The position numbers and the translations under genes were made by a program. DNA of 64,000 nt, taken from IMG/VR virus record IMGVR_UViG_3300043409_001427, positions 18,104-82,103 of that record; one strand, 5' to 3'. The notes under the pieces were generated by a model. It worked only from the letters and a program-made list of their open reading frames with translations, was not told where the DNA came from and searched no databases. This document shows positions 1-64,000 of the stretch, in pieces. How positions within the stretch are numbered: position 1 is the first letter of the stretch; the number at the start of each line of letters is the position of its first letter. This stretch comes from a virus.

Positions 1-390
1 GACGGTTCAACTATGCTAGGTGTGTTGCATGAAAGAGGAATGTTAAAGAGGGTGCCGACCAACGGTGTCATAATGACTCCTACTCCCCAGGCCGCGGTAC
101 TGTTAAGTGAGCTTAACCAAATCATGGCGGAGCAAAAAGGAATCACCATCGATCAGTTGGCAGTAACCGACGGCGTAAATCCTAATCCAAAAACTAAAAA
201 AACAGCCGAGCCTGGAATCGTTAATAGTGAAACCGAAATTGAAATTGCAGAAGACGAAATGTCTCCAACGCAAATGAGAAGCCGTGCTGACGCATTGTTT
301 AAACAGGCGCAGGCTCTGCGTAAGCAAGCAGATACTATTGATCCTCCTAAAAGCAAAAAGAAAGAAGTAGTCGTTGACGAAGTTGAATGA
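1..390 (+). CDS. Hypothetical protein, C-terminal part (5' end outside the window)
   Basis: The reading frame is open to the left edge of the window; an internal ATG lies at 13, but the four codons before it are also open, so the true start is probably upstream. About 129 residues are visible. The first 45 residues look like part of a folded domain. The rest is a charged linker rich in Glu, Thr and Lys, followed by a helical stretch (SPTQMRSRADALFKQA) with many Arg/Lys/Ala and a basic tail of KSKKKE type. I do not recognise a family. Its stop overlaps the ATG of the dihydrofolate reductase gene (ATGA at 387-390), so the two are translationally coupled and belong to one operon. Confidence 0.6.
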   Translation, partial: DGSTMLGVLHERGMLKRVPTNGVIMTPTPQAAVLLSELNQIMAEQKGITIDQLAVTDGVNPNPKTKKTAEPGIVNSETEIEIAEDEMSPTQMRSRADALFKQAQALRKQADTIDPPKSKKKEVVVDEVE

Positions 391-863
391 TCAATTGCCT
401 AGTAGCTATAGATCGTAACCGGGGCATTGGATTTGAAGGTCAGATGCCCTGGCCTCACCTTAAGGGTGATATGAAATGGTTCAAGCAGATGACGACTGGG
501 CAAGTTGTTATCATGGGATCAACTACATACGATAGCATGGGCAAGCCATTACCCAATCGCGTTAATGTGGTAATAAGTAGAAAGCGACTGTTAGGTGATC
601 ACACATTCGATGATTGCGGAAGTGCATTAGACTATTGTGCTGTAGAATATCCCGACAAGGATATTTTTGTTATTGGTGGAAGTGCCATTTACGAGCAATA
701 TTTAGATATCATTGATCGATTTTATGTAACAGAGATCGATGCTACTTACCAATGTGATAAATTTTTTGATTTTAATTATGTTCAAAAATACTTTACAAAG
801 GTTACAGAACATGCTACATTTAACGATCCAATAAAATATACCATAAAAGAATATAACATATGA
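387..863 (+). CDS. frd: Dihydrofolate reductase
   Basis: Reduces dihydrofolate to tetrahydrofolate with NADPH, recycling the folate consumed by the thymidylate synthase encoded next to it. The 158 residues match the usual length of a bacterial or phage DHFR. Visible signatures: N-terminal MINCLVAIDRNRGIG strand and loop, the substrate-site segment PWPHLKGDMKWFK with the expected acidic residue (Asp28, equivalent to E. coli Asp27), the cofactor segment VVIMGSTTYDSMGKPLPNRVNVVISR, and the FVIGGSAIYE glycine motif near residue 95. The start overlaps the upstream stop and its own stop overlaps the next ATG (ATGA at 860-863). The frd-td order is the same as in phage T4. Identification is secure. 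Confidence 0.96.
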   Translation: MINCLVAIDRNRGIGFEGQMPWPHLKGDMKWFKQMTTGQVVIMGSTTYDSMGKPLPNRVNVVISRKRLLGDHTFDDCGSALDYCAVEYPDKDIFVIGGSAIYEQYLDIIDRFYVTEIDATYQCDKFFDFNYVQKYFTKVTEHATFNDPIKYTIKEYNI

Positions 864-1744
864 TACATCCAGATACTGTTTACCTCAACGCATTAAAAGA
901 TATTGTAAATCACGGAAATGATCGGCCGGATCGCACAGGTATAGGTACCCGTAGTATATTTGGTCTTCAAATGAGATTTAATCTTAGTGACGGTTTTCCT
1001 GCAATCACTACTAAAAAGTTAGCATGGAAGGCTGTAGTTAGTGAACTCCTTTGGTTTATTGAAGGCAGTGGAGACGAATTTCGTTTGAGAGAAATACTGC
1101 ACGGAGAGCGATATTCAGAAAAAAGAACTATCTGGACCGACAATGCCGAAGCAGACTATTGGGTCAAGCGGCGAAAACAGCGGCATCCGGGAGACCTTGG
1201 GCGTGTATATGGTGTACAATGGCGCAGGTGGCGTAAACCACTTATTCGAATTAACAAAGTTGTTCTACAAAATCACGATCAACTACTTGAATTAATTGAC
1301 AGCATTAAAACTGATCCATACAGCCGTAGACATATCATTACCGCATGGAATCCCGGCGAACTTGATTTAATGGCATTACCACCTTGTCATATGATGGCAC
1401 AATTTTATGTCGAGAACGGTAAACTGAGTTGCCAAATGTATCAGCGTAGTGCAGATATGTTCCTTGGCGTACCATTTAACATCGCGTCATACGCATTGTT
1501 TACTCATATGATTGCACAGGTGTGTAACCTAGGAGTAGGTGACCTAATTATTACAGTTGGGGATGCACACATTTACCAAAATCACTTTGATCAAGTAGCA
1601 GAGCAACTTACTAGAGAGCCGTTGCCGCTAGCAACATTAAAATTAAATCAAGATATTTCTGTTATTACTGAATTTGGCATGGAAGATGTTGAGCTAGAAG
1701 GCTATACTAGCCACGAAGCCATTAAGGCTCCGATGGCTCGTTAA
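860..1744 (+). CDS. td: Thymidylate synthase (ThyA type)
   Basis: Methylates dUMP to dTMP using methylene-tetrahydrofolate, supplying thymidine for phage DNA synthesis. The 294-residue protein has the family signatures in order: RTGIGTRSIFG near residue 25, GDLGRVYGVQWRRW near 111, SRRHIITAWNP near 155, the catalytic loop LPPCHMMAQFYV with nucleophile Cys176, CQMYQRSADMFLGVPFNIASY, and GDAHIYQNHFDQ. It ends in IKAPMAR, close to the usual C-terminus that closes over the active site. In T4 the td gene is split by a self-splicing intron; here it is continuous. The ATG overlaps the DHFR stop. The last four bases overlap the stop of the convergent tail gene, and the transcript terminator lies inside that gene at 1770-1795. 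Confidence 0.97.
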   Translation: MIHPDTVYLNALKDIVNHGNDRPDRTGIGTRSIFGLQMRFNLSDGFPAITTKKLAWKAVVSELLWFIEGSGDEFRLREILHGERYSEKRTIWTDNAEADYWVKRRKQRHPGDLGRVYGVQWRRWRKPLIRINKVVLQNHDQLLELIDSIKTDPYSRRHIITAWNPGELDLMALPPCHMMAQFYVENGKLSCQMYQRSADMFLGVPFNIASYALFTHMIAQVCNLGVGDLIITVGDAHIYQNHFDQVAEQLTREPLPLATLKLNQDISVITEFGMEDVELEGYTSHEAIKAPMAR

Positions 1745-2940
1745 ACTTTAACTTCAATGATACCTTCGGGCCCTGGGAAATTTTCCAGGGCTTTTCCTAT
1801 TACGGCATCTGAAGAATCATTATCCAATTTGGATGTAGCGTATCCCCTTTTCATCCCACTAGCAACTAGTAGATCGCCCTTTTTAATAGGACCTGTAATC
1901 TTGCAAGGAACTCGACCTTTTAAGGCAATATAGGGGTGAGTTTCGTCGGATCCTGCTTCGGAATTCATCATATACGCCGGGTTTTTAGACACTATACCTG
2001 CGACTGCTGTCGTAGCATGTACCTTAGCAATAGTAACTTCTTTTTCGCCGCCTAGCATTAAAACAGTTCCAGCTTCGTATACTGCATCTGCTTCGTATCT
2101 TTCAGCAATATCTGCATACAAGGCGGCTGACGCAGTAACTTGAAGGATATCTGTTGTAGAATCATAACTTACCGCAGACCTAGTCACTAAATTCTGTGTT
2201 CCAGATACTGAAGTTGAAAATATCAAATAGTGTGTTCCGGTAGTAGTAGATTCTGTAACATCAACCTTTTGTGTTTTTAAAGAATCGGAGGCCGTTCCCC
2301 AAAATAGATAACCTGTGGATGTGCTAGTAGCTGATCGCCCAGTGATTGCATTTGCACCTGTTAAATTAACACCTTTCTTAATAACTGGAAATGCGCTGGT
2401 TAATCCAGTAGTAGAACTTGGTATGTAATTATTATTAGAAATTTCAATTACAGGAGTAGTTAATATTAGACCTCGGATAGCAGGTCGATCAACTTCGGTG
2501 TTATCTGGTATTCTAGAAAAATCCCAAGAACTACTTGCGCCACCGTATGGTTGATTGGAATTCCATGTATTAGTACTTGCGTCATATACTTTTATTTGTT
2601 GATTATAAGAATCCCACCATAAGTCACCTGTGTTTGCACCAGTTGGAGCAGTTACACTATATGGAATATTAGCTAAGTCTCTAAAACTGGTACCATCATA
2701 GGAAACTAATAGTCTACGAGACGACGGAGTGGAGTTAAACCACAACTGTCCTTGTACTGGTTTCTTTGGAGCAGTAGTATTGGCAAAGTTTTCTAACAAC
2801 TTAACTAGGTTTTGTTCTACCGGTTGCCCGTATCCCGAATAATTTCTTCCAACAAATGTTAAACTTGTTGAATTATCGACTGTAGCATCTTGAACTGTTG
2901 CTAAAGTCTCCCCATTTGTTTTCTTTAAAATATATGGCAT
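1741..2940 (-). CDS. Tail protein with tandem GQLW modules and Peptidase_G2-like C-terminus
   Basis: A 399-residue putative tail or fibre protein, last gene of the minus-strand tail operon. Residues 1-95 hold a module (strand with NGETLATV, then LTFVGRNYSGYG, LLENFAN, PVQGQLWFN) that is repeated in the neighbour at 2953-3741. A second, shorter copy (GDLWWDSYNQQIKVYDAS) follows near residue 108. The C-terminal part from about residue 280 (ADIAERYEADAVYEAGTVLMLGG, then AGIVSKNPAYMMN and GRVPCKITGPIKKGDLLV) resembles the endosialidase-chaperone or Peptidase_G2-like ends of phage fibres that assist trimerisation and are sometimes cleaved off. Function is inferred from composition and position, not shown. 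Start supported by a GA-rich stretch upstream. Confidence 0.75.
   Translation of the reverse strand: MPYILKKTNGETLATVQDATVDNSTSLTFVGRNYSGYGQPVEQNLVKLLENFANTTAPKKPVQGQLWFNSTPSSRRLLVSYDGTSFRDLANIPYSVTAPTGANTGDLWWDSYNQQIKVYDASTNTWNSNQPYGGASSSWDFSRIPDNTEVDRPAIRGLILTTPVIEISNNNYIPSSTTGLTSAFPVIKKGVNLTGANAITGRSATSTSTGYLFWGTASDSLKTQKVDVTESTTTGTHYLIFSTSVSGTQNLVTRSAVSYDSTTDILQVTASAALYADIAERYEADAVYEAGTVLMLGGEKEVTIAKVHATTAVAGIVSKNPAYMMNSEAGSDETHPYIALKGRVPCKITGPIKKGDLLVASGMKRGYATSKLDNDSSDAVIGKALENFPGPEGIIEVKV
1770..1795 (+). terminator. Rho-independent terminator of the DHFR-TS operon
   Basis: A near-perfect hairpin (GCCCTGG at 1770-1776 pairing with CCAGGGC at 1785-1791, extended inward by A/T pairs) is followed on the plus strand by TTTT at 1792-1795. 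It lies 26 bases after the thymidylate synthase stop. On the minus strand no T-run follows, so it should stop only plus-strand transcripts. It is inside the coding end of the convergent tail gene. Confidence 0.8.
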
Positions 2941-2952
2941 GATCTTTTCTTC

Positions 2953-3741
2953 TTATAAGGCAGCTATAGCGTTTTTAAAATCAGTAAAACTCGTGCAAGT
3001 TGATATAATCGTTTTTAAATTTTCAATACTTATGCTTGCACCTGTTTGAATAGATTCATCTGGAAATGATAAAGAACTGACTGTCACTGTATTAAGTTCA
3101 CTTATTCCAGTTATTCTGATGCCCCCTATTATTGTTAGTCCGTCAACAATCTTAAATTCAGCATCGTTTGCCCTAGAGAAATATGATGTAGCATCTCCGC
3201 CACTAACAATAAATGTAGCAGTAGATATCGCTCCAATTACATCTCCGTGATTCTTTAACAAAGTAACCTGTTGTGTTTCGGCATCCGTAGCATCGTCAAA
3301 CACCGGTACAGGAGGATATGACCAACCACTTATAACATTCCTAGGAAAATGTGTTATGGATTGGTACTGTCCACTTGCATCTAAAAAGTTTAATGTGCTT
3401 CTAAGTGTATCGTACCAAAGTTCGCCTGCAATCTGTCCAGTTGGAGAACTATCTTTAATAATAACCGGATTGACTAATTTAAATCCGGTGTCATGATCAT
3501 AGACTTTTAACTTATTGTAAGTAGTATCATACCATAATTGTCCAGGCAGTGGATGTTCTGGTGGAAGTGCTGATACATTGGCAAAATTTGTCAACATATC
3601 AATTAAATTTTGATTGTAATATTTTCCATAATTAAGCACATCTCTACCGACCAATGTAATGCTGGAGGTAGAAGTGTTAATTTTTCCCGAAGGGACTGTT
3701 GTTAATACTGTTCCGCTAGTGTTATAAATGATATATGACAT
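2953..3741 (-). CDS. Small tail protein with the GQLW module (paralogue of neighbour)
   Basis: A 262-residue protein. Its first 95 residues align with the N-terminus of the adjacent 399-residue protein (YIIYNTSGTVLTTV, ITLVGRDVLNYG, NLIDMLTNFAN, PLPGQLWYD), followed by a second copy (GQIAGELWYDTLRSTLNFLDASG). The two therefore arose by duplication and then gained different C-termini; this one ends in a short helical segment (TSFTDFKNAIAAL) and lacks the peptidase-like end. Such modules occur in the tail-fibre regions of marine T4-like phages. Twelve bases separate it from the next gene, and it is separated by a similar gap from the 210-residue protein upstream. Exact role unknown. Confidence 0.7.
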   Translation of the reverse strand: MSYIIYNTSGTVLTTVPSGKINTSTSSITLVGRDVLNYGKYYNQNLIDMLTNFANVSALPPEHPLPGQLWYDTTYNKLKVYDHDTGFKLVNPVIIKDSSPTGQIAGELWYDTLRSTLNFLDASGQYQSITHFPRNVISGWSYPPVPVFDDATDAETQQVTLLKNHGDVIGAISTATFIVSGGDATSYFSRANDAEFKIVDGLTIIGGIRITGISELNTVTVSSLSFPDESIQTGASISIENLKTIISTCTSFTDFKNAIAAL

Positions 3742-3753
3742 TTACTATACCCC

Positions 3754-4386
3754 TTAACTCGTTAAACTCTGTATGCGAACAGTGTAGTCTATCTGTATTA
3801 GTCTGTTTAGTGATTTTTGGACGGGATGAAAAATTACATGGGTAAGCAATACTCCCGATCCAGGACCACTTGCACCATATGATCGCAGGCCTAATTCATC
3901 AAACACAAATGTTCCTTCGGAGGTCGTTGCATTGTCAAACGCCTGTTGCCCTTCGGGCTCGCCAAAATCTAACAAACAGCTAACTAGAATATCTGAATAC
4001 GGGGCTCCGGCAACATGTCTTACTTCCATGAAATTGCGCCTAGGATCTAAATCATATGGGCTCGATGCATCAATGTTTTTTATGTAGGTTTGATTATATA
4101 AACTTGATGATGAATCAAGTGTATTTGGGGTCAAATAAGTTATAATTCCAGTATCATCAACTCGGGTACCGCCATTACCAAAACACATTTCTCCGATAAA
4201 TCTTCCTTGATTGCTCATAGCATGAGCCATTGCTATGCTAAAATTCTCATAATGTATAGCATTAGGTTTATCAATTAAAATCTCGTCCGTTAACGGATCA
4301 AATATTTTGATATGCCCCTGTATGCTAAAAGCACCTTGATCTTTATGCTGTGTATTGTCACTTCTGTTCATTTTAATATTTCCCAT
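3754..4386 (-). CDS. Hypothetical tail-region protein, predicted leaderless
   Basis: A 210-residue protein of mainly beta character without recognisable domain. Visible features: GNGGTRVDDTG near residue 70, a DPRRNFMEVRHV segment, LVSCLLDFGEP, and FVFDELGLRSYG before a C-terminal strand-rich part. It lies between the 4040-residue protein and the two GQLW-module proteins, so a structural role in the tail periphery is likely. There is no Shine-Dalgarno sequence before the ATG. Instead the late-promoter-like octamer at 4392-4399 ends six bases before the start codon and overlaps the stop codon of the upstream gene, so the transcript would begin at the ATG itself. Confidence 0.7.
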   Translation of the reverse strand: MGNIKMNRSDNTQHKDQGAFSIQGHIKIFDPLTDEILIDKPNAIHYENFSIAMAHAMSNQGRFIGEMCFGNGGTRVDDTGIITYLTPNTLDSSSSLYNQTYIKNIDASSPYDLDPRRNFMEVRHVAGAPYSDILVSCLLDFGEPEGQQAFDNATTSEGTFVFDELGLRSYGASGPGSGVLLTHVIFHPVQKSLNRLIQIDYTVRIQSLTS

Positions 4387-4391
4387 ATCGG

Positions 4392-4399
4392 TATTTATG
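4392..4399 (-). promoter_or_regulatory. Late promoter CATAAATA with start point on the ATG
   Basis: On the minus strand the octamer CATAAATA is followed by CCGAT and then ATG. T4 late promoters span -13 to -6, which puts +1 at 4386, the A of the start codon. The octamer contains the stop codon of the 4040-residue gene. Confidence 0.6.
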
Positions 4400-7300
4400 C
4401 CATCTTAATCGGAGCATTTGGCAACTCGGCTGGTCTTTCTTTTAAGAAAGTTGCTATTGTAGATGTACTATCTAGTAAAGGTACAGTCTCAAACAGAGAA
4501 ATCTTGTCATTCCACTCATCAGTTACAGCAAATTCTTTCTTAATAATGGTCAACTGTACATCGTCTGCAACATTAAGCACCTCATTATTTAACATTATTG
4601 ATTGCCCTGCTACATTGATTGAAAATTCCTCTGGTAAGAATTTTGTTCCAGAATATACCCAGCCCGGAGTTGCACCAGGTTCGGATCTAGTTCCAACAAA
4701 GGTCCAAATTTCATTGTTAGAAGTTAATCTGCAAGAAGCTCCAATACTTACTCCTGTTGGTAATAATGAGGAATTTGTCCTATTTCCTAAAAGATGATTT
4801 ACTGGTACGCTATCATAAGAAACTGCCGGATCATGTAAGTATATCCCGGCTTTTCTTAATAGCCTACCGCCATAATATACATCAACTTGATCTTTTCCAT
4901 TAATATTAGATGTTAGGTGATGCGATTCTAACATAGCTAGTGGATCGGAAGATACCGATAAAGTAATTCCGTCAGATCTAACAAGATCGTCCGTTCCAGG
5001 ATAATATACTAATTCTGTAGATGTACTAATACCATATGTGTATGTTGACGAACTAGTAAATGTATTTTGGATATATGTATTTTCAATTGATTCAATTTCT
5101 TGCCAATGCCCTTGATCAACCACCGAAGTACCGGCAGGATAAAGATTTGCCGGGCCCGTACCCAATGTTCCTCTTCTAAATGCTGTTATTGTAGTGCTGG
5201 TATAATCAGTAAATTCAATACGCTCGCCATTGATGTAAATAATTCCCGGAATATTTTCTTCTTCAATTGGGGGACTTAACACGGATGTGTCTCCAACATA
5301 GATAACATCGTCATCTACTGCCAAATTTCTAGTTAGGTAAGTTGAGTTTTCAGCACTCAACCTAGTAAATGTAATTCCGCCCAACATATCATTAAAGATT
5401 CTATATCCAATTAACTCAGCTGGTACATCTTGACTGATAAAGCTAATAATTTCTACAAAATCACTAGGATCAATCACCCAACTATCACTTATTTCAACAG
5501 TCTTGTTATCTTCTAAGACAGTAAAGTCATAACTATTAATCAACGGATAACTTTGTAATGGTAATCCGTCGCCTAAACTCTTAAACAATGTAACCCAAAC
5601 ATATCTATCATCAATTACCGGACGAGACATTTGGAATCGTCTATTTGGATCGCCATTAAATTTTTCAGTATGCATTAATAGGCCGTCGTGATTAGTATAT
5701 GTAATAACCCGAATGGATGCAGATTCTATCATATCAGAATTTGGAACTTGCGCTCCGGGTGCAATGAACAACTCAGTCCCATCTACTCGATAATCATAAG
5801 CATAATCTGTTAATGTGTTTGCAACTCCAACTACATCCGGTAATAATGTTTCAATAGCAACTGTATCGCCTACATAAGTTGTAGTATTAACTGTTACAAC
5901 ACCTAAAGAATATGCAAATGGTACTATCTCGCCGTTGTTGTAAACAACTATCGTTGTCTCTGATAGATACTCTGTAAATATATTTGTCAACGACACATTA
6001 AATGTAGCACCGGTTGATGTGGTTTCAATCGTATAATAATCAGTTTCTGGTGCTAGCAATCTCCTTGTTCCAATACTATCTGTAATTTCTACAATAGTTT
6101 GAGCAGACTGGGGACCAGATATACCCGGAGGATACATTAAAGTTAATGGATAGTTAGTAGAAGTGCTATCAATTATAAATGTCTGCTCTCTAATTTCGTT
6201 AAAGTAATCATGTGATTCATCAAAGAACCAAGCCTGAACTACATGATTATCACTTACAGGAAGATTATAAAGATTTATTATACACTTTCCAGTTGATGTG
6301 GTTTGAGATAACATGTAACCGTATTCACTAGAAGATACTACCTCTTCAAGATTGATCCCGTTGACTGTAACATACGAATCAACAATCATATTAAAATCAA
6401 CTACAGTCTCAACTATTAAGTTTGTTTCAGTCCCCGCAAAATAAATGTGCTTATCAATTATTCCCCAAGTTTCTGCATCGCCGCTGCCGCCGCCAATTCC
6501 AACAATAGTGTATCCTAGTTCACCTAAAGATGATTGTGCAGGAATTGTTAAAGTAGCAGTATCCCAATCTAAATTATAATAGGGTTCATCATATCCTAAT
6601 TCGTTAGTGGTGTATGCTAATTCAACTCCGTTGCATATAACACTGATTGCGGCAATGGTAGAAGGTAATCGACTTAACACATACGAAGTAGTGTCTACTG
6701 ACACAACTGTATCAAACTTGGCACTATATATTATTGCTGGTCCAGAACTGCCCCTAGTGAAAACATTTATTCCTAAACTATCTACTACTAGTCCGGGAAC
6801 ATTTTCTTCGGGGGCATATCCTGCTTCAGCTGTTAAAAATCCGGATTGGCCGTCAATTATAATATCGTTTGGAGCAACCCCTAGAGCTGAATTAAGAACA
6901 CCGTCTTGCCAATCACCGCCCTGTACAATGGAATCAAGATAGATTCCGCCTCGTGGATCGTAAAATGTTTGTCCGCCAACGACTGTTCCTGGATAATCAA
7001 CTCCGTACATTAGTTGACCCAAATCTAATCCTACCATACCACTAGTTGCAGTATAATAACTTAATAATCGATCAGATGCACTTATCAAATCTGCACTCTT
7101 TTCATATGAAATAGTAATTACAGATCCATTTGCAATTGGTTCTTCATCAAAGAAGACAAGATTAGCATATTTTTTATGATACCCATTATATAAGTCTGTA
7201 AAATATCTTATTGTAAATTCACTAGATAGATATAGTCGCCCATCAACCCTAACAGTGATAGAACTCTTATTAGCATTAGGTACCCAGTTTAATAAAAATT

Positions 7301-10300
7301 CTGTTGCTACGCCATTGGCGATAAACATATCAGAAGTTCCAAATTCTCCGGACTCGCTCATTGAGGTAATTCTATCAAATTTCATAGTTACAGAGGTTGT
7401 TCGATCTTGCTCAACTACTTCAGTGTTACTTTTTTCAGTAACTGAATATTTGTTAGTAAATTCTCGTATCTGCGTATGGTACGGTTTTACTTCGTTAATA
7501 TAGCTTTCATAGAATGCACTATCTTGTAGCTTATAAACCGGAGGTTGTGTAAGGTCTCCAGCAGTATTGATTACACTAATGAACGAAGTTTTGAACGCCC
7601 AGTCTAACATCTTCTGCTCAGTTAATGCATATCTAACAGCGGTAAAGAATAATAAATTCCATTTAGATTTTAATTCATTGATAAAGATATCATTTTTAAG
7701 AGCTGTAAATATGTAACGGATCTCAGTATCGGGAGTTTGATCCCATAAAGTCTCATCATAGGTGTTGAGATAATCCCAACCTAACCCACTATTCTTAACA
7801 TCCCAAATACTACTATTAATTTGTATAGTACCATTTTGTTTAAAAACGATATCATACTCGGGACCATATGTGCCCCTTACACCATTCTCTAATTTGTTAA
7901 GAACAATATAATTTCCGTCGCCACCGTTATTAACTTTAACATACTCGTTAGGTCTCAAACTTATTTCAGAAAGTTCGTACGGGCTTCCGACTACCGCAGA
8001 ATAAATTTGATATGACTTATAATCTGTACTAGTCCAATCGATGTAATCCCAATATAAAGTAGTGTTAAATGATTGTGTATGGGCTCGAACCCATGTTAGT
8101 TCTACATAGTCCCACTCGTATCTTGTCCATTTTCCATTATATGTATCGTCACTTTGTACAAATACAGTATGAGGGCGAGTCTTAAATGTAAAACCTGAGG
8201 CAAAATTCTTACCGCCAGTTATCACAGATGCATGTATGAATTGACCCTGGGCATCAACCATTGTTTGTATTCTTAATCCCGATCCATAAGAATTAATAGT
8301 GCTATCTTTAAAACTTGTTAGTTGGCTATCAAATGTTGTGGATCCGTTATCAAACACGGTGTCGTTTGATATTTCAGTTAAGACCGGACCTTCATACCCG
8401 ATAACAGTCCCGGTAATATCTTTAATTGGATTTTCTGTACCGTAGCCAAAACCAGGTTCTGCAATAGTAACGCTCGCAACAGATCCGTTTTCATCTACTA
8501 TGCAATTTATAGACCCTCGTTCAAACCCTGCTGTAGAAATAATTTCTAATGCACTGTTATCTTCAACTAAATGATCGTACTCATTTAAATGTTTATTTGG
8601 TATTTCTTCTTGAGCATTTAGATTTTTGAAACTATAATTGTTTGTTATTGGTACGGTTAATAGTACATTATTTGAAAATTCAACTAAGTTTCTAAGGGCC
8701 TCCATCCGATCTTTAAATAATGTTTGTTGTGGTCTAACTCCCAATCCATATCGTACACGATCTGATAATTCAGGATTTGGAACTAAGTTGCCCAACTCGT
8801 CGTGCCCTAATAAACTATCTAGTAGTTTCTTTTCAAAGATAGCAGGTGGCATGTCTTCGTCACTATCTTCCTTTAACAATATCCATTGAGTATGTCTTGG
8901 AGTGGTAGTTATTTCTAGATCTTTTGCAATGTTAATACTAATCTTTGAATCAACTGGTACATTACCAAGATTACTTAACATTATTGCATCTTTATCTATT
9001 ATTGAAATAAACCGTAATCCGTATGCGGTTGGGTCAGCAATAGCACTAGCAACTGCATAGGCGCTTATTCGTCGATCTTTTCTATCAGGAACTAATACTT
9101 TATTTTTTACCCAATAATAGTATACATTAGAATAGCTATTTGTTACCGAATCATAAACTTGCTTGACAGAAATTACACTATTATCTGGAAATTTAGGTTG
9201 CCCGCTAATTCCCTGAGAAAGCCCAGAGGAGGTATCTGATTGACTTGCCCATTCGCTAGGCAGCAATGTAGACCTTACCCATTCATAGATATCAATGGTG
9301 GCTCCTGGAAATAGTTTACCCCAATTATTTTTACGGTATTCAAGGTCTCCTTGTTCATACCAAATATACTTGGCGGTGCTTAAATCCCACCATAGCTTTC
9401 CAACATACTCATCGAGCCAATTCTTTTCTGTATCATTGTTAGTTCCTGCAACACCGATACTGTAAATTGCAGGATCACTCACTAGCTTAAACGAAAGTTC
9501 TTGTTCTGCTATCCCAGGAACTTTACCCTTCAGTGGATCATATATGTCAAGATATTCAATGATCTGCTCTTCTTCAGTATTAATTAATGCTATGCGTTTT
9601 AAATAAGTTGTGTCTACAAAATCATCCTGAGTTACAATCTTATCCCAAGGATACTTTTCAGAACTTGTTCTTTCAAATTTTAAGAAACCGCTATCAGCAT
9701 TTGAATTATCTAGCGCAGGAAATCCTACACAGATCATAGTATCGTCGACGGTCAAGCTACTTCCGTAGTTAGTACCCGGAGTTGAATATATGTAAGCGTC
9801 AGATAACTCTTGTCCATACACAAATCTAGAATCACTTCGTTGATAAAGATAAACAGAACCGCTGCCTGTTTCAGTTCCTTTAATTTTAGTAATGCCGCCG
9901 TCAAAAGTCATTAAGCTATTATCAAAAGTAGTTGGCAGGGTATGTTGTATACCAGTAGCAGAAATTGCCAACATATCTGTTGATTCAGTAACATCAATTA
10001 CAATACCAAACTCCATGCCTTCACCGATTACAGGATTTGTGATAGTTTGATCAAGAACAAATGTTCCGTTAGAATTTTTATAAACAAATACCTTGCCCAA
10101 TGAGTAATCGTCGTTAACTTCTGTTGGGGATGAAACAAACAGATACTCCCCCAGCGGACTCATTGATAGTGCGGTTCCAAACTTAGAGTCAGATCCAGTA
10201 AGGGTTAATATTTTTGTTAGAGACTTGTTATAAATCTCAACGGTGCCTGCTAATCCAACAGCAATAAAAGAAGCGTTGTCTGTACCTGCAATAGCGTTAA

Positions 10301-13300
10301 CCGTTTTTTCGGTAATCAGCGGCGTTCCTGAGGATATAGTAATTGTACCTGCATTATCCGATACTGTATACGAATAGACAGCATTTTCTGCACCCACTAA
10401 TACAAGTTTTGTAGTTGCGTTCCTTTCAACAAATATGCTAGAACCAAATTTAGTTACAGAATCTGTATTAGGACTATTAATATACGCAGTAGTTTTTACA
10501 ATTAATGATCTTGAATCTATTGCGTCAATTTGTACAATCCCCTGATTAGAGAATGCAAGTGGTGCTCCGGCAAAGATTGTGCCATAATTGGATCCTGTAA
10601 ATGGAATATCATCATAAACAATAACAGATCCAAACCCAGACGGTTGGTTAAGATAGTCGGCACCAAATCTATATTTTACTAACGGCCCAAAGGTTCCATT
10701 ACTGTCAGTGTCATACACCCAAATATTTCCATATTGAGCTCCTCTATAATTATCAGGAGATCCGACAACGACTATATTACTGCCCTTTCGTTGACTAATT
10801 GCAGAGCCTAGGTGAGGCTCTGCAGGAATACCCAATTCAACATACGATGTAGAAGAATAATTGTTTATTTTTTCATACACTTCCCAAGATCCAGAATTGT
10901 CAATCCAATATTTTGTTCCGGCTGGCAGTCTGTATAACTCTTGGTCAGACGGTAAGTTATCAAAACTAGATAATCTTGCACTGGCAAATACATACAACTG
11001 CCCTGGTGATAGTAACTCAGCATCTCGAATATTTGCTAGTGAACTTGCAACTGTGAAACGATTGGCGGAAGGTATTGCTATTACTGTGTGAATACCATTC
11101 ACTTGTTCGTTAAATTGGCTAACTCCAATAATCTGTCCAACTGATAAGTTGTGAGGATATTGAGAAGTAAATGTTATCGACTTAGCTGGTTCTGCAACAA
11201 ATACACCAATCAGCAATGCAGGGTTATATGTGTACCTAAGTACATCCCAAGATCCATCTTTCTTAAATCCTACCCATACTGTATTACCATCCTTTAATTG
11301 GTTGCTGTTAGCAATGTCCAACAAGCTGTCTTCATTGTACGCAGTCGCAGTAACATCAACTGACCTTACATACCCCGAATGTTGTAACAATAATATATCT
11401 TCAGTTGAAGTGGTATTAAATGTGTTTGCAGGATTGTAATTAGGAGGACTAATCGTTAAATTAGATGATAATGTATAATGAATTAAATCGTTTGCCGAAG
11501 CTGCCGGAACTTCCGAAACAAATTTAATAATTTGTGGATTTTCTAAAAAGGTTCCTTCAATCAACGGAGTTTCTATTTCTTGGTAAGTAGGAAAGGACCC
11601 AAAATTTCCAACTCTAAAGGCCCATTCTTCATTGTAAGAAATGTTACCCCTTAATACAGATGAACTAGCCTTGGCTAATTTAGAAATTGCATTTTGAGTT
11701 CCTTTTTCTCTAATAAACCCTTGATAAAATTTGTACTGAGATATAGTGTTAGGAAAAATATTATTTAGATAAACTCGAGGTGTATAGCCAGTAAGGTGTT
11801 GGCTCAGCCGTTGTTGCCCTTCATCAAAGTTATCAGAATCTAAACTGTAGAAATCTTCAAACTGGCTTATCTTATAATCAAAGTTTGGCAACAGAGCAGG
11901 CTCTGGTTTCTTATCTAGTACGGCCCATTGATTAAAATCAAAAGAAGATCGTCGTTCAATGTTTCTTATAGCAGAATAATATTTTCCATTAAATCGAACC
12001 GTCGTTCCGGCAGTGTAGGGTGTGTTAGGAACCCAATCAACTATTTCGGCGGTATCGTAAACAAATCCGGGACTAAAATAATCCCCGTTCCAATTTGCGG
12101 TTCTAAAGCCCACAAGTTTAATACGGCGTTGACGGCTTCCGGTTTCTAATTTATAAATTACATCATTAAAAATAGTGTTATTATCAAAAATAATTACATG
12201 TTCTTTCTGGACTAAATTTAATTGAATAAAATATATGCCGTCTGAATTAGGAGCGGTAGCGATTGTACAGGTCCCGTCATCTCTTGAAATATTTAAATCA
12301 GTTTTTAGAAATACAGACTTGTCTGCTCGTAACACTTCATAAGACTGAAACAAATTGTCAACAACTGCATTTGAACTCTTATAAACTACTTTATCAGAAA
12401 ATGGACTTAATGTAATAATACTCCCAGTGGCCCATGGTTGTGTAGACCAAAATAGGAACTCTTTGGCACTAAGATTCCAATCTAGAACTGAATCAAGATC
12501 TATATTATACTCAGAAAAAACAAATCCCCTGCTTTCAAGCCATCGACCATACCCAATAATAACATCGTAGATTTCCTGGATGCTAGAAAATGTGGTTCCG
12601 TACTCAATAGGAGTTACTGTAGATTCAAATGCCACTGCAACTTGCACAGAGGCGCCACCCTCAGTGGGCAGTCTTGGTACCTTTTGAAAATACTCAACAT
12701 TAAACACATTGCCTGCTCGGTGTCCAACTTTGGTTACATAAAAATCACTACCGTATTGTACATACTGACCTGTTTTATAAAAGTTGCCAACCGGAGCAGA
12801 CGATGCTGAAGTTGTATCGACAGAATTTAATCCGGTAGCACTAGCTGTTCTCGACGGCGCCCATACTACATAAGACACTGTCTCGCCGCCTACTGTGATA
12901 AATGTAGTTCCAAGATTTCTTATAGGTTTAAATATATTAAAATACCCCGATCTATCATATCCGGAAATATTATAACCACTCCGCGTTCTCTCAATGATCA
13001 TCCCGGAAGCAGTAACTGATAATATAGGATTTCCTACATTTAATCGCAATTTATAATTTTGAGACGGTAATATAGAACCAGGAGAAGTACTTGTTGGTGC
13101 GTAGGCATCAACAATTATTTGCAATGTATCTTTATCAGCAAACCCATTTAACTTGTAAATTAAATTATAACTTGCATAAGTTAGATCTTGCCTTAAATTT
13201 TTAATATAATCTTTATCTTCTTGCATTCCTATTTCAGAAAGGAATACACTATACCCGCTAGTCTGAGTTTTATTTTCGTTGTGAATAAACATCTCTGCTA

Positions 13301-16300
13301 ACTGTGGGAACTTCTTGTTAGAAGTATGGATCCACTGATTTGCTGAATTTTTCTTAATCCTACTGGTATCATACATTAATGCGGCATACCTTGCAGGCTT
13401 AGTTAATGCCATTGCTTTTTGCATGGTAAATGGAAAATAACTACTACGATGCCATGCTACTTTTACAGGACTACGCTCATCAATCTGCCAATCAAGTTGC
13501 TTGCTTTCATCTGTCATTCCAGTAATCAACGCTTCGGGACTCAGTAAATTGCCACTACTATCTACAGGAATGATGTTATTAAAACCATTAGAACGAACGA
13601 ACAACGGATTTACAACACCGTTAACTCGACCATGTTGAATATCGGACCACATTACTAGATTACCACCAGTGTACGGAGCAGGTCCGTATAGGTCCTCCCA
13701 CCAATTTGGTTTTTCCGATAGTCCCAACATTTCCCAAGGACATGTATGAGGACGCTCGGTATCATATAGTTTGTCTAGTATACCCCTCCAACTTCCATTA
13801 AAGGTTATTCCAGTTGATATATTTCTAGTGTTATAAAAATTCCAAGTTTTTGAATTATTAGGATCAAATGTAGTATTTGGAATTGGTTTTAATCCAAACT
13901 TTGCTGTCCAAGTTGAAAAATCACGAGAGGTAATAGTGTTAAAATAATTGCCGCCATACCCGTCCGGCATACTTCTCCATGGGCGTTGTCTAATTGAGTC
14001 AATAGCTAAGATATCATCTCTATACTCAACCTTGATATTATTATAAATCCTTTTTTCTAATTCAAGTATAATCGCATCCCTATAGTCTTCGTAGGCTATT
14101 ATGATACTACCATCATGTCCTTGGATCACCGTTTGGGGAGTTGCATATACATCGTCAACAAAGATGTCAGGTTTGAATTTAGAATATAACCCTAATTTAG
14201 TAGGAGTAGGTGGTATGTAGCAACCTTCGGTATCTTTGTATTCATTTATAACTAGCTCATCGCCGACTTCTAACGGTACTAATATTTCTACACTGTCAAT
14301 AGTACTATCAAATAGGTAATCAGTGCCGTGAAGTAATTGTTCGCCGTCTAAATAAACATAGATAGCCTTTAACGAAAGGTTAGTTAAATTAAAACTATCA
14401 GTTGACAATGGATAAATTGTGTTATTTGAATTTGTTACTATCCAAGTTTTAGAATGTTCCGGGGTTCCGTAACCTGCCATATCTGTTAGATAGTAAGGAT
14501 CCTGACTAGATTTATACTGATTTAACTCAGTTAAAATTTGATCTACGGCGGCGCTTGCAGATAACTGATCGCTAACTTGTAGCATCTTGTTTAAAAATGC
14601 TAGTTTAAAATTATTATAATTTTCAGCAGACTTGTCTATCGCATTAATCAGATCAGTTTCTCTACCTCCCAAAAACATCTGTGCAAACGATAACGGATTT
14701 GAACTTGAAATTAGTTTAGTTCCAAGGTTAGAAAAATCTTCACGATCTCTTAAATTTCCATCATAGTCCTCTATTCGATTAGTCATCGATAGCACATGTT
14801 CAGTTAATTCACTAATCGTAAATTTTTCTACAATGCCATTTAATGGATTATTTGTTAACCCAAGAGGTTCTTCATAATAACTTGTGATGCCTGTAGCAGT
14901 TGACGCCAATACCGGTATTTCATATACTGATGTTTCTACCCAAGAATTCTTAAGTTGATTGTCAATCTTAATAAATCCAATATTTGAATTGATATTATAA
15001 CTAGGAACACCGATTTGACTAAGGACAATTGTTTCAATAGCTAGGTTGTTATCAAATAATATACTGCCAATTGCATTTAAATTCTTATACGCAATAGGAA
15101 ATCCTAGATAGGGATCATCGTTACCGGTACCCGCAGTGTAACTAAAAATTTTGTTACCACTAAAGTTACTTAGATAATAATTTTTATCTGAATAACTGTT
15201 TCCGTTTTCGTCAAACAGATCAAATAATGGAGATTGATTAAGTGTATCTCTTTGCTGAGAACTGACCCAGATCGTTCCATCAAACCGCCAATCAGTGCTA
15301 TTATTTTCATCCCCTAATAAAATAGTAACTGTAGCATCGGTTAGAGGATCATAATCATAAGCAGGTTGTAAGGTTAAAGTTCTAACCCCTTGAATAAAAA
15401 CAAAGTGAATCTCAAATATCTTTCCTTTCACATTGGGGTCGTCAATGGCATTAAAAATAACTCGATGTCCCTCTTCTAACTCAATTCCATCAACATAGGT
15501 TGCCATAGTAGTACCGGCAATTGTATCAAATGGATCCGTCGTGCTAGTGTCAAGAAGATCAACTGGATCAATACCAACTGTTCCAAAATTAAACAATTTA
15601 ATATTAGGCTTAAATTCAATAATAGGGCGTTGGGCTCTATTCTGAGAAAAGTCTGGTTCTACTCCGTTAACTAATGCGCTTGTCCGTATTACATCCTTAT
15701 GAACCCATCGGTTGTATCGACTCCACGGATTAAGGTCGGTGCTGGCTCGATTAATTGTTACATATTCTGCATACAGTATTGGTAATTCTCTATCATTATC
15801 AAATGGTAGAGTATCAAATCCGTAAGAATCAAATCCGTCCGGATAAGAACTCATAAATTTTTCGGAAACTAATAACCGATCTAACGGAATTAATTTAATA
15901 CTGGTTCCAACACCTTCTACGAAAAAGGCCCGATTATGGTATGTGTCATTAACTTCTTGACCTAAAAATTCTAACATCATACCATTTGACAGATTAATTA
16001 AAGTGCTAGTTCCCGTAGTTGTTAACACTTCTACCGATGCATTAACTTGTCCTTCAATTTCTGTTTCAACATCTAAGTATTCGGTTGTTACAGATAACAC
16101 TTCAGGACCTTGAGGCATCCAATAGTAATTTTGATAGTTAACTAATTTGTCCCAATCAATATGCGGAGTATATGAATAGGCCTCTGTTCTAAATAGATAA
16201 TCTAAATTATCAATATTTGCACCCTTAGATTTTAGTGCATTTAAAAGGTCATCATATCCTTGTACAGTTTTTATATTTTCTAAATTATCATATATAATAA

Positions 16301-16517
16301 ATGCAGGAGATAATTGATAAGGGTTACTATTAGAAATATAAATATCGGCTGTTGAATTATATGTAGGGGTTAGTGTTGAACCTACATATCCATCTAATCT
16401 TTCTAGTTGGGGTTTTTGTATAAGTTGGTCAAGGGTACTTGTTAAGAATTTTTTATTTCTTTCAGTTTTTAAAAATTCAGGTAATAGACTAACTGCGCTA
16501 ATTTTTTTATCTGCCAT
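4395..16517 (-). CDS. Giant 4040-residue tail structural protein with FG-GAP-like propeller
   Basis: The largest gene here. The N-terminus (SAVSLLPEFLKTERNKKFL, LDGYVGSTLTPTY, NLDYLFR, HIDWDKLVNYQNYYWMP, residues 8-135) is of the type found in very large virion structural proteins encoded after gp6 in marine T4-like phages. Near residue 1490, WVPNTPYTAGTTVRFNGKYY resembles a carbohydrate-binding (CBM5/12-like) motif. Residues about 1900-2270 contain six or seven FG-GAP-like blades (IVVVGSPDN, IFAGAPLAF, LVLVGAENA, LFVSSPTEV, LAISATG, ICVGFPALDN), each with a GNIWVYD or GKVFVYK-like strand, suggesting a beta-propeller. Near 3005, INEVKPYHTQIREF is another conserved-looking patch. Start has a good AAGGATC spacer and lies six bases from the gp6 stop. 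Likely part of the baseplate periphery or a receptor-binding fibre; no catalytic motif seen. Confidence 0.85.
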   Translation of the reverse strand: MADKKISAVSLLPEFLKTERNKKFLTSTLDQLIQKPQLERLDGYVGSTLTPTYNSTADIYISNSNPYQLSPAFIIYDNLENIKTVQGYDDLLNALKSKGANIDNLDYLFRTEAYSYTPHIDWDKLVNYQNYYWMPQGPEVLSVTTEYLDVETEIEGQVNASVEVLTTTGTSTLINLSNGMMLEFLGQEVNDTYHNRAFFVEGVGTSIKLIPLDRLLVSEKFMSSYPDGFDSYGFDTLPFDNDRELPILYAEYVTINRASTDLNPWSRYNRWVHKDVIRTSALVNGVEPDFSQNRAQRPIIEFKPNIKLFNFGTVGIDPVDLLDTSTTDPFDTIAGTTMATYVDGIELEEGHRVIFNAIDDPNVKGKIFEIHFVFIQGVRTLTLQPAYDYDPLTDATVTILLGDENNSTDWRFDGTIWVSSQQRDTLNQSPLFDLFDENGNSYSDKNYYLSNFSGNKIFSYTAGTGNDDPYLGFPIAYKNLNAIGSILFDNNLAIETIVLSQIGVPSYNINSNIGFIKIDNQLKNSWVETSVYEIPVLASTATGITSYYEEPLGLTNNPLNGIVEKFTISELTEHVLSMTNRIEDYDGNLRDREDFSNLGTKLISSSNPLSFAQMFLGGRETDLINAIDKSAENYNNFKLAFLNKMLQVSDQLSASAAVDQILTELNQYKSSQDPYYLTDMAGYGTPEHSKTWIVTNSNNTIYPLSTDSFNLTNLSLKAIYVYLDGEQLLHGTDYLFDSTIDSVEILVPLEVGDELVINEYKDTEGCYIPPTPTKLGLYSKFKPDIFVDDVYATPQTVIQGHDGSIIIAYEDYRDAIILELEKRIYNNIKVEYRDDILAIDSIRQRPWRSMPDGYGGNYFNTITSRDFSTWTAKFGLKPIPNTTFDPNNSKTWNFYNTRNISTGITFNGSWRGILDKLYDTERPHTCPWEMLGLSEKPNWWEDLYGPAPYTGGNLVMWSDIQHGRVNGVVNPLFVRSNGFNNIIPVDSSGNLLSPEALITGMTDESKQLDWQIDERSPVKVAWHRSSYFPFTMQKAMALTKPARYAALMYDTSRIKKNSANQWIHTSNKKFPQLAEMFIHNENKTQTSGYSVFLSEIGMQEDKDYIKNLRQDLTYASYNLIYKLNGFADKDTLQIIVDAYAPTSTSPGSILPSQNYKLRLNVGNPILSVTASGMIIERTRSGYNISGYDRSGYFNIFKPIRNLGTTFITVGGETVSYVVWAPSRTASATGLNSVDTTSASSAPVGNFYKTGQYVQYGSDFYVTKVGHRAGNVFNVEYFQKVPRLPTEGGASVQVAVAFESTVTPIEYGTTFSSIQEIYDVIIGYGRWLESRGFVFSEYNIDLDSVLDWNLSAKEFLFWSTQPWATGSIITLSPFSDKVVYKSSNAVVDNLFQSYEVLRADKSVFLKTDLNISRDDGTCTIATAPNSDGIYFIQLNLVQKEHVIIFDNNTIFNDVIYKLETGSRQRRIKLVGFRTANWNGDYFSPGFVYDTAEIVDWVPNTPYTAGTTVRFNGKYYSAIRNIERRSSFDFNQWAVLDKKPEPALLPNFDYKISQFEDFYSLDSDNFDEGQQRLSQHLTGYTPRVYLNNIFPNTISQYKFYQGFIREKGTQNAISKLAKASSSVLRGNISYNEEWAFRVGNFGSFPTYQEIETPLIEGTFLENPQIIKFVSEVPAASANDLIHYTLSSNLTISPPNYNPANTFNTTSTEDILLLQHSGYVRSVDVTATAYNEDSLLDIANSNQLKDGNTVWVGFKKDGSWDVLRYTYNPALLIGVFVAEPAKSITFTSQYPHNLSVGQIIGVSQFNEQVNGIHTVIAIPSANRFTVASSLANIRDAELLSPGQLYVFASARLSSFDNLPSDQELYRLPAGTKYWIDNSGSWEVYEKINNYSSTSYVELGIPAEPHLGSAISQRKGSNIVVVGSPDNYRGAQYGNIWVYDTDSNGTFGPLVKYRFGADYLNQPSGFGSVIVYDDIPFTGSNYGTIFAGAPLAFSNQGIVQIDAIDSRSLIVKTTAYINSPNTDSVTKFGSSIFVERNATTKLVLVGAENAVYSYTVSDNAGTITISSGTPLITEKTVNAIAGTDNASFIAVGLAGTVEIYNKSLTKILTLTGSDSKFGTALSMSPLGEYLFVSSPTEVNDDYSLGKVFVYKNSNGTFVLDQTITNPVIGEGMEFGIVIDVTESTDMLAISATGIQHTLPTTFDNSLMTFDGGITKIKGTETGSGSVYLYQRSDSRFVYGQELSDAYIYSTPGTNYGSSLTVDDTMICVGFPALDNSNADSGFLKFERTSSEKYPWDKIVTQDDFVDTTYLKRIALINTEEEQIIEYLDIYDPLKGKVPGIAEQELSFKLVSDPAIYSIGVAGTNNDTEKNWLDEYVGKLWWDLSTAKYIWYEQGDLEYRKNNWGKLFPGATIDIYEWVRSTLLPSEWASQSDTSSGLSQGISGQPKFPDNSVISVKQVYDSVTNSYSNVYYYWVKNKVLVPDRKDRRISAYAVASAIADPTAYGLRFISIIDKDAIMLSNLGNVPVDSKISINIAKDLEITTTPRHTQWILLKEDSDEDMPPAIFEKKLLDSLLGHDELGNLVPNPELSDRVRYGLGVRPQQTLFKDRMEALRNLVEFSNNVLLTVPITNNYSFKNLNAQEEIPNKHLNEYDHLVEDNSALEIISTAGFERGSINCIVDENGSVASVTIAEPGFGYGTENPIKDITGTVIGYEGPVLTEISNDTVFDNGSTTFDSQLTSFKDSTINSYGSGLRIQTMVDAQGQFIHASVITGGKNFASGFTFKTRPHTVFVQSDDTYNGKWTRYEWDYVELTWVRAHTQSFNTTLYWDYIDWTSTDYKSYQIYSAVVGSPYELSEISLRPNEYVKVNNGGDGNYIVLNKLENGVRGTYGPEYDIVFKQNGTIQINSSIWDVKNSGLGWDYLNTYDETLWDQTPDTEIRYIFTALKNDIFINELKSKWNLLFFTAVRYALTEQKMLDWAFKTSFISVINTAGDLTQPPVYKLQDSAFYESYINEVKPYHTQIREFTNKYSVTEKSNTEVVEQDRTTSVTMKFDRITSMSESGEFGTSDMFIANGVATEFLLNWVPNANKSSITVRVDGRLYLSSEFTIRYFTDLYNGYHKKYANLVFFDEEPIANGSVITISYEKSADLISASDRLLSYYTATSGMVGLDLGQLMYGVDYPGTVVGGQTFYDPRGGIYLDSIVQGGDWQDGVLNSALGVAPNDIIIDGQSGFLTAEAGYAPEENVPGLVVDSLGINVFTRGSSGPAIIYSAKFDTVVSVDTTSYVLSRLPSTIAAISVICNGVELAYTTNELGYDEPYYNLDWDTATLTIPAQSSLGELGYTIVGIGGGSGDAETWGIIDKHIYFAGTETNLIVETVVDFNMIVDSYVTVNGINLEEVVSSSEYGYMLSQTTSTGKCIINLYNLPVSDNHVVQAWFFDESHDYFNEIREQTFIIDSTSTNYPLTLMYPPGISGPQSAQTIVEITDSIGTRRLLAPETDYYTIETTSTGATFNVSLTNIFTEYLSETTIVVYNNGEIVPFAYSLGVVTVNTTTYVGDTVAIETLLPDVVGVANTLTDYAYDYRVDGTELFIAPGAQVPNSDMIESASIRVITYTNHDGLLMHTEKFNGDPNRRFQMSRPVIDDRYVWVTLFKSLGDGLPLQSYPLINSYDFTVLEDNKTVEISDSWVIDPSDFVEIISFISQDVPAELIGYRIFNDMLGGITFTRLSAENSTYLTRNLAVDDDVIYVGDTSVLSPPIEEENIPGIIYINGERIEFTDYTSTTITAFRRGTLGTGPANLYPAGTSVVDQGHWQEIESIENTYIQNTFTSSSTYTYGISTSTELVYYPGTDDLVRSDGITLSVSSDPLAMLESHHLTSNINGKDQVDVYYGGRLLRKAGIYLHDPAVSYDSVPVNHLLGNRTNSSLLPTGVSIGASCRLTSNNEIWTFVGTRSEPGATPGWVYSGTKFLPEEFSINVAGQSIMLNNEVLNVADDVQLTIIKKEFAVTDEWNDKISLFETVPLLDSTSTIATFLKERPAELPNAPIKMA

Positions 16518-16522
16518 GATCC

Positions 16523-19500
16523 TTATCCAACATTAATAAGTGTTGTATTCAATTGTTGTGCTGTGATTGCATCAATCACTGCGATATCCGATGCTCTAGC
16601 ACCGCTAATAAAAATTTCATTACTTTGACATGCTACTTCATATAGGCTACCAAAGTTATTAGCGGTGGGTACTATCACAAAGTTAGTTACATCAGGAGTT
16701 AATAAATTCATTATGTAAGTTGACAATTCACTAAAGTAAAAACTTTGGCCAAAGTCCCATTTTTCTAAAGTAAAGAAGTCATTAATTCCGGCAAGTATCT
16801 TAGAAATAATTTCGTTATTACTTAGAGTACTTGCTGAATTTTTAACTACTTTAAACCTTGCTTGTAAATTCGTAGGAGCAGATGTTCCAAATAATACTTT
16901 ATACTTAACCGGTTGATAAATTATTTCATCGCTAATAGATTTAATTGGTTCTAAATCTCTTGAATAATTATTTTCTAGAGATTGGCTTGATGGAGACATT
17001 GGTTCAGAACCATTCCCAGTTAATAACCAGTTTCTAAAACTTTGATCATACTCAAAGGTTAACATATAAACATCAATTAAATTGCTCTTACTAGGATCAA
17101 TCCTGTATTCTTCACCGCTGTTATGTTGGTAATGAAAGCTCAATTCTTCACGCCCCTGATAAGCAAAGTAGGAAGGAGCCAATACAAATTCATTAAACTC
17201 ATCCACGGTCTTTACAGTATTACTATCTATAAAATAATATAAGAATTCGGCATCCGGGCTTCCACTATAGTAGGTGTTGGCAGCATTTTCTGTTTCAAAG
17301 ACCAAATAATCATTAGAGCTAACAGGAGAAGCACCCATTCCGTCAGTAGTGAATTTAAATAGGGTATAACCGTCTGCGGTTCCGTTGGTATAATTACCAA
17401 CGATAATGTCAAATATATCAGGATCAATTATCTGCCCAATTGTTCCACTATCTTGATGGTTATAAAAACTTACTTCAACTCTAGACGGATCAACATATCC
17501 ATCAAGTTCAATTATAGGGCCATCTATTTGCCATACACAATCTTTTCCAATTGGGGAGGTAGACCCAGTAATGGTATTAATTCCTAATACATTAATTTTA
17601 TCTCGTATAACCGTATTATTTGTAAAATCAAAATTTACATCATTTTTATCTACATAGAAACCGGTCTGGTTTACACTCTGGAACATATATCGGGCCTGCC
17701 TATACAATACCTTATACTCAAATCCTTGCCAAGTAAATGCGACCATCCAACTTGAGTCTTTATTAGTGTTTGAAATGTCGCCTTCATTATCAAAGCTAAA
17801 TTTTTCAACTAAATTTAAATTAGTATCTTCAATGATTTTCCAAGAACGAGTAGTACTGTCAAATCTAATTCCAAAATTGCGCTGTGTTAAGCATAAGTTA
17901 ACGATATTATTTTCAAATGCGTACGACAGTGTTTTAATAAACGCAGGAATAATCTCAATTGGTATAGCACCCTGTCCGGGACGATTTCCTAGTATAATTG
18001 GGCCAGTACCGTCACTTAAATTTCCAGTACCTACATTAGATCCATCGCCGACGACTTGTATTACAGTACTCCATACATGATCAGAAGTCTTGCTTGATGG
18101 TGCTGGAACAATTTTACCATTAGGTAGAAAATACTGAGGATCTCCACTTAGTGTATTAGGTGCTAAAAATTTAATCATTGCGCCCGGTGTTATATATTTT
18201 AAAGAATTAGAAACATAAGAACCAACTGACTGCGGTTCATTAATGGCTAGTGAATTATTCTTAGAATAAAAATATCCGCGACCTTGGCCGGCAACGACAT
18301 TAGAAGAATTCCATTGATAATTTATATTTTCTAAATTTGAATTTAATATTACAGGTTTCCCAGATCTATATTTGTCATGATAATAAGTTAGTAAAGAATT
18401 ATTTGAAAAAATAGGTTCTAGTTGTTTTTTGATTACTGAAAAAATATCATTTTTAGAATAATAAGAAAAACTAAAATTATTTTCAGTAAGTTCTTTAAAA
18501 ATAATACCATCAGTTCCAAAGATATTAGTAGAACTGTACTTTCCACTAACATCACTTAATTCAAAATATTTACTAACTCCGCTACTTTCCCTATTAATAC
18601 TCTTAACTTTTAATATGTTAGAAGTTAATGTTAATGGAGCGATATTATAGTCTTCACCGGTAACCATCCTGTTTTGTAGATAGTATGTTTGCGGGGCATT
18701 TCTCTGTATACTAGCATTAGATTCAGTACCTGAACTATTACTAACGGTATCCTGCAGAGCAAGTGTGACTGTTAATATGTGACTCTGCCCGCTTTTATTA
18801 GAATACGGAATATCAAGAGACACTCCAGCCAATTGCTCAGATTTAATTGAATAAGACAATCCGTTGCTTTGTCGATAAAACAATACGAAGTTTCCTTTGG
18901 GTAAATCTCCAAAATTACCATCCGAAAAGTTTAAATCAACTTGGTCGCCGTCTCTATTTGTGATACTATATGTTTTTCTAATACTACTATTCAAACTATT
19001 GAATATGATATTATTTCCTACTAATGCCGGTATTTTAGTCCAAGTGTCTGATGGATACGAACCGTCAGTATCCAACTGCCATAACCAAACATCGGTGTCG
19101 TTAATATTAGAAACATTGATTCCAATAATTTCATTTGGTACAGGATTAGTAACCGAAAATGTGTTTACTCCTATCGAGCCTTGCTTAAACATCGCAAAGA
19201 ATCCCGTATTTGAACTGCCGGTGCCTTGATTATCATTTTGATAAACAATACTAAACATACCGTTAGGCTTGGGTGGAGATTCATATAGATAAGACTTTCC
19301 ACTAAATGTAGCTGGAACAATTTCAAAATTCATTGAAGTTCCGTTAATATTTTTTAAGAAGCTATAAACAGACACATCCTCGTTAGTTGTATCGAGTTGA
19401 TATTGCTCGGTTAATATTCCACTAATTACATTTCGGTCGTTAGGTCTTCCAAACACAGTTTCACCTACCATTGAAGAATTTAAAATACTAGTAAATTGAT

Positions 19501-19960
19501 CATACCAATTAGGATTTGATGTGTCATTCCATGCAATCGTTGTATTCGCTAAATTAATTCCCGAGCTGTCAATTACATTGTCAGTTGTACTAATTGCGGT
19601 CATTTTAAGAAGGCCAGTTGCGGCCCTATTTCTTTTTGGAACATAGCTTACTAACTGTGCGAGGCGCAAAATACTGTCTCGGCGTTTTGCTGTTTCAAGA
19701 AAATTCTCACGAGCATTTAGGTCAATACGGAAACTTAGATTTTGTCCTAGGTAAGCAATCACATCAACAAGTGCAATAAACTCACTACTGTCTATATAAT
19801 CATTAAAATCTTCGGGGTAGTTTTCCTGCAGATAAGAAATTAAAATCCTTCGAATGGTCTCAAAGTCGTAACTTTGGAAGTCGGCATTTCGAAAAGACTG
19901 ATAGATTTTAGTCCAATCTTCAGTAACTAGTAGTTTTGTATTTGTTGAAGGAATAGTCAT
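16523..19960 (-). CDS. 6: Baseplate wedge protein gp6
   Basis: Homologue of T4 gp6, which forms the inner ring of the baseplate by linking neighbouring wedges. The N-terminus is characteristic: EDWTKIYQSFRNADFQSYDF, IRRILISYLQENYPEDFNDY, DSSEFIALVDVIAYLGQNLSF, RIDLNARENFLETAKRRDS and LVSYVPKRN within the first 115 residues. At 1145 residues it is much longer than T4 gp6 (about 660), as in many marine relatives; the extra part is strand-rich and sits in the middle. The C-terminal region (FFTLEKWDFGQSFYFSELSTYIMN) is the usual dimerising end. Flanked by gp25 upstream and the giant tail protein downstream, the standard gp25-gp6 order. The 45-base gap before it carries a late-promoter-like octamer. 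Confidence 0.92.
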   Translation of the reverse strand: MTIPSTNTKLLVTEDWTKIYQSFRNADFQSYDFETIRRILISYLQENYPEDFNDYIDSSEFIALVDVIAYLGQNLSFRIDLNARENFLETAKRRDSILRLAQLVSYVPKRNRAATGLLKMTAISTTDNVIDSSGINLANTTIAWNDTSNPNWYDQFTSILNSSMVGETVFGRPNDRNVISGILTEQYQLDTTNEDVSVYSFLKNINGTSMNFEIVPATFSGKSYLYESPPKPNGMFSIVYQNDNQGTGSSNTGFFAMFKQGSIGVNTFSVTNPVPNEIIGINVSNINDTDVWLWQLDTDGSYPSDTWTKIPALVGNNIIFNSLNSSIRKTYSITNRDGDQVDLNFSDGNFGDLPKGNFVLFYRQSNGLSYSIKSEQLAGVSLDIPYSNKSGQSHILTVTLALQDTVSNSSGTESNASIQRNAPQTYYLQNRMVTGEDYNIAPLTLTSNILKVKSINRESSGVSKYFELSDVSGKYSSTNIFGTDGIIFKELTENNFSFSYYSKNDIFSVIKKQLEPIFSNNSLLTYYHDKYRSGKPVILNSNLENINYQWNSSNVVAGQGRGYFYSKNNSLAINEPQSVGSYVSNSLKYITPGAMIKFLAPNTLSGDPQYFLPNGKIVPAPSSKTSDHVWSTVIQVVGDGSNVGTGNLSDGTGPIILGNRPGQGAIPIEIIPAFIKTLSYAFENNIVNLCLTQRNFGIRFDSTTRSWKIIEDTNLNLVEKFSFDNEGDISNTNKDSSWMVAFTWQGFEYKVLYRQARYMFQSVNQTGFYVDKNDVNFDFTNNTVIRDKINVLGINTITGSTSPIGKDCVWQIDGPIIELDGYVDPSRVEVSFYNHQDSGTIGQIIDPDIFDIIVGNYTNGTADGYTLFKFTTDGMGASPVSSNDYLVFETENAANTYYSGSPDAEFLYYFIDSNTVKTVDEFNEFVLAPSYFAYQGREELSFHYQHNSGEEYRIDPSKSNLIDVYMLTFEYDQSFRNWLLTGNGSEPMSPSSQSLENNYSRDLEPIKSISDEIIYQPVKYKVLFGTSAPTNLQARFKVVKNSASTLSNNEIISKILAGINDFFTLEKWDFGQSFYFSELSTYIMNLLTPDVTNFVIVPTANNFGSLYEVACQSNEIFISGARASDIAVIDAITAQQLNTTLINVG

Positions 19961-19977
19961 AATTTTATTTTATACCT

Positions 19978-19985
19978 TATTTATT
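19978..19985 (-). promoter_or_regulatory. Late-promoter-like AATAAATA before gp6
   Basis: AATAAATA on the minus strand in the 45-base gap between gp25 and gp6. T4 geometry would give +1 at 19972, a 12-base leader of only A and T, leaving the AAGG at 19978-19975 outside the transcript. The gap is very A/T-rich, and a second TATAAAATA-like string follows, so the match could be chance. Confidence 0.35.
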
Positions 19986-20005
19986 TTATTCATTAACTGA
20001 GCATA

Positions 20006-20443
20006 TTATTGTACGCTAAGTCCAATATGTTGATCAAAGGATAATCTTAAAACACTTGACTGGTCTGTTCCATTTAGGAGAAGCGCAACTTCGATAATAT
20101 ATCCTGTTGGGTATTCTGTTAAATTTATTTGTGTAGGTGTAACCCGGGGGTCACTGTTACAAATTGCTGTTATATCATCATTAAGAGCATGGCGAACCTC
20201 GGGTGTCATTGGTTCCATTAGCACATCCCAAACAATACTACCAAAGTTTGGATTCATAACACGCTCGCCCTTTCTTGTATTAAACTGATTAATAATGTCT
20301 TGTTTTATTAGTTCTAAGTCAAATAGCTTGGCGGTAGTATTGCTAGGATTAACACTACTAAACCCTTTATAGAAATGACTAACTTGTTGAACCTGTTCAA
20401 CAATAGCATTGGCATTATTAATTTCAATTGATTTGTATGGCAT
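20006..20443 (-). CDS. 25: Baseplate wedge protein gp25, predicted leaderless
   Basis: A 145-residue member of the GPW/gp25 family that nucleates sheath contact with the baseplate wedge and resembles the lysozyme-like fold lacking activity. The family signature TRKGERVMNPNFGSIVWDVLMEP starts near residue 56, followed by DDITAICNSDPRVTPTQI and a C-terminal strand pair (GYIIEVALLLNGTDQS). Length is normal for the family (T4 gp25 is 132). It lies between gp5 and gp6. The ATG is preceded by AATAAATACAATC with no correctly spaced Shine-Dalgarno; an AAGGA is 15 bases away. The late octamer at 20449-20456 puts the expected transcription start on the A of the ATG. Confidence 0.93.
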   Translation of the reverse strand: MPYKSIEINNANAIVEQVQQVSHFYKGFSSVNPSNTTAKLFDLELIKQDIINQFNTRKGERVMNPNFGSIVWDVLMEPMTPEVRHALNDDITAICNSDPRVTPTQINLTEYPTGYIIEVALLLNGTDQSSVLRLSFDQHIGLSVQ

Positions 20444-20448
20444 GATTG

Positions 20449-20456
20449 TATTTATT
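20449..20456 (-). promoter_or_regulatory. Late promoter AATAAATA with start point on the gp25 ATG
   Basis: The minus strand reads AATAAATA, then CAATC, then ATG. With the T4 late-promoter spacing (-13 to -6) +1 is 20443, the first base of gp25. It lies in the short gap after the gp5 stop at 20462. Confidence 0.6.
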
Positions 20457-20461
20457 TGTCC

Positions 20462-22705
20462 TTAAGACCCGGACCTTATAGGGTTCCCGTTGCTGTCTGT
20501 CACAATTCCTCCAGACCCTGTTCCCACAATACCCGACGGTTTAACTCCATCTTTTTCAAATTTAGCCTTGTACTCTGCATAATATTGCTTTCGTTTTTCA
20601 AAGCCGTTGCGACCGCCGTTAACAAGACCAGTCACTGATACTGGATCGTCCCAAAATGCTGTCGTGTCTTGGTACGGTTGAGTCATTGTTTTATTTTTAA
20701 ATCCTTTAGGTTTATAAACATTGAAGAAATATAATACGGATTTACTTGCCCACTCAATGCCTTCTACTAGATCGGGTTGTTGTTCAAAGTCAATTCCTGC
20801 TTTAAAATATCCGGTCATTTTTCTATAAACATCTTTACCTGTAAGTTGTATAAAGCCGCGGCCTTTGTACTTAACACCGTCGCCTGCTGTTCTATTTCCT
20901 AAATCAGTACGACCTTCGTATTCTGCACCACTTGCATATTCTCTCAAGGCCCTAAAGTGATCACTTTCAACTTTACACTGGGACATCCAGGCCGCTAATT
21001 TTATCGGATCTGTTACACCGTTTGCTATTAAAGTAGCCTGTAGGTATTGCTCATTATCTGCCGCTTTTCCTTTTAGGGGGGCAGCAACCGGAGCATCATT
21101 TACTGGCGGCGCGGCACCGGAACCAGCTTCCGGTGCAGGTGCGGTTGGGCTAACACTGCTGTCTCCACCGGGTCGAGGAGTTACAACAACATTGGTACTA
21201 GCTGGGGTAAACTTTTCAGGATTAACATTCTCATGATGCGGCCAAGGTTCGTGAGTAGGAACCCGTTGCATTATAGTAGTGATAGTACCTGTATTATAAA
21301 ATTTGTCAGGCCCCCAACCGTAACTAATTTCTCGATTAGGTAATGCAAAGATATCTAACTTTTCTGGAACTTCGGCAGACTCGGGCTTATTAGGATCTGG
21401 TGCGGCTGGGCCGTTTAAGTGAATCTGTGTGGCTGCGGCGATTATATTGCCGCTTGCACCTAGCGAAAGCGTACCTGATGCTCCGCAGATTAAATTAGCG
21501 GCAGTTCCTATGCTGTATGCACCAGCCGATGCGTGAGAACTGGTTCCGCCTGCTTCAGAATTTATGTTACCGCCCGAAGAAACTCTAAAATTATCACCGG
21601 TTGAGATATTAAGATTATCACCAAATATTATCTTTCCACTAGTATCGCAAATAAGATAAAATCTACTCTTACAATTAACTTCTATTCCATCAAATGCATT
21701 CATGTGTATATTGCGGCCTGCTTCAAAGTTGATATCTCTATCTGCTCTAAAGTTAAAATCTTGTTCCGAATGTATACTGATGCTATCCTGAGCAAAAATA
21801 TCAATCTTTCCGTTGCTGGTTAATTCTATCCACGCACTGCCTTTACTATTACCAATGTAAATTAAATCCTGGCTATTATGCATGAGGATCTGATGTCCAG
21901 TCCTAGTGCGGATTCTCACCAATTCATTCTGTCCGTTAATATCGCCGTCGTCCATTACAAATGTAGTGCCGCCCAGCCTACTTACAGGTGCTTGACGCTT
22001 TTGTTCATAGCCAATCATACCGGTTTTGGCTCCTGCACTGGTGTCTAGTGGGCCCGGGGTGCTAATACCAAATACTGAACTTGGCACCTCTCTTCTTGCA
22101 CCGCTAGAAGTAACTCCTCTAACAGTATCTAACAACAATCCTTGTTCCACTAGTCTATCGGCAAACGGATGAACAGGTTTTTTAATAGTATCAACGTTAG
22201 GAACATTTAAATTCTGTGTACTTTTTAAATACTCAGCAACTGGTAGGTAAGTAGTTCCATACTTTTGTAACTGTTCAGAAGTTACAGCAGAATTTTGACT
22301 TGCGGCAATTCCCGGTACCATATGATTTTGGAATTGATCCGGAACACATCCCATCCAATAACCTTGATTTGGATCTCCGTCAACAAAGATAACCATAACG
22401 ATCGTTCCCACATCGGGAGGAATACACCACATACCATAGCTTTTCTGCACATCGTTAAAATTACTACTGTTATTACCTTCAAACCTAGGACTAGTCACTC
22501 CATAGAACGGACTGAGATACTTAACAACAAAAGTGTTTTCTTGAGAGTCAACGGTATTATGAATTGTCTTAACTAGGGCAACTTCTAATCCTCCCATATA
22601 AGTAGGATCTAGATGACTTGTTACTTCTGCTAAGAATGGGCCAGGTGAGGATAACAAACCACTTCCACCGCCTCTGCGTGTTGACATTCGTGTTTCTGTA
22701 GCCAT
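20462..22705 (-). CDS. 5: Baseplate hub / tail needle gp5 with C-terminal GH19-type lytic domain
   Basis: Central spike of the baseplate, which punctures the cell envelope. Residues 25-130 form the OB-fold part (GPFLAEVTSHLDPTYMGGLEV, KYLSPFYGVTSPRFEGNN, YGMWCIPPDVGTIVMVIFVDG, GYWMGCVPD). Residues about 285-425 are a string of short strand repeats (GKIDIFAQDSISIHSEQDFNF, DRDINFEAGRNIHMNAFDGI), the triple beta-helix needle. A Pro/Ala linker near residues 500-540 leads to a C-terminal domain (about 545-720) of the GH19 chitinase/endolysin type: AAWMSQCKVESDHF with the probable catalytic Glu near 579, ASGAEYEGRTDLGN, GDGVKYKGRGFIQLTGKDVY. T4 gp5 instead carries a T4-type lysozyme between the OB fold and the needle, so both the enzyme family and its place differ. 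The domain would cut peptidoglycan during entry. Confidence 0.9.
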   Translation of the reverse strand: MATETRMSTRRGGGSGLLSSPGPFLAEVTSHLDPTYMGGLEVALVKTIHNTVDSQENTFVVKYLSPFYGVTSPRFEGNNSSNFNDVQKSYGMWCIPPDVGTIVMVIFVDGDPNQGYWMGCVPDQFQNHMVPGIAASQNSAVTSEQLQKYGTTYLPVAEYLKSTQNLNVPNVDTIKKPVHPFADRLVEQGLLLDTVRGVTSSGARREVPSSVFGISTPGPLDTSAGAKTGMIGYEQKRQAPVSRLGGTTFVMDDGDINGQNELVRIRTRTGHQILMHNSQDLIYIGNSKGSAWIELTSNGKIDIFAQDSISIHSEQDFNFRADRDINFEAGRNIHMNAFDGIEVNCKSRFYLICDTSGKIIFGDNLNISTGDNFRVSSGGNINSEAGGTSSHASAGAYSIGTAANLICGASGTLSLGASGNIIAAATQIHLNGPAAPDPNKPESAEVPEKLDIFALPNREISYGWGPDKFYNTGTITTIMQRVPTHEPWPHHENVNPEKFTPASTNVVVTPRPGGDSSVSPTAPAPEAGSGAAPPVNDAPVAAPLKGKAADNEQYLQATLIANGVTDPIKLAAWMSQCKVESDHFRALREYASGAEYEGRTDLGNRTAGDGVKYKGRGFIQLTGKDVYRKMTGYFKAGIDFEQQPDLVEGIEWASKSVLYFFNVYKPKGFKNKTMTQPYQDTTAFWDDPVSVTGLVNGGRNGFEKRKQYYAEYKAKFEKDGVKPSGIVGTGSGGIVTDSNGNPIRSGS

Positions 22706-22708
22706 ATA

Positions 22709-25700
22709 TTACCTTATCATTATTTTATCTAACGGACTTGTTCCTGCAGACCTACTACCAAATTTATTAACAACGGAGCTTCCTAGGTCGCCCACGATGT
22801 TAACTGGGCCTAGTTGATTCCTGACTCCGATAAAGTTACCTTCTAGTGACCCCAGAATTCCAGTCGGTCCCATCAATGACTTTCTCTCTGCATATAATTT
22901 AGCACCTAATACGGCTGCATCAGTAAGATTGTTTACCCCCAATCTACTTGCATATTTTTGAACAATTGATGGTGAATTTGACATTGCTTCTTGAGCAGTA
23001 TCACCAGATAATTGTGTTTGAGATATTTCCGAAATGTTGTTTGCTCCATATGACCTAGCCAATGCGGTCGGCCCCCCATACGATACAATACTGTTAAGAG
23101 CACCAATATCCGGCCTTGGTGGTTGGGCAACTGCATACGGAGCACTAGGTGGTAATCTAGAAATGCCTCCGTACGACATTCCGTTAAGATTTATTCCTTG
23201 GGCCGCAGCCGTTGCTAAATTAGTATCAGCAGGAATATTGCTAGCAATTCCTGATAATTGTCCTAACACCTTACTTTCTAGGTTAGGACTTAATCCAGAT
23301 AGTTGACTTTGGTCTACACCAAATAATGGTGCAATAGCATGAGGGTCTGCATTAGACCCCTGAGTTAATGACCTCAATCGAGATGTAACATCTCCAACTA
23401 GGCCGGCGCCGCGGTCTGGCATAGACGATGTGGCTCCAATCATATTAGAATTTAACCCTTGAATGGGACTATTCCCTATTGGTAACGCAGACGGAATAAT
23501 TTGAACATTAGCACCGGCACCAATTCCTGATCCAATGACACCAAGTTGACTAACCTTCCTGGCCTGTATCCCAACAAATTGATCTAACAACTGCCTTGGG
23601 GCGCCGCTAATACCAAAGCTATTGGCCAGTGTGCTAGCTAACTGTTGTACATAGCCGCCAGGGCTATATACTCGATTTTGTAAACCTACTGCCGCCCTAG
23701 CAGGTAATGGCATACCAAAAGCAGGCTGAAATTGTCCACCAGGTATTGATCCTCCGAACCCTTGACCGGCAAGTCTTGCGGCGCCTGCTAGGTTTGGAGT
23801 TGCTCCGCTTACTGCTGAAATACCGGCAGATAACCTTGATGCGCCTGCTAGGTTTAGATTACTACCGGCTACTGCTGAAACAGTTCCCCCAAGTCCACCA
23901 GTAGCCGCAGTAAAATTAGATAGGTATCCTGGTAATCCTGGTGAAGGAAGTCCTCTGTTTATTTGATTCCACAAGTTTAATTCATCTGGTCGTTGTCCGG
24001 GTGCGGATGGTTCTGCTGGCGTTGCGTCTTGAACTACTGTATCTCTTCTGTTAACCGCTTGACTAATCCGAGCCGTTGGATCTGTCGGTTTATTTTTTCC
24101 TTTGTTAGAAACCTCCCCTGCTCTAGATTGTCCCGGTACTCGAACAATCTGTAATGTTTGTTTAAAGGCGCCGCCTTTAAACGCACTCTTGCAGGTAGTA
24201 ACCATATACACACCACTAAACGGAATCTTTTCAGGTTCAAAAAACATTTGGCCGCCTTGTTCGAGCGGCTGAATGTCAATTGGGTTCATAAAATTAATAG
24301 TGATCAACACTTCGCCGTAATTAAAAGACGCCTCGCCATCTTGTGTTTCTCTGGGACTAGCCTTAGAAGGTTTGGGACTGTAATTTCCTATTCCGCCAGT
24401 TACAATATAAAACGGATCTCCGACAATTTCTATTTCGCCGGTAAGCATATTACTAGTAGAATCAACTACTGCCGAGTGCATGGCCTGGGCCATCGCAAAA
24501 TATGCACTTTGCTGAGTTTGACCTCCGGAGTTTTCCATATCGTTCGTTAAGTCAGCCGTAGTTTGAACCGGGTGTCCTGGCAATCCTGTTTCTTGCGACC
24601 TATCTATATCAGACTCACTCGTTGTAATTTTTATATTAGGCTTATCAGTCGGGGCCGCAGAATTTCTCGAAGGTGGTCCGCCAGTATTTCCTAATCTTGC
24701 AGGAACTGCTTCAAAGAACATATTATTAAAATTTAATTTAAAATTAGTTACATCTATATTTTTTCCTGTATAGATATAATTGTATTCTCTCATTGACTGC
24801 TTTGACAATTTTTCCATATCTAGTCTGTTATTTCCATAATTTGGAATACGAGTATATAAAATTTTAAAAGGAGTAACAACAAAAGTATAAATTTGATAAG
24901 GTCGTTTCTTCTCTTTGCTTGTAGACTGTTTGTTTTCTACTTCCATTTTAATTAAGAAATAATCAACCATATTATCTTTTACTACTGTCTGCCATTCAGA
25001 CGGTGACGATAGCTTTTCAAGTATGTCTCTTATATAATGACTATCCTTAATAATTGAAGTTATGCATTCATGTATTTTCTTTCCTTCAGGAAACTGTACT
25101 GCTGATACTCCGGGAGACAATTTAAATACTTCGGGTCGTTTAGCACTCTGTTCAGGTGTGGGATTCTTTTGATCTTTAGGTTGATTTGCTGTTGGTTTTT
25201 GATTTGTTCCGGCATCAGGAAACTTATAAGAGGCGCTGTCTTTTAATAGTTCTGTAACCTGTGCTCCGGCAAGTTTATTCACTATCTTAACACCATCACT
25301 CCATCCGGTTGTATCATTCCATTCAGGAAATCTAATTTTATATTCATCAAAGGAGTCAGCCCCTAAAGGAGTTTTACTAATAGATTGGTCATGCTCCTTT
25401 GCTTGTTTCTCGACCGACTGTACTAAATTTTGTAAGATTGATTGAACAGTTCCCCCAGAAATTTTAACAGGCATTTTAATTTCGGAAGGATTTCCAAATC
25501 CCTTCTGCTCTAATGGGACTGCTGTTACATTATATTTCGTACCTTTCTCGTCTACACTTACTTCTACATTGCTTAATTGTATGGGGAAATATCTAACAGC
25601 ATTTTTTTCGTATATTGGATCTGAAATATCATCACCGTCTGGGTACCCAACAACTTCCATTTTTAATAAAAAAGTAGCATCGTGATACGATGCATATCCT

Positions 25701-26299
25701 GCCGCGATAGAAGCCACATGCATTGATTCGAGAAACCCACTTATACTGTAGGGTTCAATAACTTCAAATATAACCTTTGTAGGTTGTGTTACTCCGCTTT
25801 GACCATCCGAAGACATAACAGTTTCTACCTCAACATTGTCAACAAACATGTCAAAGCGACCCGGACTTTTTTGATTAAACTCACTGATAAGAGCGTTACC
25901 TGAAGAATCTAAATAATCAACCTTAGTAGTTGCTGTTGTCACCGTAGGGACTGTTTTCTTCCACCACAATGAGCCAGTTGTTGCAGTACCGCGCTTTTCT
26001 TCTTTCACTTCCATCGTTCGAGGAACTGGTACTGCTTTTGACGGATCAATTCCTTTGGTACCTTTTCCTGATGATCTTAAAATAACATAGTCTAACGCAC
26101 TATCTCTATAAGTTTCGGGCCTATACGCATCGTCTCTTTTTAATGTAGACAAAGTAAAAAGATATGTATAGGATTTATATTTGTGTAATACATTACTACC
26201 AGTTGACCCTCGAATCGCGCCGTTAGCAGTGTCCAGCCCGATTGGTGCAGGTGTTGCTGACTTTTCTGTTTTCTTTTCAACACTAGTACTATCAGCCAT
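22709..26299 (-). CDS. Putative baseplate hub protein (gp27-position) with low-complexity C-terminus
   Basis: A 1196-residue structural protein between the gp53-like gene and gp5, where T4-like phages of this kind encode the hub partner of gp5. Ordered-looking segments: VIFEVIEPYSISGFLESMHV and FLLKMEVVGYPDG (about residues 175-225), SNVEVSVDEKGTKYNVTAVP (near 250), REYNYIYTGKNIDVTNFKLNF (near 505), and ITINFMNPIDIQPLEQGG with FSGVYMVTTCKSAFKGGAF (about 665-710), which looks like a hub/VgrG-type domain. The last 450 residues are rich in Gly, Ala, Ser and Leu with an internal repeat (LAGASRLSAGI, LAGAARLAGQG) and look flexible. I cannot confirm homology to gp27 without a profile search; a virion role is secure from context. 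Start has AGGAATTT upstream. Confidence 0.7.
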   Translation of the reverse strand: MADSTSVEKKTEKSATPAPIGLDTANGAIRGSTGSNVLHKYKSYTYLFTLSTLKRDDAYRPETYRDSALDYVILRSSGKGTKGIDPSKAVPVPRTMEVKEEKRGTATTGSLWWKKTVPTVTTATTKVDYLDSSGNALISEFNQKSPGRFDMFVDNVEVETVMSSDGQSGVTQPTKVIFEVIEPYSISGFLESMHVASIAAGYASYHDATFLLKMEVVGYPDGDDISDPIYEKNAVRYFPIQLSNVEVSVDEKGTKYNVTAVPLEQKGFGNPSEIKMPVKISGGTVQSILQNLVQSVEKQAKEHDQSISKTPLGADSFDEYKIRFPEWNDTTGWSDGVKIVNKLAGAQVTELLKDSASYKFPDAGTNQKPTANQPKDQKNPTPEQSAKRPEVFKLSPGVSAVQFPEGKKIHECITSIIKDSHYIRDILEKLSSPSEWQTVVKDNMVDYFLIKMEVENKQSTSKEKKRPYQIYTFVVTPFKILYTRIPNYGNNRLDMEKLSKQSMREYNYIYTGKNIDVTNFKLNFNNMFFEAVPARLGNTGGPPSRNSAAPTDKPNIKITTSESDIDRSQETGLPGHPVQTTADLTNDMENSGGQTQQSAYFAMAQAMHSAVVDSTSNMLTGEIEIVGDPFYIVTGGIGNYSPKPSKASPRETQDGEASFNYGEVLITINFMNPIDIQPLEQGGQMFFEPEKIPFSGVYMVTTCKSAFKGGAFKQTLQIVRVPGQSRAGEVSNKGKNKPTDPTARISQAVNRRDTVVQDATPAEPSAPGQRPDELNLWNQINRGLPSPGLPGYLSNFTAATGGLGGTVSAVAGSNLNLAGASRLSAGISAVSGATPNLAGAARLAGQGFGGSIPGGQFQPAFGMPLPARAAVGLQNRVYSPGGYVQQLASTLANSFGISGAPRQLLDQFVGIQARKVSQLGVIGSGIGAGANVQIIPSALPIGNSPIQGLNSNMIGATSSMPDRGAGLVGDVTSRLRSLTQGSNADPHAIAPLFGVDQSQLSGLSPNLESKVLGQLSGIASNIPADTNLATAAAQGINLNGMSYGGISRLPPSAPYAVAQPPRPDIGALNSIVSYGGPTALARSYGANNISEISQTQLSGDTAQEAMSNSPSIVQKYASRLGVNNLTDAAVLGAKLYAERKSLMGPTGILGSLEGNFIGVRNQLGPVNIVGDLGSSVVNKFGSRSAGTSPLDKIMIR

Positions 26300-26300
26300 T

Positions 26301-26600
26301 TTAAATTCCTAATGAGGCTTTAAGAGAACTTAATTTAGGAACAAATATTTTAATTCCTGCCTGCATGTCAAACACCGGGTCTCTCAATATAGAAGGATTC
26401 CTTGCCGCAAATACCCACCATAGGCTAACATCATTATAAACATCGTGAGCAAGGAGATCGGGCCTAGTTTCGTAGCTTTTAGTTACAGTGAATAATATGT
26501 CATCTGCTTCGACAGGAACCTGTCGCCAGGTCATAACATCTAAATACCCAATAGTTTGCTCAGTATTATAATAAGGACTTGTATTTTTATATTCAGCCAT
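26301..26600 (-). CDS. 53: Baseplate wedge protein, gp53-like
   Basis: A 99-residue protein with a LysM/gp53-like pattern: YLDVMTWRQVPVEADDILFTV, then ETRPDLLAHDVYNDVSLWWVF, AARNPSILRDP and a C-terminal KIFVPKLSS strand. The YND..LWWV..RN core is typical of gp53-type and tail-protein-X-type baseplate components that bind the sheath-proximal wedge. It is shorter than T4 gp53 (196 residues). Its ATG overlaps the upstream gene end by one base and an AAGGATAT precedes it; the next gene starts two bases after its stop. Position between the tube-initiator candidate and the hub supports a baseplate role. The exact T4 equivalent is an inference. Confidence 0.6.
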   Translation of the reverse strand: MAEYKNTSPYYNTEQTIGYLDVMTWRQVPVEADDILFTVTKSYETRPDLLAHDVYNDVSLWWVFAARNPSILRDPVFDMQAGIKIFVPKLSSLKASLGI

Positions 26601-27463
26601 TATAGATATCCTTTTCCTTTGTATGTTCCATTAATAAATCCAGTAACACTCGAAGCTTGCATCTCGGCTCGACTGTACATCAGTTTGCAATTAATCGTTA
26701 AAGTGCTTCTTGTTGGAACACTTGCTGCCCCAAATGGTTGACTACTTTCTAACAACGAGTAAAAATCGCAATCGTCAGGAAAGTCGTGTTTAAAACTTGT
26801 GATAACCACTGGAATATTTTTTAAATTATATTCACCGTAAGCATCTAATCTACATACCGGAGGGGGAGACCCGGCAGTTGGATCATTACCAAAACTCATT
26901 TTAGTTAGTGCGGCTAATAATCGCACAGTTGCTAGCCAGATGACCGCATCGACTTCATTCTGCACAGTAAATTTTCCAGTTATTGAAATATCCGAAACAC
27001 TACTGCTCTTATAAAAATTAATAGGAAAGTTTGAGTGAATGGGAGTTAACGATCCATACTCTGCTTTGTGTTCCATTGTAACTTGCGGGGTGTATGGAAA
27101 AATAATTCCACCTAAATAACTTGGACCCAATTCAGCTAGGCTAGTACCTTGCGTAAATGTTGTGAGATAAGTTTTAGGTACACGGATCCGAACTCTAAGA
27201 TCGGTACTTTGAGAAGCGGGTTGAACATTTCCTTCAGAATCCTGTTTTTGCTGAGTTACTTCTTGAGCGGCTGGTGGGGTAGGCGGTGCTGCCCCAGGTG
27301 TTAGGTTCCCCATATCTCTAACCGGGCCTTCTTTTAGAGGTGGAGTCGGAGCTTGTTTGCGGCGCGGGTCTCTAAATATAATGGCGGCTCCACCTTTGGT
27401 GTCGGATCCAATAAAGCCCTTAGCGGCATAATTTTTACTTGCTTCACCTAAAATGTCACTCAT
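26600..27463 (-). CDS. Tail tube cap / initiator-like baseplate protein (gp48/gp54 candidate)
   Basis: First gene of the minus-strand tail operon, 287 residues. The first 90 residues are rich in Pro, Gln and Lys and look disordered. The folded part begins at LRVRIRVPKTYLT and contains GGIIFPYTPQVTMEHKAEYG, then SSVSDISITGKFTVQNEVDA, PPPVCRLDAYGEYNLKNIPVV, TSFKHDFPDDCDFY and STLTINCKLMYSRAE. This beta-rich pattern with a PYTP motif is reminiscent of tube-like or tube-initiating baseplate proteins in T4-like phages, but I cannot assign it firmly to gp48 or gp54. Translation start is supported by AAGGG ten bases before the ATG. It stands back to back with the gp55 gene. Confidence 0.45.
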   Translation of the reverse strand: MSDILGEASKNYAAKGFIGSDTKGGAAIIFRDPRRKQAPTPPLKEGPVRDMGNLTPGAAPPTPPAAQEVTQQKQDSEGNVQPASQSTDLRVRIRVPKTYLTTFTQGTSLAELGPSYLGGIIFPYTPQVTMEHKAEYGSLTPIHSNFPINFYKSSSVSDISITGKFTVQNEVDAVIWLATVRLLAALTKMSFGNDPTAGSPPPVCRLDAYGEYNLKNIPVVITSFKHDFPDDCDFYSLLESSQPFGAASVPTRSTLTINCKLMYSRAEMQASSVTGFINGTYKGKGYL

Positions 27464-27483
27464 AGTTTTTTTCCCTTATAGCT

Positions 27484-27491
27484 TATTTAAC
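27484..27491 (-). promoter_or_regulatory. Possible late promoter GTTAAATA for the tail operon
   Basis: GTTAAATA on the minus strand would start transcription at 27478, giving a 15-base leader that begins just before AAGGG, the ribosome binding site of the first tail gene. It differs from NATAAATA at one position. No other candidate was found in the 105-base divergent gap. Confidence 0.35.
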
Positions 27492-27518
27492 CAATAAATA
27501 AAATGCTAATATTTCTGG

Positions 27519-27546
27519 TTGACACATTGAAAAATCGTGTTATACT
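27519..27546 (+). promoter_or_regulatory. Sigma70-type promoter of gp55 (plus a nearby late-like octamer)
   Basis: TTGACA at 27519-27524 and TATACT at 27541-27546 are separated by 16 bases, a near-consensus host promoter. Transcription would begin about 27553, just before the AAAGGAA ribosome binding site of gp55. An AATAAATA octamer at 27493-27500 could add late transcription. The promoter lies after an in-frame upstream ATG at 27503, which rules that ATG out as the start for this promoter. Confidence 0.75.
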
Positions 27547-27568
27547 TGTACAAAGGAACCTACCCACA

Positions 27569-28510
27569 ATGACTATCGGAATAACAACAATAAGAAAAGC
27601 CAAATATTTAAACAATCGAGATTTACTAGCAGAGATACATCGTAGCAAGTGTTCATTTTCTAGCTTTATTACTCCGGAGCACGGCACCTACGACATTATC
27701 CTCCCAAATTTAGATAAAGTAAATCAAAGAACTGTAGCCGAAGCTAAAAGAAATAGGGCTAAACGACTGGGATTACAAGCATTTGCTATAGCAAGAAACT
27801 CGGGCGACAAGAAAACAAAACTTGCAGAAGTAACCCCGGACTATAAAACTGTTACGAAGACCGATGTTGTTATTCGTATAATGACCTTTGATCATATTCC
27901 CCTAGCCCCCGGTCGTAAGAAAACTACCAAAACTACCGCCGATAGCCACGATAAAGTAAACTTCCCCCCATTCCAACATTGGAAGTTTGACGAAACCGAT
28001 CCTGATAAACTTGTCTGTGTTGGCAAAAGCCACTGGAAAGGTCCGCTCGATACTGGACATTTTGGTAAAGACCACGGTCGCATTACAGAAAACTTAGGTA
28101 GAATGTATATTAAACTAAGTGAACGCTATGCTCAGCGATCTAATTGGCGTGGTTATACTTACATTGATGAAATGAAAGGGCAGGCAATTCTACAACTAAG
28201 TCAAATTGGTTTACAATTTGATGAAAGTAAATCGGAAAATCCGTTTGCCTACTATACCGCCGCAGTTACTAATAGTTTTACAAGAATCCTAAACTTAGAA
28301 AAGAAAAGCCAAAATATCCGTGACGACTTGTTAGAGGAAAATGGATTAACCCCAAGTTTAACTCGACAAAACAAACAAGAGTACGCAGAAGAAACAGCAA
28401 GGCAAGCAGAACTATACAAAAATATGCGTCAGCCCAAGAGTGAAGATACTGCATCGGATGAAGACGAGGCAGGTATTGACATTGTTGAAGGAGGAGAAAT
28501 AAAGGCTTGA
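27569..28510 (+). CDS. 55: Late-transcription sigma factor gp55
   Basis: Directs the host RNA polymerase to phage late promoters (T4 gp55 recognises TATAAATA). Diagnostic segment near the end: YTYIDEMKGQAILQLSQIG, LQFDESKSENPFAYYTAAV and TNSFTRILNLEKKSQNIRD (about residues 203-260 of 313), typical of gp55 in marine T4-like phages and corresponding to sigma region 2. The N-terminal half has basic segments (EAKRNRAKRLGLQAF). The C-terminus is acidic (SEDTASDEDEAG), as expected for the part meeting the sliding clamp or polymerase. I choose the ATG at 27569 because AAAGGAA lies at the right distance and a sigma70 promoter overlaps the longer alternative from 27503. Followed directly by the gp47 promoter, whose -35 contains the gp55 stop. 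Confidence 0.88.
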   Translation: MTIGITTIRKAKYLNNRDLLAEIHRSKCSFSSFITPEHGTYDIILPNLDKVNQRTVAEAKRNRAKRLGLQAFAIARNSGDKKTKLAEVTPDYKTVTKTDVVIRIMTFDHIPLAPGRKKTTKTTADSHDKVNFPPFQHWKFDETDPDKLVCVGKSHWKGPLDTGHFGKDHGRITENLGRMYIKLSERYAQRSNWRGYTYIDEMKGQAILQLSQIGLQFDESKSENPFAYYTAAVTNSFTRILNLEKKSQNIRDDLLEENGLTPSLTRQNKQEYAEETARQAELYKNMRQPKSEDTASDEDEAGIDIVEGGEIKA

Positions 28511-28535
28511 CTTTATTCAACATTGTTTGTACACT
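28507..28535 (+). promoter_or_regulatory. Sigma70-like promoter of the gp47-gp46 unit
   Basis: TTGACT at 28507-28512 and TACACT at 28530-28535 with 17-base spacing. The expected start near 28542 immediately precedes AAGGGA at 28545-28550, the ribosome binding site of gp47. Layout is the same as for the gp55 promoter. Confidence 0.6.
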
Positions 28536-28558
28536 ATTAGTTACAAGGGAACTATAGA

Positions 28559-29572
28559 ATGGCTTTATTCAAAAAAGTAGCGTGTTTTACTGACATACAT
28601 TTTGGACTTAAATCAAATAGCACTACGCATTTAAAAGATTGTGAAGAGTTTGTAGATTGGTTTATTGCAGAAGCTAAGAAAGAGGGTTGCGAAACCGCAA
28701 TCTTTCTTGGCGACTGGTCACACAATCGAAACAGCCTTAACCTATTCACATTAGATTCCAGCTTACGATGCCTTGAAAAACTAGGTGCGGCATTTGATAA
28801 CTTTTATTGGTTCCCTGGCAACCACGATTTGTTCTATAAAGACAGGCGCGACATCCATAGCAGTGCATTTGGGCGGCATGTTCCCGGAGTTACCGTAGTA
28901 GAAGAAATAACTACCATAAACGATGTAACCTTTGTACCTTGGCTAGTTGGAAACGAGTGGAAGTCTATGAAAGACTTAAAAAGCAAGTATGTCTTTGGCC
29001 ACTTTGAATTGCCCAGGTTCTATATGAACGCGATGATACAAATGCCCGACTATGGAGAGCTACGGGCAGAAGACTTTAATGGTCCCGACTACATTTTTAG
29101 TGGTCATTTCCATAGGAGGCAAGAAAATAACAAAGTAATTTACATTGGTAATGCATTTCCCCATAACTATTCCGATGCTTGGGACGACGACCGGGGCATG
29201 ATGGTCATGGAATGGGGCGGTGTTCCCCAATTTATCAACTGGGAAGATTGTCCTAAGTATAGATCTATTAAATTGTCAGACCTTATTGACAAAAAAGATA
29301 CGATTATAAAAAGCAAAATGCACTTCAAGGTTAACTTAGACATTGATATAAGCTATGAAGAAGCAAATTTCATTAAAGAAACTTTTATCAATGATTACGA
29401 TATTAGAGAAATCAGTCTTATTCAAGACAAAACAAACCTTGAAGGATCAATGGACAATAGTCCAGACACGCTATTTGAAAGTGTAGATCAAATTGTTACT
29501 GAACAATTGATTAATATTGACAGCAAAGACTTTGACAAGAATACCTTACTAGAGATTTATAATAACCTATAA
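28559..29572 (+). CDS. 47: Recombination endonuclease subunit gp47 (SbcD/Mre11 family)
   Basis: Metallophosphoesterase nuclease that, with gp46, resects DNA ends for recombination-dependent replication and degrades host DNA. The 337 residues carry all phosphoesterase motifs: CFTDIHFG (Asp12, His14), FLGDWSHNR (Asp52), FPGNHDLF (Asn88, His89), FGHFELP and SGHFHRR with the metal-binding histidines. Length equals that of T4 gp47 (339). The stop overlaps the gp46 start by one base (TAATG), so the two subunits are translationally coupled. AAGGGA precedes the ATG by eight bases. Gene order 47-46 is the T4 order. Confidence 0.95.
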   Translation: MALFKKVACFTDIHFGLKSNSTTHLKDCEEFVDWFIAEAKKEGCETAIFLGDWSHNRNSLNLFTLDSSLRCLEKLGAAFDNFYWFPGNHDLFYKDRRDIHSSAFGRHVPGVTVVEEITTINDVTFVPWLVGNEWKSMKDLKSKYVFGHFELPRFYMNAMIQMPDYGELRAEDFNGPDYIFSGHFHRRQENNKVIYIGNAFPHNYSDAWDDDRGMMVMEWGGVPQFINWEDCPKYRSIKLSDLIDKKDTIIKSKMHFKVNLDIDISYEEANFIKETFINDYDIREISLIQDKTNLEGSMDNSPDTLFESVDQIVTEQLINIDSKDFDKNTLLEIYNNL

Positions 29573-31347
29573 TGTTTAAACTGAAAAATTTAACCGTACG
29601 AAACTTTATGAGTATTGGGGCGCAGACCCAAGCTGTTAATTTTGACAAGGAACTATTGACTCTAGTATTAGGATCTAACCTTGATCTAGGGGGCGACGAT
29701 ACTGGTAGTAGGAACGGAACCGGCAAAACTACAATGATTAATGCTCTAAGCTATGCATTATACGGGCAAGCATTAACTAATATCAAGAGAGAGAACTTAA
29801 TCAATAAGACTAACGGTAAAAATATGTTAGTTACGGTTGAATTTGAGAAAAGTGGTAACAAATATCGTATTGAACGCGGTCGTAAGCCCAATGTTTTAAA
29901 ATTGTTTATCAACGATAATCAATTAAAGCTGGCCGAAGAAGAGGATGAGAGCCAAGGTGATAGTAGAGAGACTCAGAAGTCTATCGAAGAGATGTTAGAA
30001 ATGTCACATACTATGTTTAAGCACTTAGTAGCACTAAACACCTACACAGAGCCGTTCTTAAGCATGAAAGCGGCTGATCAACGAGAAGTAATTGAACAAC
30101 TGCTTGGGATAACACTACTAAGTACCAAAGCAGAAGCATTAAAGTTACAAATAAAAGAAACTAAAGATCAAATTCAAGTAGAAGAATTTAAAATTGCAGG
30201 AATTAAGACCGCAAATGAGAATGTACAAAAAAGTATTGATAGTTTACAGCTAAAAAATTCTGCTTGGGATAACAAACAGCAACAAGAGCTAGAAAATCTT
30301 GGTCGTGCAATCGTTAATCTTGAATCAGTAGATATTGAAGCTGAATTATTGGCACACGGATCGTTACAACTGTGGATTGAAACTGACAATAAAATAAGAG
30401 GTCTTACAAAACAAAAGGCTACACTAGATTCGGCTGTAGGACAAGCAGAAAAAAGTCTAGCAAAGTATACAAAAGATTTAGAAAGTCTAGCAAACAAGAC
30501 ATGTCACGCTTGTGAGCAAGAGCTTCATGATCACAAACATGAAGAAATGACTACTACTGCTACTCAGCATTTTAACGAAGCACACGAATACTTTCAAAAG
30601 ATGTGTGCTCAACTTAAACAAGTTACAGAAGAAATAGCAACAATAACACAAACTAAGAAACCTGTTACATTTTATGAAACAGAAGCAGAAGCTCTTGGAC
30701 ATAAAAACAATTTAGATAGTTTAGAAAAGTCTCTTATAGGTAAGGCCGACGAAATTAATCCTTATGCTGAGCAAATTGAAGAATTAACAAAGACTGCTAT
30801 ACAAGAAATTACTTGGGATCAAGTGAACTCTCTTATCCGTTTGCGAGATCATCAAGAATTTTTACACAAGCTATTAACAAATAAAGATAGTTTCATCCGC
30901 AAGAAGATAATTGATCAAAATTTAACTTATCTAAACAAGCGGCTAACTTATTATATCGACAAGTTAGGGCTTCCACATCAGGTAGTATTCCAAAATGACC
31001 TGTCGGTTGAGATTACTCAACTAGGACAAGACTTAGATTTTGATAATTTGTCACGCGGTGAACGCAATCGTTTAATATTGTCCATGAGTTTTGCCTTCCG
31101 TGATGTGTGGGAAGGCCTATATCAAAGTATCAACTTGTTGTTTATTGACGAACTAGTGGATGCAGGCATGGATGCTGCCGGAGTAGAAAGCGCATTGGCG
31201 GTCCTTAAGAAGATGGCAAGAGAAAGAAACAAGAACATTTATCTAATATCACACAAGGATGAACTAGTGGGTCGCGTGAATAGTGTTCTTCGCGTGATCA
31301 AAGAAAACGGATTTACCAGTTACAGTAACGATATTGAATTTGTTTAA
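29572..31347 (+). CDS. 46: Recombination endonuclease subunit gp46 (SbcC/Rad50 family ATPase)
   Basis: ABC-type ATPase with a long coiled coil that drives the gp47 nuclease. Visible: N-terminal strand LKNLTVRNFMSIG, Walker A GSRNGTGKTT with Lys52, a Q-loop-like TYTEPFLSMKAADQ near 160, coiled-coil stretches on both sides of a zinc hook CHAC (Cys311, Cys314), signature motif LSRGERNRLILSMSFA near 495, Walker B LLFIDELVDAG near 520, and a C-terminal switch histidine in LISHKDE. Length (591) is close to T4 gp46 (560). It starts inside the gp47 stop and is followed after two bases by a small gene, so it is in the middle of a tight operon. Confidence 0.95.
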   Translation: MFKLKNLTVRNFMSIGAQTQAVNFDKELLTLVLGSNLDLGGDDTGSRNGTGKTTMINALSYALYGQALTNIKRENLINKTNGKNMLVTVEFEKSGNKYRIERGRKPNVLKLFINDNQLKLAEEEDESQGDSRETQKSIEEMLEMSHTMFKHLVALNTYTEPFLSMKAADQREVIEQLLGITLLSTKAEALKLQIKETKDQIQVEEFKIAGIKTANENVQKSIDSLQLKNSAWDNKQQQELENLGRAIVNLESVDIEAELLAHGSLQLWIETDNKIRGLTKQKATLDSAVGQAEKSLAKYTKDLESLANKTCHACEQELHDHKHEEMTTTATQHFNEAHEYFQKMCAQLKQVTEEIATITQTKKPVTFYETEAEALGHKNNLDSLEKSLIGKADEINPYAEQIEELTKTAIQEITWDQVNSLIRLRDHQEFLHKLLTNKDSFIRKKIIDQNLTYLNKRLTYYIDKLGLPHQVVFQNDLSVEITQLGQDLDFDNLSRGERNRLILSMSFAFRDVWEGLYQSINLLFIDELVDAGMDAAGVESALAVLKKMARERNKNIYLISHKDELVGRVNSVLRVIKENGFTSYSNDIEFV

Positions 31348-31349
31348 CG

Positions 31350-31631
31350 ATGTCAGAAAATAAATTTTTAGATCACTATAAAGAACTTTATTCAAAATAT
31401 GTAGATACCCGAGTAAAGTTGCATAACTACCATGTCGTGTTCGTAGAGAACATCGGCACCGAATCAATGATCGGCGTTCGGAAGATGCTGTCGAGTATGC
31501 CTAGGTTAGAAAGAGAACTTAGATATGCTGCCAGAGATGCATTTAAAGAACAGAAACGGTTAAACAGAGAAGCAAACAAGCTAAGAAAAACTGCCATACG
31601 GCAGAAAAAATTACCAAAATTGGAAACATAA
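31350..31631 (+). CDS. Small basic hypothetical protein in the recombination operon
   Basis: A 93-residue protein, helical and rich in Arg and Lys in its second half (RLERELRYAARDAFKEQK, LNREANKLRKTAIRQKK). The N-terminal half has a short hydrophobic segment (YHVVFVENIGTESMIGV). I do not recognise it; the basic helical end suggests nucleic-acid binding. It begins two bases after the gp46 stop without a clear ribosome binding site, so translation is probably coupled to gp46. The next gene follows after two bases. Its operon position suggests a part in DNA metabolism, which is only inference. Confidence 0.65.
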   Translation: MSENKFLDHYKELYSKYVDTRVKLHNYHVVFVENIGTESMIGVRKMLSSMPRLERELRYAARDAFKEQKRLNREANKLRKTAIRQKKLPKLET

Positions 31632-31633
31632 AA

Positions 31634-31831
31634 ATGAATGATACTATTACACAACTACAAACAACTTTTGCAGAATTCCTAGCAGAAGATGCTAAGTTTA
31701 CAGCGGGCAACAGTGCCGCGGGCACACGCTCGCGCAAGGCTCTAGCAGAGTTAAGCAAGTTAGTTAAAGCTCGCCGCAATGAAATTACTGCTGAGAAAAA
31801 TGCTCGCAAGGAAGCCAAGGCAGCAAAATAA
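31634..31831 (+). CDS. Histone-H1-like small DNA-binding protein
   Basis: A 65-residue protein. After an acidic/hydrophobic helix (TQLQTTFAEFLAEDAKF), it has the sequence GNSAAGTRSRKALAELSK and a basic alanine-rich tail (ARRNEITAEKNARKEAKAA). The GN-AAGTR-RKAL pattern is the signature of the short bacterial histone-H1-like (Hc1-type) proteins known from chlamydiae and many Bacteroidetes, which bind DNA through such helices. It could coat or compact phage or host DNA. It lies between two small genes in the gp46/47 operon, two bases after the preceding stop and four before the next start. Family assignment is by eye. Confidence 0.6.
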   Translation: MNDTITQLQTTFAEFLAEDAKFTAGNSAAGTRSRKALAELSKLVKARRNEITAEKNARKEAKAAK

Positions 31832-31834
31832 TTA

Positions 31835-32269
31835 ATGACTTGGCACCACAAAGGGTCTATAGTTACAGAACTGCCTGAAGATTGTGTGGGATTTGTTTAT
31901 CTTATCTCATGTAATACCTCCGGCCGGATGTATATTGGCAAAAAATTAGCAAAATTTAGTAAAACGACCTACAAGACTGTAAAGTTAAAGAACGGCACCA
32001 AGAAGAAAAAGAAAATCAGAAGCAAAATAGACAGCGACTGGCAAGAATATTATGGCTCAAATATAGAACTTAACAAAGATGTTGAGTTACATGGCAAAGA
32101 TAATTTCACACGAGAAATATTACATTACTGTAAAAGCAAAGCAGAAACATCGTACATTGAGGCCCGCGAACAATTCGACCGCAAAGTATTAGAATCAAAA
32201 GAATATTATAACGGACAGATCTCAGTCCGTGTACATGGCTCCCACATAATCAACAAAATTGGCTCATAA
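31835..32269 (+). CDS. GIY-YIG-type endonuclease
   Basis: A 144-residue protein whose N-terminus has the two strands of a GIY-YIG nuclease: GFVYLISCN near residue 19 (in place of GIY) and RMYIGKKLAKF with YIG at 33-35. A lysine-rich insertion follows (KLKNGTKKKKKIRSK), then DWQEYYGSNIELNKDVELHGKDNF and SYIEAREQFD, which would contain the family's catalytic Glu. It could be a free-standing homing-type or a DNA-processing nuclease. It is the last gene of the recombination operon, and the 490-base structured non-coding region follows directly. No terminator is evident after it. Confidence 0.7.
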   Translation: MTWHHKGSIVTELPEDCVGFVYLISCNTSGRMYIGKKLAKFSKTTYKTVKLKNGTKKKKKIRSKIDSDWQEYYGSNIELNKDVELHGKDNFTREILHYCKSKAETSYIEAREQFDRKVLESKEYYNGQISVRVHGSHIINKIGS

Positions 32270-32723
32270 GCGGTACTAAGCTCGCACTAGCTAATATCTT
32301 GTGCCCGGAAACCTGGATCTCGGATCGCAGGGAGGGAAATCTCTTGCCGCAAAGAGTACTTAATCAGCATCCTTTACAGGACCACGATCGCAAAATGCCT
32401 GCGGTTTGATTATTTGAATAGAGTGAATATAGGCCCAATGAGTGGATAAAACCACAGGTTTATGAATATGTTAGTGTATATTTGTAAGCTGCCGTCGTGT
32501 GTGAAAACACAAATAACTGAGCTCGAGGTACCGGATGACCGCCTCTGTAATGCTTTAACACTAGTGACTGTAAGAACTCAGATAATGTTCTTCTTTTTAT
32601 TTTGCCCGTGCAAACGGGCAATTGTGACTGACGAATCTAGATAATACTTAAATTACTTCGTAATATATCAATTAAAAAAATGCTTCGAGCGATTAGCGAA
32701 GAAGCAAACGAACGCAGTTCGGT
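32270..32723 (+). other. Long non-coding stretch with multiple predicted hairpins
   Basis: No credible gene in about 450 bases, unusual in this compact genome. Visible pairings: CGCAGG (32326-32331) with CCTGCG (32398-32403), enclosing CTCTT...AAGAG and CCT-TTAC-AGG hairpins; a GAAA-loop hairpin at 32498-32511 (TGTGT/ACACA); a nested GAGG/CCTC plus CGG-ATGA-CCG element around 32525-32545; and a GCAA-loop hairpin at 32603-32620 (TGCCCGT/ACGGGCA). Two copies of TGACTG followed 9-10 bases later by GATAAT stand at 32565 and 32625. No tRNA T-arm, intron core or terminator T-run was found. It could be a small RNA or a structured leader. Confidence 0.45.
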
Positions 32724-32731
32724 TATAAATA
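32724..32731 (+). promoter_or_regulatory. T4-type late promoter TATAAATA
   Basis: Exact T4 late consensus. Expected +1 is 32737, giving a 24-base leader before the ATG at 32761. Because the octamer lies downstream of the other in-frame ATG at 32680, it fixes the later start as the functional one for late mRNA. Confidence 0.75.
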
Positions 32732-32760
32732 GTTCTAATAACTTCTGGAATAATTTACCC

Positions 32761-35097
32761 ATGAGCATCAAACATATTATTGATCGATTAGATGAGATAG
32801 AACAAAATACCCCGACAATTAAGAAATATATTGTTGAGAGTGTATACAATGCTCCGGAAATGACTAAGCATTGGAGGAAACTCGATGAAGGGTTTGCCAA
32901 GGGCTATAGTCGATACTTAAATGAGGTTGCTCTAACTCCTGATCAGATACAAAATATCTTTAAACAGGCAGGTGGTACGGCAGGTGAAGCTCCAAAAGAT
33001 CCGAGCAAGCTAGCAGGGCTTGTTGATAAAATTCTTCCAACAGGCCAAGCAGCCAATTTAGAAAAGACATTACCTGAACCGGATGCAGGTCCTGTCCAAG
33101 GATTTGAACAAAAAGCCGCAGCCGCAGTACAGAACATCCAAGGTGCAGACAGCGCAACTAAGCAAAGTTTGATGCAATGGATCAAACAAGGTGTTGCTAA
33201 ACCAGAATCACAACAACTTATTCTAGCCGCGGTAGGCGCCGGATTAGGTACTATCCTAAGTAAAGTTGGCCCAATTATTAGTATGATACCCGGTGCAGGA
33301 CCATTTGTAGCTGCCATAACTGGTGCTTTAATTGCAGGAGCGATATCAGTTGCTAGTGCTAAACTACAAGGTAAAGACTGGAAAACGGCATTTAAAGGTG
33401 CAATTAAACCAGCATTAATGGGCGGTGCTGCCGCAGTTGTTGGTAATTTAGCGGCTACTGCGATAGGTACAGGTTTAGGTGCAATGACCGGCGGTCAAGA
33501 TCAAGCAGCCGCCCCACTACCTGGCGCAAGTTTAGGTGTTGGAAAAGAACTTCCAGATGGTGAAGTCATTAGTGCATTAGATTCAAGTAATCCAAATTCA
33601 GGAGTCACAATTCAAAGACCAGATGGCTCAACATACACAGTTAGTCGAGACACTGCCCAAGCTATGACGGGTCAAACTGGTATCAGCAATCAGGCAAATA
33701 TGACAGGACCTGTTAGCATGGGCGCCGCAAGTGATCCTCAAGCAGGGGTAAGCGATAGTGGAGGATCTGGTGCAAAAACAAATACTGATAAATCCTTAAT
33801 GAGATTAAAGGGATATGATCCAGATGCTCCTAATGAGGTAAAAGCATGGGACAAGATCACCGCAGGGAATAAAGACTTAAACACAATACCCAATATTGAT
33901 TCCGGTTTTAGTGGGGCGCAAGCAGGCGGACCCAAACCAACTATTGGACAAAACTTTGATCCAGGCTCCGCACCAATTGGCGCAAACGGACAACCAATGC
34001 GCCAAGTGCCTATGGATGCCCCTGCTGTTACACCTAGCACACCTAGTGATGGTTCGTATCAACAAGCCGCACCAATTGGTGCAAACGGACAACCAATGCA
34101 ACAAGTTCCTATGGATGCCCCTCCACCTAAAGGAGCCGGTATGGATCCTGAATATCTAGCGAAGATTGCTAGAGGGGAAGGCGGTCGTGCATTAATAAGT
34201 CAAGATGCCGCCAAAGCTGCCATTGCCTGGCAAGCGCAAAATGGCGGGCAGGTTATACCTCCTCCAGCACCATCAAGTAATGTAACATTACCGGGTGGAC
34301 TTTCTCAATACTATAAAGATAATCCTGGCATTAGAGAAAATGCAATCGATCAACAGGCAACACTTCGTGGTTGGCTTAAAAAAGATCAACAAGGTATTAC
34401 TATAAACTCGGTTCAATTAACACCTATGTTTGTTGAAGGCATTATGGATTTCTTTAAAGGTAAAGGTAAAGAAGCCGCACCTGCTGCCGCAGGTAGTGGA
34501 GTTACTCCTGATGCGTTAAACAAAGCCTGGGCAGACGCAGGCAGTCCAACGGACAGCGATGAAGTTTCTAAAGTATTACAGAGCGCCGGAGTCCCAGCAG
34601 AAACAGTTACAAAGATTTTTACAGATTTAAAAATACCCGCTCCTGGAGCATCTCCGGAAGCACCAAAAGATCCGGCCGCAACACCAACAGCGGCAGACGG
34701 CGAAACTCCCCCAGCACCAGCAGGAGAGAAACCGGCTGATGCTTCAGCCCCAGATGCTACAACACCGCCAGATGAGTTAGCCGATATTAAAAAGAATGCC
34801 GGACTTCCTACAACTCCACCTCCTACAGATGCTACAGCACCTGCTTCGACAACCGGTAGTGTTGATCCGGCAACATCTGCGGCAGTAGAACCTCCTCCGA
34901 CACCACAAGCAGAAAAACAATCTAAGGTAGGAGTTGGTCAAATTAATAAAGTTATTCCAACTTTGAGAGTTAGAGATTTAACCAGTGTTCAAAAGACTGT
35001 TGATAATACACTGGCAAAAAGACAATCGACAAAGCAACCAACAGCAGAAGGTAAATATGTTGGAGTTTACAGCAACTTTTTAGGAAGAGACATATAA
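32761..35097 (+). CDS. Ala/Pro/Gly-rich late protein with hydrophobic glycine-rich core
   Basis: A 778-residue protein from the ATG at 32761 (an upstream ATG at 32680 would add 27 residues but lies before the late promoter). The N-terminus is helical (MSIKHIIDRLDEIEQNTPTI). A region near residues 155-250 has long hydrophobic Gly/Ala stretches (LILAAVGAGLGTILSKVGPI, GAGPFVAAITGALIAGAISVA, GGAAAVVGNLAATAIGTGLG) that could cross or insert into a membrane. Then follow low-complexity Pro/Ala-rich linkers, including a duplicated APIGANGQPM-QQVPMDAP segment. The C-terminus has SKVGVGQINKVIPTLRVRDL and ends in FLGRDI, both shared with the next gene. A late-expressed inner virion or DNA-ejection protein is a reasonable guess; no enzyme motif is seen. 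Confidence 0.7.
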   Translation: MSIKHIIDRLDEIEQNTPTIKKYIVESVYNAPEMTKHWRKLDEGFAKGYSRYLNEVALTPDQIQNIFKQAGGTAGEAPKDPSKLAGLVDKILPTGQAANLEKTLPEPDAGPVQGFEQKAAAAVQNIQGADSATKQSLMQWIKQGVAKPESQQLILAAVGAGLGTILSKVGPIISMIPGAGPFVAAITGALIAGAISVASAKLQGKDWKTAFKGAIKPALMGGAAAVVGNLAATAIGTGLGAMTGGQDQAAAPLPGASLGVGKELPDGEVISALDSSNPNSGVTIQRPDGSTYTVSRDTAQAMTGQTGISNQANMTGPVSMGAASDPQAGVSDSGGSGAKTNTDKSLMRLKGYDPDAPNEVKAWDKITAGNKDLNTIPNIDSGFSGAQAGGPKPTIGQNFDPGSAPIGANGQPMRQVPMDAPAVTPSTPSDGSYQQAAPIGANGQPMQQVPMDAPPPKGAGMDPEYLAKIARGEGGRALISQDAAKAAIAWQAQNGGQVIPPPAPSSNVTLPGGLSQYYKDNPGIRENAIDQQATLRGWLKKDQQGITINSVQLTPMFVEGIMDFFKGKGKEAAPAAAGSGVTPDALNKAWADAGSPTDSDEVSKVLQSAGVPAETVTKIFTDLKIPAPGASPEAPKDPAATPTAADGETPPAPAGEKPADASAPDATTPPDELADIKKNAGLPTTPPPTDATAPASTTGSVDPATSAAVEPPPTPQAEKQSKVGVGQINKVIPTLRVRDLTSVQKTVDNTLAKRQSTKQPTAEGKYVGVYSNFLGRDI

Positions 35098-35098
35098 T

Positions 35099-35806
35099 AT
35101 GCGTATCAATGAATTATTAGCAGAACAAGAACAACTAGATGAACTAAGCCTTAAGGGGTTAGGTCAGGGCATAGGCAAAGCAGTAGGTGCAGCCGCTGGG
35201 GGAATAGTTCAAGGCGCAAAAAATGTTTGGTCAGGTGCAAAACAAGGTTACGCCGCAGGGCAGGCAGCATTAGCGCCAGGGGCTGATCCAGCCGCTGATC
35301 CAGCCGCCGCAGGCAGTACTGCACCAGCAACGGGCAGCGGCGGCGCTGTAGCAACACCTCCAGCAGGACAAGCACCGGCAGCAACACCTCCAGCAGGACA
35401 AGCACCGGCAGCAACACCTCCAGCAGGACAAGCACCGGCAGCAACACCTCCAGCAGGACAAGCACCGGCAGCAACACCTCCAGCAGGTGGAGAAGCTCCT
35501 GCAAGTCCAGCAGTAGATCAAGCAAGTAAAGTTGGTGTAGGACAAATTAATAAACTTATTCCAACACTACGAACCCGAGATTTAAACAGCGTAAAGAAAA
35601 CTGTTGACGCTACTCTTGTTAAGAAACAAAAGCAACCGGCAGCACCAGCGGCAGCGCCAGCTAAACCAGGAGCGGTGGCACCAGCGGCGCCAACTCAAGC
35701 AGAGCTTGATGCTGATCGAGAAAGATTAATGGGACCAGATAACGGTGGCGCGAACGAAAGCAAGATCGTTAGATTTGAAAGTCGTTTCTTAGGAATGATG
35801 ATTTAA
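35099..35806 (+). CDS. Small Ala/Pro-rich paralogue with tandem PPAGQAPAAT repeats
   Basis: A 235-residue protein starting one base after the stop of the preceding gene. N-terminus MRINELLAEQEQLDELSLKG leads into a glycine-rich amphipathic segment (GQGIGKAVGAAAGGIVQGA), then four and a half perfect copies of a ten-residue Pro/Ala repeat, then SKVGVGQINKLIPTLRTRDL, which matches the C-terminal domain of the preceding protein, and a matching end (FLGMMI against FLGRDI). The pair clearly shares a C-terminal module, perhaps a targeting or packaging tag. LLAE near residue 9 fits the L-x-E consensus of T4-type prohead protease sites, but this is weak evidence. The stop overlaps that of the convergent gene by four bases. 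Confidence 0.7.
   Translation: MRINELLAEQEQLDELSLKGLGQGIGKAVGAAAGGIVQGAKNVWSGAKQGYAAGQAALAPGADPAADPAAAGSTAPATGSGGAVATPPAGQAPAATPPAGQAPAATPPAGQAPAATPPAGQAPAATPPAGGEAPASPAVDQASKVGVGQINKLIPTLRTRDLNSVKKTVDATLVKKQKQPAAPAAAPAKPGAVAPAAPTQAELDADRERLMGPDNGGANESKIVRFESRFLGMMI
35351..35487 (+). repeat. 30-base tandem repeat, four perfect copies plus a partial fifth
   Basis: The unit begins GCAACACCTCCAGCAGGACA and ends AGCACCGGCA. Copies at 35351, 35381, 35411 and 35441 are identical, and a partial copy begins at 35471. It encodes PPAGQAPAAT. Perfect DNA identity, not only protein identity, suggests recent slippage and a length that may vary between isolates. Confidence 0.95.
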
Positions 35807-36027
35807 AAGAAAGGCTGTCCGCTTTCTTTTGTTATCTCTAAATTCTTTTCTACAATCTTACCTATGATAACCCTGTCTTCATAGGAAAGCATATAAGCTT
35901 CTGCAGGACCCATTCCTCGCATATACCAGCATAGTCTAAAAAGTTCTTCTTTTAAGGCTTTTGACTCTCTATCGTAATCATCAACTAGCTGATTAATCCC
36001 ATCGATATCGAGGGCCAAAAGCCTCAT
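35803..36027 (-). CDS. Frameshift extension / small tail-assembly protein
   Basis: A 74-residue frame (MRLLALDIDGINQLVDDYDR, ELFRLCWYMRG, EAYMLSYEDRVIIGKIVEKN) that begins inside the last codons of the gp26-family gene (ATGA overlap at 36024-36027). It has no Shine-Dalgarno sequence of its own. It lies in the -1 frame relative to the upstream gene, and the slippery heptamer T TTT TTC stands just before the upstream stop. The likely product is therefore the C-terminal part of a 357-residue fusion, as in the G/GT tail-assembly chaperones of lambda. Expression as a separate, coupled 74-residue protein is the alternative. Helical and rich in charged residues. Confidence 0.7.
   Translation of the reverse strand: MRLLALDIDGINQLVDDYDRESKALKEELFRLCWYMRGMGPAEAYMLSYEDRVIIGKIVEKNLEITKESGQPFF
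35805..35830. terminator. Possible bidirectional terminator between convergent genes
   Basis: AAAAGAAAG at 35805-35813 pairs with CTTTCTTTT at 35822-35830 around an eight-base loop, ending in T-runs on both strands. It covers the stops of both convergent genes. The stem is A/T-rich, so strength is uncertain. Confidence 0.45.
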
Positions 36028-36875
36028 ACGAAAAAAGTTGATGGGTCAAAAGTTATAGGAACATCGACAGTATCACCAGTAACACCCTTTGCTCGCATTT
36101 CTTCAGTAACCGCAACCTGCATCGGTTTGATATTGTTTTGTTCTCGAAGTTTAGTTAGATGAGATTCAATTTTAGAATACATGTCCTTGTCAATATTATT
36201 AATAAATTCGTAAATGTGTTCGGGGTCGCTAGTAACACCACCGGGACTTTCTATCCTATCAATACTATTAATAATAGTACTCAATGTAGCATCTGTAAGT
36301 TTTGCAAAACTTTCCTGAAACAATTTAATTTTTTGTTCTTCGGACATTTTTTCATCGTTAACTACATTCATTATTTTTTGTGTTTCAAATGCTTCAATAG
36401 CCGCACGACTGATATGTTTGTAAGTTAGTGGACGAACAAATACAGTTAGTTCGTCATTAATAGGTACTACTGGATCCCAACTGATCCGATTAATTAATCC
36501 GTCCATCACAGTACGCAGATCTAATCGATATTCTAATTCTAATTCATCGTTAAATTTAACTGGAACAGTCATCATTTCACCGTAAGTTGCCAGTCTAATT
36601 GCTATTAATATTAGATCTAAATCCAAATTAGTGCAGTCCCAAGCATTTTTAACATTTGGAACACAGTGTTGTATTACATCTACAATGGCTTGCCCGTTCA
36701 TGAGCGCATCAGGAATTTTTAATGCTAGTTCGTCTTTAGCAGTCATAGAATAAACAGGGAATTCACCATTTTCTGTCATAACCAAACTACCTTCGGGCCA
36801 AAATTGGCCGTTGCTTGGCAACCTAATGTAGATTTTAGGCTGACGCATGTACACTGATAAAGGATTGACGCTCAT
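36024..36875 (-). CDS. 26: Tail-assembly / baseplate hub assembly protein, T4 gp26 family
   Basis: A 283-residue protein resembling the T4 gp26/gp51-type assembly proteins: VYMRQPKIYIRLPSNGQFWP, FPVYSMTAKDELALKIPDAL, GQAIVDVIQHCVPNVKN, LDLILIAIRLATYGEMM, a PLTYKHISRAAIEAFETQ segment, and a helical C-terminal half. These proteins act as non-virion chaperones for hub and tape measure, matching its position directly upstream (divergently) of the tape measure gene. The ATG has GGAGA 11 bases before it. The last codons ACT TTT TTC GTA TGA contain a -1 slippery heptamer, and the 74-residue frame that follows is in the -1 frame. Confidence 0.7.
   Translation of the reverse strand: MSVNPLSVYMRQPKIYIRLPSNGQFWPEGSLVMTENGEFPVYSMTAKDELALKIPDALMNGQAIVDVIQHCVPNVKNAWDCTNLDLDLILIAIRLATYGEMMTVPVKFNDELELEYRLDLRTVMDGLINRISWDPVVPINDELTVFVRPLTYKHISRAAIEAFETQKIMNVVNDEKMSEEQKIKLFQESFAKLTDATLSTIINSIDRIESPGGVTSDPEHIYEFINNIDKDMYSKIESHLTKLREQNNIKPMQVAVTEEMRAKGVTGDTVDVPITFDPSTFFV
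36030..36036 (-). other. -1 ribosomal frameshift site T TTT TTC
   Basis: In the zero frame the minus strand reads ACT TTT TTC GTA TGA; T TTT TTC fits the X XXY YYZ rule. After a -1 slip, reading continues CGT ATG AGG CTT into the 74-residue frame, giving a fusion of 282 + 1 + 74 residues. A short GAGG/CCTC stem-loop begins about four bases downstream. Confidence 0.65.
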
Positions 36876-36891
36876 ATGGGTATTATCTCCG

Positions 36892-36899
36892 AATAAATA
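36892..36899 (+). promoter_or_regulatory. Late promoter AATAAATA for the tape measure gene
   Basis: AATAAATA on the plus strand, 56 bases before the tape measure ATG; expected +1 at 36905. It overlaps the leader of the divergent gene, whose own late octamer lies at 36923-36930. Confidence 0.5.
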
Positions 36900-36922
36900 A
36901 GTTTAAAGAATTATCTTTAAAG

Positions 36923-36930
36923 TATTTATG
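36923..36930 (-). promoter_or_regulatory. Late promoter CATAAATA for the gp26-family gene
   Basis: CATAAATA on the minus strand; expected +1 at 36917, leader about 42 bases containing GGAGA. The two divergent late promoters cross: each transcript passes through the other promoter. Confidence 0.55.
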
Positions 36931-36955
36931 TACGCAGAAAACTCTAGGAAAAACA

Positions 36956-39517
36956 ATGGCAGATGAAGTAATTAGTGGTGGTCAACAGATAGCATCAGAA
37001 GCAACTTTGCAACGGTTATTAGACTCCGTCGCCGGAAGTGGTGATTCGTCTGCCGCTCTCAAAATTAAAGAGTTAGGTGAAAAATCAAAAGTTGCGGGTA
37101 AAGAACTTGAGCAGTTTAAAGATTGGATTGGTAAAACTATAGAAGCATCTTCTGCGTTAACCAAATCTTTTATTTCAGGGACCGCAACAACTAGTCAAAT
37201 GGCAGGTGTGTTAGGAACTTTACCGGGACCAATTGGATTAGTGTTTCAAGGCCTAAGTAAACTAGCAGGTTTCCAAGAACAAGCTATGACACAATATCAG
37301 GTCATGAGCAAAGCTGGTATTAGTTTTGGAGGCAGCTTAACCGAGATGCGTAAGGCCGCCGCCGATACACACATGACATTAGAACAATTTGCTTCTTTTA
37401 TGAAAAACAATGCCGCCGATATGATAAGATTGGGCGGTAGTGCAAATGAAGGAGCAAAGGCATTTAGATTGTTGAGTAATGAATTATTAACTAGCCCAGC
37501 TGGTGCAAATTTACAAGCACTGGGTTATACCACTGAAGAAGTTAATCAAGGTATGATTAACTATATTGCAATGACTGGTGGCAGAACTAAAGAAGAATTA
37601 AAAAACTCTAAAGAAGTTACTGCCGGCGCTCAAAATTATCTAGAACAGATGGATAGACTTGCAGATATAACAGGTAAGACTAGAGATGAACTACAAAAAG
37701 AATTAAAACAAAAACAAGAAGTCGCTGATATAGAATTATATAAAGCATCACTTAGCAAAGAAGATCGAGAAAAGTTCAGCGCAGTTTATAATGATGCACT
37801 AGCAAAATATGGACAAGGTGCTGCCGATAATGTATTGGCACAGGCACAAGGACGAGCAGTGACAACAGAGGCAGGCAAAAAATATGCCGCACTTGCCCCA
37901 CAAGCCGCTAATGCATTAAAAGATCAATACAACATGACGATGCAATATGGTGCAAAAAGCGCCCAGGCTCGTCAAGCAGAAGACAATGCTAGACTATCAA
38001 ATAGAGATGCTTTCCAAAGATTTTCTGGTACGCTAGCATCTTCCACTGACCTATTAAAAGGAAATGAATCAGCCGCAATACGAGCCGCAAAAGATACGGC
38101 GGCAGGCATGACCACTCAGAAAGCACTAACTGATGCAGAAAAATCAAGAGATGCCGCTAAAGCAGAACAAGTAGAAAGCGAAGCTAAGTCAATGGCTATA
38201 GCAAATCAGAATTTAAAAGAGTTTAGTTCTGTAATATTATCATTTATTAGTCCATTCATCAGCGCATTAACTCCGCTTATTTCAGGATTAAGTTATTTGA
38301 CGCCTATTATAGGTACAGTTGCCGCCGTGTTAGTAGCAGTAAAAGTTGCCGGAATGGCAGTTGCGGCTTGGGAATGGCAAAAGCTAGCGGTCGCCAAAGC
38401 AAAAGCTGCGTTTCAAGGCGGCGGCGCTAAAGGAGTTGCCTCAATGCTACTTGGTGCAAAAGGCGGCGCGGCCCCAACAGTTCCAACACCTCCTGCTACT
38501 GGACCACTTGCTGCCGCTAAAGGCGGTGGTGGCGGGTTTATTGACTTTATCAAATCTCTAGGTAGGGGACTTGCAAGTCTAGCACCTATTGCTGTTCCTA
38601 TGTTGATTGGTGCTGCCGCAGTTTCGGGTGTTATTGCATTACTGGGTCTAGGTATTGCAGCCGCAATAGCGTTAATTGGTTTAAGTTTACCTGTGTTTGC
38701 CAAAGGATTAAAAGACATTGCAGAGATTGACGGCATGAACTTATTAAAGGTTGCCGCAGGTATAACAGCACTAGGATTTGCGATGGTTGCGTTTACCGCA
38801 GGCAGTGTTGTTGGGGGACTAGGAGCAATTGGTGCTAAAGTATTAAACTTCTTTTCCGGTGGTGGCCCAATTGGATTAATTAAAGATTCAGTAAATGAAC
38901 TTAGTCCGATATTGCCGCAATTGCTTGCCCTTGGACCAGCATTACAAACATTTTCAACAAGTTTGAATGCAGGGTTTAGCGGTATAGATACTGCTAAGTT
39001 ACAAGAGTTAGCTTCTGGTATTAGTTCACTAGGATCATCTTTAGTTGCATTTTCCGGAGCTACAGTTGCCGCAGGATTGGCGGGAGCAGGATCACAAATT
39101 ATTAGTTTCTTTACTGGTGGTGGACCAATTGCACAGATTAAAACTACAGTTGCCGAACTAAGTCCATTAATACCATCAATGCAGGCATTGGGACCTGCAT
39201 TAAGCAACTACTCGTCTGCAATAGTTAGTTTTGGTAAAGCAGTTAGCGGTGTTGATATTGCCAAAGCAGAAAAATTAAAAGAAGCAATGAAAGGTCCGGG
39301 ACTAGCTGAATCTATCAGTAGTGCCGCTGGCAAAATGGTTTCGGCTACAGCAAACCTAGTATCAGGCCAACAAGGGTCTGGAGAAAAAACTAGTTTGGCC
39401 TTAACTACATTAAATAACACTATAAATGATTTAAAAGTTATCATGAGAGAAGTGGCTGAAAACACTAAGAATAATGTCAATGCTACTAAGAAACTCAATG
39501 GTAATCTATTTGCGTAA
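36956..39517 (+). CDS. Tail tape measure protein
   Basis: An 853-residue, mostly helical protein, setting tail length and released on infection. The N-terminal 420 residues are charged helices (SKVAGKELEQFKDWIGKTIE, TRDELQKELKQKQEVADIEL). Hydrophobic membrane-like segments lie from about residue 425 on (FSSVILSFISPFISALTPLI, PIIGTVAAVLVAVKVAGMAV, PIAVPMLIGAAAVSGVIALL, GLGIAAAIALIGLSLPVFA), and a pair of repeats follows (SGGGPIGLIKDSVNELSPIL and TGGGPIAQIKTTVAELSPLI, about 85 residues apart). The C-terminus is a coiled-coil tail. Position next to the tail-assembly chaperone supports the call. At roughly 0.15 nm per residue the tail would be around 125 nm. AGGAA is six bases before the ATG. Confidence 0.75.
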   Translation: MADEVISGGQQIASEATLQRLLDSVAGSGDSSAALKIKELGEKSKVAGKELEQFKDWIGKTIEASSALTKSFISGTATTSQMAGVLGTLPGPIGLVFQGLSKLAGFQEQAMTQYQVMSKAGISFGGSLTEMRKAAADTHMTLEQFASFMKNNAADMIRLGGSANEGAKAFRLLSNELLTSPAGANLQALGYTTEEVNQGMINYIAMTGGRTKEELKNSKEVTAGAQNYLEQMDRLADITGKTRDELQKELKQKQEVADIELYKASLSKEDREKFSAVYNDALAKYGQGAADNVLAQAQGRAVTTEAGKKYAALAPQAANALKDQYNMTMQYGAKSAQARQAEDNARLSNRDAFQRFSGTLASSTDLLKGNESAAIRAAKDTAAGMTTQKALTDAEKSRDAAKAEQVESEAKSMAIANQNLKEFSSVILSFISPFISALTPLISGLSYLTPIIGTVAAVLVAVKVAGMAVAAWEWQKLAVAKAKAAFQGGGAKGVASMLLGAKGGAAPTVPTPPATGPLAAAKGGGGGFIDFIKSLGRGLASLAPIAVPMLIGAAAVSGVIALLGLGIAAAIALIGLSLPVFAKGLKDIAEIDGMNLLKVAAGITALGFAMVAFTAGSVVGGLGAIGAKVLNFFSGGGPIGLIKDSVNELSPILPQLLALGPALQTFSTSLNAGFSGIDTAKLQELASGISSLGSSLVAFSGATVAAGLAGAGSQIISFFTGGGPIAQIKTTVAELSPLIPSMQALGPALSNYSSAIVSFGKAVSGVDIAKAEKLKEAMKGPGLAESISSAAGKMVSATANLVSGQQGSGEKTSLALTTLNNTINDLKVIMREVAENTKNNVNATKKLNGNLFA

Positions 39518-39532
39518 TTAAAGGATACTAAA

Positions 39533-41239
39533 TTGTCTTGGAAAAAATTCTTTACTCCAGTTGATGTAAGTGGAAAACTGGGCCCGATCAGCGGGAACAT
39601 GTCCACCGGCGGCAATATGCCTGGTCGAACAAATTATTCTAGTTATCTGCCTGATATCTATGCTGGACATCCTAATCGTTTAGAACGATATGGTCAGTAC
39701 GATACCATGGACACGGACAGCGAGGTTAATGCCGCATTTGATATTTTGGCTGAGTTTTGTACACAGTCAAATGATGAGAATGGAACACCGTTTCAAATCT
39801 TTTTTAAAGAACAGGCAACACAAACGGAAATTAAAATCATTAAGAAATATCTACAACAGTGGACTAGACTGAATCATTTCCAAATCCGCATGTTTAAGAT
39901 CGTTCGCAATGCATTTAAGTATGGTGACACTTTCTTTGTAAGAGATCCGGAAAATCAATCGTGGATGTATATTGATCCCGCTAAGGTAGATAAAATCATC
40001 GTAAACGAAAGCGATGGTAAGAAACCCGAGCAATATTTTATCCGTGACTTTAACCCTAACTTAGAGACACTGGCAGTGACTGCTATTCAACCCACTAATG
40101 CAAATGGTGGAGGTAGTAGTTATGGTTCAGGAAATACCGGCGCAGGTGGTAGCAGAGGTATGACAGGGTCGGTTCCCCAAGCAACTGGAAGCCGCTTTAC
40201 ACAAAATCAAAATCAATATGCAATAGATGCTCGCCATGTGATTCATATTAGCATGAGCGAAGGATTAGATAACAACTATCCATTTGGAAATAGTCTAATG
40301 GAAGGTATTTTTAAAGTATTCAAACAAAAAGAATTACTTGAAGATAGTATTCTAATCTATCGTATACAGAGAGCGCCTGAGCGCAGAGTATTCTACATTG
40401 ATGTAGGAAATATGCCAAGTCACTTGGCTATGAGCTTTGTTGAGCGTGTTAAAAATGAAGTTAACCAACGCCGCATACCTAGTGTAACTGGCGGGTCACA
40501 AAGCGTTATTGATGCAAGTTACAACCCTTTAAGCATTAACGAAGATTACTTCTTTCCTCAAACAGCAGAAGGTCGAGGAAGTAAAGTTGAAATCCTTCAA
40601 GGCGGTCAAAACTTAGGAGAGATCGATGATCTTAGATATTTTACTAATAAGCTATTTCGTGCTTTACGCATACCTTCAAGTTATCTACCTACCGGGTCTG
40701 ACGACGGAGGATCTAACTTCAATGATGGTCGAGTTGGCACCGCGTACATTCAAGAATTAAGATTTAACAAGTATTGCGAACGACTACAAAGTCTATTAAA
40801 CGGACCGTTTGATAACGAATTTAAATTGTATCTACATACACAAGGTGTAAATGTAGACAGCAATGTATTTGAAATCCAGTTTAATCCTCCGCAAAACTTT
40901 GCCGCTTATCGTCAAGCAGAGATGGATACTGCCCGTGTTAATACATTTAACACTATGATAGCAGTTCCGATGATCAGCAAACGATTTGCAATGAAGCGTT
41001 TCTTAGGTATGACTACAGAAGAAGTTGCAGAGAATGAAAAACTATGGAAAGAAGAAAATGTTGATGAAGATCAATATCTAAGTGCTAGTAGCGAACTAAG
41101 AAGCGCAGGAATTACAGCAAACGGTATGGCCGCAGACTCTTCAGCATTAAGTTCTAGTGCTCTACCCCCAGAAGATCCAGCAGCCGATCCCACTGCCGCC
41201 GCAGAACCCGCCCCAGCAACTCCGCCAGCGGCAGCATAA
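39533..41239 (+). CDS. 20: Portal vertex protein gp20
   Basis: Forms the dodecameric portal through which DNA is packaged. Recognisable segments: MSWKKFFTPVD at the N-terminus, ERYGQYDTMDTDSEVNAAFD, LNHFQIRMFKIVRNAFKYGDT, HISMSEGLDNNYPFGNSLME, AFRDVW-like helical parts replaced here by KQKELLEDSILIYRIQRAPE, RRVFYIDVGNMPSHLAM, PQTAEGRGSKVEILQGGQNL and RALRIPSSYLP. At 568 residues it is near T4 gp20 (524), with an Ala/Pro-rich C-terminal tail. The start is a TTG at 39533: AAGGA stands seven bases before it, and the protein then begins with the MSWKK-type sequence usual in relatives. The stop lies inside the late octamer of the next gene. Confidence 0.93.
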   Translation: MSWKKFFTPVDVSGKLGPISGNMSTGGNMPGRTNYSSYLPDIYAGHPNRLERYGQYDTMDTDSEVNAAFDILAEFCTQSNDENGTPFQIFFKEQATQTEIKIIKKYLQQWTRLNHFQIRMFKIVRNAFKYGDTFFVRDPENQSWMYIDPAKVDKIIVNESDGKKPEQYFIRDFNPNLETLAVTAIQPTNANGGGSSYGSGNTGAGGSRGMTGSVPQATGSRFTQNQNQYAIDARHVIHISMSEGLDNNYPFGNSLMEGIFKVFKQKELLEDSILIYRIQRAPERRVFYIDVGNMPSHLAMSFVERVKNEVNQRRIPSVTGGSQSVIDASYNPLSINEDYFFPQTAEGRGSKVEILQGGQNLGEIDDLRYFTNKLFRALRIPSSYLPTGSDDGGSNFNDGRVGTAYIQELRFNKYCERLQSLLNGPFDNEFKLYLHTQGVNVDSNVFEIQFNPPQNFAAYRQAEMDTARVNTFNTMIAVPMISKRFAMKRFLGMTTEEVAENEKLWKEENVDEDQYLSASSELRSAGITANGMAADSSALSSSALPPEDPAADPTAAAEPAPATPPAAA

Positions 41240-41242
41240 ATA
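41235..41242 (+). promoter_or_regulatory. Late promoter CATAAATA with start point on the ATG
   Basis: CATAAATA followed by CTAAC and ATG; T4 spacing places +1 at 41248, the first base of the next gene. The octamer includes the portal gene stop codon, as at 4392-4399. Confidence 0.6.
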
Positions 41243-41247
41243 CTAAC

Positions 41248-41493
41248 ATGATACTAAGAGAATTCATTTATTTCGATCGCGATCACAGAGATCCTCAAGA
41301 GGACAATCGGTACAATAGTCAAAATGATACCAGCATTCTTAAGAGTAAAGACCTGCGTAAGACTCGGTTAACACTCCGTATGATCAACGATATTCGTAAA
41401 GCTGCCGAAGCCCACGATAAAGAAAAGCGTGAAGAACTTGGTCTAGTTAGAAAAATGTACGCCGCACCTCCTCCAGAAGCCGCCCCTATATAA
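41248..41493 (+). CDS. Small head-operon protein (gp67 position), predicted leaderless
   Basis: An 81-residue charged protein: MILREFIYFDRDHRDPQED, then SKDLRKTRLTLRMINDIRKA and a helical AEAHDKEKREELGLVRKMY, ending in a Pro/Ala tail (PPPEAAPI). It follows the portal gene, where T4 has gene 67 (an 80-residue prohead core protein), so a core role is plausible from place and size; sequence similarity is not evident. No Shine-Dalgarno sequence precedes the ATG. A late octamer ends exactly six bases before it. Its own last codons overlap the next late promoter. Confidence 0.7.
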   Translation: MILREFIYFDRDHRDPQEDNRYNSQNDTSILKSKDLRKTRLTLRMINDIRKAAEAHDKEKREELGLVRKMYAAPPPEAAPI

Positions 41494-41496
41494 ATA
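41489..41496 (+). promoter_or_regulatory. T4-type late promoter TATAAATA of the head operon
   Basis: Exact T4 late consensus at the end of the 81-residue gene; expected +1 is 41502, giving a 185-base leader before the core protein. It would drive the core, protease, scaffold and capsid genes down to the terminator at 45705. Confidence 0.75.
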
Positions 41497-41501
41497 TAGT
41501 A

Positions 41502-41686
41502 AACTACAAACATAAGTTTTGTTATCAAAAACTAAATATTTTTAACAAAACTTGTCAATTCCAGGATCAAATCCTCGGACTTTCTTGCCAGAACGGCTCG
41601 TTTTTGGCCTATTTCGCATACTAAAATTAACTATGCTGTAAATACCATACAGCATTGCCGCTACCATAATAGGAGAATTTATTAAC
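41502..41686 (+). promoter_or_regulatory. Structured 185-base leader before the prohead core gene
   Basis: Three hairpins: GTTTTGTTA (41516-41524) with TAACAAAAC (41543-41551); AGGAT-CAA-ATCCT at 41563-41575; and ATGCTGTA (41633-41640) with TACAGCAT (41648-41655), a perfect eight-pair stem. The ribosome binding site TAGGAG follows at about 41670. It holds no gene. A role in mRNA stability or translational control is likely. Confidence 0.5.
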
Positions 41687-42703
41687 ATGTCTACAAAATT
41701 TGAAGAGTTGCTTGATCTTTTGATTAACGAAGAACACGAAAAAGCCAATGAGCTTTTCCATGAGATCGTTGTTGAAAAGTCTCGCTCAATATACGAAAAC
41801 CTTATCGCCGAAGAAGAGGATGAGGAAGCCGACGAGAGTCAAGAAGATGATGATGAGTCTGTAGAAGAAGCTTCTGAAGAAGAAGACGAATCCGTAGATG
41901 AAAGTGCCGACGAAGAAGCCGACGAAAGTGTAGACCTAGAAGATAGCTACATGATGGACGCTGGAGACGAGCATGACGACGGTCTTGGTGGTGACGCTAC
42001 TGACGACCTAGGTGCAGAAATTGGTGCTACAGATGGCGCTGGTGAAGAAGATCCAGAATCGTCTGAAGAACAAGCAATTTTTGATATCAAGAACGCAATT
42101 GAAGAATTAGAAGCAGCCTTTGCTGACCTAGAAGCATCTCAAGGTGCTGAAGCTGGTACAGACTTCGGTGACGAAGAAGGCGACGATGATTCCGAAATGG
42201 GGTCCGACGATGAAATGATGGGTCAACCAGCATTTGAAGGTCGTAAACTTCGTGAGTACTCAGAAAAAGTTGGAAACGACTGGGAAAAGAACAGCCAAAA
42301 AACTGACGGTGATGAAGCTGGTGCAGGCACCGGTGAAAAGATGAGCCGACCAGTTGCAGGTAAAAGCCCAGTAAGTTCCGGTAAAGGTAAGCCTACAACA
42401 GGTGCTACTGCTAAGAACATTCTAGGCGACCAGAAAGTTGGTCAAGGTAAGAATACCGGCGACCGTCCTGATAGCCTAAACAAAGGTATTGCACAAGTTA
42501 GCGGTGAAAAACTAGCTAATGGCATGCAGAATGTTGATGGTAAGAAGTCAGGTGTTAAGACATTGTCTAAACAAGGTGCTGGATATCCTGGTAATAACAA
42601 GTCCGCTGGCCCAGTAGGTTCCGGAACAGGCGACAAAGCAGGACAAACAAGCGTTGGTAATGTAAAGAGCCCAATCAACGGTGCTCCTAACCGCAACGCC
42701 TAA
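41687..42703 (+). CDS. Acidic prohead core protein
   Basis: A 338-residue protein. The N-terminus (KFEELLDLLINEEHEKANEL, FHEIVVEKSRSIYENLI) is the conserved segment of small prohead core proteins in T4-like marine phages. Residues about 42-190 are extremely rich in Glu and Asp (EEEDEEADESQEDDDESVEE), followed by REYSEKVGNDWEKNSQ. The last 140 residues are instead Gly/Lys/Ser/Thr-rich and basic. The lopsided charge suits a scaffold that is cleaved and expelled, with the acidic half possibly mimicking packaged DNA. It lies between the portal and the protease, corresponding to T4 genes 67/68. AGGAGA precedes the ATG. Confidence 0.7.
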   Translation: MSTKFEELLDLLINEEHEKANELFHEIVVEKSRSIYENLIAEEEDEEADESQEDDDESVEEASEEEDESVDESADEEADESVDLEDSYMMDAGDEHDDGLGGDATDDLGAEIGATDGAGEEDPESSEEQAIFDIKNAIEELEAAFADLEASQGAEAGTDFGDEEGDDDSEMGSDDEMMGQPAFEGRKLREYSEKVGNDWEKNSQKTDGDEAGAGTGEKMSRPVAGKSPVSSGKGKPTTGATAKNILGDQKVGQGKNTGDRPDSLNKGIAQVSGEKLANGMQNVDGKKSGVKTLSKQGAGYPGNNKSAGPVGSGTGDKAGQTSVGNVKSPINGAPNRNA

Positions 42704-42716
42704 TTAGAGAAACTGG

Positions 42717-43349
42717 ATGAAAAAAATAGCTTACTTAAGAGAACACCTTAGTTTTGATCAGTCCGGCATCGTAATGGAGTCGGACGATAAAGATGGTAAG
42801 ACTCTTCATTTGAAGGGAATTGCAATTCAAGGTGGAATCCGTAATGCTAATCAAAGAGTTTACCCCGTAGACGAAATTGAAAGAGCCGTTAAATCGCTGA
42901 ATGACCAAATTCAAAATGGTTATTCAGTGTTAGGCGAAGTTGATCATCCAGATGATCTTAAAGTGAATTTAGACCGTGTCAGCCACATGATTACAAATAT
43001 GTGGATGGAAGGTCCAAACGGCTATGGAAAGATGAAAATACTTCCTACGCCGATGGGAAATTTAGTCCGCACCATGCTTGAAAGCGGTGTAAAACTTGGT
43101 GTTAGTTCTCGTGGTAGTGGCAATGTCAACGACATGAACGGCCATGTATCCGATTTTGAGATTATCACTGTGGACATAGTAGCCCAGCCCAGCGCCCCTG
43201 GTGCTTATCCTACCCCCGTGTACGAACATTTAATGAACGCCCGCGGCGGTATGAGAGCATTCAAGGTTGCTACTGAAGTAAAAGAAGATCCCAAGGCCCA
43301 AAAATATCTACAAGAATCGATCTTGCAGATCATCAAAGGTCTAAAATAA
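42717..43349 (+). CDS. 21: Prohead protease gp21
   Basis: Serine protease that cleaves core and capsid proteins during head maturation. The 210 residues (T4 gp21 has 212) contain the family motifs: GIAIQGGIRNANQRVYP near residue 35, VLGEVDHPD with catalytic His77, RVSHMITNMW, and KLGVSSRGSGNV with the catalytic serine at 130 or 131, followed by FEIITVDIVAQPSAPGAY. It begins 13 bases after the core gene and its stop overlaps the first ATG of the next gene (TAATG). Identification is secure. Confidence 0.94.
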   Translation: MKKIAYLREHLSFDQSGIVMESDDKDGKTLHLKGIAIQGGIRNANQRVYPVDEIERAVKSLNDQIQNGYSVLGEVDHPDDLKVNLDRVSHMITNMWMEGPNGYGKMKILPTPMGNLVRTMLESGVKLGVSSRGSGNVNDMNGHVSDFEIITVDIVAQPSAPGAYPTPVYEHLMNARGGMRAFKVATEVKEDPKAQKYLQESILQIIKGLK

Positions 43350-43366
43350 TGCCCGAGGAGAAATAT

Positions 43367-44458
43367 ATGTTGGACGCATTCAAACAATTAGTTGAGTCAG
43401 GCGTAATGACAGAAGAGACAACTCAAGTTGTTGAGGCTGCTATTGCCGCTAAAATTCAAGAGAATCGCGACCAAGTAACCGCAGAACTTCGTGAAGAATT
43501 TGCTCAAAAATACAATCAAGACAAGAGCTTGATCGTAGAAGCAGTCGACAAGATGTTAAGCGAACGATTGGCCGTTGAGATGACAGAATTGTATTCTGAC
43601 AAACAAGCCTTAGCCGAAGCAAAACTAGCATATCAAAAAAAGATTGCTGGAGATGCTAAGAAACTAGAAGGATTTGTTATTAAACAATTAGGAAAAGAAT
43701 TGGTCGAGTTCCAAGGAGACCGTAAGAAAGTTTCTGAGAACTTCGCTAAGTTAGAGCAATTTGTAGTTCATGCTCTATCGAAAGAGATCAAAGAATTTGC
43801 CACTGATAAGAAGGATCTAGCTGAAACGAAAGTTAAGTTAGTTCGTGAAGCTAAGAGCAGATTTAACGATATTAAGCATAACTTTATTAAACAAAGTGCT
43901 AAAGTAGTTGAGACAGCAGTAACTAAAAAGTTAACAACTGAAATCAAGCAATTGAAAGAAGATATTGACTCTGCTCGTAACAATGATTTTGGTCGTAAAA
44001 TTTATGAAGCATTTGCACAAGAGTTTGCCGGTTCCTATCTAAACGAGAAATCTGAAACAAGTAAATTGTTAAAGATCATCGAGAAGAAAGAACATGAACT
44101 AGCAGAAGCAAAAACCGCAGTAACTGAAAAGAATTCTCTAGTAGAATCCGCAAACCGCGAAATTCGAATCACAAAAGATTTGATGGAGCGCAAGCAAGTT
44201 ATGGGCGAATTGTTAGCACCGTTAAGTGCTGATAAGCGAGCGTTAATGAAAGAACTTCTTGAGTCGACCTCGACAAAGAAACTTACAGAATCGTTTGACA
44301 AATACCTACCAGCAGTTATGGAAGGCCAGAGGAAAGTAGTTGCTCCACAAAAAGCAATGTTATCTGAAGGTACAGAAGTAACCGGAAATCGTGAAGTTAA
44401 GCCCGAGGTAGGCTTAGATAACATTTTAGACATCCGCAAATTAGCGGGTCTAAAATAA
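43367..44458 (+). CDS. 22: Prohead scaffold protein gp22
   Basis: Main scaffold of the prohead, cleaved by gp21. Nearly all helix, 363 residues from the ATG at 43367: FKQLVESGVMTEETTQVVEA at the N-terminus, several coiled-coil stretches (LAEAKLAYQKKIAGDAKKLE, KKLTTEIKQLKEDIDSARN) and SFDKYLPAVMEG near the end. I prefer 43367 over the ATG at 43349 because GAGGAG lies six bases before it; the earlier ATG, coupled to the gp21 stop, would add six residues (MPEEKY). Gene order 21-22-23 is the T4 order. The C-terminal LDNILDIRKLAGL is typical. Confidence 0.9.
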   Translation: MLDAFKQLVESGVMTEETTQVVEAAIAAKIQENRDQVTAELREEFAQKYNQDKSLIVEAVDKMLSERLAVEMTELYSDKQALAEAKLAYQKKIAGDAKKLEGFVIKQLGKELVEFQGDRKKVSENFAKLEQFVVHALSKEIKEFATDKKDLAETKVKLVREAKSRFNDIKHNFIKQSAKVVETAVTKKLTTEIKQLKEDIDSARNNDFGRKIYEAFAQEFAGSYLNEKSETSKLLKIIEKKEHELAEAKTAVTEKNSLVESANREIRITKDLMERKQVMGELLAPLSADKRALMKELLESTSTKKLTESFDKYLPAVMEGQRKVVAPQKAMLSEGTEVTGNREVKPEVGLDNILDIRKLAGLK

Positions 44459-44485
44459 TTTTAATATTCAAGGAGAAGACATAAA

Positions 44486-45673
44486 ATGTCACAACTATTA
44501 AATGAAAGATGGTCAGAGACCAAAGAAGCTCTGCTTGAAGGCCTATCTGGTAACCGTAAAGCATCTATGAGCGTATGCTTAGAGAATACTCGTCGGTACT
44601 TGGGTGAGTCTGCATCAGCAGGTGCAACAAGCGCCGGTAATGTAGCAACACTTAACCGTGTTATTCTACCAGTTATCCGTCGTGTTATGCCAACAGTTAT
44701 TGCCAACGAAATCATCGGCGTTCAGCCAATGACAGGCCCTGTTGGTCAGATCCACACATTGCGTGTTCGTTATGCTGATTCTAGCAACGAAGTTAGCGCA
44801 GGTGAAGAAGCATTGAGCCCATTCAAAATTGCTCAAGCATATTCTGGTAACGACAACAGCACAACCCCTCGTGCTGCTGCCACAAGTACTTTAGAAGGTA
44901 CACCAGGTAAGCGTATGAGCATTCAAATCTTGAAAGCAGCCGTAGAAGCTAAGTCACGCAAGCTATCAGCTCGTTGGACATTCGAGGCAGCACAAGATGC
45001 ACAAGCTCAACAAGGTATCGATATCGAAGCAGAAATCATGGCCGCTTTAGCACAAGAAATTACTGCTGAAATCGACCAAGAGATCCTAGCAAGCCTACGC
45101 GGGTTGGCAAGTGTTGAAGAAACATATGACCAAGCACTAGTGTCTGGTACAGCCACATTCGTTGGTGACGAGCATGCCGCTCTAGCTATTCAGATCAATC
45201 GTGTTGCTAACTTAATTGCTCAGCGTACACGCCGTGGTTCTGCAAACTGGGCTGTTGTTTCTAACCAAGCATTGACAATCCTACAATCTGCTACTACAAG
45301 CGCATTTGCTCGTACAACAGAAGGTACATTTGAAGCTCCTACAAACACTAAGTTTGTTGGTACATTGAATGGTGCAATGCGTATCTATGTAGATGCATAT
45401 CTACCAGATAGCGGTTCACAGGGAATCGAAGACAACCAAGTTCTAGTTGGATACAAAGGTACCAGCGAGGCTGATGCAGCCGCGTTCTATTGCCCATACA
45501 TTCCTCTAATGAGCTCTGGTGTGGTTCTAGATCCAGCAACATTCGAACCAGTAGTTGGCTTCTTAACACGCTACGGCTATGTTGAGTTGACAAACACAGC
45601 GTCTAGCTTAGGCAACGCCGCTGACTACCTAGGCAAAGTGTCTATCAATTCTGATAACACAAGCTTCAAGTAA
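44486..45673 (+). CDS. 23: Major capsid protein gp23
   Basis: HK97-fold capsid subunit. Signatures: LNERWSETKEALLEGLSGNR, SVCLENTRRYLGES, VILPVIRRVMPTVIANEIIG, VQPMTGPVGQIHTLRVRY, ARWTFEAAQDAQAQQGID, IEAEIMAALAQEITAEIDQE and the late EADAAAFYCPYIPLMSSGVV. At 395 residues it is shorter than T4 gp23 (521) and shorter than many marine gp23s, which fits the lack of the inserted surface domain. AAGGAG lies ten bases before the ATG. It is followed by a strong terminator, which closes the head operon. Codon use is the most C-rich in third positions among neighbours, as expected of a highly expressed gene. Confidence 0.96.
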   Translation: MSQLLNERWSETKEALLEGLSGNRKASMSVCLENTRRYLGESASAGATSAGNVATLNRVILPVIRRVMPTVIANEIIGVQPMTGPVGQIHTLRVRYADSSNEVSAGEEALSPFKIAQAYSGNDNSTTPRAAATSTLEGTPGKRMSIQILKAAVEAKSRKLSARWTFEAAQDAQAQQGIDIEAEIMAALAQEITAEIDQEILASLRGLASVEETYDQALVSGTATFVGDEHAALAIQINRVANLIAQRTRRGSANWAVVSNQALTILQSATTSAFARTTEGTFEAPTNTKFVGTLNGAMRIYVDAYLPDSGSQGIEDNQVLVGYKGTSEADAAAFYCPYIPLMSSGVVLDPATFEPVVGFLTRYGYVELTNTASSLGNAADYLGKVSINSDNTSFK

Positions 45674-45704
45674 TCACAAAGAACTGCTTTATAGCAAAAA
45701 CAGG

Positions 45705-45728
45705 AAACCCGCGTTATGCGGGTTTTTT
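45705..45728 (+). terminator. Rho-independent terminator after the capsid gene
   Basis: AAACCCGC (45705-45712) pairs with GCGGGTTT (45718-45725) around a five-base loop, followed by further T residues to 45728. Strong, 32 bases after the gp23 stop. Confidence 0.92.
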
Positions 45729-45752
45729 GTTGGACCTAATATCTGCAAACTT

Positions 45753-45842
45753 GCTAAATAATCATGTTCACCCCGTAAGGGAGTTTATGCGGTCCCCACC
45801 GCGTAGGCAATAGAACTGTCTAACAATTTAAGGAGAAACAAA
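45753..45842 (+). promoter_or_regulatory. Late-like promoter and structured leader
   Basis: GCTAAATA at 45753-45760 shares the TAAATA core of late promoters and is the only candidate between the terminator and the next gene. The leader holds CCC-GTAA-GGG (45772-45781, GNRA-type loop) and GCGGT-CCCC-ACCGC (45789-45802), then AAGGAG before the ATG. Hairpins near the 5' end would stabilise an abundant mRNA. Confidence 0.45.
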
Positions 45843-46748
45843 ATGGGACGCCCTATTAAAAAACAATTTTTTGGAAATTTAAACCTAGGTGCTGCAACAA
45901 CTACTGATGATGGTATCGGTGGTGAAGGAGTCAGTTCAGTAATTACTATTGGAACTGCCGGCACACATTACTCACAAGGCGCAGTTGCAGTTTTCACTGC
46001 ACCGGGCTTGCCAACAGGTGTTACTGCAACAGCCGATCTTACAATCAGCACACCAGGCGGCGCTGTTACAGCTATCGCATTAACTAACAAAGGTTCTGGT
46101 TACACAGGAACAGCAACAATTACAATTACTACTGCTACTGGAGTTGCCTCATCCGCAACATTCAACAGCGGGTTGCTAGGTGCTAATACATTTACAGTTG
46201 CAAGCGTAACTGGTATTGTTGTTGGTATGACTGTTGCCGGTGCCGCAACTGGTTCTTCCGGAAAAGTACAAAGTATTAACTCTGGTCTAAAAAGAATTAC
46301 AACTACTGTAAACAATGCAAATACCTGGACTGACGCCGGTGACTTAACATTTACTGATTTAGGTACTGGTGCCCTGTTTATCACAACATTAACAACTACA
46401 GAGCAAAACGCTCTTAATGTTAGTGCAAAGTTACTTGCAAAAGATGGCGGTACTGCTGTTCTGGCATCTGACATCGTTAAACAAGAAGCAAGTCGTCGTT
46501 ATCTAGTTAAGAACACAGACGGAACAGGTCAGTGTATACTAGTTGCTAGTGATACACCGGCTTTTGGCCAAATGAATATGACAGCAACTGATTCTGGTAG
46601 CAACACCTACTGGGTTACTAAACTAACTGCTCGTCGTTGTACTTTGACCCAACGCACTGGTAGTACACATGAATTTGCCTCAGGCACAACAGCAGGTTGG
46701 AATATTACTGCCGCAGCCACAGGTGTTGTAAAACTCGGTAATGCTTAA
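45843..46748 (+). CDS. Putative capsid decoration / virion surface protein
   Basis: A 301-residue beta-rich protein placed alone between two terminators right after the capsid gene, so probably abundant. N-terminus MGRPIKKQFFGNLNLG and DDGIGGEGVSSVITIGT, then GSGYT-type strand motifs (LTNKGSGYTGTATITITT) that resemble Ig-like or decoration domains of phage structural proteins. A central Gly/Thr/Ala-rich part leads to a C-terminal half with ASRRYLVKNTDGTGQCILVA and MTATDSGSNTYWVTKLTARR. Proteins with this N-terminus are common in aquatic T4-like phages, but the function is not proven. AAGGAG is seven bases before the ATG. Confidence 0.6.
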   Translation: MGRPIKKQFFGNLNLGAATTTDDGIGGEGVSSVITIGTAGTHYSQGAVAVFTAPGLPTGVTATADLTISTPGGAVTAIALTNKGSGYTGTATITITTATGVASSATFNSGLLGANTFTVASVTGIVVGMTVAGAATGSSGKVQSINSGLKRITTTVNNANTWTDAGDLTFTDLGTGALFITTLTTTEQNALNVSAKLLAKDGGTAVLASDIVKQEASRRYLVKNTDGTGQCILVASDTPAFGQMNMTATDSGSNTYWVTKLTARRCTLTQRTGSTHEFASGTTAGWNITAAATGVVKLGNA

Positions 46749-46766
46749 TTAGTTTTAAGCTCACGG

Positions 46767-46792
46767 AAAAGGACTCTACGGAGTCCTTTTTT
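46767..46792 (+). terminator. Rho-independent terminator
   Basis: AAAAGGACTC (46767-46776), loop TACG, GAGTCCTTTT (46781-46790) and two more T residues. Nineteen bases after the preceding stop; separates the decoration-protein unit from the fibre region. Confidence 0.92.
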
Positions 46793-46797
46793 ATTCT

Positions 46798-46805
46798 GGT
46801 AAATA
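46798..46805 (+). promoter_or_regulatory. Possible late promoter GGTAAATA just before an ATG
   Basis: GGTAAATA followed by CAGG and the ATG at 46810. The expected +1 is 46811, within one base of the start codon. Weaker than NATAAATA, but a promoter is needed here because a terminator stands immediately upstream. Confidence 0.35.
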
Positions 46806-46809
46806 CAGG

Positions 46810-47289
46810 ATGACCATTCCATTAACGATAACTCAATGGGCCGAAGATCCTTCTCATATAGGTTGGGAAAACATAGAATTATTACCAAGTTCTACTTCGC
46901 AACCACTATTACATATTGCTAGAGAACCTAAAAACGATATTAAAATGAAAACCCATTTTGTATATGCCACGGGATTCGATTTTAAATATGTTCCTGAAAT
47001 TATTTCCGGAGTACAGTTTACACTGACCGTAGATAGAGGTGGACGCATATATGATGAAACTATACAATTAATGTATAATGGAAAATTAATTGGAGAGAAT
47101 AAAGCATCTCAATTCGTTGATCCAACACAAGTATACGGGGGTATTACAAATACATGGGCAGTACCCAACATCAGTAGGCAACTGGTTCAAGATACATCTT
47201 TTGGGATAGCACTAAGATTTAAAAGTCATCCTGCATGGCCTCATAAAACTACAGCTATTTTAAGGCTACTGGATCTACAGATATACTAA
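46810..47289 (+). CDS. Hypothetical beta-sandwich virion protein
   Basis: A 159-residue protein of strand-rich pattern: GWENIELLPSSTSQPLLHI, FVYATGFDFKYVPEIISGV, QFTLTVDRGGRIYDETIQL, YNGKLIGENKAS, then TNTWAVPNISRQLVQDTSFG and TAILRLLDLQIY. The FTLTV-RGGRIYDETIQL-YNGK pattern looks like a lectin or jelly-roll-type fold, but I know no named family for it. It begins the fibre gene cluster and lies between a terminator and a late promoter. CAGG precedes the ATG too closely for a normal Shine-Dalgarno, so a very short leader is possible. Confidence 0.6.
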   Translation: MTIPLTITQWAEDPSHIGWENIELLPSSTSQPLLHIAREPKNDIKMKTHFVYATGFDFKYVPEIISGVQFTLTVDRGGRIYDETIQLMYNGKLIGENKASQFVDPTQVYGGITNTWAVPNISRQLVQDTSFGIALRFKSHPAWPHKTTAILRLLDLQIY

Positions 47290-47292
47290 ACG

Positions 47293-47300
47293 AATAAATA
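47293..47300 (+). promoter_or_regulatory. Late promoter AATAAATA of the fibre cluster
   Basis: AATAAATA, expected +1 at 47306, giving a 14-base leader that starts with AAGGAAGC, so the ribosome binding site is at the very 5' end. The ATG is at 47320. Confidence 0.55.
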
Positions 47301-47319
47301 CCCTAAAGGAAGCAAAATA

Positions 47320-50300
47320 ATGGCTGGAAGCAGAAACTCAGGAACAAGATCAATAGGACCAACAAGTGGAGTTATATCTTCTCCTAAGCCTTCTTCTCAA
47401 ATTGATCAACAGACTAGTAGCACCACTTTAAACTCTATAGTTATTGATGCTGATGGATTTTTAAGATTAGTTGCCGGCTCCTCAATCTACACTGTTATAC
47501 AAAATAATGATTTAAATGTAGGAAACGTTAATAATCCTACAGGCGCCGACTCCATTGCTCCGATTGATCAAACATTATATAGCACAACTGAAGAAAGACA
47601 GTTAGCCAGCGCATATTTTCCCGGCGGCATGGGCATTGAGAAAGACTTAGCAGTTGGCGGATTCATTTATGGTCGTATTGCTCAAGCCAATACTGCCACA
47701 ACTTCTTCAAACATCAGTGTGCTACAAACTAATGCTGACCTTGCGTACTACCCTGTATTCACCACCTCGGAAGGTTTGATTATACAAGGCGCTCAACTAT
47801 ACGGCGACCCTTTTAATCAAGATATTAGTACAGGTGGATTAACTTATAATCCTTTCTATGGAAAACTTTCAATAGAACGGGGAGAAGTCAAATCTGACGA
47901 AGTGTCAACTAGCCCAACAACTGGCGCATTTACAGTAACTGGCGGTGTTGGTATTTTAGGAGATGTGTACATTGGCGGCACTGCAACTGTTGAAGATGCT
48001 ACTAATTCAACCGCAATTGATACAGGCGCATTAGTTGTAACCGGCGGCGTTGGTATTGGAAAAGATCTCAATGTAGGCGGTAACATTTATCCTGCAGAAG
48101 TTAATACTGGAACTATCGGTGCTCAAGATCTTGAATGGGCCGATGCATACTTAAACAAAGTATATACTAAATTTTTAGGAAGTACTGCTAGTAATTTAAC
48201 TATTGCTCCTGGTGGTGGAATGACTGATGTGTTTGGCGACATTAGAGTTCGTGGACAAAATCCAATCGGTACTGCTCCGGTTATTACCAATGTACTATAT
48301 GTTACCATGGATGGTAACGATACCAATGACGGCCGTGCTCAAGATCCTAGCCGTGCTTGTCGAACTATCGGCGGAGCAATCAACAGCCCATACTATCAAC
48401 CAGGAACACAAATCCAAGTTAGCCCTGGCCGATATTTAGAAAACAATCCTCTTGATATGAGCCCCTATACTTCTGTAAGAGGAAGCGATATTCGTACAAC
48501 ATTTATTGAACCAATCAATAAAACACAAGACTTATTCCACATGAATAGTGGATGTTATCTTAACTACATGAATTTCTTAAACGGTCGAAGCGGTCGGTTG
48601 CCCGGGGCATACCAACAGAAATTTAATAGAGGTGCGTATGCTACATCGTTTCCTCCACAAGTGGGCGATAGCAAAATTGATTTATTTCAATCTCCATATG
48701 TTCAAAACTGTACTAATCAAAGCGGTCCGTGGCTGAATGATGGTACAATGTTTGTACCAAATCAAACAGTGCAAGTACCGGCGGCAGTTGGCATGGGTTC
48801 GTGGGAAGCAAACACCACTACCATAACTGTTAGTGTGTCTACAGGAACAATTAGTATTGGACACAGCATCAATGCAGGAAAACAAAATCCCGGATTCTTT
48901 AACGGTCGTACATTGTTGTTAGCCAACAAGCCATTTATACAAAGTCAAACAGTTGCCTGGGTAGATGCAACATTTAATAGCGGATCGTTTACCTACAATC
49001 AATTAAAGTGTTCACGAGATACCGGCCTAGTAGTTAACGCTATTGCCATGGACTTACTACAGGACAGTACCAGTGATAGCCAGTTTGCAGGAATACAATA
49101 TTGGAATCAAGATACCTATACTGGTGAAATTCCTAGCGAAATAACTGCAACAATTGCCGCAATAACATTCTTAAAAAGTATTTCTATTGTTAGTTCTCCA
49201 ACAAATCAATCTACGGTTGATACATTATATGATAAAATTATAGATATACTAAATGTTGGTACGCTAGGTATAACAGATGATTTATCTTATGGCGGATTGC
49301 CATCAACTGATCCGGATGTAATTGCAGACTATCAATATCTACAAGATAACAAAACCACTTTACAAGAAACAGTTATTGATTGGATCACTAGTAACTATCC
49401 ATCATTAGTTTATAGTCAAGAACTTTGTTATAGAGATGTAGGATACATAGTTGACAGTGTCTGCTTTGACTTACTACACGGTGGTAACATACAAAGTATT
49501 AAGAGTGGTGTTTACTATTATAACTACTCTAACACTTCAGCATTAGAAGCAACAAACGAAGTCCCGGCAACTACTGCTGCCTACAATTTTATGAAGAGTA
49601 TTATCTCTAATATCATTGAAGCTAAAGTAATTGCAAATCCGTATCAAGTATCCGTTACTCAGGTAACAGGATTAGATGCAGGCACCGCAAGACAATCTAC
49701 TACTGTTAAAGGATTGATTGATACCATTACAGGAATCATTCGTAACGGTCCAGAATGGGCGGGACCAAAGACACCTATTAACTTAACCACAAACGAAAGT
49801 GTAGGTATAATCAATGCTTACAATCTTTTAATTGCTAATATTCCTTTTATTCAAGCAGAAGTAATTGCGTTTATTGATCAAACAATGAATTCCTTTGAAT
49901 ATAATAGGCAGCTATGCTATAGAGATGCCGGTATCATACTAGAGAATTTAGTATATGATGCTGTGTTTGGTGGTAATGAAAAGAGTGTTGAGAGCGGTAA
50001 AGCATATTACCGTGGAGTAACTAGTGTTATTGCTGGACAAGAAACACAGACGATTGGCGCGATAGATCATATTGTTGACTTATGTGAAAAAATATTAATA
50101 AATGAGGTATGTGATGTTATTTCACCACCCGCAAACATTCCATCAAACAGTCAGGTAATTAATACTAATTTATCTGGCGGCGAAATTATAATTCCAAGTT
50201 TAGAAAAATTAGCCAACATTACAACTAACATTATTCTTAACGGCCCAGACACGGCGCCTGAATTGTATAATGGTCCTGGCCCTGACTCAGCATTCGTAAG

Positions 50301-53300
50301 CGCAGAAATATTGTTACAGGCTAATCGTAAGTTTATTCAAGAAGCTACTATTGATTATATTAATTACAATCTGTGCTTTCCTCCTAAAACATTACCATAT
50401 AATCAAATAAAATGTAAAAGAGATGCAGGTATTATAGTTGACTGTATTGCGGCTGACTTATTATTTCCAACCCCAAGCAACAGTCAAAGTACTTTTGCTG
50501 GAGTACAATATTTTAACCGAACCGGATACACCGGTGCTATTAAAGAACAATTAGGCCCAACTATTGATGCAGTTACATACTTGAGAGACCTAAGTGTTAA
50601 AGTTGTTCAAAATATTACAACTGCAACTGACACTATATTAGGTGTAACTCGTTATACAGATGCTGTGCAAACTACAGCTTCAAATTATGCCACTGCTTCC
50701 GAAGTTGCAACAATCCGTTCAGAATTTGGAATAATACTAACAATATTAAATGGTAGAACCACGGGCTGGTCCGATGAAATTATTCCAAATGGCGGAACAA
50801 TTAGCCCATTCCCTAGTGTGCAGAACACTGTTGACTTATTACAAAATAATATTGATTATCTATCGGAAGAAGTTGTTGCCTATGTTAATGCAACCAATCC
50901 GGGATTCACTTACTCAACAAGTACCTGTGCTAGAGACATTGGATATATTATTGATAGCGTTAGTTTTGATTTGTTGTATAGCGGCAATCGCCAAGCAATA
51001 CAATCTGGTTTAAGTTACTATCAAAGTATTGGTGCAGAAACAGTTATACCCGGCGAAGTACCACAAACCGTAGATGCATTTACATTTATTGGTACACTAA
51101 CATCAATGTTGATCCAAGGCGAAACTTACTATCCTCGACAAACTAAAGTAAAACCTGTACTAGGGTTAGCCCTAGGTGATAGTATTGCTGCCGAGGCAGT
51201 AACTACCATTATTAGCACTATTACAAATATTATTAGCAACGGTCCTACGGTGGCCGCAACATTAGTTCCTATTTCATTAATACAAGATACTTCTACAAGC
51301 ACAGTTAATGCTTATACTATTCTTGTTGCAAACAAAAACTTTATTGCCGCAGAAACAATAAAATATCTAGACGAAACTTACAATGCTGATAGCTTTACCT
51401 ATGATCAAGAATTATGCTATAGAGATACTGGACTGATTATCGATGCAGTAAGCCAAGACATATTATTAGGTGGTAATCAAAAGAGTAGAGAAGCGGGATT
51501 AAGTTACTGGAACCAAGGTTACAACTATGTATCGGGCCAGTTAACTACTACTACTGCGGCAATTAATTATGTTAGAGATTTAGCCCTACAAGTTATTGCC
51601 AACACTACAGTGACAACAGTTACCGGTACTGTAACAACTCAAGTTATTAATCCGTTTTACCAATACGGCGGCGACTATATGCCGCAAGAAGCCGTTATGA
51701 GAAACTTTAATATCATTACTGATATTATCAATAACGGCGCTGAAGCCGCTCCCCCGATTTATGCAGGCGGCGGATTGTTTATCCTGACAGGACTAAATGG
51801 TTCTGCTGTAAAGATCGCACCAACAGTTACTTCTATAACCGAAGTAGATACTAATGTTTACGAAATAGGACTAGACACTTCTACAATTGGCTACGGCGCA
51901 GACGCAACATTATACTTTGGTGATACTGCAATTTTTCCAGCACAATCATCTCAAGTAGAGGACAAGAGTTTAGAATACACAGGTAGCACAAGCACCTGGA
52001 ACGAACGAAAAATTGACTCAATAGGTGCAATTGGCGGCAGTTTAGTTGATGGTGGAGTTATCAGTGACCGAAGCCCAATTCAATCATTTGTTTATGATGC
52101 GTATACTCAATTAAACCAAGGCGGCATTGGTGTTAAAGTTACAAACAACGGATACGCACAGCTAGTTTCTGTGTTTACTATTTTCTGTGATGTTGGTGTT
52201 CTATGTGACAACGGTGGTATTGCTTCTATTACTAACTCCAATTGTAACTTTGGCAATATATCATTGTTGGCAAAGGGGTATGGTGGCCGTAGCTTTAGTG
52301 GTACAGTGGTCAACCCTCCTTACAGATCATATCCATTTAGCCCAGACGGCGAAGGATTACCATATCTTGATCAATTCTATCCAGACGGGTACTGGCCAAA
52401 CCAAGGCGGCCGAGTAGAAATATTTGTACCTGATACTGCCAATAGGCCACACATTGGTCTAGTAATGGAAGTTGAGGCTCCACAGGGACACAAGAACGAA
52501 CAGGGATTTGACGGGTTCTTAAATATCTATCCAAGTACAAGTACCTTGACTACTGGTACAATTACTTTAACCGGAATTAGTACTAATGATGTGTTTATTG
52601 GTAACAATCTTTATATTAGAGATCAATTTGGTCGTCAATTTGACGACAACGGAGTTTGGTATGCAGGAACCGGCACAGTTGTAACTGATGTTGGCTATAA
52701 CAGCATCAGTCTTAATCAAGCGTTAGGCAGCGGCGGCGGTGACCCAACCAATCCAACTTACTTCACATTATATTTCTGTGGAAATAGTTATTATACTGTG
52801 CAGACAAGTGTGGTAGCCAATCAACCATATGCACCAAACAATAATATTTTAAGTGCAAACACTGATCCGTTTTATCAAGGACCTACCGTTAATCAAATTT
52901 CCGCACATATTTCTTCACTGGAGTATTTAAATACTGTCGTAGACAATGTAATTGCTAACCTTACAGTTTCCCCAACCGCGGGAAATACAGCGACACAGGT
53001 CATAAATCAGTCAGTTATCGGTGGCGCAAGTGCTCAAGCATTTATTGATTTAAGATTTGGTTACATAATTGATATTGTAGGTGCAGCCAACATTACTGCG
53101 GCGCAACAGGTAGTTCCACAGAGTCAAATTACAACAGTAGGCACGATTCCTGCAGGTGCAGGTAGCGCAGTTATTTTGATAGTAGAAAATATAGAATTTA
53201 TAGCAGAAGAAATTGCTGCCTATGTTGATGTTAATCTATTAGGTGGAATTGTAAGTTACGATAAATCTAAATGTGTAAGAGATGTAAAACTAATTTTACA

Positions 53301-53739
53301 ACAACTAATTTATGATTTACAAACCGGCGGAAATTATAACAGCGTGTATAGTGGATTAAGTTACTGGTCTCGTACAGGCTCGTATCACATTGTTGAACTA
53401 GGTGAAGCAGTTAACAGACCAGACTTATTTCCAGACGGATCAGTTGTTAATTTCTATCAACGAAGTTACATAAGCGCATCTGGTTACCTATTTGAATATG
53501 TTGGCGCCGGAACAAACTACGGAGCACTTCCTCAACGAGGTGTTGCGGATCCTGTACAGAGCCAAGAAACTGTTCAGCTTAATGCTGGTAAGGTGTTCTT
53601 TACCAGTACAGATCAAAACGGTGACTTCCGTATTGGTCCGGGATTAGTAATAAGTCAAGCTACGGGTGTTCTAAGTGGTAGAACATTTGTCCAATCATTA
53701 TACGCAAATATGACCCCATTCATATTAGCAATTGAATAA
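47320..53739 (+). CDS. Giant fibre protein with beta-helix and repeated Cys-x-Arg-Asp domains
   Basis: A 2139-residue virion protein. Residues about 100-260 hold the shared fibre modules (GIEKDLAVGGFIYG, TGGVGILGDVYIGG, TGGVGIGKDLNVGG). From about 325 the sequence VTMDGNDTNDGRAQDPSRAC, RTIGGAINSPYYQPG and QVSPGRYLENNPLDMS indicates a pectin-lyase-like beta-helix. Then seven copies of a domain marked by C-x-RD-x-G occur at about residues 565, 702, 865, 1031, 1202, 1365 and 1984 (KCSRDTGLVV, LCYRDVGYIV, LCYRDAGIIL, KCKRDAGIIV, TCARDIGYII, LCYRDTGLII, KCVRDVKLIL); the first six are spaced about 137-171 residues. A second beta-helix-like part lies between copies six and seven. Probably a long tail fibre or baseplate-attached appendage. 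Confidence 0.8.
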   Translation: MAGSRNSGTRSIGPTSGVISSPKPSSQIDQQTSSTTLNSIVIDADGFLRLVAGSSIYTVIQNNDLNVGNVNNPTGADSIAPIDQTLYSTTEERQLASAYFPGGMGIEKDLAVGGFIYGRIAQANTATTSSNISVLQTNADLAYYPVFTTSEGLIIQGAQLYGDPFNQDISTGGLTYNPFYGKLSIERGEVKSDEVSTSPTTGAFTVTGGVGILGDVYIGGTATVEDATNSTAIDTGALVVTGGVGIGKDLNVGGNIYPAEVNTGTIGAQDLEWADAYLNKVYTKFLGSTASNLTIAPGGGMTDVFGDIRVRGQNPIGTAPVITNVLYVTMDGNDTNDGRAQDPSRACRTIGGAINSPYYQPGTQIQVSPGRYLENNPLDMSPYTSVRGSDIRTTFIEPINKTQDLFHMNSGCYLNYMNFLNGRSGRLPGAYQQKFNRGAYATSFPPQVGDSKIDLFQSPYVQNCTNQSGPWLNDGTMFVPNQTVQVPAAVGMGSWEANTTTITVSVSTGTISIGHSINAGKQNPGFFNGRTLLLANKPFIQSQTVAWVDATFNSGSFTYNQLKCSRDTGLVVNAIAMDLLQDSTSDSQFAGIQYWNQDTYTGEIPSEITATIAAITFLKSISIVSSPTNQSTVDTLYDKIIDILNVGTLGITDDLSYGGLPSTDPDVIADYQYLQDNKTTLQETVIDWITSNYPSLVYSQELCYRDVGYIVDSVCFDLLHGGNIQSIKSGVYYYNYSNTSALEATNEVPATTAAYNFMKSIISNIIEAKVIANPYQVSVTQVTGLDAGTARQSTTVKGLIDTITGIIRNGPEWAGPKTPINLTTNESVGIINAYNLLIANIPFIQAEVIAFIDQTMNSFEYNRQLCYRDAGIILENLVYDAVFGGNEKSVESGKAYYRGVTSVIAGQETQTIGAIDHIVDLCEKILINEVCDVISPPANIPSNSQVINTNLSGGEIIIPSLEKLANITTNIILNGPDTAPELYNGPGPDSAFVSAEILLQANRKFIQEATIDYINYNLCFPPKTLPYNQIKCKRDAGIIVDCIAADLLFPTPSNSQSTFAGVQYFNRTGYTGAIKEQLGPTIDAVTYLRDLSVKVVQNITTATDTILGVTRYTDAVQTTASNYATASEVATIRSEFGIILTILNGRTTGWSDEIIPNGGTISPFPSVQNTVDLLQNNIDYLSEEVVAYVNATNPGFTYSTSTCARDIGYIIDSVSFDLLYSGNRQAIQSGLSYYQSIGAETVIPGEVPQTVDAFTFIGTLTSMLIQGETYYPRQTKVKPVLGLALGDSIAAEAVTTIISTITNIISNGPTVAATLVPISLIQDTSTSTVNAYTILVANKNFIAAETIKYLDETYNADSFTYDQELCYRDTGLIIDAVSQDILLGGNQKSREAGLSYWNQGYNYVSGQLTTTTAAINYVRDLALQVIANTTVTTVTGTVTTQVINPFYQYGGDYMPQEAVMRNFNIITDIINNGAEAAPPIYAGGGLFILTGLNGSAVKIAPTVTSITEVDTNVYEIGLDTSTIGYGADATLYFGDTAIFPAQSSQVEDKSLEYTGSTSTWNERKIDSIGAIGGSLVDGGVISDRSPIQSFVYDAYTQLNQGGIGVKVTNNGYAQLVSVFTIFCDVGVLCDNGGIASITNSNCNFGNISLLAKGYGGRSFSGTVVNPPYRSYPFSPDGEGLPYLDQFYPDGYWPNQGGRVEIFVPDTANRPHIGLVMEVEAPQGHKNEQGFDGFLNIYPSTSTLTTGTITLTGISTNDVFIGNNLYIRDQFGRQFDDNGVWYAGTGTVVTDVGYNSISLNQALGSGGGDPTNPTYFTLYFCGNSYYTVQTSVVANQPYAPNNNILSANTDPFYQGPTVNQISAHISSLEYLNTVVDNVIANLTVSPTAGNTATQVINQSVIGGASAQAFIDLRFGYIIDIVGAANITAAQQVVPQSQITTVGTIPAGAGSAVILIVENIEFIAEEIAAYVDVNLLGGIVSYDKSKCVRDVKLILQQLIYDLQTGGNYNSVYSGLSYWSRTGSYHIVELGEAVNRPDLFPDGSVVNFYQRSYISASGYLFEYVGAGTNYGALPQRGVADPVQSQETVQLNAGKVFFTSTDQNGDFRIGPGLVISQATGVLSGRTFVQSLYANMTPFILAIE

Positions 53740-53750
53740 CAGGAAAGAAT

Positions 53751-54134
53751 ATGGCACAGTTACCATTAAACAAGTTTTTAACTAAGACAGCAGTGTTGAG
53801 TACCAGCACTACTACCAATGTCTACACAAGTCCAATTGGAATAACTTCAATTGTATTGATGTCGCAGGTAGCAAACCTTACAACCGAAACACAATATGTA
53901 AGTTTTCAACATTTTAGATATAAGACAGTATTGCCCGACGCCCAGGGATTTGGCGGACAAACAGGAAATACTCCAAGTACCTTAGTTAAAGAATACGCAA
54001 TTCCTGCAAATGATGCCGGAACCCCACTAACCGGAAAATTAATTATTGAAGAATTAGATGGTGTCCGTGCGTATGCGACGAATTCAGGAACAATGCAGTT
54101 AATACTGAGTATTCTACAAACAGCTAATTCATAA
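53751..54134 (+). CDS. Small fibre-associated virion protein
   Basis: A 127-residue beta-rich protein: LPLNKFLTKTAVLSTSTTTN, VYTSPIGITSIVLMSQVANL, TTETQYVSFQHFRY, then EYAIPANDAGTPLTGKLIIE and MQLILSILQTANS. Small proteins with the LPLN-x-F start and this strand pattern are regular companions of fibre genes in marine T4-like phages; they may form a connector ring or a fibre collar. Function not established. AGGAAAG is eight bases before the ATG, and it lies 11 bases after the giant fibre gene. Confidence 0.65.
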   Translation: MAQLPLNKFLTKTAVLSTSTTTNVYTSPIGITSIVLMSQVANLTTETQYVSFQHFRYKTVLPDAQGFGGQTGNTPSTLVKEYAIPANDAGTPLTGKLIIEELDGVRAYATNSGTMQLILSILQTANS

Positions 54135-54155
54135 ACACAAACAGGATAATATATA

Positions 54156-55178
54156 ATGCCAGGATTATTAAGCGGATCAATGTTAAGGACAGGTGGCAGC
54201 GGGCAGTTTATTAAACTGCAAGATGCTATGCCACAGCTACCTGCAAGCCCTAGCACCAGCACAGGTTATTCTATCATCACTAGCGACAAGTTAGTAACTA
54301 CCTATGCCAGTAGTTTAGGAAACATTGAGTTTAGTTCTGCTACTGTTTACAGCAACAACGGGCAAAACATACAGATAATTGCAACCGGTACGACAACCTC
54401 AATTGTTGTACGAGGCAGTGTAGCCGCAATAAGCACCAACACAGGAGCGTTAGTTGTTCAGGGCGGGGTTGGCATGAGCGGAGACCTTTATGTTGGGGGC
54501 ACTTTCACTGCAACAACTTCTTCTGTAGTAACTTTGAATGTTGCTAATACCGCAACCGTTTATGGTGATTTGTTCGTTGAAGGTAGATTTACTGCTTCAA
54601 CTTCTACAATACTAACTTTAAAAGTTATAGGAACCGAAACTTCTATCTCAACAAATACCGGCGCCCTGCAAGTCGTTGGAGGGGTGGGCATTGCTAAAAA
54701 TTTATTCGTTGAAAGTACAGCTACATTTAATACCGATGCCCTTGTTAATAACAATTTAACCGTTAAGGAAAATTTTACCGTTGACGGAAATGGTAATGTT
54801 TATCTAGTACCGGATGCGGCAGATGTAGTACTTCAACCTACACTAGGTGGAAAGGTAACTATTTGGCCGTCTGCTACTGGTAACATAGATAATATGGTTA
54901 TTGGCGACAATGATGCAAGAGACGGATATTTTGATACCCTCTATGCAGAGAACCTAACAGTTACAAATACCGCATGGGTAGGTGGTAGTGTTTACAGTCA
55001 AGAAGGCATTCTTGCTGAAGATAACTTATTATACACACCTCGATCAACATTATCAATCGGCTCACCGCCCGCTGATCCAAGATTAGGAGATTTTTGGATA
55101 GATCCTGGCCAAGGCGCAACCTTTCAATATATATTAGATGATGTAAATAAGGTATGGATACAATTTACAGGACTATAA
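54156..55178 (+). CDS. Fibre protein with GGVGI modules (340 residues)
   Basis: A 340-residue fibre-type protein. N-terminus MPGLLSGSMLRTGGSGQFI is unlike the neighbours and may attach it to the virion. Two copies of the shared module follow (NTGALVVQGGVGMSGDLYVGG around residue 96, NTGALQVVGGVGIAKNLFVES around 168), then GNVYLVPDAADVVLQPTLGG and DNDARDGYFDTLYAENLTV, typical of trimeric fibre shafts. It ends in a short domain (PADPRLGDFWIDPGQGATFQ, NKVWIQFTGL) that resembles the GQLW-type modules near 3000. Followed after nine bases by the next fibre gene. Role as a fibre component is inferred. Confidence 0.7.
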   Translation: MPGLLSGSMLRTGGSGQFIKLQDAMPQLPASPSTSTGYSIITSDKLVTTYASSLGNIEFSSATVYSNNGQNIQIIATGTTTSIVVRGSVAAISTNTGALVVQGGVGMSGDLYVGGTFTATTSSVVTLNVANTATVYGDLFVEGRFTASTSTILTLKVIGTETSISTNTGALQVVGGVGIAKNLFVESTATFNTDALVNNNLTVKENFTVDGNGNVYLVPDAADVVLQPTLGGKVTIWPSATGNIDNMVIGDNDARDGYFDTLYAENLTVTNTAWVGGSVYSQEGILAEDNLLYTPRSTLSIGSPPADPRLGDFWIDPGQGATFQYILDDVNKVWIQFTGL

Positions 55179-55187
55179 GAGTATAAT

Positions 55188-56381
55188 ATGGCTTCAATTT
55201 TTCCAACATACACCACCGGTACTAACACAGGAACCAATTATACCATAGGTACCACAACATACCAGTGGACTGGATATGCTTGGATTAAGGTTTCGGAAAC
55301 AGCGCAACTAGAAACTCTCACATTAAAGAATTTAACAGCTACAAATACCATAGTAGTAACATCAACTACTAATGCAATTTCCACGGTAACTGGTGCTTTT
55401 CAAGTAGCAGGGGGAGCTGGCATTGGGCGAGATTTGTGGATAGGTGGTAAGGTTGTTATTGCTAACACATCAACAATAGACAACGCAGACATAGTTACTA
55501 CTGCTACCCTTGCCCAATATATACTCCCGTCAATTTTTGTTGCCGGCACCGGCACAACGATCACTACTTCTACTGCCAACTACCGAGAAACGATAACAAT
55601 CTGGAGCACTAGTACATTACAGACCGTAACAGATAGCGGAAATTCAACCACTAATCAACTACTATTTTTAAACGCCACTAGTGCAACCAACACAGTTTCT
55701 GGAGCATTGATTGTTACTGGAGGTGTTGCAATAGGTGGCGATCTTTATTTAGGTGGTACAATTTATAGTGCAGGTGTACCGGTAATTACCACTACCACAA
55801 TTGTGGATTATTTTGCAGCCGGAGACGATATACAGATCATATCAACAGCATCGTTTACCGGACAAGTGTTGCTGATCACTAATACTAGTACTTTACAAAC
55901 TGTAACAACTCGCGGCTCTACAACTACCAATGCCGTACACTTTACAAACACCACAGAATCTACATCAAGTAGCACAGGAGCGGTGATAATCGGCGGTGGA
56001 TTGGGCGTGGCTAAACGAATTAATTCTGAAAGCCTGCAAATTGCAGACACCGTGATGGATTCTGGACTAATTTTGGTAAATACGACAGCAACCTATGTAG
56101 TAGATTATTACCCTATTGGGCAGTATAGATCGGCAAAATATCTAATACAGATAGAAGATGGGAGTGGGATTTCGGCCAATTTTGAAACTATTGAGATTTT
56201 ATTATTAGTAGATAACGCACAAACGGTATACGCAACAGAATACGCTGTTCTTTCGTCCAATGGAGAATTGGGAGAATTTGCGGCAGATGTACAAGGAGAT
56301 GATGTGGTTAGACTTTATTTTACACCTTTCCAGGCGTCAAGTAAAATCTTAAAAATCTTCAGAACAGGAATGGTAGCATAA
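55188..56381 (+). CDS. Fibre protein with GGVGI modules and shared C-terminal domain (397 residues)
   Basis: Begins MASIFPTYTTGTNTGTNYTI with a short TYQWTGYAWIKV element. Three copies of the shared module lie near residues 70, 178 and 270 (GAFQVAGGAGIGRDLWIGG, GALIVTGGVAIGGDLYLGG, GAVIIGGGLGVAKRI). The last 95 residues (YRSAKYLIQIEDGSG, LLVDNAQTVYATEYAVLSSN, GELGEF, FTPFQASSKILKIFR) match the end of the next, larger fibre protein and look like a folded tip or trimerisation domain common in aquatic phage fibres. Spaced nine bases from the gene before and about 20 from the one after, so co-transcribed. Confidence 0.7.
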   Translation: MASIFPTYTTGTNTGTNYTIGTTTYQWTGYAWIKVSETAQLETLTLKNLTATNTIVVTSTTNAISTVTGAFQVAGGAGIGRDLWIGGKVVIANTSTIDNADIVTTATLAQYILPSIFVAGTGTTITTSTANYRETITIWSTSTLQTVTDSGNSTTNQLLFLNATSATNTVSGALIVTGGVAIGGDLYLGGTIYSAGVPVITTTTIVDYFAAGDDIQIISTASFTGQVLLITNTSTLQTVTTRGSTTTNAVHFTNTTESTSSSTGAVIIGGGLGVAKRINSESLQIADTVMDSGLILVNTTATYVVDYYPIGQYRSAKYLIQIEDGSGISANFETIEILLLVDNAQTVYATEYAVLSSNGELGEFAADVQGDDVVRLYFTPFQASSKILKIFRTGMVA

Positions 56382-56400
56382 CAAAGGACATTACACTAAA

Positions 56401-59400
56401 ATGGCACTAACATCGATCACTAAAGACTTCGTAGTCAGATCCGGTCTTACTTCCGAGGGAACTAATTGGGTAACCTCAAGCACAGGCATGACAGCCACCC
56501 TACAAGTTAACGGTGGCGCTGCGATTGCAAAGAATTTGGTTGTTGGAACAACAGCAACTATTTGGGGCCCGGCAACCCTACAAAATAATTTAACCGTCAA
56601 TGGTTCAACTGTTTTAGGAAATCTAACAGCAACGTTAACTACAGTTACTTCATTACAAGTAACTGGTCCAAGTTTATTCCAAGGACAAACACTATTTACA
56701 GGCGCTGTAAACACATTTAGTGGTTCACTATTTGTTACAGGCACAAACATTTTCACAGTTGGTACAGGAACATCTAACTTTGGCGGTACTGTTGGTATTG
56801 CTGGTGTAACAAGTATCACAAATAACACAACCGCAAACAGCGGCGGCGCAACAGGCGCATTAGTTGTTACCGGTGGTACCTATATTGGTGATAACCTAAT
56901 TGTTAAGAGTACAGCGTGGAACACCGCAACAAATACAGATAACGCAATTTATACTACTGGTGGTATCTACGCAGACAAAGGATTAACAGTTAACGGGACA
57001 ACCTTGTTCAAGGATACTGTTACTTTTGCGGGTACTGCAACTTATGTATATTCTACCAATACAGTTTATACAGATAATATTCTTGAACTACACACGCCAC
57101 CGACAGGAGTTGACACTCCGTGGTTTATAGATGATGGAAAAGACATTGGTCTTCGATTCCACTATTATACAAATTCAACTGATACAAATGCGGCCCTAGT
57201 ACTTGCAAATGATACTAAGGTACTCGAATGGTATAGTGCTGGTGCTGAATCAAATACAGGAACATTCCATAACGCAACTTACGGCACATTCAAAACTGGT
57301 TCTATTTTATTAGATAATTCAACCGGAGCAAACTCAACAACTACCGGAGCTCTACAGGTAAAAGGCGGCGCTGGGGTAGGCGGCAGTATGTATGTTGGTG
57401 GAGTTGTAACTGCTACTACATTTTACGGTGCATTAACTGGTATTGCGACTACAGCAACTAACCTAGCAGGCGGTGCAAGCGGCAGTCTTCCATATCAAAC
57501 GGGTGTTGGTGCAACCGCAATGCTATCGATTGGCGCCAACGGCCAAGTCCTTATGATCACTGGCGGAAATCCGTCATGGACAAATATTTCAGGATTAACC
57601 GCAGGATTCGCAACTACAGCAACTAACATTCTCGGCGGATTAAAAGATCAAGTTCCATACCAAACTGCTCCTGGACAAACGGCATTTAATGTAGGCATGA
57701 CCTTTAATGGTACTATTTTTACCGCTACAAACATCACGGTTAGTGGAACAAGTAATAGTACAGGATACAATAATAATACTGGTGCGTTAATTGTAAGGGG
57801 CGGAGCCGCAATTAACAACGACCTATGGGTAGGCGGAGACATTAACCTACAAGGTAGTTTATATTTAAAAGGTGTTGGCCTTGATGAAATTACAGGTAGC
57901 ACAGGTACATTTGACTTCTTGATTGTTGAAGGAACAGGTACAAGTCTAATAGTTACCGATGGTTCTACGTTTGCTGGTATTACTACAGTTACAAACGCAA
58001 CTCCTTCATTGGGAGCAGGTGGGGCAGGTGCATTCCAAGTTAAGGGCGGCGTGGGTGTTACTAAAGATATCTATGTAGGTACGACTGCTACCGTTGCTGG
58101 TATATTAAATGCAACTAACACAACTCCGTCATTAGGTGTTGCTGCCGCAGGCGCAATACAAGTAAGTGGTGGCGTTGGAATTGCTAAAGATTTATATGTA
58201 GCCACTACTTCTACTTTAGCCGGTTCATTGAGTGTAGGTACTTCATTAACTGTTGCCGGTTACACAAGTTTAACTGGCGGTGCAACAATAAGCGCCGCTA
58301 CAGTTACTAACACATTACTAGTAAATGACATAACACCTTCGTTAGGTTTGGCAACTGCCGGTTCGATACAAACTGCTGGCGGTGTTGGCATTGCTAAAGA
58401 CATCTATGTTGGTACTACTGCCACAATTATTGGTTCGGCAAGCGTTGGCGACGCATTTACTGTTACTGGATTTACTTCATTAAACGGTGGCGCACTTGCC
58501 ACAGCAATGACTATAACAAATAGTACTTCAGTTAGCTCAACAGGAACCGGTGCTTTAATTGTTCCACTAGGTGGAGTCGGAATTGGCGGCGGCCTAGTAG
58601 TTGGCGGTGTAACAAGTTCAACAAACATGACTCCTTCGTTGGGAGTCGCTGGCGCAGGATCAATACAAACTGCTGGCGGTGTTGGAATTGCCAAAGACAT
58701 TTATGTTGGTACAACTGCCACAGTAGCCGGTGTGCTATACGAAACAAACGCAACCCCTGCGTTAGGTGTTGCTGCCGCAGGCGCAATACAAGTAAGTGGT
58801 GGCGTTGGAATTGCCAAAGATATCTATATTGGTTCAACTGCTACAATTGCCGGCATAACATATCACAACAATACAACTCCGACACTAGGCTCTGCATCAC
58901 AGGGTGCAGTACAAACAACTGGCGGTGTAGGTATTGCTAAAGATTTATATGTAGGTACAACTGCTACCGTTGTTGGTATACTTACTGTAAACAACAATAC
59001 TTCAGTTAGCTCAACTACAACCGGTGCATTAATTTTATCGGGTCCAACTTCTGGATTAGCTGTAGGGGGTGGCGGGTTCTTTGGCGGCACGGTAACTGCT
59101 ACTAACCTTGTTATTAGTGGAACAGCAACATTACCAACTAATGTTATTTTAAGTAACTTAACAGTAACAAACCTAACAGTTACTAGCACAACCCCAACAC
59201 TTGGATCTCCGTCCTTTGGCGCAATAGTTGTATCAGGTGGTGTTGGAATTGCCAAAGACATCTATGTTGGTACCACTGCTACATTTAATAGTACAATTGC
59301 TGTAACGGGCATTGCAAGTTTTAATAATGTCACAGACAGTAACGCTACAAATAACGGAAGTGTTATTTTAGCAGGCGGCGTTGGAATTGCTAAAAATCTA

Positions 59401-59793
59401 GTTGTTGGCTCAGCAGTCACTATTGGTAGCGTAACTACGCAAACCGTAGTTACAGCAGTTTACAGTAACAACTTTTTAGATGCTAGCTATACCAGCGGTT
59501 ATATATCTTCCCCGACAGAAATAACTTTAGATACTTACAGTTCAACTACTTATAGAACTGCAAAATATCTAATACAGATCGTAGATGCCGCGCTGGTGCA
59601 TGTTGAAGAAATTATGCTATTCCACGATAGTACTAATGTTTACATGACAGAATACGGTGTAATGTCTAACACTGGAGAATTGGGAGATTTTGACGCAACA
59701 CTTGCGGCCAATACAATCACTCTTAAATTTACTCCAAATTACACTCCTACTTCGATGACAGTTAAAGTGGTTAGAACAACAATAACTCTGTAA
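56401..59793 (+). CDS. Large modular fibre protein (about 14 GGVGI modules)
   Basis: An 1130-residue fibre protein. Almost the whole length is copies of one module, for example TPSLGVAAAGAIQVSGGVGI followed by AKDLYVATTSTLAG; I count about 14, more closely alike in the second half (from about residue 530). An insertion near residues 210-300 (YTDNILELHTPPTGVDTPWF, DDGKDIGLRFHYYTNSTDTN) is a different domain often found in phage fibres. The C-terminal 80 residues (YRTAKYLIQIVDAALVHVEE, VYMTEYGVMSNTGELGDF, KFTPNYTPTSMTVKVVR) repeat the end of the preceding protein. AAAGGAC is near the start codon. A UUCG-loop terminator follows. Confidence 0.75.
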   Translation: MALTSITKDFVVRSGLTSEGTNWVTSSTGMTATLQVNGGAAIAKNLVVGTTATIWGPATLQNNLTVNGSTVLGNLTATLTTVTSLQVTGPSLFQGQTLFTGAVNTFSGSLFVTGTNIFTVGTGTSNFGGTVGIAGVTSITNNTTANSGGATGALVVTGGTYIGDNLIVKSTAWNTATNTDNAIYTTGGIYADKGLTVNGTTLFKDTVTFAGTATYVYSTNTVYTDNILELHTPPTGVDTPWFIDDGKDIGLRFHYYTNSTDTNAALVLANDTKVLEWYSAGAESNTGTFHNATYGTFKTGSILLDNSTGANSTTTGALQVKGGAGVGGSMYVGGVVTATTFYGALTGIATTATNLAGGASGSLPYQTGVGATAMLSIGANGQVLMITGGNPSWTNISGLTAGFATTATNILGGLKDQVPYQTAPGQTAFNVGMTFNGTIFTATNITVSGTSNSTGYNNNTGALIVRGGAAINNDLWVGGDINLQGSLYLKGVGLDEITGSTGTFDFLIVEGTGTSLIVTDGSTFAGITTVTNATPSLGAGGAGAFQVKGGVGVTKDIYVGTTATVAGILNATNTTPSLGVAAAGAIQVSGGVGIAKDLYVATTSTLAGSLSVGTSLTVAGYTSLTGGATISAATVTNTLLVNDITPSLGLATAGSIQTAGGVGIAKDIYVGTTATIIGSASVGDAFTVTGFTSLNGGALATAMTITNSTSVSSTGTGALIVPLGGVGIGGGLVVGGVTSSTNMTPSLGVAGAGSIQTAGGVGIAKDIYVGTTATVAGVLYETNATPALGVAAAGAIQVSGGVGIAKDIYIGSTATIAGITYHNNTTPTLGSASQGAVQTTGGVGIAKDLYVGTTATVVGILTVNNNTSVSSTTTGALILSGPTSGLAVGGGGFFGGTVTATNLVISGTATLPTNVILSNLTVTNLTVTSTTPTLGSPSFGAIVVSGGVGIAKDIYVGTTATFNSTIAVTGIASFNNVTDSNATNNGSVILAGGVGIAKNLVVGSAVTIGSVTTQTVVTAVYSNNFLDASYTSGYISSPTEITLDTYSSTTYRTAKYLIQIVDAALVHVEEIMLFHDSTNVYMTEYGVMSNTGELGDFDATLAANTITLKFTPNYTPTSMTVKVVRTTITL
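58010..59420 (+). repeat. Tandem degenerate fibre-module repeats
   Basis: Within the 1130-residue gene, near-identical DNA segments encoding GGVGIAKDIYVGTTA recur, for example starting at about 58379, 58676, 58798, 58918 and 59237. Spacing varies between roughly 120 and 320 bases. They are alike enough to serve as recombination substrates within and between fibre genes. Confidence 0.85.
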
Positions 59794-59811
59794 TCGCAGT
59801 CATCCAAAAAT

Positions 59812-59842
59812 AACAGGATCTTCGGATCCTGTTGCCTTTTTT
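59812..59842 (+). terminator. Rho-independent terminator with UUCG tetraloop
   Basis: AACAGGATC (59812-59820) pairs with GATCCTGTT (59825-59833) around TTCG, giving the extra-stable C(UUCG)G loop, then GCC and six T residues. Nineteen bases after the fibre stop. Confidence 0.93.
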
Positions 59843-59860
59843 CCCAAAAGTATTTTATTA

Positions 59861-59868
59861 GATAAATA
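59861..59868 (+). promoter_or_regulatory. Late promoter GATAAATA
   Basis: GATAAATA between a terminator and the next fibre gene. Expected +1 is 59874, leader 42 bases with AAAAGG near the ATG at 59916. Confidence 0.6.
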
Positions 59869-59915
59869 AATCTGAAACCAGCCAATTGGTGGAATAAGGG
59901 AAACTAAAAGGCATT

Positions 59916-60302
59916 ATGTCATATTATACCGATTTTAAGGTAAAGAATGGCCTTGTGGTCAATACCACAGCTACTTTTTTATCAACGATAACCTCAACAT
60001 CAACAACCACGGGTGCAGTACAGATCTCCGGCGGCGTAGGCATTGCTAAAGATGCCTGGGTTGGCGGCGCCATCAATATTGCCAGCACAACCAGTGCTAC
60101 AAATACCGTATCTGGTGCATTACAAGTAGTAGGTGGTGTTGGTATTCAAGGTGACTTGTATGCCCGCAATATCTACATGAACGGAGTCCTAGTTGGCACA
60201 GGTGGCGGCGGTGATGGTAGTTTTCCATATATTGATTTGGGCTATGTCTACGATACCGGCCTAAATGTTGCAGCGACAGTTGATGCAGGCACATTACCTT
60301 AA
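59916..60302 (+). CDS. Short fibre-module protein (128 residues)
   Basis: MSYYTDFKVKNGLVVNTTAT, then two copies of the shared module (TGAVQISGGVGIAKDAWVGG near residue 30 and SGALQVVGGVGIQGDLYARN near 66), then a Gly-rich turn and a short end (SFPYIDLGYVYDTGLNVAAT). The YYTDFKVKNGLVV start with a D-F-x-VKNGL pattern is typical of fibre shaft beginnings. Too short to be a whole fibre; it may be an adaptor or the first part of a fibre made with the following gene, which starts 20 bases later. First gene of a new late transcript. Confidence 0.65.
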   Translation: MSYYTDFKVKNGLVVNTTATFLSTITSTSTTTGAVQISGGVGIAKDAWVGGAINIASTTSATNTVSGALQVVGGVGIQGDLYARNIYMNGVLVGTGGGGDGSFPYIDLGYVYDTGLNVAATVDAGTLP

Positions 60303-60322
60303 TAGAAAGAGAGAATAAAAAT

Positions 60323-63300
60323 ATGTCAGTTCAGTTTCAGTTTAGGAGAGGGAACACTACTCAAAACAACAGTTTTACTGGTGCAATAGCAGAGATATCT
60401 ATTGACACTAGTACTAACACAATTAGGGTACATGATGCTATAACAGCGGGCGGCACAAAAATTATGCCAACGCTAAGTTTAACTAATACTCAACGGCTTG
60501 CATTTACTCCGCAAGCTGGACAACTTATCTTTGTAACTAACTATGTTAGTGAAGGAGTAAGCCCAACTTGGATGGGAGACGGTAGTAGCATAGGAGGTAT
60601 AATTGCCGCTGGAAGTGTCGTTGCATCTGCATCAACTGCTACAAATTTAACAGGTGGCACTAACGGTCAAATACCTTTTCAGACTGAACCCGGCGTAACA
60701 AGTTTCTTTGGTCCGGGATCTGCGGGTACTGTCTTAGTAAGTTACGGCTCATCAGCCTCACCTGTGTTTCAAAATACATTAACATTGGCAGGAACAACTT
60801 TGGCCTCTAGTACTACTACCGGCGCATTGGTTGTTGGCGGCGGAGTGGGCGTTGGCGGTAATTTATATGTAGGCGGCGAAATTGTTGCGAACAAGTTAAC
60901 TATTCAATTAACAACAGTTACCACTACATTAGTACAAACAGATGACATAATTCAAACCTTAAATGTTACACAATCAAGTTCAACTACCACCGGCGCCCTA
61001 CAAGTTGCAGGCGGTGCCGGAATTGGTCTAGATATTACTGTTGGGGGAAGTATCAGAGTAGCCAGTGTTATTACAGCAACAACATTTATCGGCAACCTAA
61101 CAGGTAATGTTACAGGTAATGGAACAGGCAACTTACATTACCAAAGCGCAAACAATACAACAAGTTTCTTAAGTACTGGTACAACTGGCCAAATACTAGT
61201 TGCCGCAGGTGGATCCCCAGTATGGACAACAACATCTAGCATTCAAGTAGGATATGCCGCAAATATTTTAGGTCTTGGCACAGGCGGCATCTTATATGAA
61301 AGTGCAAATAACACTACAAGTATTTTAAGTACTGCCACAACTGGCAATTTCCTACAAGCAAACTACAACGGTGCTCCTACTTGGACAACAACTGCCAGTA
61401 TGTATGTTGCTCGTGCGGTCATGGCTGATATTTCAGCAGGTGGCGCAAATACTGCAACTAATATCTATGGTGGTGATTCATGGCAAATTCCATATCAGTC
61501 AGCACCAAGTACGACATTATTTGCCAACTCGGGTACAACTGGTCAGTTTTGGCAAGCGGCAACCAATGGAGCTCCTACTTGGACAACGACTGCGAGCATC
61601 TATGTTAACAGTGCGGTAAGTGCTGAAAAATTATATGCAGGAACTGCTGGACAAATTGTTTATCAATCAGCACCTAGTACAACATCATTTGTCAGTACAG
61701 CAACTACTGGTAACTTCTTACAAGCAAACTATGTAGGTGCTCCTACCTGGACCACAACTGCCAGTATGTATGTCAACGATGCAGTTAAATCAACTAACCT
61801 ACGAGCAGGTACTGCCGGTCAACTACATTATCAATCAGCTGTAGATACAAGTGGATTTATTTCAACTGCTACTACAGGTAACTTCTTACAGGCAAACTAT
61901 GTAGGTGCTCCTACATGGACAACAACTGCCAGTATCTATGTCAATAGCTCAGTAGCTTCTGAAAAATTATATGCAGGTACTGCTGGACAAATTGTTTATC
62001 AATCAGCGGTAAGTACCACTGCGTTTATAAGTACTGCTACAACTGGCAATTTCTTACAAGCAAATTATGTAGGTGCTCCTACATGGACAACAACTGCAAA
62101 TATCTATGTGGCCAATGCGGCTATCGCAACCAATGTTCGTGCAGGTACTGCTGGACAAATTGTTTATCAATCAGCTGTAGATACAAGTGGATTTATTTCA
62201 ACTGCGACTACCGGTAACTTCTTACAAGCTAACTTTGTAGGTGCTCCTACATGGACAACAACTGCCAGTATGTATGTTGCTCGCGCCGTCGTTGCTGATA
62301 CCGCAAGTGGTGGATCTGCTCAAGTTAATACTGTGGCGCAGACAAACGGTGCAAGTTACTATCCAACATTTGTTGATAGTAATAATGCTAGTGCGGCAGC
62401 AGAAAGTGTTTACACTACAAGTAGTTTTAGTATTAATCCGGCTACTGGTAACATTTCAGTTGCGGGAACAGCGGGGTCAAACAACGCCACTTCTGGTGCT
62501 TTACAAATAGTTGGAGGAGTCGGAGTAGGCGGAAGTATGTATGTTGGTGGTGTTGTGACAGCAACTACATTCTTTGGTAACTTAACCGGGACAGCAACTG
62601 GAGCAAACACCGCTACAAACTTATTTGGTGGTAATGCATGGCAAATTCCATACCAATCAGCACCAAGTACGACATTATTTGCTAACTCGGGTACAACTGG
62701 CCAGTTCTGGCAGGCAGCAACTAATGGAGCTCCTACTTGGACTTCAACAAGTAGCATCTATGTTAACAGTGCGGTAAGTGCTGAAAAATTATATGCAGGA
62801 ACTGCTGGACAAATTGTTTATCAATCAGCCGCAAGTACCACTGCGTTCTTAGGTACAGCAACTACTGGTAACTTCTTACAAGCCAATTATGTAGGTGCTC
62901 CTACTTGGACAACCACTGCAAATATCTATGTGGCTGACTCTGTTATTGCAACCAATGTTCGTGCAGGTACTGCTGGACAAATTGTTTATCAATCAGCCGC
63001 AAGTACCACTGCGTTCTTAGGTACAGCAACTACTGGTAATTTCTTACAGGCAAACTATGTAGGTGCTCCTACTTGGACCACAACTGCCAGTATGTATGTT
63101 AACCGAGCTGTCGTTGCTGATAGTGCAAGTGGTGGTGCAAACACCGCTACAAACTTATCAGGTGGTAATGCATGGCAAATTCCATATCAGTCAGCGCCAA
63201 GTACGACATTATTTGCCAGCTCGGGTACAACTGGCCAGTTCTGGCAAGCAACAACCAATGGAGCACCTGCGTGGACAACCACAGCTAACATTTATGTGGC

Positions 63301-64000
63301 CAATGCGGCTATCGCAACCAATGTTCGTGCAGGAACTGCTGGACAAATTGTTTATCAATCAGCTGTAGATACAAGTGGCTTTGTTGGCCCAGGTACAGCA
63401 GGACAACTTTTAGTAAGTGCTGGCGCAAGTGCTCCTGTGTATACAAACACAGCAAGTATATATGTTGCTAACGCTGTTACAGCCAATAACCTAGCCGCTG
63501 GCACCACAGGACAAATTCCTTATCAAACAGCGGCTGGCGCAACCAGTTTCTTTGGGGCAGGTACATTTGGTCAATTCTTAATGAGTACAGGTGCCAATGC
63601 GCCGGTATACCAAAGTACGCTAACACAGGCCGACGGCAACATTATTATTACCAGCAATACTGCGGCCACTTCAACAATCACAGGTGCGCTACAAGTTGTC
63701 AATGGCGGTGTTGGTATTGGCGGTAACTTATATGTTGGTGGTGAGATTGTTGCACAGAAATTAACAATCCAATTAACAACGGTTACAACTACACAAGTTA
63801 CAACTGATGACATTATCAGTACATACAATTATACAAATGCCACATCAACTACTACAGGTGCATTACAGGTAGCAGGCGGTGCAGGTATTGGTAGAGATTT
63901 ATGGGTTGGTGGTAACATAACTGTTCTAGGAACGATCAATGCTAGCGTTACTGGTGTAAGTACAACGGCCACAAACATCGCTAACGGAACTGCTGGACAA
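60323..64000 (+). CDS. Repetitive tail fibre with Mtd-N-like start (3' end outside window)
   Basis: The frame starting at the ATG at 60323 is open to the end of the window (1226 codons seen). The first 50 residues (QFRRGNTTQNNSFTGAIAEI, SIDTSTNTIRVHDAITAGG) have the RRG-T-Q...GEI..D....VHD....GG pattern of the N-terminal domain of phage tropism and fibre proteins such as Mtd. Shared modules follow (GALVVGGGVGVGGNLYVGG, GALQVAGGAGIGLDITVGG), then about ten copies of a 56-residue unit of type TTGNFLQANYVGAPTWTTTA, SIYV, AGTAGQIVYQS. Near residue 670 a different segment (YYPTFVDSNNASAAAESVYT, INPATGNISVAG) is another common fibre motif. GAGAGAATA precedes the ATG weakly. Likely receptor-binding fibre. 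Confidence 0.75.
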   Translation, partial: MSVQFQFRRGNTTQNNSFTGAIAEISIDTSTNTIRVHDAITAGGTKIMPTLSLTNTQRLAFTPQAGQLIFVTNYVSEGVSPTWMGDGSSIGGIIAAGSVVASASTATNLTGGTNGQIPFQTEPGVTSFFGPGSAGTVLVSYGSSASPVFQNTLTLAGTTLASSTTTGALVVGGGVGVGGNLYVGGEIVANKLTIQLTTVTTTLVQTDDIIQTLNVTQSSSTTTGALQVAGGAGIGLDITVGGSIRVASVITATTFIGNLTGNVTGNGTGNLHYQSANNTTSFLSTGTTGQILVAAGGSPVWTTTSSIQVGYAANILGLGTGGILYESANNTTSILSTATTGNFLQANYNGAPTWTTTASMYVARAVMADISAGGANTATNIYGGDSWQIPYQSAPSTTLFANSGTTGQFWQAATNGAPTWTTTASIYVNSAVSAEKLYAGTAGQIVYQSAPSTTSFVSTATTGNFLQANYVGAPTWTTTASMYVNDAVKSTNLRAGTAGQLHYQSAVDTSGFISTATTGNFLQANYVGAPTWTTTASIYVNSSVASEKLYAGTAGQIVYQSAVSTTAFISTATTGNFLQANYVGAPTWTTTANIYVANAAIATNVRAGTAGQIVYQSAVDTSGFISTATTGNFLQANFVGAPTWTTTASMYVARAVVADTASGGSAQVNTVAQTNGASYYPTFVDSNNASAAAESVYTTSSFSINPATGNISVAGTAGSNNATSGALQIVGGVGVGGSMYVGGVVTATTFFGNLTGTATGANTATNLFGGNAWQIPYQSAPSTTLFANSGTTGQFWQAATNGAPTWTSTSSIYVNSAVSAEKLYAGTAGQIVYQSAASTTAFLGTATTGNFLQANYVGAPTWTTTANIYVADSVIATNVRAGTAGQIVYQSAASTTAFLGTATTGNFLQANYVGAPTWTTTASMYVNRAVVADSASGGANTATNLSGGNAWQIPYQSAPSTTLFASSGTTGQFWQATTNGAPAWTTTANIYVANAAIATNVRAGTAGQIVYQSAVDTSGFVGPGTAGQLLVSAGASAPVYTNTASIYVANAVTANNLAAGTTGQIPYQTAAGATSFFGAGTFGQFLMSTGANAPVYQSTLTQADGNIIITSNTAATSTITGALQVVNGGVGIGGNLYVGGEIVAQKLTIQLTTVTTTQVTTDDIISTYNYTNATSTTTGALQVAGGAGIGRDLWVGGNITVLGTINASVTGVSTTATNIANGTAGQ
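61130..63990 (+). repeat. 168-base-type tandem repeats in the last fibre gene
   Basis: GGTGCTCCTAC(C/T/A)TGG-type sequence encoding GAPTWTT recurs about ten times (for example near 61370, 61568, 61736, 61907, 62075, 62249, 62730, 62900 and 63065), with a base unit of 168 bases (AACTTCTT at 61712 and again at 61880). Copies differ mainly in a short stretch around YVNSAV and YQSAPSTT. Confidence 0.9.

What the first reader, a model, noticed from the sequence alone, without database searches (positions are those of the whole stretch)
60323..64000. Fibre with Mtd-N-like head and 56-residue repeats carrying a variable patch
About ten copies of a 168-base unit differ mainly around two short stretches (YVNSAV/YVNDAV/YVANAA and YQSAPSTTS/YQSAVDTSG), while the rest is almost constant. 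The same variant patches recur in non-adjacent copies, as if copied between units. That pattern suggests gene conversion within the fibre.
Basis: seen in the sequence. Interest (0 to 1): 0.6.

Follow-up and report, generated by a model that had tools for sequence, protein, structure and literature searches.

The report
Phage fibre with recombining repeats
A large bacterial virus carries a long tail-fibre gene built from about a dozen related 56-residue blocks that have clearly traded pieces of DNA with one another; unexpectedly, the traded part is mostly the conserved frame, while the variable patches usually stay in place.

Summary
The repeat array is real. ORF 60323-64000 is a tail-fibre gene cut off by the contig end. 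It has an Mtd_N head and 13 units of 56 aa: nine clean (U3-U11) and four divergent. Complete relatives end in a Peptidase_S74 chaperone, so this is a receptor-facing fibre of a T4-type phage whose capsid is closest to jumbo phages. Recombination between units is well supported: a PHI-type permutation test (0 of 2000), no distance correlation between front and rear segments of the window's units, and exact 71-79 nt tracts shared by diverged units. Compared with a sister phage (L005), unit 4 has the U9/U10 front patch but its own rear patch. "Constant except two patches" holds for protein only; silent differences are similar across the unit (0.15-0.30 per codon). And between sister phages the rear patches keep their place (silent divergence 0.079, flank 0.082), while the conserved frame is the scrambled part (0.532). 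No reverse transcriptase was found, so no diversity-generating retroelement is seen. Most likely: T4-style homologous recombination with short tracts seeded in the frame, plus selection or heterology holding the patches. Effect on receptor binding is inferred. New variant of a known kind.

The parts
60323..64000 (+). Fibre ORF, first 1226 aa, 3' end missing (contig ends here)
60338..60436 (+). Mtd_N domain (aa 6-38)
   Evidence: PF18454 E=1.9e-6
60323..61120 (+). Non-unit N-terminal part (Mtd_N, a GTNGQ-like module, two TTGALQV..GGVGIGGNLYVGG modules); used as divergence yardstick, 96.2% nt to L005
61121..61444 (+). Divergent units U1 and U2
61472..61639 (+). Unit U3, W-type frame, rear patch NSAVSAEKLYA
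61640..61807 (+). Unit U4, G-type, front PSTTSF, rear NDAVKSTNLRA
61808..61975 (+). Unit U5, front VDTSGF, rear NSSVASEKLYA
61976..62143 (+). Unit U6, front VSTTAF, rear ANAAIATNVRA
62144..62311 (+). Unit U7, front VDTSGF, rear ARAVVADTASG
62312..62629 (+). Spacer modules between blocks (includes TSGALQIVGGVGVGGSMYVGG)
62630..62797 (+). Unit U8, W-type, nearest to U3 (90%)
62798..62965 (+). Unit U9, front ASTTAFLG, rear ADSVIATNVRA
62966..63133 (+). Unit U10, front identical to U9, rear NRAVVADSASG
63164..63331 (+). Unit U11, mosaic: W-type front of U3/U8, rear of U6 (1 difference in 42 nt)
63332..63667 (+). Divergent units U12 and U13
61595..61671 (+). 77-nt exact copy shared with 62753-62829 (U3/U4 and U8/U9 junctions), inside stretches that differ at 51 of 336 nt
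62801..62871 (+). 71-nt exact copy shared with 62969-63039 (U9, U10)

Best explanation
This is the N-terminal and repeat-shaft part of a long, receptor-facing tail fibre of a T4-superfamily phage (capsid closest to jumbo phages): an Mtd_N head, a shaft of 56-residue repeats and other repeated modules, and (in complete relatives) a C-terminal S74 intramolecular chaperone that would trimerise the fibre. The repeat DNA undergoes ordinary homologous recombination between units (short-tract exchange plus block duplication and deletion), probably driven by the phage's own recombination-dependent replication. Exchange is seeded in the conserved 21-residue frame (TTGNFLQANYVGAPTWTTTA), whose silent variants are therefore scrambled between units; the flanking variable patches usually keep their position because heterology ends the tract and/or selection preserves them, but tracts sometimes carry a patch to a new position and make new front/rear combinations. 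Shown here: mosaicism, tracts, scrambling of the frame, positional stability of rear patches. Inferred: the enzymes, tract length, non-reciprocity, selection, trimeric fold, and any effect on receptor binding.
For: PHI-type test: 0 of 2000 permutations as low as observed, for all nine units and for six G-type units alone. Distances in the rear segment are not predicted by the other segments in the window (front-rear r=0.08, mid-rear r=-0.09). Exact tracts of 77, 71 and 79 nt inside diverged pairs, permutation p about 1e-4 to 5e-5. Sister phage L005: U4 front 1/39 from window U9/U10 but 12/39 from its own counterpart, while its rear is identical (0/42) to window U4; U3 frame 5/63 from window U8 against 13/63 from window U3. 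Silent divergence L005-window: flank 0.082, rear 0.079, front 0.236, frame 0.532; frame against rear p=6e-8, stable when any unit is dropped. Frames within the window (6.5/63) are closer to each other than to counterparts in L005 (10.0/63). Full-length relatives have Mtd_N plus S74 (L009, L057, L035) or S74 (L006, L010); the L006 tip matches tail-fibre distal subunits. Recombination genes: SbcCD (gp46/47)-type pair in the window, RecA-family gene in three longer relatives.
Against: Only one closely related allele (L005) was available and it is partial, so rates, donor and direction are not measured; donors could be other phages rather than units of the same gene (L005 frames match no sampled unit exactly). 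Both alleles are metagenome assemblies of repeats. In the combined set of relatives, rear and front distances within a unit do correlate (r=0.61 nt), driven by deep unit types, so independence holds for the window units, not for the whole family. Concerted evolution is weak across the family (frame identity 0.83 within against 0.78 between phages).
Confidence: 0.78

Rival explanations
1. Segmental duplication and deletion only: the array grew by copying blocks (U3-U7 to U8-U10 with two units lost), then diverged by point mutation under constraint; no conversion.
For: The 386-residue offset between U3 and U8 and the order of closest matches (U3-U8, U6-U9, U7-U10 rear) fit one block duplication.
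Against: Does not explain different closest partners for front and rear of one unit (U10 front identical to U9, rear nearest U7; U11 front U3/U8, rear U6), the PHI-type result, L005 U4, or frame silent divergence more than six times the flank.
Confidence: 0.08
2. Assembly artefact: short-read assembly joined different units or strains at shared words, creating false mosaics.
For: Contigs break inside these repeats; L005 ends exactly at the end of a 79-nt exact repeat, and the first 61 bases of L011 occur twice in L010.
Against: Assemblers broke at exact repeats of about 61-80 nt, whereas apart from the listed long tracts units of one contig share at most about 50 nt exactly. L006, L007 and L012 (three metagenomes) are identical over the shared fibre, and L010, L011 and L018 agree. 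Silent scrambling affects all five units.
Confidence: 0.1
3. A diversity-generating retroelement, suggested by the Mtd-like head, writes the patches.
For: Mtd_N domain present; Mtd of the Bordetella phage is the classic target (own knowledge).
Against: No reverse transcriptase (PF00078) in the 82-kb contig or in seven related contigs up to 207 kb. Patch variants are shared whole blocks with silent differences elsewhere, not changes confined to one place.
Confidence: 0.02

Closest known systems
T4 gp37 tip duplications (Tetart et al. 1996, J Mol Biol 258:726, cited in PMC6365445)
   Same: Repeats inside a T4-type fibre gene recombine and change the adhesin (title and citation seen; details from own knowledge)
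   Different: There copy number of a small tip domain; here a shaft array with scrambled frame and mostly position-stable patches
Enterococcus phage EfV12-phi1 tail-fibre duplications (PMC6365445)
   Same: In-frame tandem duplication within a long fibre gene of a myovirus
   Different: 1.8-kb copies arising within 8 days, reported not to generate sequence diversity; here old, diverged units with mosaic structure
BACON tandem repeats in crAss-like phages (PMC6949934)
   Same: Tail-associated tandem domains evolving by internal duplication and by horizontal transfer of single domains
   Different: Unrelated domain; whole-domain duplications and transfers described; the words recombination and gene conversion do not occur in its text
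S74 (endosialidase chaperone) tail fibres of T4-type phages
   Same: C-terminal PF13884 in relatives, matching fibre distal subunits
   Different: Very long modular shaft (relatives 1860-2686 aa) and, in most, an Mtd_N head
Bordetella phage Mtd / DGR target
   Same: Mtd_N domain only
   Different: No reverse transcriptase found; variation is in shaft repeats

Membership tests
S74-chaperone long tail fibre | C-terminal Peptidase_S74 / intramolecular chaperone domain | tested here: inconclusive
   This copy is truncated; met in relatives L006, L009, L010, L057, L035
S74-chaperone long tail fibre | Place in a structural/tail gene cluster of a tailed phage | tested here: met
   Same strand and contig as a major head protein and other tail-fibre-family genes
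S74-chaperone long tail fibre | Trimeric beta fibre | tested here: inconclusive
   AlphaFold of U4-U6 as a single chain failed, pLDDT 41.9
Mtd / DGR system | Mtd_N domain | tested here: met
Mtd / DGR system | Reverse transcriptase nearby | tested here: not met
   (contigs incomplete)
Repeat array under gene conversion (concerted evolution) | Paralogous copies in one genome more alike than positional counterparts in a sister genome | tested here: met
   Frame: 6.5/63 within window, 10.0/63 between counterparts; within L005 9.5/63, so weak there
Repeat array under gene conversion (concerted evolution) | Mosaic units with conflicting partners along their length | tested here: met
Repeat array under gene conversion (concerted evolution) | Non-reciprocal transfer, donor unchanged | not testable with these tools
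   Needs parent and offspring sequences or reads
T4-superfamily (jumbo) phage | gp23-type major head protein and T4-type tail genes | tested here: met
   Head protein 67.7-70.5% identical to Phosso, GAP32, CBB and relatives; phrog_138 and baseplate wedge families. Jumbo genome size itself not testable: contig is a fragment

The most novel reading that the evidence does not exclude
The fibre works as an RT-free shuffling device: conserved frames act as recombination platforms kept alike by conversion, so that patch cassettes (rear of one unit plus front of the next) can be moved between positions and between co-infecting phages, giving combinatorial variation of the fibre shaft that is selected for.
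Probability: 0.12. Interest if true: 0.65.

Novelty: new variant of a known kind. Interest (0 to 1): 0.42.

Why it matters
It gives a clear case, from two sister phages, in which recombination inside a fibre repeat array can be seen at silent sites: frames scramble while the patches hold position. If that is general, fibre arrays of large environmental phages would be natural laboratories for conversion tract length and for separating neutral exchange from selected patch changes. It also warns that patchy protein variation in repeats is not by itself evidence of patch conversion.

Tried and rejected
DGR: no reverse transcriptase in the contig or seven relatives. Extending the contig: not possible, it ends at 64000. 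Structure of U4-U6: pLDDT 41.9, not used, so patches could not be placed in 3D and no fold search was run. Sequence match to solved structures: none for the window protein; S74 domain only for L006. Cassette idea (rear of unit k goes with front of unit k+1): TNxR rear is followed by [DN]TSG front in 8 of 14 against 0 of 10 otherwise, p=0.006, but chosen after looking, with related sequences, and Mantel in the window alone is not significant; kept as a suggestion. Long inverted repeats in the gene: only four pairs, 14-18 nt, nothing of note. Literature searches for gene conversion in phage tail-fibre repeats gave no direct precedent in the held library, which misses most subscription journals.

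Full report
What is there. The window is the last 64 kb of an 82,103-base viral contig, and the contig ends with the window. ORF 60323-64000 is therefore a truncated gene of at least 1226 codons. It begins with an Mtd_N domain (PF18454, E=1.9e-6). Units of 56 residues can be aligned without gaps: nine clean ones (U3-U11), with U1, U2, U12 and U13 divergent. They fall into blocks with other repeated modules between them. Relatives complete at the 3' end run to 1860-2686 residues and end in a Peptidase_S74 chaperone (L006, L009, L057, L035); that region of L006 matches tail-fibre distal subunits. The head protein on the contig is 67.7-70.5% identical to those of jumbo phages Phosso, GAP32, CBB and relatives. 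The gene is thus most likely a long receptor-facing fibre of a T4-superfamily phage; host unknown.

Is the variable-patch pattern real? At protein level yes. Among the six G-type units, replacement differences per codon per pair are 0.04 in the frame (aa 22-42), 0.29 in aa 9-21 and 0.57 in aa 43-56. Silent differences are 0.27, 0.30 and 0.22. So mutations are not concentrated in the patches; the frame is held constant as protein while its DNA varies as much as elsewhere.

Is there recombination between units? Yes, on several lines. A PHI-type permutation test gives 0 of 2000 permutations as low as observed, for all units and for G-type units alone; distance matrices of front, frame and rear are uncorrelated among G-type units. 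Exact tracts of 77 nt (U3/U4 and U8/U9), 71 nt (U9, U10) and, in L005, 79 nt (U2 and U7) lie within diverged pairs; shuffling the codon columns rarely gives such runs (p about 1e-4 or below). U11 joins a W-type front to the rear of U6 with 1 difference in 42 nt.

Test against a sister phage. L005 shares the N-terminal part of the fibre at 96.2% nt. In L005 the front of U4 is the U9/U10 version of the window (1 against 12 differences of 39), while its rear is identical to window U4 (0 of 42); its U3 frame is nearest window U8 (5 against 13 of 63). Over five units, silent divergence is 0.082 in the flank, 0.079 in the rear patch, 0.236 in the front patch and 0.532 in the frame; frame against rear p=6e-8, and dropping any one unit leaves p below 5e-6. 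Frames within the window differ by 6.5 of 63, less than from their positional counterparts (10.0).

Could assembly explain it? Contigs do break in these repeats, and L005 ends exactly at the end of its 79-nt repeat, so its U7 rear, which lies within that repeat, should be treated with care. But other shared stretches between units are at most about 50 nt in the window and about 40 nt in L005, below the 61-80 nt at which the assemblers broke; three assemblies of the L006 fibre type are identical where they overlap, and L010, L011 and L018 agree. I consider artefact unlikely but not excluded.

How it probably works. T4-type phages replicate by recombination (established knowledge). The window carries an SbcCD (gp46/47)-type pair, and three longer relatives carry a RecA-family gene; none was found in this fragment. 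Strand invasion between units would be easiest in the conserved frame; tracts would end at the heterologous patches, giving scrambled frames and stable patches, with occasional patch transfer. Selection for patch position would give the same picture; the two are not separated here. No reverse transcriptase was found in eight contigs. Across phages the same unit types recur with only a weak excess of within-phage similarity (frame 0.83 against 0.78; rear 0.54 against 0.53), so exchange between phages, or long-term retention of types, matters too.

Comparison. Duplication within fibre genes is known: T4 gp37 (Tetart et al. 1996, as cited in PMC6365445), EfV12-phi1 (PMC6365445) and BACON arrays in crAss-like phages (PMC6949934). 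I found no held paper describing sub-unit conversion in a phage fibre array with scrambled frame and stable patches, but the library is partial. I rate it a new variant of a known kind, of moderate interest.

Noticed in passing
window 56401-59793 and L005 5107-8535: The neighbouring structural gene, built of GGVGIAKDIYVGTTATVAG repeats, also differs between the sister phages by an internally rearranged stretch (around aa 600-660, 12-residue length difference), so array rearrangement is not special to the fibre.
   Followed up: partly
window 47320-53739, residues 1329-1431 of the protein: A 2139-aa tail-fibre-family protein scores above the Pfam cut-off for Phycobilisome (PF00502, E=1.5e-6); possibly a spurious match in a tail protein, not checked.
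   Followed up: no
window 35350-35487: Perfect 30-nt tandem repeat (4.6 copies, AGCAACACCTCCAGCAGGACAAGCACCGGC) inside a 235-aa ORF, encoding an ATPPAGQAPA linker.
   Followed up: no
L006 10637-13169: Downstream of the fibre in a relative lie lectin-like genes (Laminin_G_3 in both tested), each ending in a similar RGRYG/RTRYG tail, perhaps adhesins.
   Followed up: no
L010 2771-3424: A 217-aa protein downstream of the fibre (phrog_1574, unknown function) has relatives in 101 stretches of viral contigs; a useful marker for collecting more fibre alleles.
   Followed up: partly
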